Source of the DNA: a virus
Length of the DNA stretch: 43,006 bases
Virus record (IMG/VR): IMGVR_UViG_3300021957_000086
Coordinates: 1-43,006 of that record
Reading direction: 5' to 3' (one strand)
In this document: positions 1 to 43,006 of the stretch, one piece after another
Numbering within the stretch: position 1 is the first letter of the stretch
Layout: each line of letters opens with the position of its first letter
Program-made: the position numbers and the translations under genes
The notes under the pieces: generated by a model
What the model was told of the DNA's origin: nothing
Seen by the model: the letters and a program-made list of their open reading frames with translations, nothing else
The model's database searches: none

Positions 1-32
1 GGACCAGTGACCCCAGTGGCGTAGAGGTATAA

Positions 33-710
33 ATGGCTTACACATACGGCGAGCTAAAGCAGGCCATAGAAGACTTTACTGAGAACAACGAAGCGGGGTT
101 TGTGACAAATCTCCCTGTGTTTATACGCGCCGCAGAGGACCGCATACTTGTTAATGTTGATTTGGAAAACTTTCGCAAGAACGCCACATCTGCGATGTCA
201 ATTAACGATGAGTACCTATCCACACCATCAGACTTCTTGGCGCCGTTTTCTTTGTTTATTAAAGACTCCGGCAAGGAAGGCTTTCTTCTGGAAAAGGACG
301 TTAATTTTCTAAGAGAGGCATATCCTGATAGGACAACAACGGGAACCCCTAAATATTATGGATTCTTTGACGCTACAGCTACTGTAGGCTCTGGAAACGT
401 TCAGGCCAATTTCATATTGGCACCAACGCCCGACCAAGCATATGCAGTCGAGCTACATTACTATTACAGGCCAGCAAGCCTAACTGCTGGCGCTAATACA
501 GAATATACATGGTTGAGCAGTAACGCTCCTAATGCCCTACTGTACGGTTCTCTTATAGAAGCGTATATTTATATGAAGGGCGAACAGGACGTTATCTCCA
601 TGTATGAGGGGCGTTTCCAAGAAAGCCTGTCCCGACTTAAAGACCTTGCAGAAGCAAGGGAAAACGATGATGCATACAGAATGGGTCTTCCCACTAGACC
701 GCGCACATAA
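33..710 (+). CDS. Head-tail adaptor / tail-tube-like protein
   Basis: 225 aa. The sequence resembles the short-tailed phage adaptor family (SU10 adaptor and tail tubular A type): an alpha-helical N-terminus with early Tyr, Glu and Leu residues (AYTYGELKQAIEDF), a central beta region, and a helical C-terminus rich in Glu and Arg. Such proteins form the ring between portal and nozzle. It is the first gene seen and probably follows the head genes beyond the left edge. The start ATG lies right after a GAGG ribosome-binding site that overlaps a GTATAAA half-site of the phage-wide GTAC palindrome. The family call rests on recognising the pattern, without alignment; another virion structural role remains possible. 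Confidence 0.6.
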   Translation: MAYTYGELKQAIEDFTENNEAGFVTNLPVFIRAAEDRILVNVDLENFRKNATSAMSINDEYLSTPSDFLAPFSLFIKDSGKEGFLLEKDVNFLREAYPDRTTTGTPKYYGFFDATATVGSGNVQANFILAPTPDQAYAVELHYYYRPASLTAGANTEYTWLSSNAPNALLYGSLIEAYIYMKGEQDVISMYEGRFQESLSRLKDLAEARENDDAYRMGLPTRPRT

Positions 711-720
711 GGAGTAAAAG

Positions 721-1770
721 ATGGCAACATCAAATGCGGCAACCACATATCTGGAAAGGCGCGTTCTTGACTACATCTTCAAGAATGATTCACTTTCCTT
801 TGCCTCGCCGGGCAACAGCATTTATGTGGGTTTAGCTACAGCAATCGCTAATGCTGAATCAGGCAGTCTAACGGAGGTTAGCGTCATTGCAGAAGACGCT
901 GACTATACACGTCAACAAGTAACGGCGGCAAACTGGAAACAGTCTGTAACCACTGTGGCCGTAAACGCAACCGCATCCGATACAGAAATTGTCCTAACTG
1001 ACGCAGAAGCATTTCCGTCAGCCGGAACAATTGAGGTTGGTAACGAGATTATTGACTACACAGGTAAGGATGGAACGGCAACAGCGGATGCTAATGGCGC
1101 TGTAAGCTCTTCAACGTCTTTGTCAGTAGACGGCAATAGCGGGACAATTTCTAAGGGTATGGTCGTAAGCGGTACGGGAATTTCCGGAACTGTTCGTGTG
1201 GCTACCGTCACATCCCAAACAGCTTTGGTTCTGGATACTGCTATTACCATTTCAGATAACACTGCTTTGACCTTTACAGGAACAAGCATACTCACTGGAT
1301 GTTCGCGCGCTCAAGACGGAACGACTGCTACTTCGCATGCGGCCACGGCAACGGTAATTTCTGACGCTCAGAGAGTAATCAACGACAATAACATTGAGTT
1401 CCCTCCATCAAGCGGCATTTCAAGTTATACAGTCACACATGCGTTTGTAGCGGACAAGCCTTTTGCAACCGCTCTGGTTAACGGAAATGTGTCCTCTTCA
1501 ACAGCAGTAGCCCTAGATAATAATGTGAGTACAGTTGCTGTAGGTGATGTGGTCACTGGAACTGGAATCACAGGAATTGTTACCGTTGCTACCGTTAATA
1601 GTCAAACAAGCATTGTTCTGGATACTGCGGTAACGCTTTCAGATGATTCAAAGCTAAAGTTTGATGGCTCTAACGTTTTGTTTATAGGAACGCTAGATGT
1701 ATCAAAGACAATTGCATCAGGTGATATCTTCCGGGTTAACGGAAGTAATCTGAGCATTGAGTTGAAGTAA
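721..1770 (+). CDS. Tail-fibre/virion protein with two copies of a repeated beta module
   Basis: 349 aa, Thr/Ser/Val/Gly-rich, no Cys-rich or enzymatic motif. The N-terminus (about 1-120) begins with TYLERRVLDYIFKN and looks like a phage tail-fibre or baseplate attachment region. Two copies of a roughly 65-residue module follow, at about residues 122-186 and 253-316, each built around GTGI, VATV and VLDTA motifs. A third copy is in the next gene. The C-terminus (about 320-349) is beta-rich. ATG is preceded by AAGGAGT, a good ribosome-binding site. A structural fibre or decoration role is inferred from composition and from the fibre genes on its 3' side. Confidence 0.65.
   Translation: MATSNAATTYLERRVLDYIFKNDSLSFASPGNSIYVGLATAIANAESGSLTEVSVIAEDADYTRQQVTAANWKQSVTTVAVNATASDTEIVLTDAEAFPSAGTIEVGNEIIDYTGKDGTATADANGAVSSSTSLSVDGNSGTISKGMVVSGTGISGTVRVATVTSQTALVLDTAITISDNTALTFTGTSILTGCSRAQDGTTATSHAATATVISDAQRVINDNNIEFPPSSGISSYTVTHAFVADKPFATALVNGNVSSSTAVALDNNVSTVAVGDVVTGTGITGIVTVATVNSQTSIVLDTAVTLSDDSKLKFDGSNVLFIGTLDVSKTIASGDIFRVNGSNLSIELK
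1084..1278 (+). repeat. 65-residue repeated module, copy 1
   Basis: Coding repeat (GAVSSSTSLSVDGNSG ... GTGISGTV ... VLDTAITISD) similar to the copies at 1477-1668 and 2028-2225. Similarity is clear in protein and partly in DNA, pointing to duplication within the fibre region. Confidence 0.75.
1477..1668 (+). repeat. 65-residue repeated module, copy 2
   Basis: Second copy in the same gene (NGNVSSSTAVALDNN ... GTGITGIV ... VLDTAVTLSD). More diverged from copy 1 than copy 3 is, judged by eye. Confidence 0.7.
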
Positions 1771-1787
1771 AGGTACTATAGTACAAA
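1770..1787. promoter_or_regulatory. GTAC palindrome site at gene start
   Basis: GTAC-TATA-GTACAAA directly before the ATG at 1788; left half imperfect (AAGGTAC). Any bound protein would cover the translation start. Confidence 0.5.
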
Positions 1788-2363
1788 ATGGCACTCGTAA
1801 TCAAAGACCGTGTTAAAGAGACAACAACCACTACGGGTACTGGCACGTTAACTCTTGCTGGCGCTCTTACTGGTTTTGACTCATTCGGCGTAATAGGAAA
1901 TAGTAACACCACTTATTATTCCTGCACCGATGGCACGGACTTTGAGGTCGGGGTCGGAACGTACACTGCATCAGGCACAACGCTCTCTAGGGACTCTGTG
2001 CTGGAGAGTAGTGGGCCTACAGCCTCCGCAGACGTTAACGGCGCTGTGTCGGCCTCTACGAGCGTTGCACTGGATGGGAACAGCGGAACAGTTGCTGTTG
2101 GCATGCGAGTGCGGGGCACGGGCATTAGTGGGGTGGTTACAGTGTCTACCGTTACAAGTCAGAGCGCTATCGTTCTTGATACGGCTGTAACTCTTGCCGA
2201 TGATGCCGCGCTCACATTTGGGGACGCTAAAATTAACTGGGGCGCAGGCACCCGAACAATCTTCTGCACAATGCCAGCAGAAAAGATAATTTTCAATGAT
2301 GCCAGTGGTACTCCGGTGAACTTCACCGACAACAGCTTGGCATTTGCAATTGCATTGGGGTAA
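1788..2363 (+). CDS. Tail-fibre/virion protein with one copy of the repeated module
   Basis: 191 aa. The N-terminus (1-80) contains VKETTTTTGTGTLTL, a common opening of marine phage fibre-like proteins, followed by GxNxTYYSCTDG and EVGVGTYT motifs. The shared roughly 65-residue GTGI/VSTV/VLDTA module is at about residues 81-146. The C-terminus (about 147-191) resembles the end of the parental short protein, so the module appears inserted into an otherwise compact fibre protein. The ATG sits at the 3' end of a GTAC-TATA-GTACAAA site, with the nearest Shine-Dalgarno-like AAAGG about 12 bases upstream, so start control may be unusual. Function inferred as virion structural. Confidence 0.65.
   Translation: MALVIKDRVKETTTTTGTGTLTLAGALTGFDSFGVIGNSNTTYYSCTDGTDFEVGVGTYTASGTTLSRDSVLESSGPTASADVNGAVSASTSVALDGNSGTVAVGMRVRGTGISGVVTVSTVTSQSAIVLDTAVTLADDAALTFGDAKINWGAGTRTIFCTMPAEKIIFNDASGTPVNFTDNSLAFAIALG
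2028..2225 (+). repeat. 65-residue repeated module, copy 3
   Basis: Copy in the adjacent gene (NGAVSASTSVALDGNSG ... GTGISGVV ... VLDTAVTLAD), inserted in a shorter protein. Shows exchange of the module between neighbouring genes. Confidence 0.75.
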
Positions 2364-2366
2364 GAG

Positions 2367-2696
2367 ATGGCAAACGCATTTAAGACATTTACAGATACTG
2401 CGGTAGGGACAAGCCCAGCGACTATATATACTTGCCCCGCTTCAACAGAGACAACTATCATTGGGCTAAATGTTTCCAACATATTGACAGTGTCTATCAC
2501 CGTAGATGTTCAATTGGAGAATGCTGATGGTGACAATGTATATATTGTGAAAAGCGCAATTGTACCAGTCGGCTCTTCTTTGGTGGCCTGCGGCGGCGAC
2601 CAGAAGATTGTAATGAACTCATCGGATGTATTGAAAGTGACCGCAAGTCAGGCGTCAGCGGCTGATGTGGCTATGTCTATTCTGGAGATTACATAA
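2367..2696 (+). CDS. Small beta-sandwich virion/tail protein
   Basis: 109 aa, Val/Thr/Ser-rich with alternating hydrophobic strands (NILTVSITVDVQL, YIVKSAIVPVGSSLV), typical of small tail-associated beta-sandwich proteins in marine phages. No catalytic motif or membrane segment is seen. It starts 3 bases after the previous stop, and its TAA overlaps the ATG of the next gene, so it is likely translated in a coupled way with the fibres. Exact role unknown. Confidence 0.6.
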   Translation: MANAFKTFTDTAVGTSPATIYTCPASTETTIIGLNVSNILTVSITVDVQLENADGDNVYIVKSAIVPVGSSLVACGGDQKIVMNSSDVLKVTASQASAADVAMSILEIT

Positions 2697-3694
2697 TGGC
2701 GCTGTCTACCATTGGCACAAATCAACTAGACACTACAGACAACATCAACTTCGGCGACAACGACAAGGCGCAGTTCGGCGCTGGCAATGACTTGCAGATT
2801 TACCATGATGCGTCTCACAGTTACGTTTCTGACGCTGGAACAGGCAATCTACAACTCAGCACAAACGGCACAGCCATTAAGATGCTTAGAGGCAATGGCG
2901 AGGTTTTAGGTAGTTTCAACATAGGCGGGTCTGTAGACTTATATCACAGCAATGCAAAGAAGGTCGAAACCACAGCCAGCGGAATTAATGTCACTGGCAA
3001 CATTGATTTCAGCGGTGGAATATTAGCCAGTAACGGTTCAGTTCAATTTGTTATGGATAAAGATAACAATGGCGGTGAAGTGTTTCTGTGGGGTCATAAT
3101 GCAAGTGACGCTACAACAAATGAGTTAATGCGCCTGACATCGGCTGGTCGCCTTTTAGTTAATACAACAAACGCTTCACCTTCAAACATCTCATCTGGAA
3201 CGGTTGGGGGTTGTTCATTTGGGGAAGATAACGGAGGTGAAATAGCTTCTGATGCTTATAACACTTTCCAGATTAACAAACTAAATTCAACATCAGGTGG
3301 TTTAATTGCTTTCAGATATAATGCCACACAAGTTGGCTATATTGGCACCAATGGCACAACAACAACTTACAACACATCCTCAGACTACCGCCTCAAAGAA
3401 AACGTCACCGATATTACTGGTGCAACGGACAGACTGAAGCAACTCAATCCTGTACGGTTTAATTTTATTGCAGATGCTGATACCACTGTTGATGGCTTCT
3501 TGGCGCATGAGGTTCAGGACATTGTTCCAGAAGCAATTACAGGCACGAAAGATGCGGTGGATGACGATGGTAACGCTGTTATGCAGGGGATTGACCAAAG
3601 CAAGCTAGTGCCGTTGCTGGTGGCTACCATACAAGAACAGCAAGCCGCTATTGAAGCATTGACTGCTAGAGTAACTTCATTGGAGGCGAACTAA
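2696..3694 (+). CDS. Tail fibre with C-terminal S74-type intramolecular chaperone
   Basis: 332 aa. Residues 1-110 hold fibre motifs (NFGDNDKAQFGAGNDLQIYHD, repeated in many marine phage fibres). The middle is beta-rich. The C-terminus from about residue 228 begins with SDYRLKENV, the hallmark of the peptidase S74/endosialidase chaperone domain, which trimerises fibres and cleaves itself off, and ends in a coiled coil (IQEQQAAIEALTARVTSLEAN). The Ser and Lys of the SDYRLKEN motif are present, so self-cleavage is plausible. It overlaps both neighbours by one base (TAATG). Confident as a fibre; the receptor is unknown. Confidence 0.88.
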   Translation: MALSTIGTNQLDTTDNINFGDNDKAQFGAGNDLQIYHDASHSYVSDAGTGNLQLSTNGTAIKMLRGNGEVLGSFNIGGSVDLYHSNAKKVETTASGINVTGNIDFSGGILASNGSVQFVMDKDNNGGEVFLWGHNASDATTNELMRLTSAGRLLVNTTNASPSNISSGTVGGCSFGEDNGGEIASDAYNTFQINKLNSTSGGLIAFRYNATQVGYIGTNGTTTTYNTSSDYRLKENVTDITGATDRLKQLNPVRFNFIADADTTVDGFLAHEVQDIVPEAITGTKDAVDDDGNAVMQGIDQSKLVPLLVATIQEQQAAIEALTARVTSLEAN

Positions 3695-4911
3695 TGTCAT
3701 ATATAGGAAATAAGCCATCGCAGACACTAGCAAGCCCGACTAGCCAGTATTTTAATGGTACTGGCTCACAGACTGTGTTCACTCTGAACCGCCTTGTTAA
3801 TGTATCCGAAGACCTTGAGGTGTTTGTTAATAACATTCAGCAGGAGCCGGGTGTTGGTAAGTCTTACACAGCCACAGGCTCAACTCTGACATTTGATGCC
3901 GCGCCCTCCGCTGGGACAAGCAATGTATATGTGGTTTATCGTGGGCTGGCAGAGGTTACAACACGGTTAGAGACGGACCCTAATAGCGCAATCTCTGCTA
4001 CGACAGGTACGTTCAGCGGCGACCTGACTGTTGACACCAACACACTGTATGTAGACAGCGCAAACAATCGGATTGGCATTAATACTATAACGCCTAGTGA
4101 AACCCTGCACGTTGAAGAAGCCACAACAGGTAATGCTGTGCGTGTGTCTAGAGGTGGCAATTATATTATTATGGGTGGTTCTGGCTCTGGAACACAATAT
4201 GTAAAAGGTTACGAAGGCACTATTGCTTTTGGCAATGCCTTTGCGGGAAATACTACATTTTTAACTGACGACACAGAACGTATGCGTATTACGTCATACG
4301 GAGACGTAGGTATAGGTCGCCCTGACCCGCAAAACATCGTGGGTAATAGTGGTGGCGGTCTCGTTGTAAGAAGTGGTGCAAGTCGCGCGGCTACTACTTC
4401 GTTGTTTGCGGTTCAAGACAGCAGTGGAAATAACTCGTTTCTGCAACTGCACAATGGTGAAACCACTTTTAGCACAGGTGCGATTGGTTCTAAGACTGAA
4501 GCAATGCAAATCACTTCGGCTGGAGATGTTCTTGGTACTGATTTTGTTATGACATTTAACCCTTCATTTCCACCATCAGGAACAGGGACGTATTATCAAA
4601 ACGGCGCTTTGACTAGCACTGACGCCTCATTAATCAATACCCTTGCGCCGTGTAATTTTAAAATTAAAGAGTTAAAGGTTTATGTTAACAGTGCGCTTAC
4701 AAGCGGCTCTGCAACAGTTGCAATACTAAAAGATGGTTCCACTACTGGAAACCTTAGTATTGGAACAGGAACCAATGTTCATAGTTTAACTTCTTTTCTT
4801 GCAAATAATAGCTTTGCCGCAAGCAGTAATAACAGGATTGGTGCAAGAATTATACTTAGTGGAACGTCACCCGCTTGGTATCACATATCAATACGTTGCG
4901 AGAGGATATAA
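3694..4911 (+). CDS. Tail fibre protein, T7-fibre-like N-terminal module
   Basis: 405 aa. Residues 1-90 form a module (MSYIGNKP, FNGTGSQTVFTL, VNNIQQEPG, YTATGSTLTF) also found in the product at 6318 and in many marine fibre proteins, usually virion-anchoring. The centre (about 130-250) has the motifs NRIGINTITPSETLHVE and ERMRITSYGDVGIG, typical of phage fibre shafts before S74 domains, but no S74 domain follows here. The C-terminus (about 285-405) is a beta-rich globular domain that may be the receptor-binding tip. It starts on the stop of the S74 fibre. Confidence 0.75.
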   Translation: MSYIGNKPSQTLASPTSQYFNGTGSQTVFTLNRLVNVSEDLEVFVNNIQQEPGVGKSYTATGSTLTFDAAPSAGTSNVYVVYRGLAEVTTRLETDPNSAISATTGTFSGDLTVDTNTLYVDSANNRIGINTITPSETLHVEEATTGNAVRVSRGGNYIIMGGSGSGTQYVKGYEGTIAFGNAFAGNTTFLTDDTERMRITSYGDVGIGRPDPQNIVGNSGGGLVVRSGASRAATTSLFAVQDSSGNNSFLQLHNGETTFSTGAIGSKTEAMQITSAGDVLGTDFVMTFNPSFPPSGTGTYYQNGALTSTDASLINTLAPCNFKIKELKVYVNSALTSGSATVAILKDGSTTGNLSIGTGTNVHSLTSFLANNSFAASSNNRIGARIILSGTSPAWYHISIRCERI

Positions 4912-4912
4912 T

Positions 4913-5116
4913 ATGTCTTTAGAAATAGACAGTTTAGAATTTGAACAGTATTCAGAAAAACTTGCTGAGATACATAAGTTAGAAATTCAAGGTCAAGATT
5001 TGCGGGTAATGAGAAACGCTATTCTCGGTAATGCTGATGCAATAGCAACACTTCAATCTATCGAAGACCAAATTTCTGTTTTAAGAAATGATATGGCAAT
5101 TTTAGAGGCTGAATAG
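4913..5116 (+). CDS. Small helical coiled-coil protein between fibre genes
   Basis: 67 aa, Glu/Leu/Ile-rich and almost wholly helical, with heptad-like spacing of hydrophobics (LEFEQYSEKLAEIHKLEI, then ATLQSIEDQISVLRNDMAIL). The start ATG comes one base after the upstream TAA, with AGAGGA as ribosome-binding site; a longer in-frame start at 4799 would lie inside the fibre gene and is rejected. Its stop abuts the next ATG directly. It could be a fibre-trimerisation or assembly-chaperone peptide; function is inferred only from shape and position. Confidence 0.6.
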   Translation: MSLEIDSLEFEQYSEKLAEIHKLEIQGQDLRVMRNAILGNADAIATLQSIEDQISVLRNDMAILEAE

Positions 5117-5932
5117 ATGCCGATTAGTAAAATTCAATCAGCAAGTATGCCGGACTCGATAGCTATCGACACTGATGTTCTTGTTGTAGACGGCACTAAC
5201 AATCGTGTTGGTGTGGGTCGTGATGCGCCTTTGAGAGACTTTGAAGTTTATGGCGCGGGTGCTGAGATGTCACTTGTAGATACAAACCAGTCAACAGATA
5301 GAAAGACTATGAACTGGTTTATGTCTGGGGATAAAGCCTATTGGAGAATGCTAAACGATGCCCAAACTGCGGGTGGCGGGAATGTTTCTGTTGATTTTGA
5401 CGGTAATCTTACTGCGGCGGGGTATGTGACGGGCGGTGCTGGTAGTATTGTCCAGCAAGCGGTCAGAAGCACTGTTACATACATGACAATAAACCCAGTT
5501 AACAATTGGACTGAGGTTCATACCAACTTTCGCCTAATCTTCACGCCTAAGTTTTCTAACAGTAAAATTGTTGTAACTTACGCCATTCCGTTTAACCCAA
5601 CGGGGGCGGCAAACATTTTGTTCGGGTTTAAGCCTTTCCGGTTGGTTAGCGGCACATATCATGACTTTTCCACAACAGGCGGTGCTTTAAATAATCGTAA
5701 CTTAATGCAGTCGGCTTTTGCTAGAAGCAACAACGGCTATGATGTAAATGACCAAAATCAATACACTCTAATTGGTGTCGATGAACCTAGCACTACGAGT
5801 GCCTGCACCTATGGCTTTTATTACAGCAGTGAAGGTTTAAACAACACATTGTTCTGCCACTCAAACGGTAACAATAGTAACTGGGGTTGGACAGCACCTG
5901 TTCATATTGTCGCAACGGAGATACGCCAATGA
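5117..5932 (+). CDS. Tail fibre protein
   Basis: 271 aa. The N-terminus (1-90) has the NNRVGVGRDAPLRDFEV shaft motif of phage fibres, followed by MNWFMSGDKAYWRM. From about residue 110 a C-terminal beta-sandwich starts (VQQAVRSTVTYMTINPVNNWTEV) and ends in VATEIRQ, an ending like that of the 7583 product (LMEIAQ), so both probably have related tip domains. Its TGA overlaps the ATG of the chaperone-like gene at 5929, suggesting a fibre-chaperone pair. Confidence 0.72.
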   Translation: MPISKIQSASMPDSIAIDTDVLVVDGTNNRVGVGRDAPLRDFEVYGAGAEMSLVDTNQSTDRKTMNWFMSGDKAYWRMLNDAQTAGGGNVSVDFDGNLTAAGYVTGGAGSIVQQAVRSTVTYMTINPVNNWTEVHTNFRLIFTPKFSNSKIVVTYAIPFNPTGAANILFGFKPFRLVSGTYHDFSTTGGALNNRNLMQSAFARSNNGYDVNDQNQYTLIGVDEPSTTSACTYGFYYSSEGLNNTLFCHSNGNNSNWGWTAPVHIVATEIRQ

Positions 5933-6318
5933 GTAATGTATTTGTTTCCGATGCGCTAATTGCTTTGGGCGTTGAGAATTATAAATTAGAAGGCGAACCT
6001 ACAACTGAAGCGGAGTTTAATTCGTCTTTTGTAAAACTCACTGGCGCAGATGAAAACGGTATTGCTACTGAGAGTACCGACCCCGCAGATTTTGGTGTCA
6101 CTTGGGGTGAAATTTTCGCAAAGATGGACGCGCTTGTTACGGAAAAGCCTTTGCGGTTTTTGCGGGAAGAGCGCGATAGACGATTGGCGGCTTCGGACTG
6201 GATGGTTGTTCCGGACAGGACCGCTACGCAAGCTCAACTTGATTATCGCCAAGCATTACGAGATGTGCCACGGAACTACGCATCATTAGACGATGTTGTG
6301 TGGCCGGAGAAACCATAA
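5929..6318 (+). CDS. Phage tail assembly chaperone-like protein, copy 1
   Basis: 129 aa. Residues about 80-120 carry the pattern LREERDRRLAASDWM, then QLDYRQALRDVP, characteristic of the phage tail assembly chaperone (Phage_tail_APC) group found next to fibre genes. The N-terminus (ALIALGVENYKLEGEP) matches the paralogue at 8662, so the two share the whole architecture. Start chosen at the ATG overlapping the fibre stop (ATGA); an upstream start would run inside the fibre. Likely helps fold or attach the fibre encoded just before it. Confidence 0.75.
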   Translation: MSNVFVSDALIALGVENYKLEGEPTTEAEFNSSFVKLTGADENGIATESTDPADFGVTWGEIFAKMDALVTEKPLRFLREERDRRLAASDWMVVPDRTATQAQLDYRQALRDVPRNYASLDDVVWPEKP

Positions 6319-7046
6319 TGGCATATATAGGAATAGACCCAAATGTAGGCGACATAACCTTCCAGACCTTTACGGGAAATGGGAGCGCCACTGCGTTCAC
6401 CCTTGCCCAGTCTATTGTGAGCGGCGAGGCATTACTTGTGACCATTGGTAACGTGGTTCAGGAGCCGGGGGTATCTGCCGCTTACACAGCACAAGGCAAC
6501 ACACTTACATTCTCTGCCGCGCCTGCTAACGGAGATGTGATTACTGTAAGGTTCTTTGGGCGCGCTGTGGACCAGCCTACAAGCTATGCCATGCAGTTGT
6601 TCAAGTATGTGGCTACCGCAAGTCAGACAGCATTTACTGGCGCGGACAATGCGGGCGCTATTTTAGCCTTTAGTGGGAATGATGTGGATGTATATCTAAA
6701 TGGTGTGCATCTCGATACGTCTGACTTCACACCATCTAATGGCGACACCATTACACTGGCATCAGGGGCGGCGTTAAACGATGAATTGGTCATCCGCGCC
6801 TATCGTGCGTTTACTGTAACTGATACAGTGAGTAAGTCTAGTGGCGGCACATTCGCGGCTGAGATTACCGCGCCGCAGTTTCAGACAACCAACACAACGG
6901 TAGACACCGCAGTATTTCGTACTAACGGACAAACTGTGGACGAAGACACCACGATTGGCGCAACAAAGAATGCTTTGGCTATTGGTCCGCTGACAATAGA
7001 CCCGTCAACGACCATTACAGTCAACGGCAACTTAACTATACTGTGA
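6318..7046 (+). CDS. Tail fibre protein with duplicated T7-fibre-like module
   Basis: 242 aa. The module seen at the N-terminus of the 3694 product occurs twice: about residues 1-85 (MAYIGIDP, FTGNGSATAFTL, VVQEPGVSAAYTAQGNTLTF) and about residues 95-165 (KYVATASQTAFTGADN, DVYLNGVHLDTSDFTPSNG). The C-terminus carries TTIGATKNALAIGPLTID and NGNLTIL, a typical end of marine fibre shafts with no tip domain. The start ATG overlaps the upstream TAA. Likely an anchoring adaptor fibre that holds other fibres. Confidence 0.72.
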   Translation: MAYIGIDPNVGDITFQTFTGNGSATAFTLAQSIVSGEALLVTIGNVVQEPGVSAAYTAQGNTLTFSAAPANGDVITVRFFGRAVDQPTSYAMQLFKYVATASQTAFTGADNAGAILAFSGNDVDVYLNGVHLDTSDFTPSNGDTITLASGAALNDELVIRAYRAFTVTDTVSKSSGGTFAAEITAPQFQTTNTTVDTAVFRTNGQTVDEDTTIGATKNALAIGPLTIDPSTTITVNGNLTIL

Positions 7047-7053
7047 GGCGCAG

Positions 7054-7569
7054 ATGGCTTCGATATTAAATGTAGACGCAATAAACAACGTGGCGGGAAC
7101 ATCCGCCTTAACGATTGATAGCAATGGAGTTGTGTCATCTACTGCTGTTTTATCTGTAATGTATAACAGTAGTAGCGTAACTATTCCAGATAACTCTGAT
7201 ACTGTAATTCCGTTACAGACTTCTGTTACAGATACTCACAGTCTTTATGATGCAACTAACGATAGACTGCTAATTACATCAGCGTTTAACAATTCATATT
7301 TTATAATTTCTTGGTCAGTTATGGTTACGGCTTCGGATGGTGATAATATGCAATGTCATCTTTCAAAAAACGGCTCTGCAATTCAAACTGACCGTAAATT
7401 TTATAATGGCGGAGAAGGTGAATCAATAAGCATGGGTGGAACTTGGATAGGTCAGGTATCAACTGGCGATTACTTTGGCTTAATAGCATTTTGTGACAAG
7501 GCGTCAGGCACATCTTCTTCTGTAGTGGGTCTGAACAATACGTTCTTGTACGCCGCTAAACTGTTTTAA
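7054..7569 (+). CDS. Small tail fibre protein
   Basis: 171 aa. Opens with ASILNVDAINNVAGTSALTID, an N-terminal motif closely shared with the 8065 product and likely a common attachment peptide. The rest is a beta-rich jelly-roll-like tip with no enzymatic motif. Start ATG is preceded by GAGGCGC. Part of a run of short fibres with interchangeable tips. Confidence 0.65.
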   Translation: MASILNVDAINNVAGTSALTIDSNGVVSSTAVLSVMYNSSSVTIPDNSDTVIPLQTSVTDTHSLYDATNDRLLITSAFNNSYFIISWSVMVTASDGDNMQCHLSKNGSAIQTDRKFYNGGEGESISMGGTWIGQVSTGDYFGLIAFCDKASGTSSSVVGLNNTFLYAAKLF

Positions 7570-7582
7570 ATAGGATAAAAAC

Positions 7583-8068
7583 ATGTCAACATTATTTGTA
7601 GACACAGTAAATCAGAAGACCATCGGCAACGGTGTGCAGATTCCGGGTCATGTGGTTCAAACAGTAGCGTATGGCGTGGGGCAAGGCTCTCCGGCGTTTT
7701 CTAACTCTACTGCTGTTACTATTGGTTCTGGGCAAACTGTAATTATTGGCTCTGGCACGATTACTCCAACATCTTCGTCTAATAAAATATTGGTGTGTGG
7801 ACATAATGTTTGCCATCAAAGCAACGCCAGCGGATATGTATATCTTCGGATAATGCGAGATAGCTCGGTTGTTCAAACTCCGGGCAACGCAATTGGTTAT
7901 ACATTTCCAGTTGGCGCTAGGATTAGTGTGCCTTATTTCTTTTTAGATAGCCCGGCAACAACCAGCGCAATAACGTATTCTCATAGAGTTGATTATCTTG
8001 GGGGAACCCTTAATCAAATTTGGAATTATGGCTCGGTGTCCCTAGTCTTAATGGAGATTGCACAATGA
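7583..8068 (+). CDS. Small tail fibre protein
   Basis: 161 aa. N-terminus STLFVDTVNQKTIGNGVQIPG, then HVVQTVAYG and a beta-sandwich ending LMEIAQ. This tail domain (HVVQT, TSSSNKILV, EIAQ) belongs to a recurring phage fibre tip type and resembles the C-terminus of the 5117 product. Start follows AGGAT. Its TGA overlaps the ATG of the next fibre gene. Confidence 0.68.
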   Translation: MSTLFVDTVNQKTIGNGVQIPGHVVQTVAYGVGQGSPAFSNSTAVTIGSGQTVIIGSGTITPTSSSNKILVCGHNVCHQSNASGYVYLRIMRDSSVVQTPGNAIGYTFPVGARISVPYFFLDSPATTSAITYSHRVDYLGGTLNQIWNYGSVSLVLMEIAQ

Positions 8069-8652
8069 CTAGCATATTGAAAGTCTCCGAAATCCAAGAC
8101 CCAACCAACTCGAACACGGCGCTGACGATTGACAGTAGTGGTAATGTTTCGTTTAGCAACCCCCTGCCAAACGTAATACAGTCTGCCGTATTTGTTCGGT
8201 ATTCTAACGCTACTGGAAGGTCTAGCAATACATTTCACACTAGACAGTTTGACACCATTTCTTCAGGTAGCATAACGGGTGCAAGCGTTGATGCATCTGG
8301 CTATGCGAGCCTTCCGGCTGGCACTTATATCATTCAATATAATGCGACTTGTATCAATAATTCTGGTGGCCACGGTGAGGTTGTCTCTCGCCTGTACGAC
8401 CATGCGGCGGGTTCAGTTGTTGCAAACTCTTACTCTGTTCGCTCGACACAGGCGGCTGACGGAACAGATAGCACATTTCATGGCGGGTCTATTGTGGCGA
8501 CCCTTTCTTCAACGGCGGCAATAACCGTCCAAACATTGGTTGAAAACAATTCGTGGGACGATGTTAATACTTTTGATGGTAGTCCCGGAAATACACTTGG
8601 TGCGGCAAACAACCAGAAGAGTGTTGAAATGACCGCTATTAAGATTGCATAG
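8065..8652 (+). CDS. Small tail fibre protein
   Basis: 195 aa. N-terminal TSILKVSEIQDPTNSNTALTID matches the attachment motif of the 7054 product; then NVIQSAVFVRY and a beta-sandwich tip with GxYxIQYNATCINN. The start ATG overlaps the upstream stop (ATGA), chosen over an in-frame start at 8020 inside the preceding gene. The second chaperone-like gene follows 9 bases after its stop, repeating the fibre-chaperone layout. Confidence 0.68.
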   Translation: MTSILKVSEIQDPTNSNTALTIDSSGNVSFSNPLPNVIQSAVFVRYSNATGRSSNTFHTRQFDTISSGSITGASVDASGYASLPAGTYIIQYNATCINNSGGHGEVVSRLYDHAAGSVVANSYSVRSTQAADGTDSTFHGGSIVATLSSTAAITVQTLVENNSWDDVNTFDGSPGNTLGAANNQKSVEMTAIKIA

Positions 8653-8661
8653 GAGTAAACA

Positions 8662-9048
8662 ATGGCAAGCGTAGCACAAGCACTTAACAATCTCGGCATT
8701 ACCGAATGGGTACTGCGTGGAGAGCCAACAAGTTCTGCTGAATTTAACGAAATGTTTCGTAAGGTTGTCGGGACTGATGAATATGGCTCTGGCATTGAGT
8801 CAGAAAACGCAAACGAATGGGGCGTTACATGGGAGCAAGTGGTCGAGGCAAAGACCGCTATTGAGATTGACGAGCCAATCAACGCGCTTCGTGAAGAGCG
8901 AAACCGCCGCATTTCGGAAACAGACTGGTGGGCATCTAGCGACCTTACAATGAGTCAGGCGCAGGCAGATTATCGTCAGGCGCTCAGAGACATCACGCAG
9001 TCATACGGTAGCCTTGATGAGGTTGTATGGCCCACTAAGCCGGAGTAA
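8662..9048 (+). CDS. Phage tail assembly chaperone-like protein, copy 2
   Basis: 128 aa, paralogue of the 5929 product: shared ALNNLGITEWVLRGEPTS N-terminus type, Glu-Trp-Gly-Val-Thr-Trp centre (EWGVTWEQV against FGVTWGEI) and C-terminal LREERNRRISETDWW, QADYRQALRDI. It is followed by ESYGSLDEVVW-like residues similar to ASLDDVVW in copy 1. Good AGGAGT ribosome-binding site. It fits the Phage_tail_APC group and probably serves the fibre just upstream. Confidence 0.75.
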   Translation: MASVAQALNNLGITEWVLRGEPTSSAEFNEMFRKVVGTDEYGSGIESENANEWGVTWEQVVEAKTAIEIDEPINALREERNRRISETDWWASSDLTMSQAQADYRQALRDITQSYGSLDEVVWPTKPE

Positions 9049-9051
9049 GAC

Positions 9052-9645
9052 ATGAGTAACGCCCGTAATCTTGCAAGCCTATTAGGGACGGATTTAACAA
9101 TCCCAACCGCAAAAATTGCAGACAGTGCGATAACAGACACAAAGCTGAACGGCACCCTGAATTTGTCTTCAAAAACTCTGACGATGCCTTCTGGAGTTAG
9201 CCTCTTCAAAAGAGCGTATCATGCGAGTATGCCTAGTGGCATGAATTGGACAACAGGTTTTGCAACAATGATGTCTATTTCAAATGTTGTCGTAAACTCT
9301 GGAGAGAAAGTCTACCTCTCGTATTGTATATCCGCTAGAGCCACGGGTACCGCACAAAAGCACACTGGTTACAGGCTAACTTATAGCGGTGATTCCAGTG
9401 GTACTGTGGCAGATAATGGTTGGGGTTTTGGCATCAACGATACTACTGGTACGTCATGGCAGTTAGACACTAATATGTTGTGTCTTTCTGATTTTCCTCA
9501 CACGCCGTTTACAGGCACCGGAACAATGACGTTTAATTTGCAGGGTAAGGCCAGCACTAACAACGGTTATTGGGCGGCAGAACATAATGGCACTCACCAA
9601 ACATACACAAACGCAGTCTTCTCCGTATATGTAGGCGAGATGTAA
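9052..9645 (+). CDS. Tail fibre protein
   Basis: 197 aa. The N-terminus SNARNLASLLGTDLTIPTAKIADSAITD is a common marine phage fibre opening; residues from about 55 on form a beta-rich domain (WTTGFATMMSISNVVV, GYRLTYSGDSSG) ending FSVYVGEM. No catalytic motif. Starts 3 bases after the chaperone stop; its TAA overlaps the ATG of a 31-residue reading frame. Receptor unknown. Confidence 0.65.
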   Translation: MSNARNLASLLGTDLTIPTAKIADSAITDTKLNGTLNLSSKTLTMPSGVSLFKRAYHASMPSGMNWTTGFATMMSISNVVVNSGEKVYLSYCISARATGTAQKHTGYRLTYSGDSSGTVADNGWGFGINDTTGTSWQLDTNMLCLSDFPHTPFTGTGTMTFNLQGKASTNNGYWAAEHNGTHQTYTNAVFSVYVGEM

Positions 9646-9740
9646 TGTTTGCTGTCTCGTCCATATCTGAACAGCCAATAGCCACGCCTTTTGAGCATAG
9701 GTCATTTGCGGAAGAACTAACTATAGAGGATGCTGACTGA
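9645..9740 (+). CDS. Candidate 31-residue coupled small protein
   Basis: 31 aa beginning MFAVSSISEQPIATPFE and ending ELTIEDAD. Its ATG overlaps the preceding TAA and its TGA overlaps the next ATG, the same tight coupling used by real neighbours. The opening AVSSISEQPIA resembles AVAISERAISD at the start of the next protein, so it may be a duplicated N-terminal peptide. It fills exactly the gap that would otherwise lack a gene. No function can be assigned. Confidence 0.45.
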   Translation: MFAVSSISEQPIATPFEHRSFAEELTIEDAD

Positions 9741-10459
9741 TGCTAGGCGCGGTTGCCATATCAGAAAGAGCTATATCAGACCAAGGCGTTCTTCTTGCGG
9801 GCGCTCAGTCTATATTTTCTCAATTTGAGCTAGGAAACAATTCAAATATAATTGCCAAAGGCTCCGCTGAAATGACCGCCATAGGCGTCAAGGCGTCTAT
9901 CGGAGTTGGAATACTTACTGGCATAATGGAGGCATCTGCCAACTTCACGCAGAATGCGTCTTTGTTGAGATTTGCCACTGGCGTTTCTGGTATGGTTTGT
10001 ACTAGCGTACAAACTACATCTGGCACATATGTTGCAAGCGCGCTGTCAGAACAAGACGCTTCATTTATACAGGACTCTGCCGCAACAAAGATTGCTATAA
10101 CATCTTCTGAGCAGTCCGCTAACTTTACACAGTCATCTTCGGCAAATGTTGATTTTTCAGGAGCCGCCGCTGTTGACTTTGAGTTCTCTCAGGAGACTTC
10201 AAGTAGCCGCGTAAATACTGGGGTTCTGGCTCTTGTATCAGAGTTTGAGCTTGATGAAACAGCTGGCATATTAATCTACGACAATGAATTACATGTAGAT
10301 TTCTTCTTTGTTCAAACAACAAATGGCGCGCTTCTGTGGGAAAAAATAGACGCTGGAGCATCTCCAGAAAACTGGAGTCCAGTTGCCCCATCTGGCGGCA
10401 CATGGACAGAGGTAGATGCGAATGGTAATATAGAAATATGGAAGAAAATGGTGGTTTAG
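9740..10459 (+). CDS. Repetitive Ala/Ser-rich tail protein
   Basis: 239 aa, Ala/Ser/Phe-rich with degenerate repeats of Phe-Thr/Ser/Ile-Gln (ANFTQNAS, ASFIQDSA, ANFTQSSS, FEFSQETS), suggesting a stacked beta or fibrous fold. The C-terminus (about 200-239) has WEKIDAGASPENWSPVAP then GGTWTEVDANG, a common phage tail-protein ending. A perfect copy of the phage palindrome lies inside at 9995-10014. Starts on the stop of the 31-residue frame; the next gene starts directly after its stop. Structural role inferred. Confidence 0.6.
   Translation: MLGAVAISERAISDQGVLLAGAQSIFSQFELGNNSNIIAKGSAEMTAIGVKASIGVGILTGIMEASANFTQNASLLRFATGVSGMVCTSVQTTSGTYVASALSEQDASFIQDSAATKIAITSSEQSANFTQSSSANVDFSGAAAVDFEFSQETSSSRVNTGVLALVSEFELDETAGILIYDNELHVDFFFVQTTNGALLWEKIDAGASPENWSPVAPSGGTWTEVDANGNIEIWKKMVV
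9995..10014. promoter_or_regulatory. Perfect palindrome inside a gene
   Basis: GTTTGTAC-TAGC-GTACAAAC, perfect 8-bp arms, in the coding part of the 9740 gene. Confidence 0.6.
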
Positions 10460-11860
10460 ATGGCTTCGACTTATACCCGTAATATTGGAATTGAAAAGCC
10501 CGGTACTGGCGATAAGTCAGGAACTTGGGGCGTTACAACTAATGTTAACTTTGACATTATTGATGATGGCATCAATGGTCAGGCCACTATTGCTATATCT
10601 GGAAGCCAAGACCTAACCACAACTGATGGAACATCTGGCTCAGACGGTTCTCATAAAGTAATCATTCTCACTGGAACTCCGGGGGCCACATTTGAGCTTC
10701 GAGTAACTCCAACGGACCAGCAAAAATATTTTGTAATTAAAAACGAAACAGACTCTGCCTGTCGCGTCATTTATAAGGGTGTTGTGTACTCAACATCAAA
10801 CGGCGTAGAGATTGTATCTGGTGCAACTCAAGCGGTTACTGGTGACGGTGGCGGCGCATCAGGCGTGTTCAAATCCTTAACACCTAACACAGACCTTATT
10901 AACGATGTGACACCCCAGCTTGGGGGCAATTTGGACGTTAATGGCAACGATATTGTCTCAGTGTCCAATGGTGATATTGACATCATTCCAAATGGCACTG
11001 GCGCGGTTAACATCACAGGCACCACAAACATCACTGGCGACCTTGATGTAGACAACATCAATATTGATGGCAATACAATTATCAGCACCAATTCAAATGG
11101 CAATATCAATTTTACGCCAAATGGCACTGGCGCTGTCACTATTACAGCGACAACCAATGTCACTGGCGACTTGGATATTGATAACCTGAACATTGATGGC
11201 AATGCCATTACCAGCACAAATACAAATGGCGACATAACCATAACGCCAAACGGTTCTGGTAGTGTTGTGATTGATGGTATCAGTCACCCACAAGCTGACG
11301 GAACAAGCGGTCAAGTTTTGCAAACAAACGGGTCTGGTCAGCTATCGTTTGCCTCTCCATCAAGCCCATCTCCGGCTAATATTGTTTTTTTCAATAGTGG
11401 CAGTGGCAACATTTCTTTGCCATCAGGTACATCAGCTGTTTATATAGAGATTGCTGGCGGCGGCGGTGGTGGCGGAACACGAGGCCCCGGCAACGGCAAT
11501 AACTCCTATAACGGCGGTACTGGCGGTGACAGCACCATAAGCGGTCCGGTCAGCATTAACATGAGAGCCAAGGGTGGCGGTGGCGGCAATGGAGACGGCT
11601 CTTATAACGGCCCGTTCTCAGGTGGGGATTCTGGCGGCACAGTATTTGTTGGCAATGGCGGCGCGGGGGGCGCTCAAGACGGTAACTTTGACATTACTGG
11701 CAACGAGGGCCGTAGAGGAAATATGGTAAAAAGTTTTGTTAATAATGCGGGCCTAAGTGGAGGAACGCTCAGTTACTCTGTGGGCGGCGGAGGAGCGTCA
11801 TCGGGCGTTGACAGCGCTAAAGCGGGCGCAAACGGATGGGTAGAAGTTTGGTATTGGTAA
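10460..11860 (+). CDS. Tail fibre with shaft repeats and glycine-rich tip
   Basis: 466 aa. Residues 1-30 (STYTRNIGIEKPGTGDKSGTWG) are a typical marine fibre N-terminus. The shaft (about 150-275) has three tandem repeats with the pattern NG-x-I-x-I-x-PNGTGAV and TGDLDVDNINIDGN. The C-terminus (about 325-466) is a glycine-rich domain starting AGGGGGGGTRGPG, like glycine-rich receptor-binding tips of T-even-like adhesins in composition. The longest fibre of the cluster and a strong candidate for host recognition. Confidence 0.78.
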   Translation: MASTYTRNIGIEKPGTGDKSGTWGVTTNVNFDIIDDGINGQATIAISGSQDLTTTDGTSGSDGSHKVIILTGTPGATFELRVTPTDQQKYFVIKNETDSACRVIYKGVVYSTSNGVEIVSGATQAVTGDGGGASGVFKSLTPNTDLINDVTPQLGGNLDVNGNDIVSVSNGDIDIIPNGTGAVNITGTTNITGDLDVDNINIDGNTIISTNSNGNINFTPNGTGAVTITATTNVTGDLDIDNLNIDGNAITSTNTNGDITITPNGSGSVVIDGISHPQADGTSGQVLQTNGSGQLSFASPSSPSPANIVFFNSGSGNISLPSGTSAVYIEIAGGGGGGGTRGPGNGNNSYNGGTGGDSTISGPVSINMRAKGGGGGNGDGSYNGPFSGGDSGGTVFVGNGGAGGAQDGNFDITGNEGRRGNMVKSFVNNAGLSGGTLSYSVGGGGASSGVDSAKAGANGWVEVWYW

Positions 11861-11875
11861 ATCGTTCATTGGGAG

Positions 11876-12430
11876 ATGAAATTGATAAAAATAGAGGACA
11901 ATGTATTAACCGAAGATGAACTTAATAAAGTTGATGGCATAAAGCATCCGAGCTTTCCATGGTATTCAGATGACCACACTGACTTTCCGGGTGACGGAAA
12001 CCCACAGTTCACTCATTTGTTTTATCAAAACATACAATTTCAACAAAGCAACTACCTTGAGTTGTTGTATCCACTTTTCGGCAAAATAAAGCCATTTGCG
12101 TTATTGAAAGTAAAAGCCAATCTAAATCTAGCAACATCCAAGGAAAGTATATTCCACATCGACTACGGAGAAGTAGAGAACAGGGTTTACCCAGAGATGA
12201 AAAGTTTGGTTAAGACTTCTATTTTTTACTTAGATGATGACCTTGGCGGCACAGAATTTGAGTCTGGTGAATTTGTAGAAACAAAAAGAAACAGGTTAGT
12301 CACCTTTCCGTCTGGCATGAAACACAGGTCTGTAAAGCACACGCAAGAGGGTGCCAGAAGGTTTGTTGTAAACTTTAATTACATACCATTTATGAGTGAG
12401 CAATATGCCCCTTCAGAAGTTACAATTTAG
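11876..12430 (+). CDS. 2OG-Fe(II) oxygenase-like protein
   Basis: 184 aa, a usual size for phage 2-oxoglutarate/Fe(II) oxygenases. The facial-triad pattern is visible: His94-x-Asp96 (FHIDYG), distal His150 (FPSGMKHRSVKH) and Arg162 (GARRFVVNF) as the 2OG-binding Arg. Such enzymes hydroxylate proteins, nucleotides or small molecules; the substrate here is unknown. It lies between the long fibre and the nozzle-like gene, so it may act on virion proteins or be a late accessory enzyme. GGGAG directly precedes ATG, giving almost no spacer; the in-frame TTG two codons later has better spacing. Overlaps the next gene by 26 bases. Confidence 0.7.
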   Translation: MKLIKIEDNVLTEDELNKVDGIKHPSFPWYSDDHTDFPGDGNPQFTHLFYQNIQFQQSNYLELLYPLFGKIKPFALLKVKANLNLATSKESIFHIDYGEVENRVYPEMKSLVKTSIFYLDDDLGGTEFESGEFVETKRNRLVTFPSGMKHRSVKHTQEGARRFVVNFNYIPFMSEQYAPSEVTI

Positions 12431-14300
12431 ACCCGGTATAAATAGAGATGTAACATCATACTCTAACGAAGGCGGCTGGGTGGACGGAAATAAAATTCGC
12501 TTTAGACTGGGATACCCAGAAAAGATTGGCGGCTGGGCTAAGTACACAGCTAACTCATTTCTGGGCGTTTGTCGCGCCCTTCACAACTGGATTGGTCTTG
12601 ACGGCTCCAACTTCCTAGGGGTTGGAACTCATCTAAAATATTATATTGAAGAGGGCGGTGGCTTCAATGACATCACACCCCTCAGAAGCACCACAGCCGC
12701 TGGTGACGTGACCTTTGCCGCAACTAATGGCTCTAGCGTCATAACTGTCACAAATATCAATCACGGCGCCATTCAAGACGATTTTGTTACGTTCTCTGGA
12801 GCCGCATCCTTGGGCGGCAACATAACAGCAAACATATTAAACGACATAAACGGCTATCAAGTCATAGCTGTCCCGTCATCAAGCACCTATACAATTGATG
12901 TGGGTACTTCCGCCAGTGGCGCCGATACGGGCAATGGCGGAGCTTCAGTGGTAGGCGCCTATCAAATAAACGTTGGCCTAAACTCTCAGGTGGGAGGCAC
13001 AGGTTGGGGTGCTGGCACATGGGGACGAGGAGGATGGGGTTCAGGCTCATCTCTAACCACGACTACACAGATTCGCATTTGGTCGCATGATAACTTTGGT
13101 GAAGACCTTATCATCAACCCAAGGGACTCTAATGTGTATTACTGGGATAAGGGCGGCGGATTAGGTGCGCGCGCAGTTGAGCTTTCCACATTATCTGGCG
13201 CCAAGAGCGTTCCTCAAGTGGCAAAGCAAGTTCTTGTATCTGACTCAGACAGGCACGTTATTGCTTTTGGGTGCGATGGGCTGGGCGCTAGTCCAAGCGC
13301 CGCACAGGGCAACGGCACTCAAGACCCTTTGCTTATTAGGTTCTCCTCTCAAGAAAATGCCACTGACTGGTATCCTACAACAACAAATACCGCTGGAGAC
13401 TTGTTGATTGGTTCAGGCTCTACCTTTGTTCAGGCTATAGAAACAAAGCGAGAGGTTCTTGTTTGGTCAGACACATCTCTGCACTCCATGAAATTTATTG
13501 GGCCTCCGTTCACTTTCGGCATTCAGCAAATTACTGGTGGCATCACAATTATGGGTCCAAACGCCGCCGCCGCAACTGAAGACTTTGTGTTTTGGATGGG
13601 AATAGACAACTTCTATGTCTATGCTGGGCAAACTCAACAGCTTGACTCTCCGGTCAAGGATTTTGTGTTTAATGACTTTAACTTCTCTCAAACAGACAAG
13701 GTTTGGGCCGCAGTTAATTCAGAGTTTTCTGAAGTTATATGGCTGTACGCATCAGAGACTAATTCTCTTGGCAATGGCGGAACCGGAGAAAACGACAGAT
13801 ACGTTATATACAATTACAAAGACCAGATTTGGTACTACGGCACAATAAGTAGGTCTGCTTGGATTGACCGTGGGACAAGAACATTCCCTCTCGCGGCGGA
13901 AAGTGGCTATCTTTACAATCAGGAGTTTGAGTATGATGATGACGGCTCTCCAATGGATTCGTTTATTGAGTCCGCGCCAATGGACATTGAAGATGGAGAC
14001 AGATTCTCTCTGGTTACAAAGGTTATACCAGATATGACATTTCAAGGCTCAACGAGCCTAGCCAGTCCGCAAGCTACGTTTACTCTAAAGGCTAGAACGG
14101 CACCCGGAAATGCATATGGCTCCACTGATACAGGAACAACAGTCCGGCTATCATCTTCACCCATAGAGACATTTACAGACGAACTTAACCTTAGAGTTAG
14201 GGGCAGAACATTTGCTGTAAGAATTGATTCATCTGCGCTAGGTACAAAATGGAAGCTAGGTTCTCCTCGTGTTAATATCCGGCCAGACGGGAAAAGATAA
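12405..14300 (+). CDS. Tail nozzle/hub or gp10-like stabilisation protein
   Basis: 631 aa. The N-terminus PLQKLQFRPGINRD, then GGWVDGNKIRFRLGYPEKIGGW, is characteristic of a virion family in marine podovirus-like phages annotated as phage stabilisation or tail-hub protein (P22 gp10-like), which plugs the portal-adaptor end. The rest is beta-rich with many Trp residues. An insert at about residues 100-190 is Gly/Thr/Ser-rich. ATG at 12405 is preferred over GTG at 12396; both lie within the oxygenase gene. Its stop overlaps the next ATG. Exact position in the tail is inferred. Confidence 0.62.
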   Translation: MPLQKLQFRPGINRDVTSYSNEGGWVDGNKIRFRLGYPEKIGGWAKYTANSFLGVCRALHNWIGLDGSNFLGVGTHLKYYIEEGGGFNDITPLRSTTAAGDVTFAATNGSSVITVTNINHGAIQDDFVTFSGAASLGGNITANILNDINGYQVIAVPSSSTYTIDVGTSASGADTGNGGASVVGAYQINVGLNSQVGGTGWGAGTWGRGGWGSGSSLTTTTQIRIWSHDNFGEDLIINPRDSNVYYWDKGGGLGARAVELSTLSGAKSVPQVAKQVLVSDSDRHVIAFGCDGLGASPSAAQGNGTQDPLLIRFSSQENATDWYPTTTNTAGDLLIGSGSTFVQAIETKREVLVWSDTSLHSMKFIGPPFTFGIQQITGGITIMGPNAAAATEDFVFWMGIDNFYVYAGQTQQLDSPVKDFVFNDFNFSQTDKVWAAVNSEFSEVIWLYASETNSLGNGGTGENDRYVIYNYKDQIWYYGTISRSAWIDRGTRTFPLAAESGYLYNQEFEYDDDGSPMDSFIESAPMDIEDGDRFSLVTKVIPDMTFQGSTSLASPQATFTLKARTAPGNAYGSTDTGTTVRLSSSPIETFTDELNLRVRGRTFAVRIDSSALGTKWKLGSPRVNIRPDGKR

Positions 14301-14530
14301 TGTCTTCAAATGAAATAGCGCCACCTAGAATACCAGAAGCTCCGCCAGAATACTCTGCTGTATATATGCAGGATTTGGCTAGGGCGCTTGAGGCTTTTAT
14401 TGCTCAAGAAAGGAATCCGGGTGCGATTAGGGCGACTAAACTAACTCTGACCAATCTTCCTACATCTGCCACAGGGCTTGAGTCCGGTGCTTTGTACAAC
14501 GATTCGGGAACAGTAAAAATTGTACCGTAG
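14300..14530 (+). CDS. Small proline-rich virion-associated protein
   Basis: 76 aa. Pro-rich N-terminus (APPRIPEAPPEYSA), a short helix (MQDLARALEAFIAQE) and a beta C-terminus (LTNLPTSATGLESGALYNDSG) of a type seen at the ends of phage tail proteins. Coupled to the upstream gene by TAATG. A copy of the phage palindrome overlaps its last codons and the next start. Function unknown; likely structural. Confidence 0.6.
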   Translation: MSSNEIAPPRIPEAPPEYSAVYMQDLARALEAFIAQERNPGAIRATKLTLTNLPTSATGLESGALYNDSGTVKIVP

Positions 14531-14536
14531 TATAAA
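14519..14536. promoter_or_regulatory. Palindrome at start of the lysis region
   Basis: ATTGTAC-CGTA-GTATAAA overlaps the stop of the 14300 gene and the ATG of the holin-like gene at 14536, which lacks a clear ribosome-binding site. A regulator here could time lysis. Confidence 0.6.
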
Positions 14537-14757
14537 TGGACTATATAAAACGACTAATCGAATACAATATTATCGCAAGGCTAACTATGATTTGCTCAAT
14601 AGCAATGTCATGGAGATGTGCTGAGTGGTTTATGAATTTACCACCTGAAGCTCAAACAACGGGCGCGACAACATTTGTTTCTGTTATAATGGGTGTTATG
14701 ACGGGTATATTTGGAATATGGATGGGCCATGAGTCTAGGGGCAGAGGAAGTAACTAA
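14536..14757 (+). CDS. Small membrane protein, holin-like
   Basis: 73 aa. One clear hydrophobic segment at about residues 45-65 (ATTFVSVIMGVMTGIFGIWMG) and a weaker one at about 14-32. Gly/Arg-rich tail. Size and place directly before the 3TM holin suggest a holin, antiholin or pinholin. The ATG sits in the right half of palindrome 14519-14536 with no clear Shine-Dalgarno sequence, so expression may be controlled at this site. Confidence 0.55.
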   Translation: MDYIKRLIEYNIIARLTMICSIAMSWRCAEWFMNLPPEAQTTGATTFVSVIMGVMTGIFGIWMGHESRGRGSN

Positions 14758-14769
14758 CAGGAGATTTCA

Positions 14770-15165
14770 ATGTTACAGGCACTAATTGGACCAGTTACAG
14801 GGTTGCTGGACAAGTTTATTGAAGATAAAGACCAGAAAAACATGCTGGCTCATAAGATTGCCACGATGGCTGAAGAGCAGATGCATGAAGCTAATATGGG
14901 TCAAATTGAAATTAATAAGGCTGAGGCCCAGCATAGAAGCATATTTGTAGCTGGTTGGCGCCCATTCCTTGGCTGGGGTCTGAGTTTTGCGATGATATGG
15001 CACTTTGTTTTAGCGCCAGTCACTATGTTTATTTGCTCCTACGCTGGCGTAGAAATACCAGAATTACCCACTTTTGACATGGATTCATTGTTAACTGTAT
15101 TGATGGGTATGCTTGGGCTTGGTGGTCTAAGAACCTTTGAGAAAGTCAAAAAGGTTACAAAATAG
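14770..15165 (+). CDS. 3TM holin (gene-transfer-agent release type)
   Basis: 131 aa. N-terminal amphipathic helix (about 1-55), then RSIFVAGWRPFLGWGLSFAM, a TM segment with the family signature, a second TM (HFVLAPVTMFICSYAGV) and a third (LLTVLMGMLGLGGLRTFEK). This matches the holin family of 3 TMs for gene-transfer release. It makes lesions in the inner membrane so the amidase can reach peptidoglycan. Ribosome-binding site AGGAG, spacing 7. Part of the lysis set 14536-16645. Confidence 0.82.
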   Translation: MLQALIGPVTGLLDKFIEDKDQKNMLAHKIATMAEEQMHEANMGQIEINKAEAQHRSIFVAGWRPFLGWGLSFAMIWHFVLAPVTMFICSYAGVEIPELPTFDMDSLLTVLMGMLGLGGLRTFEKVKKVTK

Positions 15166-15213
15166 AGGTTTAGGTGTTACAATTAACCCATTGTAAAACT
15201 TGGGGGACAAGTA

Positions 15214-16248
15214 ATGCCTACGCCACCTCTACCAGACCGCATTTATGAAGATACTGCAAAAGCCTTCTACAGGAACGGCAAAAGCGTAAAAAAAGCCGCG
15301 CAGGCAGAAGGTTTGAACTACGCCACCTTCTCTACTAGGCTTAGAAAAGCAAGGGATATGGGCCTTGTTAAGGACAGCGCTAATGTAGAAGCAGAAAAAG
15401 GCCCGTCCATTCAAGAGGCGACTGTTGTTCTAAAGCCTGTATATAGGATTCAACAGAGGAACTCCAAGCCAGCAGAAACACAAAGGGTTCTTGCTATAGG
15501 AGATTGCCATGATGGGCCATCCATGCCAGATAAACAGAGATTCTACGCGATGGGTCGTTACGCTAAAGAGAATCAGGTAGACAGAATTATTCAGATAGGC
15601 GACTTTGCCAGCGTTGACTCACTTAATAGATTCGACCGAAACGACACTGTAAAAGGCCAGAATAAGCCATCTTTTGGGCAAGACATGAAGAGCTTCCAGC
15701 AGGCTATAAGAGCCTTCCACAAGGGCTTGGACGGATACGATATCCCGAAGCATGTAACATTAGGAAACCATGAAGATAGAATCTGGTCATATACTAACAA
15801 GAACCCAGAGATTATTGAGCTTCTTGACCAGATACTATTCGCCACTATGGATGATTATAATTGGACTTATTCTCCCTACGGTGAATTTTATTTTATTGGA
15901 GATGTGGGGTTCACTCACGCGCCACTAAATATTATGGGCAAGGCGTATGGCGGAATGCATGCCGAGAATCAAATAGCTAGAGACGCCCTACATGATGTGG
16001 TGTTTGGGCATACCCATAAGAGACTAGACAAGAACTTTCCCAAAATGGGCAATCAGTCTATAACTATAATGAATTTAGGCACAAGCCTACCGCAAGACCA
16101 CGTTGAGGAGTATGCTAAACATACATTAACTGGATGGTCTTATGGGGTCTACGACATCCAGATAAAAAATGGTAAAATAGACGAAAGAACGTGGATTCCT
16201 ATTAACAATCTTATTGAGCGATATGGTGAAGGTTATGCGGGAGATTAA
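15214..16248 (+). CDS. Calcineurin-like metallophosphoesterase with N-terminal HTH-like region
   Basis: 344 aa. All metallophosphoesterase motifs are visible in order: GDCHDG (about residue 95), IGDFAS (about 130), GNHED (about 185), THAP (about 233) and GHTHKR (about 268). Residues about 8-50 (AFYRNGKSVKKAAQAEGLNYATFSTRLRKA) look like a helix-turn-helix. Substrate unknown: phosphoprotein, nucleotide or nucleic acid. It sits between holin and amidase, though the family is usually not lytic. Strong GGGGGA ribosome-binding site. Overlaps the amidase start. Confidence 0.85.
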   Translation: MPTPPLPDRIYEDTAKAFYRNGKSVKKAAQAEGLNYATFSTRLRKARDMGLVKDSANVEAEKGPSIQEATVVLKPVYRIQQRNSKPAETQRVLAIGDCHDGPSMPDKQRFYAMGRYAKENQVDRIIQIGDFASVDSLNRFDRNDTVKGQNKPSFGQDMKSFQQAIRAFHKGLDGYDIPKHVTLGNHEDRIWSYTNKNPEIIELLDQILFATMDDYNWTYSPYGEFYFIGDVGFTHAPLNIMGKAYGGMHAENQIARDALHDVVFGHTHKRLDKNFPKMGNQSITIMNLGTSLPQDHVEEYAKHTLTGWSYGVYDIQIKNGKIDERTWIPINNLIERYGEGYAGD

Positions 16249-16645
16249 AAAAGTTATCGTACATTGTGCGGCTACCCCAGAAGGAAGAGACGTGAAGACC
16301 GAGGAGATTAAACGCTGGCACACAGAGGAGCGTGGCTGGAGTGATATCGGTTATCATTGGGTTGTGGAACTTAATGGCGCTGTTTGTGAGGGCCGCAATG
16401 AGTCTATCAATGGCGCTCATTGTCGGGGCCATAACAGTGACAGCATCGGCATCTGCTATGTTGGTGGTTCTGACACTGACGGAAATCCTAAAGACACACG
16501 CACCCCAGAGCAGAGTGATTCGCTTGTCACCCTCATCAAAGAAATACTTGATAGGCACCCGGACGCAGAAGTATTCGGACACAGAGATTTTTCAGAAAAA
16601 GCCTGCCCGTCATTTGACGCAAAAACAGAATACGCAGGATTGTAA
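16235..16645 (+). CDS. N-acetylmuramoyl-L-alanine amidase (T7 lysozyme type)
   Basis: 136 aa, close to T7 lysozyme in length. Zinc ligands and catalytic residues can be placed: His10 (VHCAATP), Tyr40 (GYHW), His116 (FGHRDFS), Lys122 and Cys124 (EKACPS), matching T7 H17, Y46, H122, K128 and C130. It cleaves the amide bond between N-acetylmuramic acid and L-alanine in peptidoglycan. Start set at MREIKK by family likeness; ATG at 16223 is an alternative. It overlaps the metallophosphoesterase by 14 bases. The phage has no recognisable RNA polymerase here, so the T7 polymerase-inhibition role is unlikely. Confidence 0.92.
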   Translation: MREIKKVIVHCAATPEGRDVKTEEIKRWHTEERGWSDIGYHWVVELNGAVCEGRNESINGAHCRGHNSDSIGICYVGGSDTDGNPKDTRTPEQSDSLVTLIKEILDRHPDAEVFGHRDFSEKACPSFDAKTEYAGL

Positions 16646-16655
16646 GGAGTAGATT

Positions 16656-17765
16656 ATGGCATTACCACTCTTGTTAGGACTAGCAGGGTCTGGACTGGCT
16701 GGCGCTGGCATGCTTGGTGGCATGGGCGCGTTGACAGCGGGCGCTATCGGGTCAGGGCTTGGCTCCTACCTTGAGACTGGTGATTTGGGTCAGGGCATCC
16801 AGACTGGCCTTTTGTCATTTCTAGGCGGTAAGGCTCTTGGCTCTGTAATGGGTGGTGCAACTCCTGCTGATGCGGCCACTCCATTTACATCGCAAGGAAT
16901 AGACCCTACTAACCCAGCAAACTTTGCGGCAAAAGATTTTGGAGTAAGCGCGGCGGCGGCAAGCCCTTACAGTGCGATGACAGCCTCGCAAACAGCCGCT
17001 ATGGATGCCGCAAAGCCCGGTTTTTTTGGTAACTTAATGAGTGACCCAACAGCAGGGCAGTCTGGTGCGGGTCTAAGCGGGGCTATGGATGCCATCAAAA
17101 CCCCATATGCGCTCGGTGCGGCTGGCACTGCGGCGCTTCCCGGATTGCTTGAGCCTAAGTTCGATGCAATGCCAAAGAAGACATATAACACAGAAGAGGC
17201 AGAGGCGGCTGACCGTCAGGCAAGAACTCCCGGTTCAAACTTCCGCCCCGGCGTTAGCCCAGAGTTTGATTACTTTGGTCCAATGCAGACTAGCTTTGCT
17301 GATGGCGGTCTTGCGTCCCTAAAATATCAAGAGGGCGGCGAGATGCCAAATGACAAAGAACTTATCTCCGAGGCTGTAGATGCTATCCAAGGGCGCGATG
17401 ATACCCCAGAGCGCACACTTGCTATGTTTGTACAGCGTTATGGAGAAGACGCCTTGCGTGACCTAGTTGACCGTGTCCAGAGCGGTGAGTTCGGGGTTAA
17501 CGCAGGCATAAGCGAGGGAGAGTTGAATGGTGCTGGTGACGGCATGGATGACATGATTCCCGCGACTTTGGAAGGAGAGCAAGATGTTGTATTATCCGAT
17601 GGTGAGTTTATCGTTCCTGCGGACGTGGTTAGCGGGCTGGGCAACGGCTCGTCTAACGCAGGCTCGAAAGCTCTTTATGAAATGATGGATAGGGTTCGTG
17701 AAATGCGGACCGGAAAGAAAAAGCAACCAGACCAAGTGCCACAAGGACAAATGCTACCAGCATGA
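16656..17765 (+). CDS. Gly/Ala-rich virion protein
   Basis: 369 aa. The N-terminus (1-75) is hydrophobic and Gly/Ala-rich (LLLGLAGSGLAGAGMLGGMG), like membrane-active injection proteins. Middle low-complexity Ala/Pro stretch. The C-terminus has VVLSDGEFIVPADVVSGLG and ALYEMMDRVREMR, motifs I recognise from marine podovirus virion genes without a fixed name. AGGAG ribosome-binding site. The stop overlaps the next start. Likely an ejected or internal virion protein. Confidence 0.6.
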   Translation: MALPLLLGLAGSGLAGAGMLGGMGALTAGAIGSGLGSYLETGDLGQGIQTGLLSFLGGKALGSVMGGATPADAATPFTSQGIDPTNPANFAAKDFGVSAAAASPYSAMTASQTAAMDAAKPGFFGNLMSDPTAGQSGAGLSGAMDAIKTPYALGAAGTAALPGLLEPKFDAMPKKTYNTEEAEAADRQARTPGSNFRPGVSPEFDYFGPMQTSFADGGLASLKYQEGGEMPNDKELISEAVDAIQGRDDTPERTLAMFVQRYGEDALRDLVDRVQSGEFGVNAGISEGELNGAGDGMDDMIPATLEGEQDVVLSDGEFIVPADVVSGLGNGSSNAGSKALYEMMDRVREMRTGKKKQPDQVPQGQMLPA

Positions 17766-18181
17766 TTATTACGGCAGTACCCAGCGAAGCGCTGGGCATC
17801 GTCTGGGGAGACGTTGCAAGGTTAATGTACAAGTCAGTAGAGACTTCAAAGGGCAAGTTTCACATTGACGATTTGTACCACGGTATAAATACAGGTCTAT
17901 ATGGCCTTTGGCTCATAATGGAAGATGAAGAGGTAATAGCCGCCATCACCACAAGAGTCATTACATATCCCGGACGCAAAGCCATGGCTATGGACTGGGT
18001 AGGGGGCAGTAGAATGGGAGAGTGGCTACCCATGGCGGTAGATACTCTTGCCAAGTATTCCAAAGAAAATGGCTGTGACCATTTAGAGGGGTACGGACGG
18101 AAGGCATGGGGGAGATGGTTAGGAAAGCACGGCTGGAAGCCGGAATACATTGCTTATAGAATGGAGTTAGATAATGGGTAA
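17762..18181 (+). CDS. GNAT-like small protein in the virion cluster
   Basis: 139 aa. Alternating strands and helices (LWLIMEDEEVIAAITTRVI, AMAMDWVGG, LPMAVDTLAKYSKENGC, LGKHGWKPEYIAYRMEL) resemble a GNAT acetyltransferase fold, with the final strand pattern of that family, but the acetyl-CoA loop (Q/RxxGxG/A) is not clear, so it may be a structural derivative. Placed between virion genes with 4- and 8-base overlaps. Palindrome copy at 17872-17889 lies inside. Function uncertain. Confidence 0.5.
   Translation: MIITAVPSEALGIVWGDVARLMYKSVETSKGKFHIDDLYHGINTGLYGLWLIMEDEEVIAAITTRVITYPGRKAMAMDWVGGSRMGEWLPMAVDTLAKYSKENGCDHLEGYGRKAWGRWLGKHGWKPEYIAYRMELDNG
17872..17889. promoter_or_regulatory. Palindrome inside a gene
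   Basis: TTTGTAC-CACG-GTATAAA in the GNAT-like gene. Confidence 0.55.
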
Positions 18182-19106
18182 AGGCGGCGGAAGCCCAGCA
18201 CCAACAGACCAAACGGTGGTGCAGACCAATTTGCCAGAGTATGTTCAACCATACTTTGAGCGCCTTCTGAATCGTACAGAGGCAGAGTCTAAACAACAAT
18301 ATCAACCATACACTGGTCAGCGCCTTCAAACTGGGGGTGCTGATGTTACGCAAGCTCAACAGATGGGCCGTACCATTGCTGGTCAGGGTATTCAAGGATT
18401 GCCAATGGCACAAGCGGCTACGACCGCTGGCCTTGGTAGAGCATTGCAGGGAATGGGTTATCAAGCTGGTCAGTTTGATAGCGCCGCCGCCCAGCAATAT
18501 ATGTCCCCTTACATGCAGAATGTGGTAGATGTTCAAAAAAACCAAGCTATTCTTGACGCACAAAGACAAAACGCAGGACGTGCGGCGCAAGCCGTGCAAG
18601 CGGGCGCATTCGGAGGGTCACGTCAAGCGGTTCAGCAAGGACTCGCTGGCGAAGCACTTACGAGGCAGTTGGCAGAGATACAGGCTTCGGGGCAACAGCA
18701 AGCATATGAATCGGCACAAGGACAGTTTGAGCGAGATAGAGCCGCTAGAGAGTCCGCAGAAAGATTAGGCATTGGCGCCGCAGAGTCAGCCGCTGGTCAG
18801 TCAGCGCAACTGGCTCAGTTGGGTCAATTGGCTCGTGATGGGGATATCCAAGCCGCTTCTTTGCTAGAGAAGATTGGTAGGGATGTTCAGGCTGAAAAGC
18901 AAGCTGGTCTGGATATTGCTTATGAAGATTTTGTACGTCAGCGGGATTACCCCCGTGAACAATTACAGTTCTATTCATCCATACTTAGAGGTGTACCTGT
19001 ACAGCCTTCAACAGAAACAACCAAACTTCAGTCATATAACCCTATCCAGCAATTGCTTGGAACGGGAATCTCCGCTCTAGGGTTGTATAAAGGTATTACA
19101 GGATAG
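18174..19106 (+). CDS. Ala/Gln-rich internal virion / DNA-injection protein
   Basis: 310 aa, highly rich in Gln, Ala and Gly, mostly helical (repeated AQAVQAGAFGG, QQAYESAQGQFERDRAARESA). Opens MGKGGGSPAPTDQTVVQTNLPEYVQPYF, as in many podovirus-like virion proteins in this position. Such helical Ala/Gln-rich proteins are typically ejected with DNA to form the trans-envelope channel. Role inferred from composition and order. Confidence 0.6.
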   Translation: MGKGGGSPAPTDQTVVQTNLPEYVQPYFERLLNRTEAESKQQYQPYTGQRLQTGGADVTQAQQMGRTIAGQGIQGLPMAQAATTAGLGRALQGMGYQAGQFDSAAAQQYMSPYMQNVVDVQKNQAILDAQRQNAGRAAQAVQAGAFGGSRQAVQQGLAGEALTRQLAEIQASGQQQAYESAQGQFERDRAARESAERLGIGAAESAAGQSAQLAQLGQLARDGDIQAASLLEKIGRDVQAEKQAGLDIAYEDFVRQRDYPREQLQFYSSILRGVPVQPSTETTKLQSYNPIQQLLGTGISALGLYKGITG

Positions 19107-19110
19107 TTTT

Positions 19111-21015
19111 ATGAACATTATTGATATCCAAGACCAGCTAAAGAACTTCTCAGAGAACCAGCTTATAGGCGAAATGCAGATGCCTTCAGGCTCGGCTCCG
19201 CAATTTCTTGTGCTGAGTGAAATTCAGCGCCGTAAGCGCGTCAGGGACGACTTTAGTAAGCGGGAAGCCGCTAACCAGCAGACTGTTGCTCAAGAGGCTG
19301 TGGCGGCGGCTGGTGTGCCTATGCAGGGCATTGCTGGTATGTCAGAAGCCATGGCTCCACAGAGCGCGGCATCTGAGGGGATTGGAACTATCATGCCTCA
19401 GTCAATGCGTCAGGCCATGCCAACTCAGACAGAACAGCCAGTCCCAATGGCAGAGGGTGGGATTGTACGCGCCCAACAAGGCACATATTTCCCTTCAACC
19501 GCTGAGTTGTATGGGCTGTATGGTCAGGAATCAGGATATGGTAAGAATCTGTATGGCTCTGACGGAGAAATTGGCCCAATGCAAATATTGCCAACCACAG
19601 CAATTATGCCGGGCTACGGAATTAAGTCACTGTTCCCTGATTTAGAGAGTGCAATTCAGTCTGGGGATTATGAAAACGCCGCCGCCGCATACGCCGCTAA
19701 CAGGGCTATGGTGGACGAAGCACTTATGAGCGGTAAGAAAGTTGAGCCTTTTGTTATTGATTATCTGAACAAAGCTGAAGGCATTTTGGGCAACCGAAAC
19801 CTCGCGCTTCTTGCCTTCAATCAAGGGATTTCTGGCACAGAGGGTTACGAGGGTGACCCAACTGAAACAAATTATGTAAGTGGCGTTACGGGGAACATGG
19901 AAGATTATGGTCAGGCCAGCGCAAGAAACACAGGCGAAAGTATCCTTTCAATGCTAAGCCCTGTTAGCTCGGCAAGCGCCAGCACTCTAACCCCAGCAAC
20001 TCAGTCAGCTTCTGCGCCAATAGGAGCCACAACCACGACACAGGGCAACACTGTGGGAATGCCGTCTTTAGCAAAACCAGCTTACAGCGAAGATGACAAA
20101 ACAAATATTATTGGCGGCATAAAAATGGCTATGGGGCCAATGGCTATACGGGGGCTTGGTGAGCAGTATTATGGTAAAGACCCGGATATTGATGCCGCCC
20201 TTGAGGCCAGAGGTTACAATCCGGCAGGAATGGCTGTTGTTACCACAGAGCCAGCGACTGCCACTAAAGATGTTACCTTGCCGACAGGTGATGTTATTAA
20301 AGCTGGTGAAACAATTGAATCAGGCACAATCATGTCTCAATCGGAGGCTCAATCAAATGCCATCCCTGCTGACGCCACTGGCAGTAGTGTTGGTAAAGAG
20401 GTTGTTGTAGACTCTGACAAGTTGGCCGAAACATCTTCATCTCCTTCTATCGTGGCTCAATCTGAGACTGACTCCGTAGAACAGGACGATGAAACTGACA
20501 CTGATACTGACACTAGCGCTACCTCTGATGAGGCAACCACGACTAAGACCCCAGAATCAAACATAACATACTCTGGAGGTGAGCAAGCTGGGGTCAGTAG
20601 CCTAGAGGCTGAAATAAAAAAACTACAGGGTCAGATGGAAAAAAGCCGTGAGCAAGACAAATGGCTGGCTATTGCACAAGCTGGACTGTCTCTAATGTCA
20701 TCTAAAGAGCCAACCCTTCTGGGCGCGGCTGGAGAAGCGGGAGTTTCTGGTCTAAAGGCGTTCCGTGAAGCTCAAGACCGTTATCAAGAAGGCGTTGTTG
20801 ACCTTATTAATGCGCGCGCTAAACTTTCTACAGACGGGGATAAAAAGGGAATAACAGCATCCTCTGCCGTCAGCAGAATTAATAAAATCGAAGAGCTTCT
20901 TAATCCAACGGACCCAGCTTCAATACCACTTGACGCGGCTACTCAGCAAAGATTGAGGGAAGAAAAACGATATTTAGAAAGAAACGTGCTTCTGTATCCT
21001 GATGTAACTGCCTAA
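19111..21015 (+). CDS. Virion protein with SLT-type lytic transglycosylase domain
   Basis: 634 aa. An SLT-like domain spans about residues 130-240: catalytic Glu140 in GQESGYG, then GEIGPMQILPTTA (152-164), the usual G-x-x-GPMQI motif, and ALLAFNQG for the substrate-binding end. The N-terminus is helical; residues about 280-470 are low-complexity Ser/Thr/Asp-rich (DTDTDTS); about 490-520 is a coiled coil. Probably carried in the virion to cut peptidoglycan during entry, as T7 gp16 does. AGGA ribosome-binding site. Confidence 0.78.
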   Translation: MNIIDIQDQLKNFSENQLIGEMQMPSGSAPQFLVLSEIQRRKRVRDDFSKREAANQQTVAQEAVAAAGVPMQGIAGMSEAMAPQSAASEGIGTIMPQSMRQAMPTQTEQPVPMAEGGIVRAQQGTYFPSTAELYGLYGQESGYGKNLYGSDGEIGPMQILPTTAIMPGYGIKSLFPDLESAIQSGDYENAAAAYAANRAMVDEALMSGKKVEPFVIDYLNKAEGILGNRNLALLAFNQGISGTEGYEGDPTETNYVSGVTGNMEDYGQASARNTGESILSMLSPVSSASASTLTPATQSASAPIGATTTTQGNTVGMPSLAKPAYSEDDKTNIIGGIKMAMGPMAIRGLGEQYYGKDPDIDAALEARGYNPAGMAVVTTEPATATKDVTLPTGDVIKAGETIESGTIMSQSEAQSNAIPADATGSSVGKEVVVDSDKLAETSSSPSIVAQSETDSVEQDDETDTDTDTSATSDEATTTKTPESNITYSGGEQAGVSSLEAEIKKLQGQMEKSREQDKWLAIAQAGLSLMSSKEPTLLGAAGEAGVSGLKAFREAQDRYQEGVVDLINARAKLSTDGDKKGITASSAVSRINKIEELLNPTDPASIPLDAATQQRLREEKRYLERNVLLYPDVTA

Positions 21016-21027
21016 CGAGAGGCTACT

Positions 21028-24000
21028 ATGCCAAATATTTATGCTAAAAGCGCTCGTTCTGGTAAAACATATTCCGTAAATATAGCTGGAACTCAGCCCA
21101 CACCTGAAGAGCAAGCCTACATTGAACAGCGCATTGACAACATCGAAGGCTTCGGTGCTGTTGAGGCGCCTTTGCCTGTTGAGGAAGCTGATGACGCAAG
21201 TGCGGCTGGCAATTTAATTAGCGGCTTTGGTCGTGGCTTTCTTACATCATTCACAGAGCTACCCGGTGGTATTGTTGGACTTGGCGAATCAGTCCTTGGT
21301 TACGAGCCGGGGTCTACTGCTGTTGGCGAGGTGGCTCAAGACATATCTGACGCAGGGCGTTCTGGAGTAGAGTATCTTCTTGGGGAGTCTGATGGCAGTG
21401 TGTCATCTAAGACTGGTGAAGCGTTTGGCTCTCTTGCATCATTTTTTGTTCCCGGCACTGCCGCCGCGAAGGCGGCAAAGTTGGCTGGTTCCGGCCTCAA
21501 GGCGCAAAAGGTAGCTGGCCTTACTGGGGCTGGCGCAATGGGTGTTGGTCTGCAAGCAAAAGACCAAATCAATCGTGTTGCCGAACAGATTGCTCAGGGC
21601 AAAGAGATAGACCCAGATGATTTCATGAATGCCACCATGCTTGGTGGCGTGATTGGCGTTACAGAAATACTTCCTCTTCAAAGGGTGCTTGGCGATGTAT
21701 TGCAAATACTCCGCAAAGTTCCAAAGGGTAGCCAAGAAGCCGCCATCAAGACCATAGCTGGAAGACTAAAAAGAGCTACAGGGACATTCGCCGCTGAAGG
21801 TTCTCAAGAGGCTCTTGCGGGCATTGCTCAGGATTTGGTCGAGCAAAACCTATACAACCCAGATGCAGATATTGGCGCAACCGCAGGCGATGAGTTTCTT
21901 TATGGCGGCGGAGCTGGTGCCACTTTGTCATTCCTTGTTGACAGCATCAGAGGCCGTCAAATCAATAAGATGGACAAGGCGTTCACTCAGCTACAAGATG
22001 ACCTTGCAGATGAGGGCGCTGAGACAGCAGAAAAGGCGGCATTTGCCGCTAAGTCTGTACAGACAGGCACAGCGCTCCCCGGTCAACCAAAACTACTGTC
22101 CCCACCAAAAACTGACGATGAGCTAGTTGAAGGGACGGAGCAAGAGACTGACGCAAAGATTAAGTCTCTTGGGCTTTCACCAGAAGAAGAGTCACTAGCC
22201 GCCTCACAGGCCGCGAGAGAGCGCACCACAGGGTTTGCCAAAGTAGAGATAATGGCATTGCCTGAAGACGAGGCCGCGCGCATTAGGCGCAACAGAATAG
22301 CAACTGGGGTAGACCCAGACCTTGATGTCAGCCTTGATGAGTTGCAATCTACTATTGGTCAAGAGGCATTTGTACGCGAGTACAAAAAGCAAAAGCCAAA
22401 TATGTGGAGGGAGTCTGGCGAAAACCCACGAAATCAAAGGCCATTTAGTTCTGTCCAGTACGAGCAAGCGGTTAAGGCAGTAAGAGACAAGAAGAAAGCC
22501 ACTATACCTGTAATTCAGGCGGCGGCAAAAACTGAAGGAAAGCCAGTCCCTCTATCAGTAGCGCGCGAGTTACAAAAAGAGATGGGCCGTAAGGGCGTTC
22601 TTAATCAGGTTGGCGAAAGCAAATGGGAGGTAATGGAAAAGGTTGTTGAGGAAGAGGGTCCAGCGGCCCCCTTGCACCGAGCGTACAATCAACTTGAAGC
22701 CAAGATTGATGAAGTCAGACAAGAAAAACTTGAGGCGCAAGAGCGCCGTGACGCCGCCAAGGATAGAGGCGACACAACTGTAGCAGGCACAGCGCAACAA
22801 CAAATGGCTGAAGCTGACAGGCGCATTGATAGGCTTGATAACACTCGCTCCAGTGTAGAAGCTCAGTTAAACGAGCTTGACCCAGAGAACCCTATAGTTA
22901 ATTCGGTTGACGCCACGCAACAGGAAGCAAACAGGGCTAGGCAAGTAAGCGAAGCGGCATCTCAGGAACAGATGACCGATGAGTATGCGCGTAAGAGACA
23001 AAGTGTAGCAAATGCCTTGCGTAAATATTTACAGGCAATAGGACTTGGCGACAGGGTTGACCTAGTAACTCAAAATGTAATCTTCCCAGAAGGTGTGGAC
23101 AGCGATGCTAAATTTGAAGGCATCGAAGAACAGCTAAGAGCGCAAGGCGTTATTGAGGGGTTCGAGCAGGCCGGAGAAAATGGACGCAGGGTCATTGGCA
23201 TTGCCATGGAAATATATGACCCGAATCTATCGGAGGAAGAACTTGCCCTTAAACTGCGCGGCGTTATGAATCACGAGATGATTCACGCATTGCGTGGCTT
23301 GGGGCTGTTCACCGATAAAGAATGGCAAACTCTAACATCTGCCGCACAAAACAAGAAGCGCGTAAGGTATGTGAGTGGCAAGCTACAAGAGCGCGAATAC
23401 ACATACTATGACAGAGCCGAAGCAATCTACGGCCCGATGGGTGCTGACCAAGATTTGATTGCTGAAGAAGCTGTGGCTGAAATGTTCCGCGACTATGTTG
23501 ACGGCAAGCTCAAGATTGCTGGAAAGCCACAGTCACTACTCAAGCGTATTGTGAAGTTCTTCACATCTATCTTCCGTTCACACAATGATGTCGGCTTTAA
23601 GCAGGCGGCTGACATTTTCCAGAACATCACTACAACCGATAAGGCAAAGCAAATCGGTCGCCGTGACACTGGCTATGGTGAGATTGAGATTCCTCAAAGC
23701 AACAAGAAGTATTCAACTGCTGGCATTCGCGCCGGGTTCCTTGTGCCTGAAAAAGGTAACATTGAGCGCATTCGTCAGTCGTTCAAAGATGTCACAAAGC
23801 GCATACCTACGCTAACAGAGGCGGCAAAGAAATTGTCCGATGGTACAATTTCATACGATGAGTACGACAAGCTAGTTAACGAATTTAAGCCAATCATTCC
23901 TTACGACACAGTCCCTGCTCCTGAGAGCATGGAGGATATGCGTAACGCTTTGCAGGCGTCAGACCCTAGAAAGGTTGCGAAGCTAGGAAAGGCGAGCCTA

Positions 24001-27000
24001 ATTAAGAGTGGCACTAGACTTAAAATAAGGCTAGACATCCCAGCGTACACTCGTCAAGGCGTGTGGATTCCCACAATACATGGTCAAGATAACCGCACTA
24101 TTGCACATGAAAGCACAGCAATCATCACTGATGCACAGTTTAGTGCCAGCGAGAAGGTTGCGGCTAGAATTGCCGCTGGCGCTCAGAAGGGTCCGTTTGC
24201 CACAATAAACGGTAGCTTTGTGCAGGCGTCACCAGAAGAAGCATTCGCCATAGCGCAAGAGATGATGAATGACCCAGATGTAGTACAGGTTGGTTTTGAC
24301 CCAGAGCGCCATTCATATTTCTATGACCGCACCACAACACAGCCAGTAATTGCCGCAGAACAAGTCGTGCAAATCGGCCCGCTTGTCCTCGCAAAGAATC
24401 CTACATTCGCAGGCAAAGATAAGTTTAAGTATTCTATAGCTCCGCCAGCTCCTCTAAATGGAATTTCACAGTTCCTTACAGAGGAGGAGATTGAAGAAGT
24501 TCTTATTGGGCGCAATAATGTGGTCGAGAAGAAGGCAGAGAGCATTGCAAGAATATTCTCTGAGTTGCCGTCTGCGGATAATTTTGCGGCTGTAGCCATT
24601 GCTGGACAAGCCAAGAAGGGTTGGTACAGAAACTCAGCAAAGGCCATAATGGATATCTTTGGTATTCAAGATGCTCGGCGCTTCACTGCACTACTAGCCG
24701 CCACGTCTCCACAAACATCTGTAGAGATGAATGCAATTAACACCCTTAGTATATGGGCTAACTGGAATAACGCTGGGCGCCCACAAGACGCAGACACAAT
24801 CATCAAGATTATGGGCGAGAGTGTGCTGGGTGACAAAGGTGTGGATTCTGTCCTGCCAGCTTGGAAAGGCAACTCAATACGCGCCCTCACCGCACCGTTT
24901 GGTCAAGAGATGAATATCCTGCTCTCAGGGCCAAAGGTTAACTCTTTCATGCTTAACCTTGTCAATGAGCTTGATGAAGTCACCAACGACACTTGGATGG
25001 CTAACTTTGCGCTTATAGAACAGCCTTTGTTCAAGGGCTTTAAGCGCAAGGGCGCAGAAGACGCACTTGGGAAAATCGGCATCAAGGGGCCGGGATATCT
25101 GGCGTTTTCAGCAAGAACAAGAGAGGCCGCAAGAGCCGCTAGTGAAATCACTGGCGATAACTGGGCGCCAGCAGAAATTCAGGAAACTGTTTGGTCATTG
25201 TCAAAGGCATTGCTAGAGACACGCAAAGGCAAGGGCAATAAGTTAACTGCCAAAGAACTACTTACACAGGGCATCATCACAGACCAACAAGTTGCAGATG
25301 TGCCAGACTTTGCTACACTGTTCAGTGACGGTGTGTACGGAAGGATACTAGAAGATGCAGGGTACAAAGACAGACTTGACGCTATCAGAAGCCGCGACAC
25401 TGGCGATGGAGTCACAATTGAACCAAGGCCTATCTACAGCGCAGAAGGCGTCTCGGCTAATCCAGACTTTATCAGGCGAGAGCTTGGCGAGTTCGCAGAT
25501 AGACTCGAAATCCTCGCTGTCAACGGAAAGAAAGCCCTCAGAAAACTCAGCACAACAGTCCCAGCAGACATTACGGGAGGAAAGCGCGCCGCAATTGATG
25601 TCAGAATCGGTGCGGGCTTTAATGGAAGAGTTTTCACTGAACAAAGAGGAAGCAGAACGCTTAATGGATATAACGTAGTATCCACATACAAGGTTGGCGG
25701 TAATGCCGCCAGAACATATAACGAGCAAAGCATATCAACACCGTTAGTGATGGAGTTGGAAAAGGGCGCTAGGTCTGCCGAACAATTCTCTTCAGCCATC
25801 AGAGCCGCAAAGGCCAGCCTTGGTAATATGGGTGAATCTGTATATGTGTATCCAATAGAAACATCAGAAAGCCCTGATGGTTACACTGAAACTGGATATG
25901 AAGAGATGCGCCTGTTTCTCACTGAAGATGGCACTTCAGGGTTTGCTCTAAAAGAAACTGACACAGACGGCGTTATAGATATTGTTTCCGTATTCAACAC
26001 AGATGGCGGTCCAAACAAGGGAATAAACTATCCGTTGATTCGCCTAGCAACTGAGCAAGGTGGCAACACCCTTGATGCGTTTGACATCTACCTTCCCAAG
26101 CTATACAGCGCCAATGGATTTAAGGTTCGCTCACGGCTGAAGTGGGATAATGACGAAGCCCCAGATGGGTGGGATAAAGAGGCATTCAAAAACTTCAACA
26201 ACGGAGAGCCTGACGTTGTGTTTATGTATTATCAGCCAAACAGGGTTGATGTGTATAAGCAAGGCTCCGAAGAAGGTGAACTGTTTACAGATTACATGGA
26301 GGCAGTAGAGGCGCAAATAGGAGCCGCCCTGACACCCACAAGTGTAAACAGATATAAAGACATTGAGGTTGCCCAAGACGTTACAGAAAACAACCCTAAC
26401 GAGTTCCTGACAAAGGAAGATGACGCACAGCTTTCAGATGTTCGTGAGGGTATCAACGCGGCAGAAAAGTACGATGGTACAAAACTTTCCATCACCCCGC
26501 CAAAGCCCACTTCACTTATGAAGGCCCCCCTTAAAACAAAAGAACAATACGAATATGGATACATTCAGGAAGGCGGCAGAAAACTTCCTGTAGTTCTGAT
26601 GTATGGAAACCACCTTGTTCTTGATGATGGACGCTCTGGTGGATTCGGACTTCAACATTTGATTGCTCGCAATCATGTCCAAGAGTTATTGGACGCTGGG
26701 TTTCCGTCTGCTGAAAAAGCAATATTCGATATGATGTATCGTTGGGGCGCTCAAGGCTATCAAGATGGTGCGGATGTAATTGCATTCCCCGATGGTGGAG
26801 GCTCTATAAGGCTTGAGTGGGATGCGGGTAAGAGAGGCAAGATTGTCTTGTCCCTTACAAAGAGGGGCGTTCAGTACAACGGACAGCCAGCCTACACTGT
26901 AAGAACGGCCTACCCTCAGTCTAAAAAGAAACTGTCTTTGGCATACTCAGCTATTGACCCGAACAGAATACAAAATCAGATTCCTGTGGCTCAAGACAGC

Positions 27001-29871
27001 ATTATGTACTCAAGAGCCTCAAATCTTTTAGCCAAGGTTCTTGGTGTGGTCTATGACCGCAATAAGGCGGAGGACATTGCGGATAACTTCTTGCAGAAGT
27101 TCCAAGACTCTATGTTGCCTGTTGGCAGAATGATTGATGACCTAAAGTCTCAGGGCGCGACTATAACAGATGCCAACGACACATATCTCAGAGAAGAATT
27201 GTACCATGGTATAACTGGCTCAAAGATTGAAGACAACGAGAAGAACCTGTACGAACCTATGCTCAATCTGGTTAAGGGCATTGAACTGACAGAGGCACAG
27301 GTTTCAGTGTTGAGGGCAAACTCACGATTTGTTCGTGAAGCTATGCAAGCTGGAAAGCCGCTAAAGCAAATTTTATCTGATGCATTCCTGTATGCTCGTC
27401 ATGCAGAGGAGCGTAATGCTTATATCCGTAGCATTGACCCTGAAAACGATTCAGGTTCAGGCATGACAGACACTGAAGCGCGCGCCATAAATCAGTTCTT
27501 CGATTCACTTTCAGGGGCAGAGAGACAGCGATTCATTGATATAGGTGTAGCGGCAGATAGAATTGTACAAAACACTAACGACATCCGCGTTGCATCTGGC
27601 CTTACTCCTGACTTTAATGATGGAGAAACAATTGTAGATGCTGAAACTGGCGAGGTTGTGCCAGCTGGGCCAAATTACAGTGCATACGTTCCTTTGCGCG
27701 GTATTCTTGACCCTGAAAATGAGGCTAATGAAGAATATTCTGGGCGTCCTTCATCACGCCCTAAGTTTGGGGCGCGTGGCAGGGAAGACATGCGTATGTT
27801 TGGACGTTTCGAGTTTGCCAAAGACATTATGGCAAATCTAATGGTGCAAAATCAGAATGCCATTGTCCGTTCAGAGCGCAACAGAGTTGGTCAGTCATTC
27901 TTGCAGATGCTCAGAAACGAGCCTCGGTTGACAGAATCATATGCCAGAATTGTTGAGCAAAGGCCAACCATAAGAGTATTGAGCGGCGGCGTTGTAAAGA
28001 CCAGACCAGACCCAAGATTCGCTGACAGAGACGACATACTGATTGTAAAGGAAGGCGGTCAAGAGGTAGCAATTCAGATTGATGACCCTCGCATTGCTCT
28101 TGCTATGCGTGGCGCTTCGGGTATGTCATCGCAACACGCTGGTGTTGTTGTTAAGGCTCTAGGAAAGATTAACCGCTACCTGTCAAACATTAACACATCT
28201 TGGAACCCTGAGTTCTTAATCACAAACATGGTTCGTGACCTTCAGACTGCTGGCGTGAACATTAACCAGTATGAGATGAATGGGTTAACTAACGACATTC
28301 GCAAAACGATTGTTCCCGCTTTGAAAGGCATTAAACGCTCTATCATTGACGGTGACAGCACAGACGAGTGGTCAAAAATCTATCAGGATTTTGTGAGGTC
28401 TGGCGGTCAGAACGCAACAAACATGATGGGTGATTTGAACGACCAGCTTGGACGCCTTGAAGATATGTTAAAAGAGGTATCTGACGCTGGCGCGGATGGC
28501 GCGTTTAATAAAACAAAAGCTGGCTTTGGCAAAATTCTTAAAACATTGGAGGACTACAACACTGTAGTTGAAAACGGCGTCCGTGTTGCAACATACAAAA
28601 CACTTCTTGATAGAGGATTTAGCAAAGAACGCGCCGCACAAGCCGCCAGAAATGTGACTGTTAACTTTGCAAAGGGCGGTGAGTACAAGACGCTCATGAA
28701 CAGTATGTACCTGTTCTACAATGCCTCACTGCAAGGCACGTTTGCCCTTCTAAATGGCGCCTTACGCTCAAGCAAAGTGCGTAAGATATGGGTTGGCGCT
28801 ATGGTAGCAGGCATCCTGATAGACCAAATGAATGCGGCTATCTCAGACGATGACGAAGACGGTAAGGAAATATACGACAAAATTCCAGATTATGTTTTGG
28901 AAAAGAATTTAATCTTTATGGACCCATTTGGCATTCTTCCATCTGAACGTGGGTACTTTAAGATTCCAATGCCATATGGCTTAAACATGGTTGTGAATAT
29001 GGGACGGTCATTGAGCCGCGCTGGGCGAGGTGCTTATACCCCATCCGAAGCGACATCAACTCTTGTAGGCACAATTATTGACACACTCAATCCAATCGGT
29101 GACACACCCCGCATACCTTTTGTGGACAAAGACTTTGAGTTTCAAGATATCCTAACAACAATATCTCCTAGCGTTGGCGACCCTGTTGTTCAGTATCTAA
29201 CCAATAGTGACTACGCGAGGAAGCCTATATACAAAGAGCCATCCTCTTTTGGTGTGCCAGCACCTGAGAGCCAGATACACTGGACAACCACGTCACCATC
29301 AGCAGTATTCATTGCCAACTTCTTACGCAAGCCTTTCGGCCTTGGTGACGCTTCCGATGTAAGGCCGGGATTCATAGAGGTGTCACCAGACACGCTTGAG
29401 TTCTGGTTTGATTACGCGACTGGTGGTGTGGGTAGATTTGTTCAGCGCACAGCAGAGTTTGGGTTTTCCACCGCGCCTAAGTTAATGACTGGCGAATTTG
29501 AAGAAGCCATGCTCCGCTCAACCCCAGCAGTGAGACAGGTTGTTGGCTCAGTGTCTGAACGCGAAGACTTGGGTAACTTTGTCGAGAAAAGAGACAGAGT
29601 GCTACTGACCAGAAAAGATTTTCTTGACGCCCGTAAGAAAGGCGATGAAGCGCGCGCTCAGAGAATAGCACTAGCGTACAAAGAAGAACTACGCATATCA
29701 GGGATTATCAATGCACTAAACAATGCCAGAAACAAACTGGTTCGTAAGCGTAAGCAAATAGAAGAAAGCCAGTATATACCAGAAGACCAAAAGAAAGTTC
29801 TTATTGAGCGCATGAACGAGCGCATTAAAGAGATAGTGACTAGAGCAAACTCATTGATGTCTAGCTTGTAA
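21028..29871 (+). CDS. Giant polyvalent virion protein with metallopeptidase and LPD38-like domains
   Basis: 2947 aa, the largest gene here and of the size of phage polyvalent proteins, multi-domain proteins injected with the DNA. Residues about 60-300 are Gly/Ala-rich and amphipathic, as in injection proteins. A zincin motif H749-EMI-H753 (MNHEMIHALRG), followed by EEAVAEMF at 813-820, fits the polyvalent metallopeptidase (MPTase-PolyVal). About 1140-1420 is a helical domain with LLAATSPQTSVEMN (resembles DUF7178). About 1855-1895 holds GGFGLQHLIARNH, resembling the barnase/EndoU-like PBECR toxin or nuclease domains. About 2505-2605 (VRVATYKTLL, ARNVTVNFAKGG, LFYNASLQG) matches LPD38. The C-terminal 80 residues are charged helices. 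Three palindrome copies lie inside (22369, 26466, 27198). Domain names come from motif memory, not search. Confidence 0.8.
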   Translation: MPNIYAKSARSGKTYSVNIAGTQPTPEEQAYIEQRIDNIEGFGAVEAPLPVEEADDASAAGNLISGFGRGFLTSFTELPGGIVGLGESVLGYEPGSTAVGEVAQDISDAGRSGVEYLLGESDGSVSSKTGEAFGSLASFFVPGTAAAKAAKLAGSGLKAQKVAGLTGAGAMGVGLQAKDQINRVAEQIAQGKEIDPDDFMNATMLGGVIGVTEILPLQRVLGDVLQILRKVPKGSQEAAIKTIAGRLKRATGTFAAEGSQEALAGIAQDLVEQNLYNPDADIGATAGDEFLYGGGAGATLSFLVDSIRGRQINKMDKAFTQLQDDLADEGAETAEKAAFAAKSVQTGTALPGQPKLLSPPKTDDELVEGTEQETDAKIKSLGLSPEEESLAASQAARERTTGFAKVEIMALPEDEAARIRRNRIATGVDPDLDVSLDELQSTIGQEAFVREYKKQKPNMWRESGENPRNQRPFSSVQYEQAVKAVRDKKKATIPVIQAAAKTEGKPVPLSVARELQKEMGRKGVLNQVGESKWEVMEKVVEEEGPAAPLHRAYNQLEAKIDEVRQEKLEAQERRDAAKDRGDTTVAGTAQQQMAEADRRIDRLDNTRSSVEAQLNELDPENPIVNSVDATQQEANRARQVSEAASQEQMTDEYARKRQSVANALRKYLQAIGLGDRVDLVTQNVIFPEGVDSDAKFEGIEEQLRAQGVIEGFEQAGENGRRVIGIAMEIYDPNLSEEELALKLRGVMNHEMIHALRGLGLFTDKEWQTLTSAAQNKKRVRYVSGKLQEREYTYYDRAEAIYGPMGADQDLIAEEAVAEMFRDYVDGKLKIAGKPQSLLKRIVKFFTSIFRSHNDVGFKQAADIFQNITTTDKAKQIGRRDTGYGEIEIPQSNKKYSTAGIRAGFLVPEKGNIERIRQSFKDVTKRIPTLTEAAKKLSDGTISYDEYDKLVNEFKPIIPYDTVPAPESMEDMRNALQASDPRKVAKLGKASLIKSGTRLKIRLDIPAYTRQGVWIPTIHGQDNRTIAHESTAIITDAQFSASEKVAARIAAGAQKGPFATINGSFVQASPEEAFAIAQEMMNDPDVVQVGFDPERHSYFYDRTTTQPVIAAEQVVQIGPLVLAKNPTFAGKDKFKYSIAPPAPLNGISQFLTEEEIEEVLIGRNNVVEKKAESIARIFSELPSADNFAAVAIAGQAKKGWYRNSAKAIMDIFGIQDARRFTALLAATSPQTSVEMNAINTLSIWANWNNAGRPQDADTIIKIMGESVLGDKGVDSVLPAWKGNSIRALTAPFGQEMNILLSGPKVNSFMLNLVNELDEVTNDTWMANFALIEQPLFKGFKRKGAEDALGKIGIKGPGYLAFSARTREAARAASEITGDNWAPAEIQETVWSLSKALLETRKGKGNKLTAKELLTQGIITDQQVADVPDFATLFSDGVYGRILEDAGYKDRLDAIRSRDTGDGVTIEPRPIYSAEGVSANPDFIRRELGEFADRLEILAVNGKKALRKLSTTVPADITGGKRAAIDVRIGAGFNGRVFTEQRGSRTLNGYNVVSTYKVGGNAARTYNEQSISTPLVMELEKGARSAEQFSSAIRAAKASLGNMGESVYVYPIETSESPDGYTETGYEEMRLFLTEDGTSGFALKETDTDGVIDIVSVFNTDGGPNKGINYPLIRLATEQGGNTLDAFDIYLPKLYSANGFKVRSRLKWDNDEAPDGWDKEAFKNFNNGEPDVVFMYYQPNRVDVYKQGSEEGELFTDYMEAVEAQIGAALTPTSVNRYKDIEVAQDVTENNPNEFLTKEDDAQLSDVREGINAAEKYDGTKLSITPPKPTSLMKAPLKTKEQYEYGYIQEGGRKLPVVLMYGNHLVLDDGRSGGFGLQHLIARNHVQELLDAGFPSAEKAIFDMMYRWGAQGYQDGADVIAFPDGGGSIRLEWDAGKRGKIVLSLTKRGVQYNGQPAYTVRTAYPQSKKKLSLAYSAIDPNRIQNQIPVAQDSIMYSRASNLLAKVLGVVYDRNKAEDIADNFLQKFQDSMLPVGRMIDDLKSQGATITDANDTYLREELYHGITGSKIEDNEKNLYEPMLNLVKGIELTEAQVSVLRANSRFVREAMQAGKPLKQILSDAFLYARHAEERNAYIRSIDPENDSGSGMTDTEARAINQFFDSLSGAERQRFIDIGVAADRIVQNTNDIRVASGLTPDFNDGETIVDAETGEVVPAGPNYSAYVPLRGILDPENEANEEYSGRPSSRPKFGARGREDMRMFGRFEFAKDIMANLMVQNQNAIVRSERNRVGQSFLQMLRNEPRLTESYARIVEQRPTIRVLSGGVVKTRPDPRFADRDDILIVKEGGQEVAIQIDDPRIALAMRGASGMSSQHAGVVVKALGKINRYLSNINTSWNPEFLITNMVRDLQTAGVNINQYEMNGLTNDIRKTIVPALKGIKRSIIDGDSTDEWSKIYQDFVRSGGQNATNMMGDLNDQLGRLEDMLKEVSDAGADGAFNKTKAGFGKILKTLEDYNTVVENGVRVATYKTLLDRGFSKERAAQAARNVTVNFAKGGEYKTLMNSMYLFYNASLQGTFALLNGALRSSKVRKIWVGAMVAGILIDQMNAAISDDDEDGKEIYDKIPDYVLEKNLIFMDPFGILPSERGYFKIPMPYGLNMVVNMGRSLSRAGRGAYTPSEATSTLVGTIIDTLNPIGDTPRIPFVDKDFEFQDILTTISPSVGDPVVQYLTNSDYARKPIYKEPSSFGVPAPESQIHWTTTSPSAVFIANFLRKPFGLGDASDVRPGFIEVSPDTLEFWFDYATGGVGRFVQRTAEFGFSTAPKLMTGEFEEAMLRSTPAVRQVVGSVSEREDLGNFVEKRDRVLLTRKDFLDARKKGDEARAQRIALAYKEELRISGIINALNNARNKLVRKRKQIEESQYIPEDQKKVLIERMNERIKEIVTRANSLMSSL
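22369..22386. promoter_or_regulatory. Palindrome inside the giant gene
   Basis: TTTGTAC-GCGA-GTACAAA, perfect 7-bp arms. Confidence 0.58.
26466..26483. promoter_or_regulatory. Palindrome inside the giant gene
   Basis: AAAGTAC-GATG-GTACAAA; left arm has two mismatches but the GTAC cores and spacing are kept. Confidence 0.45.
27198..27215. promoter_or_regulatory. Palindrome inside the giant gene
   Basis: ATTGTAC-CATG-GTATAAC, one mismatch in each outer arm. Confidence 0.45.
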
Positions 29872-30211
29872 GCAACAACACTGGTAACAACACCCCCTTG
29901 CTGGTATTACTGTCACCACCAGATGCCGTGCGACCTTCTGAGAAGGCTGTGCGGCATTTTTCTTTGAGCCTCTCTTTAGGTATTATAACCACAGTTTTGT
30001 ACTCTAGTACAAATGCCCAGTAGTCTGCTTCACTGGTTGATATACCTGATGGCGCTCCACGACTTTCATATTCTACAAAAACATTGCCAGTCTTGTGGGC
30101 CATGAAGTCTCTCTTGACCTCTATCTTTGCTCCAGAAAGAAGATGAGCAAGCCAAATTTCTTCGACTTGCCCAACCTCTAAATCATATCGAAAGTCCGAA
30201 TTGAATTTCAT
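29861..30211 (-). CDS. PD-(D/E)XK-like small nuclease family protein
   Basis: 116 aa. Contains GAKIEVKRD and GNVFVEYESRGAPSGIS, a pattern of small phage proteins with a restriction-endonuclease-like fold; EVK could supply the E-x-K pair. Followed by ADYWAFVLEY. The last 30 residues (about 87-116) are low complexity and coincide with the terminator of the opposite gene; the stop overlaps the giant gene's stop region by 11 bases. Starts with ATGA overlap on the HTH gene. Contains palindrome 29996-30013. Activity not certain. Confidence 0.6.
   Translation of the reverse strand: MKFNSDFRYDLEVGQVEEIWLAHLLSGAKIEVKRDFMAHKTGNVFVEYESRGAPSGISTSEADYWAFVLEYKTVVIIPKERLKEKCRTAFSEGRTASGGDSNTSKGVLLPVLLLTS
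29923..29961 (+). terminator. Rho-independent terminator of the late arm
   Basis: Imperfect long stem ATGCCG...CCTTC-TGA-GAAGG...CGGCAT followed by TTTTT, 52 bases after the giant gene's stop. It lies inside the 3' coding end of the opposite gene 29861-30211. Confidence 0.75.
29996..30013. promoter_or_regulatory. Perfect palindrome near the convergent gene end
   Basis: TTTGTAC-TCTA-GTACAAA within the leftward gene 29861-30211, 35 bases past the giant gene's terminator. Confidence 0.58.
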
Positions 30212-30393
30212 TTCTTTTCAAACTGATTAGAAATCCACTCTTCAACCTCTTGCCTTTTCCACCGTTTAATCCTAGCGGATAGAACCAAAGCATTAGGAAA
30301 GCTACCGTTGCTTTGGATAACGTAGTTAACCGACTTAGGTTTTATTGACAGCATTTCAGCTATCTCTTTAATGTCAATAAAGTCGTTACTCAT
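30208..30393 (-). CDS. AlpA/excisionase-like helix-turn-helix protein
   Basis: 61 aa. FIDIKEIAEMLSIKPKSVNYVIQ is a winged HTH of the AlpA/MerR-like excisionase type, followed by RIKRWKRQEVEEWI, the usual wing and last helix. Likely a DNA-binding regulator, and one candidate for recognising the phage palindrome. Start at MSNDF is chosen because the ATG overlaps the upstream TGA (ATGA); a longer frame begins inside the previous gene. Overlaps the next gene by 4 bases, so it is operonic. Confidence 0.75.
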   Translation of the reverse strand: MSNDFIDIKEIAEMLSIKPKSVNYVIQSNGSFPNALVLSARIKRWKRQEVEEWISNQFEKK

Positions 30394-30854
30394 TGTGCGC
30401 GCCCCTGCTTCCATCTTGTAAACTCCTCAGATAGAGATTTGAACTTCTCCCTCGCTTGGGAGTTTGTTTTCATGTCTGCCCTACTTGGTATCCCTAAGTA
30501 AGACCTTAGACCATGAGCCACTTGCTTCTCACGCTTATCGTCATCTACGGCGTCATAATCTTCGATGATGCCTTGCTCAGATATGTAATGAGCAAAGTCT
30601 ACATTCCTACACAACATTCCAGCACTTGATATAAGTCTTTCTGTGTCTCGTTGCTCTGTAGAAATCTCTGGCTGGTCATCATCCCCCAGCTTAACCATTG
30701 CTACCATGTAGCGCGACCCAACCCAATCAGTGTGAAGGCTGGGCGGCACTTCGTTAGGGTGTAGAGCAAGCCTCAAGATTGTGCCTTGCTTGCTTTGCGA
30801 CATAGATGTCTTAACCGCTTCAAAATTAACTGCGGCATCCCTTACATCAACCAT
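30390..30854 (-). CDS. Conserved phage protein of unknown function
   Basis: 154 aa. The core (about 22-75) with LRLALHPNEVPPSLH, GSRYMVAMVKLGDDDQP resembles a phage-encoded beta-barrel protein often found in replication regions (HPNDV, GTRY motifs) with no settled function. C-terminal helical part (about 110-154) is charged. Overlaps the upstream gene by 8 bases and the HTH gene by 4. I cannot assign a function. Confidence 0.6.
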   Translation of the reverse strand: MVDVRDAAVNFEAVKTSMSQSKQGTILRLALHPNEVPPSLHTDWVGSRYMVAMVKLGDDDQPEISTEQRDTERLISSAGMLCRNVDFAHYISEQGIIEDYDAVDDDKREKQVAHGLRSYLGIPSRADMKTNSQAREKFKSLSEEFTRWKQGRAQ

Positions 30855-31107
30855 CGTATTTGCCCTTTCTTAAATTATTGTCAGACCTGACGCTTATATT
30901 TAACATCTCTAAATTTTTTCTAGCTTCCTTTTGAGAAGAACCTTGAAAGTTTCCTCTCTTGGCGTTTGCGTAAGACCTAGTGCTTCTTGGGTCTAGCCGC
31001 TTGTCTACAACCGAAAAGTGGCTTTTGAAGTTCTTAACCCTATCATTCATCATTTTTAAGTGTTCAGCAAACTCCTCAACGGTCATGTCAGCCGCGTTCT
31101 TCTCCAT
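30847..31107 (-). CDS. Small basic protein, unknown
   Basis: 86 aa, Lys/Arg/Asn-rich, with an N-terminal helix (MTVEEFAEHLKMMNDRVKNFK) and a basic, probably disordered C-terminal half (RSTRSYANAKRGNFQGSSQKEARKN split by many charges). May bind nucleic acid by charge. Overlaps the upstream gene by 20 bases and the downstream gene by 8. Not recognised. Confidence 0.5.
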   Translation of the reverse strand: MEKNAADMTVEEFAEHLKMMNDRVKNFKSHFSVVDKRLDPRSTRSYANAKRGNFQGSSQKEARKNLEMLNISVRSDNNLRKGKYDG

Positions 31108-31348
31108 CTTCTTCTCCCTGTGATAACTTTATTCTTCCAAGCGCAACATCAACCATCGCGCACCACATATCCAGCCTGTTGTGCTGTATAGGTAACTCGG
31201 CGACAACTTCCAGCATTTCATCTGTAGGATGGCGCATTGCCATTATTGCTTGTTCAGCTAAATGGTCATAAAGGATTGGCATATCATTAGACTGCAAGCC
31301 TTCATGTGCCTTCATGATGGCATGCGCCACCTTATCAACTTGTTCCAT
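31088..31348 (-). CDS. Small helical protein, unknown
   Basis: 86 aa. Helical throughout (MEQVDKVAHAIMKAHEGL, YDHLAEQAIMAMRHP, LDMWCAMVDVALGRI) with acidic end. Start at 31348 is chosen because GGGAGAA lies 4-9 bases upstream; a longer frame to 31432 would run within the HNH gene. Overlaps the HNH gene end by 14 bases. No family recognised. Confidence 0.55.
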   Translation of the reverse strand: MEQVDKVAHAIMKAHEGLQSNDMPILYDHLAEQAIMAMRHPTDEMLEVVAELPIQHNRLDMWCAMVDVALGRIKLSQGEEDGEERG

Positions 31349-31619
31349 TAAACTTCTCCCAATTACTGCGCGCCCAACCCAAAGGGTCAACGCCTTGTAA
31401 ATCCCACCATGTCCTTTCATCCCCAAAGGCATGCAGTTTCATGTGGCAAGAGTGGCACAGAGGAACACACCAATTGTCTCCCACCTTCATTCCCATAGCA
31501 TTAGGCTCTGCGAACATGATGTGGTGTGCCTCTGCGCCATACCCACAGACCAAGCAGGGCGTACCCCTCAAGGTCTGTAGATACTTCTTCGACCTAACTC
31601 GCTTAGAACGGAATGTCAT
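31335..31619 (-). CDS. HNH endonuclease-like protein
   Basis: 94 aa. CLVCGYGAEAHHIMFAE supplies the first Cys pair and the HH of an HNH motif; CVPLCHSCHMKLH supplies the second Cys pair and the final His, so beta-beta-alpha metal finger residues are all present. Similar short HNH proteins act as recombination or replication nucleases next to annealing proteins. Start at MTFRSK overlaps the SSB-like gene end by 17 bases. Not flanked by repeats, so a homing gene is less likely. Target unknown. Confidence 0.78.
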   Translation of the reverse strand: MTFRSKRVRSKKYLQTLRGTPCLVCGYGAEAHHIMFAEPNAMGMKVGDNWCVPLCHSCHMKLHAFGDERTWWDLQGVDPLGWARSNWEKFNGTS

Positions 31620-31899
31620 CTGCGAGTGGCTTGTCATTAGATTGAGTTTGTGGCGCTTGTTGGCGCTCCTCAAACTTACTTCCTGTCAAGGAAACAAAGA
31701 CCTTGCCAGTCTTATTGCTGGTCTTTTTCCACCCTGCTAAACGTAGCTTTGGCTTTGGGTTCCCCCTAGACATCTGCTCAACGAGGTCATTGATAACCTC
31801 ATCAGAAAGTTCCAAGTCACCTGTGTAGTCAGGTTGATTAGGCTTCTGTTTCCTATCGTTGGTAAACAAAACGCCAGATGGTGGATATTGATTACTCAT
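31603..31899 (-). CDS. SSB-like ssDNA-binding protein with acidic DDIPF tail
   Basis: 98 aa. The last residues LADDIPF match the acidic-aromatic tip of single-stranded DNA-binding proteins that recruits partners. The N-terminal part (YPPSGVLFTNDRKQKPNQPD, then KLRLAGWKKTSNKTGKVFVSLTG) is short and beta-rich, consistent with an OB fold but smaller than bacterial SSB. Coupled to the Sak3 gene by ATGA. Strong GGAG ribosome-binding site. With Sak3 and the nuclease it would form a recombination set. Confidence 0.68.
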   Translation of the reverse strand: MSNQYPPSGVLFTNDRKQKPNQPDYTGDLELSDEVINDLVEQMSRGNPKPKLRLAGWKKTSNKTGKVFVSLTGSKFEERQQAPQTQSNDKPLADDIPF

Positions 31900-32546
31900 G
31901 CCGCTTCTCCTTTTGGCTCAAGAGTTTCTTTGTGTGCAGTAAAATTCTTTAGGACATCATCATACAGAACCTTGTCGCCATTCTTCAGAATGTCTATGGC
32001 TTGTTTGTTTGTACCCCAAAAGCCGCGCAGTTGGTCAACGGTTGCACAGTCAGGAATGAATGTGTTGAAGACTTCAGCTACCAACTTTAATCCTTCAACG
32101 TCCTTCTTTTCACCGTTTGCGCTTTCGATAGTCACCTTACGCTCAACACCCTCTGGCAAATCTTCGCCAGCATAAATGTAATGTCCAAGCCCATGCATAG
32201 CACAGCACTTAGCCAGACAACGCTGGAGCGCGGTGTTGACTTGGAAGCTGTCAGGACTAGACACAGCTTTGTTCGCATGATTGAGAACAGGAAGAACCTC
32301 AGTTTGAGTTTCTCCGTCAATATCCACTGTCACTGAGACAAATGCATATCCAGCTGGGTCAATCATATAAGGCAACGTACAGTCATTATTTGCACTAGAG
32401 TACAAATTTTTTGTGAACGTAGCCTTGGGATAGTTTTTCTTAACAATCCCCCAAGCCCATGCCCAACTTAAATACGTCAGACCGTTTTTATCCTCAGTGT
32501 GTTCCGACACATCAATGCCAGACAAAGTTTCCCATACACTACTCAT
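31896..32546 (-). CDS. Sak3-type ssDNA annealing protein (DUF1071)
   Basis: 216 aa. Characteristic motifs: YLSWAWAWGIVKKNYP at about 25-40, then VLNHANKAVSSPDS and QVNTALQRCLAKCCAMHGLG, ending GHYIYAGEDLPEG, the core of the DUF1071/Sak3 group of Rad52-like annealing proteins. It promotes strand annealing in phage recombination and replication. Start is MSSVWE, one base after the upstream TGA, with GGAAATTG ribosome-binding site. Palindrome copies lie at its start (32557-32573) and inside (32389-32406). Confidence 0.85.
   Translation of the reverse strand: MSSVWETLSGIDVSEHTEDKNGLTYLSWAWAWGIVKKNYPKATFTKNLYSSANNDCTLPYMIDPAGYAFVSVTVDIDGETQTEVLPVLNHANKAVSSPDSFQVNTALQRCLAKCCAMHGLGHYIYAGEDLPEGVERKVTIESANGEKKDVEGLKLVAEVFNTFIPDCATVDQLRGFWGTNKQAIDILKNGDKVLYDDVLKNFTAHKETLEPKGEAA
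32389..32406. promoter_or_regulatory. Palindrome inside the Sak3 gene
   Basis: TTTGCAC-TAGA-GTACAAA, one mismatch. Confidence 0.5.
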
Positions 32547-32547
32547 T

Positions 32548-33426
32548 TCAATTTCCTTTGTACTGTGAACAAAATTGAGCGACACCGCAGTAGTCGCCAC
32601 CACACCGCACATACTCTCCCATGCGGTGTTCAATCTCAGTCGGCACTTCCTGTGCCTCAGAGAATTTGTTTGCCTCGTCCTCGTTATCGAAAACGCGCAT
32701 AGCTCTTTTCAAGCCCTTTTTCTTGACTGCCCAAGCGTCATCACGTTTCCAGCGTTCCTCATCACTGCACTGGATAAATGTATCATCAACGCCTTCGGCT
32801 ATGTCATAAACATTCTGAGCGCCCTGATGCATAGAGATGCGCTCATGTATGTACTGAATGCGTTCCATCTCAGGCCACATAGGCACATCAACGATTACAA
32901 TAGGTGCTTGTGGGTAGTTTGGTTTGTTCTGTGCATCGCGCCTGTTCCAGTCCCTTAGAATGGCGCATATGGACAGCTTCTTTACCTTCTTGCCCTTGTT
33001 CTTCTGAACCAAGTAAGCGTAGACATTCAACTGTCTTTCCCAGTCTATCTTGCCATGAATGACAGACCATACACTGGTGACTTTGTAGTCGGTAATCTCA
33101 ACTGCATGACCCTCAATCTTCTGATGGTCAACCGCGCCAGATAACACCCAGCCGTTAATTTTGGTGAACAATCTTTCCTCAAGCACAACATCATCTGATG
33201 GCTCAGTGCTTTCCAGAACGTGGTGTACTGCTGTGCCAAACAAAGCCCATATGTTATCCACAACATCAACCGTGCGGTCATCGTGGTGTTGCTCACGCAT
33301 CAACCGAACTCTGGGGCTGTCAATCAGGGTGGTCACAGATATATCTGCTTTGCCCTTGCTATATTTGTCATTTCTGGCAAAATCAACAAAAGACTGCGGC
33401 AAGCTGTAATTATTGGTAATTTCCAT
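32548..33426 (-). CDS. Cas4/RecB-like PD-(D/E)XK nuclease
   Basis: 292 aa. RecB-family motifs in order: FGTAVHHVLE (motif I His), then AVEITDYKV (Asp and Lys of D-x-K) and WERQLNVYAYLVQ (QxxxY). The end has CGGDYCGVAQFC, three Cys of a Cas4-like iron-sulfur site, with another Cys nearby (IQCSDEE). Probably an exonuclease or end-processing partner of Sak3. Start MEITNN with GGAG 7 bases before. First gene of the leftward operon, 23 bases from the promoter -10 box. Confidence 0.82.
   Translation of the reverse strand: MEITNNYSLPQSFVDFARNDKYSKGKADISVTTLIDSPRVRLMREQHHDDRTVDVVDNIWALFGTAVHHVLESTEPSDDVVLEERLFTKINGWVLSGAVDHQKIEGHAVEITDYKVTSVWSVIHGKIDWERQLNVYAYLVQKNKGKKVKKLSICAILRDWNRRDAQNKPNYPQAPIVIVDVPMWPEMERIQYIHERISMHQGAQNVYDIAEGVDDTFIQCSDEERWKRDDAWAVKKKGLKRAMRVFDNEDEANKFSEAQEVPTEIEHRMGEYVRCGGDYCGVAQFCSQYKGN
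32557..32573. promoter_or_regulatory. Degenerate palindrome before the Sak3 start
   Basis: TTTGTAC-TGT-GAACAAA, 3-base spacer and one mismatch, about 11-27 bases upstream of the Sak3 ATG on the minus strand. Confidence 0.35.
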
Positions 33427-33448
33427 GTGTTGTCTCCTTCCAACACCC

Positions 33449-33477
33449 TTACTAGCAGTAGGGCAAATGCAAGTCAA
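33449..33477 (-). promoter_or_regulatory. Sigma70-like promoter of the leftward recombination operon
   Basis: Minus strand: -35 TTGACT (33477-33472), 17-base spacer, -10 TAGTAA (33454-33449), then GGAG and the nuclease ATG at 33426. Good spacing and fit to host sigma70; use of host polymerase agrees with no phage RNA polymerase seen. Confidence 0.6.
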
Positions 33478-33492
33478 TAGGAAAAATAAGAG

Positions 33493-33885
33493 ATGAAAGA
33501 ACACATATTTCAAATACTAGGTGAACCAGCTTCAAAGGCTAATAGTCGTAAAATTGTCCTAATAAGAGGGCGCCCAGCATCAATTAAGTCAGACAAGGCT
33601 AGAAAGTACGCATCTGAATTTATCAAACAGTGCCAAAGCATTGACCCTTTGTTTGAAGAAGATGTAAAAGTCGAGATGTTAATTTATTACGCTTCAAGGA
33701 GGCCCGACCTAGATGAAAGTCTTATTTTAGATTTAATGCAGGGGGCAATTTATAAAAATGACAGGCAAGTTAAGCAGAAGAATATTTACTGGGGGCTTGA
33801 TAGGGAAAACCCAAGAACAATCATCAGAGTGTCACCTCTGGAGAGCGGTGATATCCCAAGCTATCTCAGATGCCTACCTGAATGA
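33493..33885 (+). CDS. rusA: RusA-like Holliday junction resolvase
   Basis: 130 aa, close to RusA in length. The catalytic residues fit: Asp72 and Asp74 (RPDLDE), Asp90 (KNDRQV) and the Lys residues 93-96 (KQK). RusA dimers cut Holliday junctions, resolving recombination or replication intermediates before packaging. It faces away from the leftward operon, separated by only 66 bases. Its 3' end overlaps the next gene by 38 bases. The ribosome-binding site is weak (AGGAAAAATAAGAG). Confidence 0.87.
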   Translation: MKEHIFQILGEPASKANSRKIVLIRGRPASIKSDKARKYASEFIKQCQSIDPLFEEDVKVEMLIYYASRRPDLDESLILDLMQGAIYKNDRQVKQKNIYWGLDRENPRTIIRVSPLESGDIPSYLRCLPE

Positions 33886-34066
33886 ACCTAAAGAGCGCGA
33901 CATCATAGAGGTTTGGATACACTCTGAGGATTTTGTAACTGTGTGTGATTTAGCAGACATTGATTTTTCTAAGATGAAAAACAATTTTATTTATATCTTA
34001 AATGCCAAAGAGCCAATCGCCAGATACGAGGGCAGAAAATTAAAGGACTTGATAGATAGAAAATAG
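33848..34066 (+). CDS. Small phage protein of unknown function
   Basis: 72 aa from a GTG start with GGAGAG just upstream; the longer frame from 33758 is inside rusA with no ribosome-binding site. Mixed alpha/beta: VISQAISDAYL, RDIIEVWIHSEDFVTVCDLADID, YILNAKEPIARYEG, RKLKDLIDRK. No family recognised. Its stop is followed by the AT-rich candidate origin. Confidence 0.5.
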   Translation: MISQAISDAYLNEPKERDIIEVWIHSEDFVTVCDLADIDFSKMKNNFIYILNAKEPIARYEGRKLKDLIDRK

Positions 34067-34160
34067 TCTTATAGTACAAATGTAGTATATATATATATAT
34101 AATATATATAATACATATATGTACTATAGAGTACATATGTACTATGTCGCCCTATTAGTC
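34067..34160. other. AT-repeat region with clustered GTAC sites, candidate replication origin
   Basis: After the 33848 gene comes a GTACAAA half-site (34074-34080), a run of alternating TA (about 34085-34110), and three GTAC words (34121, 34131, 34139), the first two inside ATATGTAC-N6-GTACATAT. The combination of an easily melted tract, iteron-like words and the next gene being primase-helicase is typical for origins. No biochemical proof; could also be a pure control region. Confidence 0.45.
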
Positions 34161-34179
34161 CGTTTTGGCAAATTCCATA

Positions 34180-34208
34180 TTGACAGCGTTGTCTGCTCGG
34201 CATATCGT
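34180..34208 (+). promoter_or_regulatory. Sigma70-like promoter before primase-helicase
   Basis: Perfect -35 TTGACA, 17-base spacer and -10 TATCGT, 23 bases before the ATG at 34231. Directly follows the GTAC-site cluster. Confidence 0.58.
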
Positions 34209-34230
34209 AATTGTGTCGTGGAGATTAACA

Positions 34231-35994
34231 ATGAAAACAGATTACCTTATACGCGGGGAAGCACTCCGTATGGGCGAGGGACAGCATAAAGTTGTCTGCC
34301 CAATTTGTTCACCAGAACGAAAAAAGAAAAAAGAGCGCACACTTTCCTTGAGAGTGGGCGATGAAGGTATTCTGTACAACTGCTGGCATTGCAGTTCTAA
34401 TGGTGTAGTCGCGCTAGAAGAACGATACATGCCAGCCAAGAGGAGCAACAAAGTGGCGTTGGCAGTTCAGCATAATTGGGATGACTTAAATGATAAAACA
34501 ATATCTTGGTTAAAAGGCCGTGGTATATCAAAGGATACAGCAGAAAAAGCAAAGATTAAATCAGGCGTTCACTACATAGGCGCTCTGCAAAGTCAGACAG
34601 ATTGCGTTGTGTTTCCTTATTCAAATCAGGGGCAAACATACGCCGCCAAGATACGCTCATTAGGTGACAAAGGGTTTGCTTGCAACGGCGCTCCAGCATC
34701 ATTCTTCAACTTGGATTCAGTTGTTGCTGGAGATGATTTGTTCATTTGCGAAGGCGAGATGGATGTACTCGCTATGATGGAAGCAGGGTTTGAAAGCTGT
34801 GTGTCAGTTCCCAATGGCGCGGTCATGAAGGTTGTGGATGGCAAGATAGACCCACAGGATGACAACAAGTTTAGATTTCTTTGGGATGCCAAAAAGAAAA
34901 TAGAAAAGGCACATAGAATTATTATTGCCACCGACTCAGATGGAGCCGGACAAGCTATGGCAGAGGAGATAGCGCGGCGCATAGGTAAGGATAAGTGCTG
35001 GAAGGTTGAGTTCCCCGAAGACTGCAAGGATGCCAATGATGTGCTATTGAAGCACGGCAAGAAGGGTCTGGAGAAAGTTGTCCAGAAGATTATCCCTTGG
35101 CCTGTTGCTGGGCTATATGATGCATCACATTTTTATGAAGAGTTGGATGAGATATACGAAAAGGGGATGGGTAGTGGCGCGTCCACTGGGTACTCCAACG
35201 TGGATGAATATTACACAGTTGTCGAAGGTCAGCTAACTGTAGTCACAGGCCACCCTTCCTCAGGAAAGTCTGAATTTATCGACCAGATAATGGTAAACCT
35301 TGCAGAGCAAAAGGGATGGAAGTTTGCTATTTGTTCGTTTGAAAATGAGCCTAGACTTCATATTGCAAAACTCATTAGCAAGCATTTCTCTAAGCCATTC
35401 TTCACTGGCGTAACCCCACGGCTCACGCCTGACGAATTAGAGCGCGGCAAGGACTTTGTGCGCGAACACTTTAGCTTCCTGTATCAGAATGATGGCTCAC
35501 TAGCCACGATTGATGGGATTATTGAGCGACTGAAGGTTGCTGTGATGCGTCATGGAATTAGGGGCGCAATCATTGACCCATACAATTACATCCAAAAAAA
35601 TGGGGATATGAGTGAGACAGATTGGATTAGTGAGATGCTGACCCAGTTGCGTGTGTTCGCTCAGTCTCATGGCATTCACTTGTGGTTTGTGGCTCATCCT
35701 ACAAAGATGATGCGCGGTACTGACGGTAAGGTTCCGCCACCAAAGGGCTATGATATTTCGGGTAGCGCGGCGTGGTTTGCGAAGGCAGATATCGGTCTAT
35801 CAGTTCACAGACCAGACCCAGTGGCGAATGCTATAAGTGAAATACACGTTTGGAAGTGCAGATTTAGCTGGGTTGGTAAGCAGGGCGTTGCTGATTTATT
35901 TTTTAGCCCTGTGACATCACGATATTCTATCGGTGATGACAACGACAATTTTCCAGATGTACCATCGTACAAATCTGAAGATGTTCCGTTCTAG
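34231..35994 (+). CDS. T7-gp4-like primase-helicase
   Basis: 587 aa. N-terminal zinc finger C23-PI-C26 and C51-WH-C54, TOPRIM primase with CEGEMDV (Glu174) and ATDSDGAGQ (Asp235, Asp237), then a DnaB-like helicase with Walker A GHPSSGKS at 340-347 and Walker B region GAIIDPYN. A single protein can thus prime and unwind DNA at the phage fork. It ends SYKSEDVPF, an acidic-aromatic tail like SSB and T7 gp4 tails. Start ATG 34231 with GGAG; promoter TTGACA-N17-TATCGT upstream. Palindrome copy at 35956-35973. Confidence 0.92.
   Translation: MKTDYLIRGEALRMGEGQHKVVCPICSPERKKKKERTLSLRVGDEGILYNCWHCSSNGVVALEERYMPAKRSNKVALAVQHNWDDLNDKTISWLKGRGISKDTAEKAKIKSGVHYIGALQSQTDCVVFPYSNQGQTYAAKIRSLGDKGFACNGAPASFFNLDSVVAGDDLFICEGEMDVLAMMEAGFESCVSVPNGAVMKVVDGKIDPQDDNKFRFLWDAKKKIEKAHRIIIATDSDGAGQAMAEEIARRIGKDKCWKVEFPEDCKDANDVLLKHGKKGLEKVVQKIIPWPVAGLYDASHFYEELDEIYEKGMGSGASTGYSNVDEYYTVVEGQLTVVTGHPSSGKSEFIDQIMVNLAEQKGWKFAICSFENEPRLHIAKLISKHFSKPFFTGVTPRLTPDELERGKDFVREHFSFLYQNDGSLATIDGIIERLKVAVMRHGIRGAIIDPYNYIQKNGDMSETDWISEMLTQLRVFAQSHGIHLWFVAHPTKMMRGTDGKVPPPKGYDISGSAAWFAKADIGLSVHRPDPVANAISEIHVWKCRFSWVGKQGVADLFFSPVTSRYSIGDDNDNFPDVPSYKSEDVPF
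35956..35973. promoter_or_regulatory. Palindrome inside the primase-helicase gene end
   Basis: GATGTAC-CATC-GTACAAA; the inner GTAC-CATC-GTACAAA is the same as in site 38442. Confidence 0.48.
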
Positions 35995-36002
35995 GGGGTG
36001 TT

Positions 36003-36281
36003 ATGGAAAGAAAAGGAAAAATATTACTGGATGAGGCCAAGCAAATCATAGACGCAAGGGGTGACCATTACGGCTCACCTATTGAGAACTTTACGCGCAT
36101 AGCGAAGTTGTGGTCTGTGGTGCTGGATGTTGAGGTCAAGCCTCATGAGGTGGGGTTGTGTATGGATTTAGTAAAGACAGCGCGCCTATGTGAGACGCCA
36201 GAGCATTGGGATAGTTACTTAGATAAATGCGGATATGCCGCCGCGACTATTGAATGTTTTAATGTTGACGGTAAAGAATAG
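36003..36281 (+). CDS. DUF6378 family protein
   Basis: 92 aa. DEAKQIIDARGDHYGSP, then NFTRIAKLWSVVL, DLVKTARLC and CGYAAATIECF form the pattern of DUF6378, small helical phage proteins near replication genes. The HYG...NF and DxCGYA positions suggest a metal or nucleotide site, but function is not established; MazG-like nucleotide hydrolysis is speculative. GGGGG precedes ATG. Ends before a strong terminator. Confidence 0.72.
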   Translation: MERKGKILLDEAKQIIDARGDHYGSPIENFTRIAKLWSVVLDVEVKPHEVGLCMDLVKTARLCETPEHWDSYLDKCGYAAATIECFNVDGKE

Positions 36282-36335
36282 ATAGTCTAGCTTAATCAAG
36301 ACAGCGACTTTCGTTGTTTCCTCCCGACACTACTA

Positions 36336-36369
36336 GGGGGCAGGGCGTAAACCCTGCCTCCCTTTTTTT
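36336..36369 (+). terminator. Rho-independent terminator of the rightward replication operon
   Basis: Stem GGGGGCAGGG / CCCTGCCTCC around CGTAAA, with seven Ts after it, between the DUF6378 gene and the convergent ParB-like gene. Confidence 0.85.
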
Positions 36370-36376
36370 GTGCTTT

Positions 36377-37273
36377 TTACAGCTTTGGCATGACACTTGC
36401 ACTATCAATTTGCATGTCGCGCTTAGTTGACTGCTTGTTGGCCTTGTAGTTAATCCAAGTTCGAGCCAACAAAATTGACATGACATCAGGCATCACCTTG
36501 TTACGGTTGGCGACCCTGATTTCAGTCAATGTGTGGAGAAGTTTGCGTACAGGTGAACGAACTGTACCAACACCAGCGGCAAGGTCATCTAGGAATGACT
36601 TTGCCTTCTCCAAATCACCATTTACCGACACGATGTAGAACAGCGCGGCGAGAGGCGGCACTGGGATTAGCGTGTTTTTCTTGGTGATTTTTGCCAGCTT
36701 GATTGACAGTTCAAGCATGGCTGAGTTGATTTCAGTATTGTAGTAGTTCCGCAACTCATCGTTAGTCATTTTGACTGACTTGGTATTAGCCTTACAATCT
36801 TTGAAAGCAACAATGTGCCTAATCACAGCACCTGTCATTGATGGGTAGGGTGTACCCATGATGGTGAACACGTCCATGTTAGACCTGTTCGCCCCTACAT
36901 CCATGTGGATGAAACTCTCCGGCTCAATGCCAAAGATTGCGTGTGTCTTAAACGGCACACCAGCCCTCACACAGGCCGACAGACGGTTCTGACCGTCCTT
37001 GAGGTAGCCATCTGACCCAAAGGCCAGTGTGGCGTTTGTGAGCGACCAATTACCGCTCACCATATCATTGGCGTAGACTTTAATCTTCTCAACCTTCTTT
37101 GAGCGATTGCCAATGTTTAAGTTTTCAAGAATGTACTCTGCAAGTTTCGGTGAAACTTCAATCACGCGAGAGTTTTGCGGGGGGTTCTTGATTAGCGAAG
37201 AAAGATTGATGACCTGTTCTTCGACCGAAATGTCAGCACTAAGCTGACGCTGTTTTGATACTACTTTTAGCAT
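36377..37273 (-). CDS. ParB/sulfiredoxin-fold protein
   Basis: 298 aa. Residues about 20-130 carry the ParB-like core, including LKDGQNRLSACVRAG (the DGQxRLxA motif) and THAIFGIEP. Residues about 130-298 are helical and not clearly HTH. In phages such proteins may be nucleases, CTPases or centromere-like binders; no ParA gene is visible. Start at MLKVV is chosen for AAAGG 8 bases upstream; a GTG at 37291 is possible. The palindrome at 37369-37386 is about 100 bases upstream, making it a candidate regulator or binding partner. Confidence 0.72.
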   Translation of the reverse strand: MLKVVSKQRQLSADISVEEQVINLSSLIKNPPQNSRVIEVSPKLAEYILENLNIGNRSKKVEKIKVYANDMVSGNWSLTNATLAFGSDGYLKDGQNRLSACVRAGVPFKTHAIFGIEPESFIHMDVGANRSNMDVFTIMGTPYPSMTGAVIRHIVAFKDCKANTKSVKMTNDELRNYYNTEINSAMLELSIKLAKITKKNTLIPVPPLAALFYIVSVNGDLEKAKSFLDDLAAGVGTVRSPVRKLLHTLTEIRVANRNKVMPDVMSILLARTWINYKANKQSTKRDMQIDSASVMPKL

Positions 37274-37368
37274 CTTTTGCCTTTCTGCCACAGTCCGTAT
37301 GTAGTGGCACTTAGGTTGCCTTGCCCAAGGGCGTTAATGTCTCCCAGCGGTGGGCAATCCGCAGGAAT

Positions 37369-37386
37369 TTTGTACTAGGGTATAAA
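37369..37386. promoter_or_regulatory. Palindrome upstream of the ParB-like gene
   Basis: TTTGTAC-TAGG-GTATAAA, intergenic, between the leftward terminator 37395-37434 and the ParB-like start. Likely operator or promoter element of that gene. Confidence 0.62.
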
Positions 37387-37390
37387 TGTA

Positions 37391-37530
37391 TTAAAAAATA
37401 AAGTGGGGCGGCATAACCTTACGACTGCCGCCCCTGTGATGGGTTCCTAAGTGGTAGGAGAACCCAGCGTAGGCCACTCAGGAACTTACAGACTATCACT
37501 TGCCTGTCAAACTACCCACGCTGGTAACTT
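37391..37530 (-). ncRNA. Structured pseudoknot-like RNA ending in a terminator (candidate)
   Basis: Minus-strand order: CCAGCGT (37524-37518), GTTCCTGAGTGG (37485-37474), ACGCTGG (37470-37464), CCACTTAGGAAC (37454-37443), then the terminator. Arms 1 and 3 pair (7/7) and 2 and 4 pair (11/12), giving an interleaved H-type pseudoknot. GGGTTC (37441) and GAACCC (37460) give a competing hairpin. A TTGACA box lies at 37510-37505 (minus), but a matching -10 is poor. It may be a 3' UTR structure or a separate RNA. Confidence 0.4.
37395..37434 (-). terminator. Rho-independent terminator of the leftward small-gene operon
   Basis: Perfect 9-bp stem GGGGCGGCA / TGCCGCCCC (37405-37413 with 37426-37434); on the minus strand it is followed by ACTTTATTTTTT. 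Confidence 0.75.
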
Positions 37531-37703
37531 TATCTGCCTAACTTGGCTAATTGTATTGTGGCAACACTTAAAACAAAGACACCACTATACAAAACTAATA
37601 CCCCAAGCAAGAGACTGTTATTTGGATTTTCGACACTGCCTATGCCAGCCATCATGATAAGAAGACCAAGCACCCAGACATAAGACCATCTAAGAAATTT
37701 CAT
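37530..37703 (-). CDS. Small two-TM membrane protein
   Basis: 57 aa with two hydrophobic stretches, VWVLGLLIMMAGIG and LLLGVLVLYSGVFVLSVA, separated by VENPNNS. A small inner-membrane protein, perhaps a host-takeover or superinfection factor; holin is possible but the lysis set is elsewhere. Start 37703 has GAGGGG at proper spacing; the ATG at 37712 follows GGGGGG with no spacer. Overlaps the upstream gene by 14 bases. Followed by the structured 37391-37530 region. Confidence 0.58.
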   Translation of the reverse strand: MKFLRWSYVWVLGLLIMMAGIGSVENPNNSLLLGVLVLYSGVFVLSVATIQLAKLGR

Positions 37704-37923
37704 CGTAAACATCCCCCCTCATCATGTCCACATGGTAAGTGAACTCATCATAGGTTAGCCATTGATATGGTGAAGCGTCAATACTGAAATCGACCTTGCC
37801 ATCCCCGCCAATCTTATAAACATCATGAATGGCCTTACGAATGCCCTCGTCATCCTCATCAATGTCTGGGGCGTAGCTGTAGCCATTGTATGTAAAGCTA
37901 GGCGCGTTATGCCAACTAATCAT
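37690..37923 (-). CDS. Small acidic protein, unknown
   Basis: 77 aa from MISWHN, rich in Asp, Glu and Tyr (YAPDIDEDDEGIRKA, TYHVDMMRGDVYDEIS). No family recognised. Its ATG overlaps the upstream gene by 8 bases and has GGAG 10 bases before it. An acidic host-takeover or DNA-mimic role would be speculation. Confidence 0.52.
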   Translation of the reverse strand: MISWHNAPSFTYNGYSYAPDIDEDDEGIRKAIHDVYKIGGDGKVDFSIDASPYQWLTYDEFTYHVDMMRGDVYDEIS

Positions 37924-38098
37924 CGCACTGCTCCTCATATTGAACGCGAGTAACGTAGTACGCTTGAAGCATAGCGGCCAACTCTGGAAAAGTTTCCCAG
38001 TCCACTGGCCGACCCCCAAGTGTGTTTTCAATCTCAGCGTCAAGTGCAATCAATACAGCATTAACCTGTTTTGGCTTTTGATATTTAATTTGCATCAT
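37916..38098 (-). CDS. Small protein, unknown
   Basis: 60 aa. VNAVLIALDAEIENTLGGRPVDW, then FPELAAMLQAYYVTRVQ, helical. Two consecutive Met codons (38098 and 38095) are equally plausible starts; GGAGA is 4 to 7 bases upstream. Overlaps the upstream gene by 14 bases. Not recognised. Confidence 0.5.
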   Translation of the reverse strand: MMQIKYQKPKQVNAVLIALDAEIENTLGGRPVDWETFPELAAMLQAYYVTRVQYEEQCDD

Positions 38099-38276
38099 CA
38101 GTCTCCTCATTACTGTCATCAATTGCGTTGTCGATACTCTCGTCAGCAGAGAGCGCAATCCCTAGCTTTGAACGAAAGTCTTTCTGATACGCCGTGGTGA
38201 GGCCATCTATGTAGCCTTCCATAGCCTCTTGAACGATACTGGCTTCCTGTTTGGTAAGCTGTATATTAATCAACAT
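38085..38276 (-). CDS. Small acidic helical protein, unknown
   Basis: 63 aa. Helical N-terminus (INIQLTKQEASIVQEAMEGYI) and an acidic, likely disordered C-terminus (DDSNEETDDAN). Overlaps the upstream gene by 11 bases. No recognised family; belongs to the overlapping small-gene string 37530-38779. Confidence 0.5.
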   Translation of the reverse strand: MLINIQLTKQEASIVQEAMEGYIDGLTTAYQKDFRSKLGIALSADESIDNAIDDSNEETDDAN

Positions 38277-38451
38277 TTAATTCTCCATCATTTATCTTTC
38301 TGGCCTCAAGCACCTCAGTCGATAAAGCCCCGACTAACGACTTTACTTCCTCGCATGCGGCTTTCTCTGCCGCGTCTATATCAGGTGCGCTAACCACTAT
38401 GGTTCTTTGAACAAACGCCTCAACAGTCACTTCATATGTTTTTTGTACCAT
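38266..38451 (-). CDS. Small protein with start codon inside the palindrome
   Basis: 61 aa. A beta-alpha-beta-like shape (TYEVTVEAFVQRTIVVSAPDID, AAEKAACEEVKSLV) resembling small phage DpnD/PcfM-like proteins in outline only. Its ATG lies in the 4-base centre of the palindrome 38442-38459, and GAGGGAG is 9 bases upstream. Overlaps the upstream gene by 20 bases. A bound protein would cover this start region. Confidence 0.52.
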   Translation of the reverse strand: MVQKTYEVTVEAFVQRTIVVSAPDIDAAEKAACEEVKSLVGALSTEVLEARKINDGELNVD

Positions 38452-38779
38452 CGTACAAATCTCCCTCTACAAAAACCACAACTCCATCAGGCTTAACTGC
38501 CATGACACTATGAACACCGCATTCATTAGCCACCCACTTCACAATATCCATGAAGCGCGAAACTGTTTCTGGCAGTGTGTCTATTGCAACGTCAATCTTT
38601 GAGCAGGATATCATGCGTTTAGACTTGCTCCAAAAGCCGTAGCAGTCATACATAGTCGCACCCCCGAACTCATCAACAAAAAACTCAACTACTTTCTGTT
38701 GGATAGGGACAAAAATGTCCCCATCTTCATTCGCATCTGGAATGACAATAGATGCCATCCTTGTTTCAATATGTGTCAT
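38432..38779 (-). CDS. Small protein, unknown
   Basis: 115 aa. Mixed alpha/beta with IFVPIQQKVVEFFVDEFGGATM, SRFMDIVKWVANECGV and MAVKPDGVVVFVEGD. No enzyme motif. Start 38779 (MTHIET) has GGA upstream; ATG 38788 (MLNM) is an alternative that overlaps the previous gene by 8 bases. Function not known. Confidence 0.52.
   Translation of the reverse strand: MTHIETRMASIVIPDANEDGDIFVPIQQKVVEFFVDEFGGATMYDCYGFWSKSKRMISCSKIDVAIDTLPETVSRFMDIVKWVANECGVHSVMAVKPDGVVVFVEGDLYDGTKNI
38442..38459. promoter_or_regulatory. Perfect palindrome covering a start codon
   Basis: TTTGTAC-CATC-GTACAAA; on the minus strand its centre contains the ATG at 38451. Confidence 0.58.
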
Positions 38780-38780
38780 A

Positions 38781-39590
38781 TTAAGCATCCAACATTTTTG
38801 TCAGGTGACGCACTGTTCGCTGTTTCATGAGCGAGTGAGCCTTTGACAGGTTTTTACCAAACGCATGCGGTATCTGCGTTTCTCTTGAACTGCTGTCCAC
38901 CAAGGGGTGGCACTCATCATGCTGTGTTGATTTATGAGTCACAAGCCAGCCGCTTTCTTCAAAGCCCTTGCCATGCTTGAAGCCAACGGTGCGTACTTCC
39001 CAAGCGTTCATGCTTTCCTCATCCACATACTTGACCTGACGATACTTGCATTGAATAACCAAGCGAAGGCCAGATGGTGCATTGATAAGAGAAAAGCCGT
39101 TTAAGAACACAGAGCGATACCATGTAGCCGCAACAGCCACATAGTTCTTTATGTTCCACTTGTTGCCGCCATCCTCAACATCTATACCAACCCCACCACC
39201 AATAGATGTGTGTACATGTGAGCGTTGGAATGCATTTCTAACGATGTCAGATATACTTCTTTCACTCATCTTTTTAGCATCAGCCAAGGGTGAAAATGCT
39301 TTGCTATGTTTGCGCGCGCGCCGGATATCTTTTATCGCGTCACCCAATTCGGATGCATACGATGAAATGGCATCCCAAGCATTAGAGCCGCCTGTTTCTT
39401 TGTGCAGTATTTGTTCCGCTTGATTTCTCATCTCCATAACATCGCCTGACAGGCGGTAGCTATATTTGCCATTCTTTACTATGGCATCAATCACTCTGGC
39501 AGGAACAACCTCAGACCATTGAAGCCGTACATTAGCCACCTGTTTACGCAGAAAGTTTAAGTGGTTGTGTGTTTCTTTTGTGTAAGTCAT
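38781..39590 (-). CDS. Hypothetical phage protein
   Basis: 269 aa. The N-terminal half is helical and charged (HNHLNFLRKQVANVRLQW, VMEMRNQAEQILHKE); the second half is beta-rich with Trp/Tyr (WNIKNYVAVAATWYRSVFLNG, LRLVIQCKYRQVKYVDEE). Not recognised as a known family. It follows the VWA gene after 37 bases with the leader TTGGGAGACTGGTA before ATG, so it is part of the MoxR-VWA transcription unit. Confidence 0.58.
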   Translation of the reverse strand: MTYTKETHNHLNFLRKQVANVRLQWSEVVPARVIDAIVKNGKYSYRLSGDVMEMRNQAEQILHKETGGSNAWDAISSYASELGDAIKDIRRARKHSKAFSPLADAKKMSERSISDIVRNAFQRSHVHTSIGGGVGIDVEDGGNKWNIKNYVAVAATWYRSVFLNGFSLINAPSGLRLVIQCKYRQVKYVDEESMNAWEVRTVGFKHGKGFEESGWLVTHKSTQHDECHPLVDSSSRETQIPHAFGKNLSKAHSLMKQRTVRHLTKMLDA

Positions 39591-39620
39591 TACCAGTCTC
39601 CCAACTGTTTGAAGGTAGGC

Positions 39621-39637
39621 GGCGGCACTATGCCGCC
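39621..39637 (-). other. Hairpin over the VWA gene stop codon
   Basis: GGCGGCA-CTA-TGCCGCC, perfect 7-bp arms; the TAG stop of the VWA gene falls in the loop. No U-run, so likely mRNA stability or translation control, not termination. Confidence 0.45.
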
Positions 39638-40761
39638 ACCTCTATGCGTGTTGTCTCACCGAATGGCGCATCATCACAACGTGTCCACGTTGACACCCAT
39701 AAGACAGGATAATCAGGCGACTGGTCAGGCCAGTCATGAATGCCCATGTCAGTGAGATATACCATGTTATCAACAGGCAACTCATGCTCATCAATGTAGT
39801 CAAACACAGGGGTAACCCTAGTGCCGCCACGTCCTGTGCATTCGATACTGTCGATGATATCACCCTGTTCGTATCGGGTGACTGACTGCACCCTAGCGTC
39901 ACATGTTATGACCGTTACAGAGCGCGGCTTATGGTCTTCAGTGATGTTGTTCAGCTCACCCAAGAACTGTTGCAACTCAGCAGTATTTACCGAACCTGAT
40001 GTGTCGATGGCAACCACCACATCACCCACGCCTATCTTGTCGATGCTTGGCGTGTATATGCCCTGCGTATACCAAACCTTTTTGTTTGGTTTGCGGAAGG
40101 TATAGTCATCCGGCTGGTCACCGCCAATGAAGCGGTTGAACACGTCACGCCAGTCAACCTTAGACCGCCGCATCTCATCGACCAGTTCCTGTATAGCTGA
40201 TGGCAACTTGCCAACCGACTTAGCACCAGCCGCCGCAAGCATAACCTTCTGGTCAATGCTGGCCTCAAGCTGGCTGGCCTCTGACGGTGACAACTCTTTG
40301 CCATCATCACCAGTGGCATCATTAACGCCGCCCCATGGGCATTGTTGCTGGCCTTGCTGGTCAGGGTCACTGCCTAGCTGGTCATAAATACGTTCAGCAG
40401 TCATGCCCTTATACTGTGGGTCAAACAGGCCACCCTCTGGCAACTCAAAGTCACCGTCCAGCAGGATGTGGTTGATGGCATGGTCACAGGCAATGTTCCA
40501 GCGTTCAGCGTCACGCTCATTGCGGCGTAGCATATGCTTGAATGCAACATGCAACACCTCATGAGCAACAACGCCGATAATTTCTTTGTCGGTGTGCTGG
40601 TCAACAAAGTCACCATTCCATTTGATGAACGTGCCATCAGTACACATGGTTGGCTGATTGTCATCACGATGAATATTCAGGCCAAGTGCCAGTGAGCCGA
40701 AGAAGGGGCTATCAAGAACAAGGCGCGTTCTAGCCCTTGCCATTTTTGTATCTGCATCCAT
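39628..40761 (-). CDS. VWA-like metallopeptidase (DUF2201 type)
   Basis: 377 aa. N-terminal peptidase-like domain with H67-EVL-H71 (AHEVLHVAFKH) and ACDHAIN, the DUF2201 N-terminal pattern; C-terminal VWA-like domain with MIDAS Asp253-x-Ser255-x-Ser257 (IDTSGSV). A low-complexity linker (about 130-165) separates them. Members of this type are paired with MoxR ATPases, as here. It might be a metal-dependent peptidase or adaptor; the substrate is unknown. Leader GGGAGACTAAACATGG, nearly the same as that of the next upstream gene. Confidence 0.82.
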   Translation of the reverse strand: MDADTKMARARTRLVLDSPFFGSLALGLNIHRDDNQPTMCTDGTFIKWNGDFVDQHTDKEIIGVVAHEVLHVAFKHMLRRNERDAERWNIACDHAINHILLDGDFELPEGGLFDPQYKGMTAERIYDQLGSDPDQQGQQQCPWGGVNDATGDDGKELSPSEASQLEASIDQKVMLAAAGAKSVGKLPSAIQELVDEMRRSKVDWRDVFNRFIGGDQPDDYTFRKPNKKVWYTQGIYTPSIDKIGVGDVVVAIDTSGSVNTAELQQFLGELNNITEDHKPRSVTVITCDARVQSVTRYEQGDIIDSIECTGRGGTRVTPVFDYIDEHELPVDNMVYLTDMGIHDWPDQSPDYPVLWVSTWTRCDDAPFGETTRIEVAA

Positions 40762-40763
40762 GT

Positions 40764-40922
40764 TTAGTCTCCCGATTTGTCTTGAATTTTTCTGATAAAC
40801 TCATACGCATCTTCCAGCGCAGGGTTAAACCATTTTGTTCTATACTCTGCTGGACAGTCTTCATCAGCGTGAGCGCATACGATTTTTAGATGTTGGATGG
40901 CTTCAATAAGTTGCTCGTCCAT
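40764..40922 (-). CDS. 52-residue protein between MoxR and VWA genes
   Basis: 52 aa: MDEQLIEAIQHLKIVCAHAD then ECPAEYRTKW-like charged sequence and YEFIRKIQDKSG, helical. The start is supported by GGGAGACTAAAC before ATGG; the frame extends to 40982 but that would cross the palindrome and hairpin. Its location between the ATPase and VWA genes suggests a small accessory of the pair. Not recognised. Confidence 0.5.
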   Translation of the reverse strand: MDEQLIEAIQHLKIVCAHADEDCPAEYRTKWFNPALEDAYEFIRKIQDKSGD

Positions 40923-40937
40923 GTTTAGTCTCCCAAA

Positions 40938-40955
40938 TTTGTACGATGGTATAAA
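40938..40955. promoter_or_regulatory. Palindrome upstream of the 52-residue gene
   Basis: TTTGTAC-GATG-GTATAAA, intergenic, directly 3' (minus sense) of a GC hairpin and 5' of GGGAGACTAAAC-ATG, the same order as at 37369. Confidence 0.62.
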
Positions 40956-40978
40956 TAGGGGGCGGCGTGAACCGCCCC
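40951..40978 (-). terminator. Possible weak terminator or hairpin after MoxR
   Basis: Perfect 7-bp stem GGGGCGG / CCGCCCC with loop CGTGAA, then CCTATTTATAC on the minus strand. The U-tract is poor, so partial termination or a processing hairpin is more likely. Confidence 0.45.
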
Positions 40979-40986
40979 ACATAATG

Positions 40987-42000
40987 TTAGAGCATCAACT
41001 CTTTGCCCTCACTGAGCAGAAACTCGCGGAATGGCTGGGTCTGCTTGATGGCAGGGTGACGGTTGAATGCGTCCTTGATAGCGAACACCGCGAACTCTTT
41101 ATGCGGCAACCGCTTGAGGTACTTGATGACATTGCCAATGTTCTTGTCGTTGGCCTTGTAAGCCAGCGCGGCTGACACTGCATAGCACACAGCAGGGTCT
41201 TCACTGATTGCCGCACTGTCAGGGTTTGCAATCACGGCATCAATGTCTGGCACTGTGTCATGGATTTTCTTGTATCCCATGAACTCAGCGCAAGCACCGC
41301 GCCCAACCTGACCAGCGACAGCCTCATTCTCATTGACCGCATCCAAGCCCCACTTCATCATGGTATCGACACGCTCCCAAGAGCGAGGTGATGGACAGGA
41401 ATTTGCATCACGGTCAAACTTGTGGAGCAACTCAGGCCGGAACCGCAGGAACCCAGTCACAAGAGGCGAGACGCCAACGCTGTTCATATAGCCAATGGTA
41501 TCTTCTAGGTCAGCTTCAACCTCAAGAAATAACAGCCTGTCCTTGAGGTGGCTTGGCATGTTGTTAGTGCCAGCGCGGTCACTGGTGCGGTTGCCAGCGC
41601 ATACGATAGACCAACCATCGGGCAAGCGATGCTCACCTATGCGGCGTTCATTAACTAGCTGTGCGGCAATGTTCTGATTAGCCACCGGAGCCTGTGGTAA
41701 TTCATCCAGAAACAGGATGCCCTCACCATCGGCTGGCATCCAGTCGGGGCGAAGCCGTTTCATGTTATCGCCATCAGCGACAAGCCAGCCAGCCAACTCG
41801 CCAGCATCATACTGGGCAAGCGATAGGATATTGAGGCCAACCTCACGCTCATCAGCGATAGACTGCACGACTGACGTTTTACCAAGGCCAGCACCGCCGA
41901 CAAGGTAGGCGATAGGACGCTGTGCGTCACGTCCATTGGCATTCTTTGTTTGGCTGTCGATTGAAGCCTCGACAATAGCTTTTGCTTGTGAAATACGCAT
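40987..42000 (-). CDS. MoxR-family AAA+ ATPase
   Basis: 337 aa. Walker A GGAGLGKT at 35-42, Walker B ILFLDE at 95-100, sensor-like CAGNRTSD at about 135 and a C-terminal helical lid. MoxR proteins remodel or activate partner proteins, usually a VWA protein, through ATP hydrolysis (CbbQ-CbbO, RavA-ViaA). The VWA metallopeptidase gene lies downstream after a 52-residue gene. Leader CTGGGAGAATATCAAG before ATG. Followed by a GC-rich hairpin. Which phage process it serves is unknown. Confidence 0.88.
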   Translation of the reverse strand: MRISQAKAIVEASIDSQTKNANGRDAQRPIAYLVGGAGLGKTSVVQSIADEREVGLNILSLAQYDAGELAGWLVADGDNMKRLRPDWMPADGEGILFLDELPQAPVANQNIAAQLVNERRIGEHRLPDGWSIVCAGNRTSDRAGTNNMPSHLKDRLLFLEVEADLEDTIGYMNSVGVSPLVTGFLRFRPELLHKFDRDANSCPSPRSWERVDTMMKWGLDAVNENEAVAGQVGRGACAEFMGYKKIHDTVPDIDAVIANPDSAAISEDPAVCYAVSAALAYKANDKNIGNVIKYLKRLPHKEFAVFAIKDAFNRHPAIKQTQPFREFLLSEGKELML

Positions 42001-42095
42001 CTTGATATTCTCCCAGTTTGTTTGAGTGTAGCGAGACGCTACGACACTGCCGGAGCAGTGTTTCGGGGGTGTCTCACGCCCCCCTCGTCAGGTAG
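42001..42095 (-). repeat. Structured intergenic element, copy 1 (before MoxR)
   Basis: Three hairpins: GTAGCG/CGCTAC (42028-42042), ACACTGC/GCAGTGT (42044-42061) and GGGGGTGT/ACGCCCCC (42065-42083). Homologous to 42768-42861; same order, nearly same length, with base changes that keep pairing. On the transcript it lies between the stop of the 42096 gene and the CTGGGAGA leader of MoxR. Confidence 0.72.
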
Positions 42096-42767
42096 CTATG
42101 CCGCTTGGCCTTCAAGTTGTGCGGTCATCTCATTGATGGCCTCATTCTCTGCTTGTGTTTTGTCTGCGGCTTCCTGTGCGGCGGCTTCCATATCACCGCG
42201 AACACGCAGGGCATCAGCCAGCAGTGACTGAAATTCTTCAATCTCTGCATAGTCAAAGCCGCCAAGCCACTTGTCACCATCGACACGGTTGCCCTTGTCA
42301 TCCTTTTTGGTTGACCGCTTGCCAGCCACCTTATCGACAGCAAGCTGGACTTTCGACTTAGCATCGTCACCAGACACGGCCTTAATCAGCTTGGCCTCAG
42401 ACGTGATATCGTTAGCCTCGAAAGTATCAGCCACCATTTCTGGGGTGATGTTGCCACCGCCAATGTTGAACACGTTACGCGCTCCGACTGCATTTTTGAC
42501 CATCTTGTTTGCCATGCCCTCAGACAGAGAGCCAATATCCATCAGGTCAGCCTTGAGGCTGGATGATACAGCCGTAGGCAAGTTTGACTTGGCGGTCAGG
42601 GGGGCGTCAGCAATGCCAGCAATCAGTTGGCAATAGCTGTTCAGCTTGAGGCTTTGCGCCTCAGTGTTGGCCTCTTTTGCGTCACCCTTCAAGTTGGTGA
42701 TGCGCTTTTCGTTAGAAGCGATAGTGTTAAGGTTGCTGTCGGCAATTGAAAAAGTTGATTTAGTCAT
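42096..42767 (-). CDS. Ala/Asp/Lys-rich phage protein upstream of MoxR
   Basis: 223 aa, Ala-, Asp- and Lys-rich, mostly helical (ITNLKGDAKEANTEAQSLKL, EEFQSLLADALRVRGDMEAAAQEA); no catalytic motif seen. The linker about 140-170 is charged (KRSTKKDDKGNRVDGDKW). Flanked on both sides by the homologous 94/95-bp structured intergenic elements, as if it were one unit of a duplicated cassette. Leader CTGGGAGACT before ATG. Could be a substrate or partner of the MoxR-VWA pair, by position only. Confidence 0.58.
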   Translation of the reverse strand: MTKSTFSIADSNLNTIASNEKRITNLKGDAKEANTEAQSLKLNSYCQLIAGIADAPLTAKSNLPTAVSSSLKADLMDIGSLSEGMANKMVKNAVGARNVFNIGGGNITPEMVADTFEANDITSEAKLIKAVSGDDAKSKVQLAVDKVAGKRSTKKDDKGNRVDGDKWLGGFDYAEIEEFQSLLADALRVRGDMEAAAQEAADKTQAENEAINEMTAQLEGQAA

Positions 42768-42861
42768 ATCGGATAGTCTCCCAGTTGTTTGAATAGCAGG
42801 ACGCTACGACACCGCATGGCGCGGTGTTTCGGGCGTGTCCTACGCGCCCCTCATCAGGTAG
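42768..42861 (-). repeat. Structured intergenic element, copy 2
   Basis: Hairpins TAGC/GCTA (42794-42806), ACACCGC/GCGGTGT (42809-42827) and GGGCGTGT/ACGCGCCC (42831-42849). Compared with copy 1, a T-A pair became C-G in the second stem and a G-C became C-G in the third, both compensated. Ends in TCAGGTAGCTAT as copy 1 does. Confidence 0.72.
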
Positions 42862-43006
42862 CTATATTGCAATGAATTGAGACAGGCGAACCGTTCCCTT
42901 CTTGAACATCTTGCCGCCGTTCATTGTGTAGTAGCCGTGGAACTTGCGGTTCTTGTAAACCGCCAGCATCTCATGGCGTTCCCCAAATTTCAGATTATGG
43001 CGTTGG
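42862..43006 (-). CDS. C-terminal fragment of a gene cut by the window edge
   Basis: Open to the right edge: 47 codons and a TAG stop. Residues include ERHEMLAVYKNRKFHGYYTM and NGGKMFKKGTVRLSQF, basic and aromatic, of unknown family. The stop is directly followed by CTACCTGA and the structured intergenic element, exactly as after the next gene, supporting a real coding end. Start and full length lie outside the window. Confidence 0.55.
   Translation of the reverse strand, partial: QRHNLKFGERHEMLAVYKNRKFHGYYTMNGGKMFKKGTVRLSQFIAI

Follow-up and report, generated by a model that had tools for sequence, protein, structure and literature searches.

The two repeated elements in the intergenic spacers at the right end of the window—by which we mean the whole stretch of DNA analysed, a 43,006-base uncultivated aquatic virus record—are almost certainly hammerhead ribozymes (HHRs), both with the type I layout, and the best explanation overall is that these pseudoknot-stabilized HHRs probably serve in the co-transcriptional punctuation of a phage operon. 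That operon lies on the minus strand and runs in the order cut-off upstream gene, HHR A, g223, HHR B, MoxR ATPase, DUF2201 VWA protein, its 5' part extending beyond the contig edge and therefore outside the window. The core, stems, pseudoknot, covariation, placement, synteny, and a competing hairpin are all documented here at the level of the sequence. The genes, the ribozymes, and their signals are as follows:

42862-43006, minus strand: upstream gene, C-terminal end, truncated by the contig; open frame ending in ...VRLSQFIAI, stop TAG at 42864-42862; the L007 homologue is 60% identical
42793-42864, minus strand: ribozyme A, type I HHR upstream of g223, identified by covariance model (CM) R1, core and stems, and covariation; stem I overlaps the TAG of the preceding gene
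42807-42808, minus strand: predicted cleavage site A (GUC 42808 ^ G 42807), placed by the H17 position in the core
42777-42782, minus strand: Shine-Dalgarno-like GGGAGA before g223, read in spacer A
42096-42767, minus strand: g223, encoding a 223-aa protein between both ribozymes; stop TAG at 42098-42096; helical AlphaFold model
42028-42098, minus strand: ribozyme B, type I HHR between g223 and the MoxR-like gene, identified by CM R1, core and stems, and covariation; stem I overlaps the g223 TAG
42042-42043, minus strand: predicted cleavage site B (GUC 42043 ^ G 42042), placed by the H17 position in the core
42009-42014, minus strand: Shine-Dalgarno-like GGGAGA before the MoxR-like gene, read in spacer B
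40987-42000, minus strand: MoxR-like AAA ATPase, 3' of ribozyme B; Pfam AAA, PHROG 1297 ATPase, 43% identity to Roseobacter phage CRP-7 gp07

Regarding the proteins, g223 had no Pfam or PHROG match and its fold search returned no named relative. Protein relatives include phages of Roseobacter, Pelagibacter, and freshwater bacteria. The MoxR-like ATPase adjoins a DUF2201 metallopeptidase/VWA protein (window 39628-42000), the two constituting a phage-borne MoxR–VWA pair; the PHROG label of the VWA protein is "HNH endonuclease," which designation its Pfam domains do not back.

The preliminary description had reported two segments, of 95 nt (42001-42095) and 94 nt (42768-42861), on both sides of the open reading frame 42096-42767, each starting straight after a TAG stop and ending in a TGGGAGA ribosome-binding leader; our reading confirms these limits along with the base changes that had been quoted, U-A to C-G in the middle stem—here stem III—and G-C to C-G in the long stem, here stem II. 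Written on the minus strand, the spacers contain:

Spacer A: UAGCUAC CUGAUGA G GGGCG CGUAGGACA CGCCC GAA ACACCGC GCCAU GCGGUGU C^GUAGC GUCCU GCUAU
Spacer B: UAGCUAC CUGACGA G GGGGG CGUGAGACA CCCCC GAA ACACUGC UCCG GCAGUGU C^GUAGC GUCUC GCUAC

Both copies thus possess a complete hammerhead core on that strand (CUGANGA, GAA, A15.1–U16.1, and GUC^G) together with three stems, and every position of the core test—C3 U4 G5 A6 N7 G8 A9, G12 A13 A14, A15.1-U16.1, and H17—is occupied as expected. Stem I is open and stems II and III are capped, which arrangement corresponds to type I. We predict that the ribozymes very probably cleave in the infected cell, where the cuts at A and B would free a 765-nt RNA carrying g223 and would leave predicted 5' UTRs of 40 nt before g223 (A) and 42 nt before MoxR (B).

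A loose pattern composed of only part of stem I, the core, and the GUC gave 30 viral contig stretches, nearly all of them clear hammerheads. In the window and the loci gathered first, a scanner specifying the core plus the three stems listed 68 copies, redundant ones counted, and it listed none in the reversed sequences; it recovered both window copies and, after further loci had been added, again found none in 1.48 Mb of reversed sequence. Covariation was evaluated on an alignment of 24 distinct elements under the HHR structure and the pseudoknot between loop II and the tail: 97.2% of the structure cells pair, 17 of the 21 pairs exhibit double-sided changes, and the hammerhead core positions are invariant. 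Stems I and II are paired in 100% of the cells and stem III in 89-100%, with double-sided changes in every helix. None of 500 shuffles came near the real alignment (77% paired, covariation 0.14 vs. 0.51 in the real one), and when the partners were slid as a further control the pairing fell to 24–52%. The claim in the preliminary description that covariation reflected a selected RNA structure consequently holds, and the outcome that it had named as adverse, a lack of covariation among more homologues, is ruled out by this alignment. CM R1 matches window 42789-42866 with 86 bits and 42024-42100 with 88 bits, R1 having been trained on both. As to what those elements are, the same description had pointed in the right direction with selected structure and a hint of processing sites, the reading being incomplete in that the elements are hammerhead ribozymes.

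The minimum-free-energy fold of the whole spacer was the product-hairpin fold described below, without the hammerhead, with z = -2.4 and -1.2, values so weak that single-sequence folding is not counted here as evidence. The tRNA scan of the region was empty. A pattern scan of GTDB genomes gave 24 matches, of which the structural scanner retained one at its cut-off (L067), so that no prophage or host assignment follows from the scan. Finally, a CM R1 search of seven cultured phages gave no relative, a null that says little on other topologies because R1 missed the type II HHR of CRP-7.

Each spacer contains two stable hairpins, and these might be taken for transcription terminators or for the RNase III sites of a T7-like operon, in either instance non-catalytic. 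T7-like phages process their early mRNA at RNase III hairpins; nevertheless, the invariant unpaired CUGANGA and GAA, along with the pseudoknot, are explained by neither, and we regard a non-catalytic role as exceedingly improbable. An intrinsic terminator was rejected on its own account, there being no T-tract and no terminator-like call at either element.

The hammerhead identity must also accommodate one extra G between A9 and stem II in both window copies, which base, depending on the pairing register, falls in the junction or within stem II; a register shift at that G could restore the canonical core. A base is inserted after A9 in 77 of 142 phage elements, in 68 of these a U. Rfam, searched on the region at the gathering cutoff and at E-values up to 10, returned no hammerhead, RF00163 (Hammerhead_1; 34-bit cutoff) being without a match in the window; at sibling elements in other contigs the same model scored below threshold, at up to 29.5 bits (28.6 bits in G025), while a positive control, RF02276 (Hammerhead_II), gave 50.1 bits in CRP-7 against a cutoff of 37. 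Rfam Hammerhead_1 thus misses the HHRs of this phage clade, and any annotation relying on Rfam is blind to them. Might the copies then be degenerate hammerheads, inactivated by the base after A9? The failure of the Rfam model to score the window elements is in keeping with that idea, as is the observation that core insertions often lower HHR activity—an A6a insertion giving low activity and saltern variants needing high salt (PMC3088659). Against this stand the presence of the insertion in more than half of the copies just cited, in many lineages with full covariation, and the coexistence of forms with and without it in single operons (L012, L015, L030); we accordingly consider inactivity very improbable.

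The structure includes a predicted 5-bp pseudoknot between loop II and the 3' tail, present in both copies and covarying:

42837-42841, minus strand: ribozyme A pseudoknot, loop II arm AGGAC, pairing with GUCCU at 42798-42802
42798-42802, minus strand: ribozyme A pseudoknot, 3' arm GUCCU, which is also the loop of the product hairpin, pairing with the loop II arm AGGAC
42071-42075, minus strand: ribozyme B pseudoknot, loop II arm GAGAC, pairing with 42033-42037 and co-changed with its partner relative to copy A
42033-42037, minus strand: ribozyme B pseudoknot, 3' arm GUCUC, pairing with the loop II arm GAGAC

Among the 24 homologues this helix is 94% paired, and four of its five pairs display double-sided changes. 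In the wider set of 142 elements, the scanner had demanded stem pairing, so that only the pseudoknot, the repeated strand, and the placement are free of bias there; the pseudoknot formed part of no search criterion. In 95 of those elements, loop II and the tail contain complementary stretches of 4 nt or more, vs. a mean of 37 (maximum 51) when the tails were shuffled among elements.

The preliminary description had spoken of three hairpins in each segment. The third is real, pairing in 88% of the cells; what the description had overlooked was the catalytic core, along with stem I (GCUAC/GUAGC) and the pseudoknot formed by loop II. This third hairpin is not stem I: in it, GCUAC, the 5' strand of stem I repeated further downstream, pairs with the stem I 3' strand (GUAGC), making the product hairpin and stem I mutually exclusive:

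42793-42807, minus strand: product hairpin A (GUAGC GUCCU GCUAU), at the 5' end of the predicted downstream product; recognized by pairing, folding switch, and strand repeat
42028-42042, minus strand: product hairpin B (GUAGCG UCU CGCUAC); recognized by pairing and folding switch

The repeat of the stem I strand is seen in several sequence groups (GCUAC in 22/22, CCCAC in 41/45, GUCAC in 2/2, GCUGC in 2/2, and others) but not in every one (CUCAC in 1/7); exact repeats were present in 90 of 142 elements, whereas shuffled tails gave 42 on average and 54 at most. An alternative reading, with stem I as a short helix and a second, outer helix made with the downstream copy, was dropped, since in the CCCAC group the only partner available to that copy is the stem I 3' strand.

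We then calculated the competition between both helices by partition-function folding, which treatment is nested and ignores the pseudoknot—a contact that would favour the ribozyme form—and whose energies are model values. In a nascent RNA ending 10 nt past the cut, the calculated stem I probability was about 0.92 for A and 0.97 for B; once the full leader was present, the product hairpin won and that probability became 0.01 (A) and 0.09 (B). Over the 142 elements the mean passed from 0.78 to 0.21 with the full tail, vs. 0.53 when the tail letters were shuffled; the predicted downstream product had its first four bases paired with a probability of 0.87, vs. 0.60 for shuffled tails. These calculations suggest an attractive, unproven model: a co-transcriptional window for cleavage followed by a strand exchange that caps the product, the timing being the part that we infer.

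The cleavage event, its timing, and its effects on mRNA stability and stoichiometry might be envisaged in the following way. Behind the RNA polymerase, stem II, stem III, and stem I would fold, and loop II would kiss the segment just 3' of the cleavage site, upon which the RNA would cut itself after the GUC. The upstream mRNA would carry two stable hairpins followed by a terminal 2',3'-cyclic phosphate, and the downstream mRNA would begin with a 5'-OH some 40 nt ahead of its start codon. The 3' half of stem I, once freed, would pair with the repeat of the 5' strand lying downstream, and the terminal hairpin so formed would block re-ligation and shield the new 5' end, the outcome being one promoter and, for each gene, one separately decaying message. 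That the ribozymes punctuate the phage polycistron in this sense, cutting one long mRNA into gene-length messages with their own 5' ends, we consider rather likely. A more specific version we put forward only tentatively, with more doubt than confidence: the ribozyme would be active solely in the interval after its stem I 3' strand had been made and before the downstream competitor was, and once the cut had occurred the competitor would fold the new 5' end into a hairpin at the terminus. A multi-gene operon would thereby obtain a self-limiting, one-shot, RiboJ-like setting of 5' ends, a step that ribosomes at the stop codon overlapping stem I might gate.

The placement of the elements is consistent with a role in expression. 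A stop codon of an open reading frame lies within -20 to +4 of C3 in 102 of 134 elements, vs. 8% at random positions; in 20 elements the UGA of the C-UGA core serves as that stop; and the predicted cut precedes the next start codon by a median of 32 nt. Cleavage might on these grounds be regulated by translation: a ribosome terminating at a stop that overlaps stem I would unfold the ribozyme, and cutting would track the translation of the upstream gene. The stop does overlap or abut stem I in the window and in most relatives, and the 20 elements with the stop within the core also speak in favour; yet compact phage genomes place stops near any intergenic element, and the folding competition suggests that the timing of transcription suffices, so that we deem such regulation unlikely, compatible though it is with operon punctuation.

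Since most loci had been found through their HHR, the count of distinct g223 genes with enough flank—17 of 18 with an upstream type I HHR—is biased; ten g223 relatives were, for that matter, fetched by protein sequence alone, and all ten had an HHR directly upstream, nine of type I and one of type III. In the latter (L042), stem III is CCUGU/ACAGG, stem I has 7 bp, and a loop–loop pseudoknot of 5 bp is present. Relatives with protein identity as low as 28% still keep the HHR slot upstream of g223. Only 7 of 18 related contigs, for their part, have a type I HHR in the slot between g223 and MoxR, and the ribozyme is therefore dispensable there. A type III HHR is often located one gene further upstream in the clade (L013, L015, L017, L027, L032, L033, L035), and in type III HHRs with a loop–loop pseudoknot (L042 5739-5789; L013 6388-6436; L038 905-951; others) an ACAGGAG-like end overlaps the ribosome-binding site.

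Elsewhere, arrays alternating open reading frames and HHRs reach four copies (L111), five (L163), and nine (L096), the last (record G025) with its nine matches in an 11-kb contig, on one strand, between small open reading frames. Pistol ribozymes (RF02679) likewise occur in intergenic slots, at L019 2806-2875 and 3609-3678 and at L133 1254-1320, all on the minus strand; in L019 the two Pistols are interspersed with five hammerheads in equivalent slots, so that what is preserved seems to be cleavage and not a particular RNA class.

From 42812, a position in stem III that precedes cut A by 4 nt, the downstream sequence of the window is 99% identical to that of contigs L036 and L037, and on the upstream side the sequences are unrelated; the recombination breakpoint, at L036 1280 and L037 1224, falls inside ribozyme A. 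An HHR is present in both versions of the exchanged sequence, with the exchange point within the ribozyme, and the window copies are therefore members of a recombined, dispersed family. The possibility, raised in the preliminary description, that the repeats were only recent duplicates is thereby ruled out, both copies belonging to a dispersed phage family and not merely to a local duplication. Such an exchange also invites the proposal that the HHRs cleave, but that their main role is as cargo or junctions of modular phage recombination, homologous HHRs allowing gene cassettes to be swapped; the type III in place of type I before g223 in L042 and the variable presence of the second HHR among relatives could be read similarly. 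Yet it is compensatory change, not sequence identity, that preserves the core, stems, and pseudoknot, as would fit activity and not a recombination target, and the strict geometry with respect to stop and start codons serves expression, so that we find a primarily recombinational role improbable and retain operon punctuation as the preferred explanation.

The elements have several known counterparts. Perreault et al. (2011; PMC3088659) described HHRs flanking single genes in prophages, estimated pseudoknots in some 40% of HHRs, showed tandem HHRs around prophage genes to cleave both in vitro and in E. coli, and suggested that gene-length mRNAs arise by the processing of long phage RNAs. Since HHRs flanking phage genes and HHR pseudoknots were thus already known, the window elements are a variant and not a new class. 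They share with those phage HHRs (RF00163) the core, the type I topology, the stem I–II pseudoknot, the several copies flanking single genes, and the proposed mRNA processing, and differ in the lack of an Rfam match at the curated cutoff, the base after A9, the repeated stem I strand, and the conserved slot before g223. In the main texts of the freely readable papers, we found no description of the base after A9, of the stem I strand repeat as a product hairpin, or of the embedded stop codon.

The Hammerhead_II (RF02276) of CRP-7 (MK613349) likewise stands straight after a TAG stop and before the next gene, in an early region containing MoxR, but is of type II, whereas the window HHRs are of type I. 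In that phage (L168 570-633), gp02 is annotated as starting at 619, on the AUG of CUGAUGA, and an ATG with a ribosome-binding site is found at 660; the annotated start looks mistaken. In haloviruses HF1/HF2, the HHphage HHR lies 13 nt before a start codon in an early polycistronic transcript, whose mapped 5' end is at the cleavage site, within 3 nt (PMC3088659). That ribozyme has a core insertion near C3 and an archaeal host, whereas in the window HHRs the insertion follows A9. Pistol, a self-cleaving class that occupies equivalent intergenic slots in phage contigs also carrying hammerheads, has a different fold, and none is present in the window.

The functionally closest object, by analogy, would be RiboJ, a synthetic insulator consisting of the sTRSV hammerhead plus a 23-nt hairpin that is left at the mRNA 5' end and raises expression (PMC6206723); the window layout is likewise HHR, hairpin, ribosome-binding site, and gene. 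RiboJ is engineered from a satellite RNA (sTRSV) and placed after promoters, whereas the window elements are natural, of type I, and intergenic, with a hairpin strand that doubles as a competitor of stem I; these elements would suggest a natural counterpart of that widely used insulator. The biological role of prokaryotic hammerheads has been termed an open question (PMC6155905). The clade offers a conserved slot, a fixed stop/start geometry, arrays of up to nine copies, topology replacement in the same slot, and an HHR in the related cultured phage CRP-7, which features make the mRNA-punctuation hypothesis directly testable.

Two further observations concern the rest of the window. Positions 21028-29871 form one open reading frame of 2947 aa, unusually long for a 43-kb phage contig, and within 721-2363 a repeated module, GNSGTVAVGMxVxGTGISGxVTVATVxSQTxIVLDTAVTLxDD, is common to two adjacent proteins.
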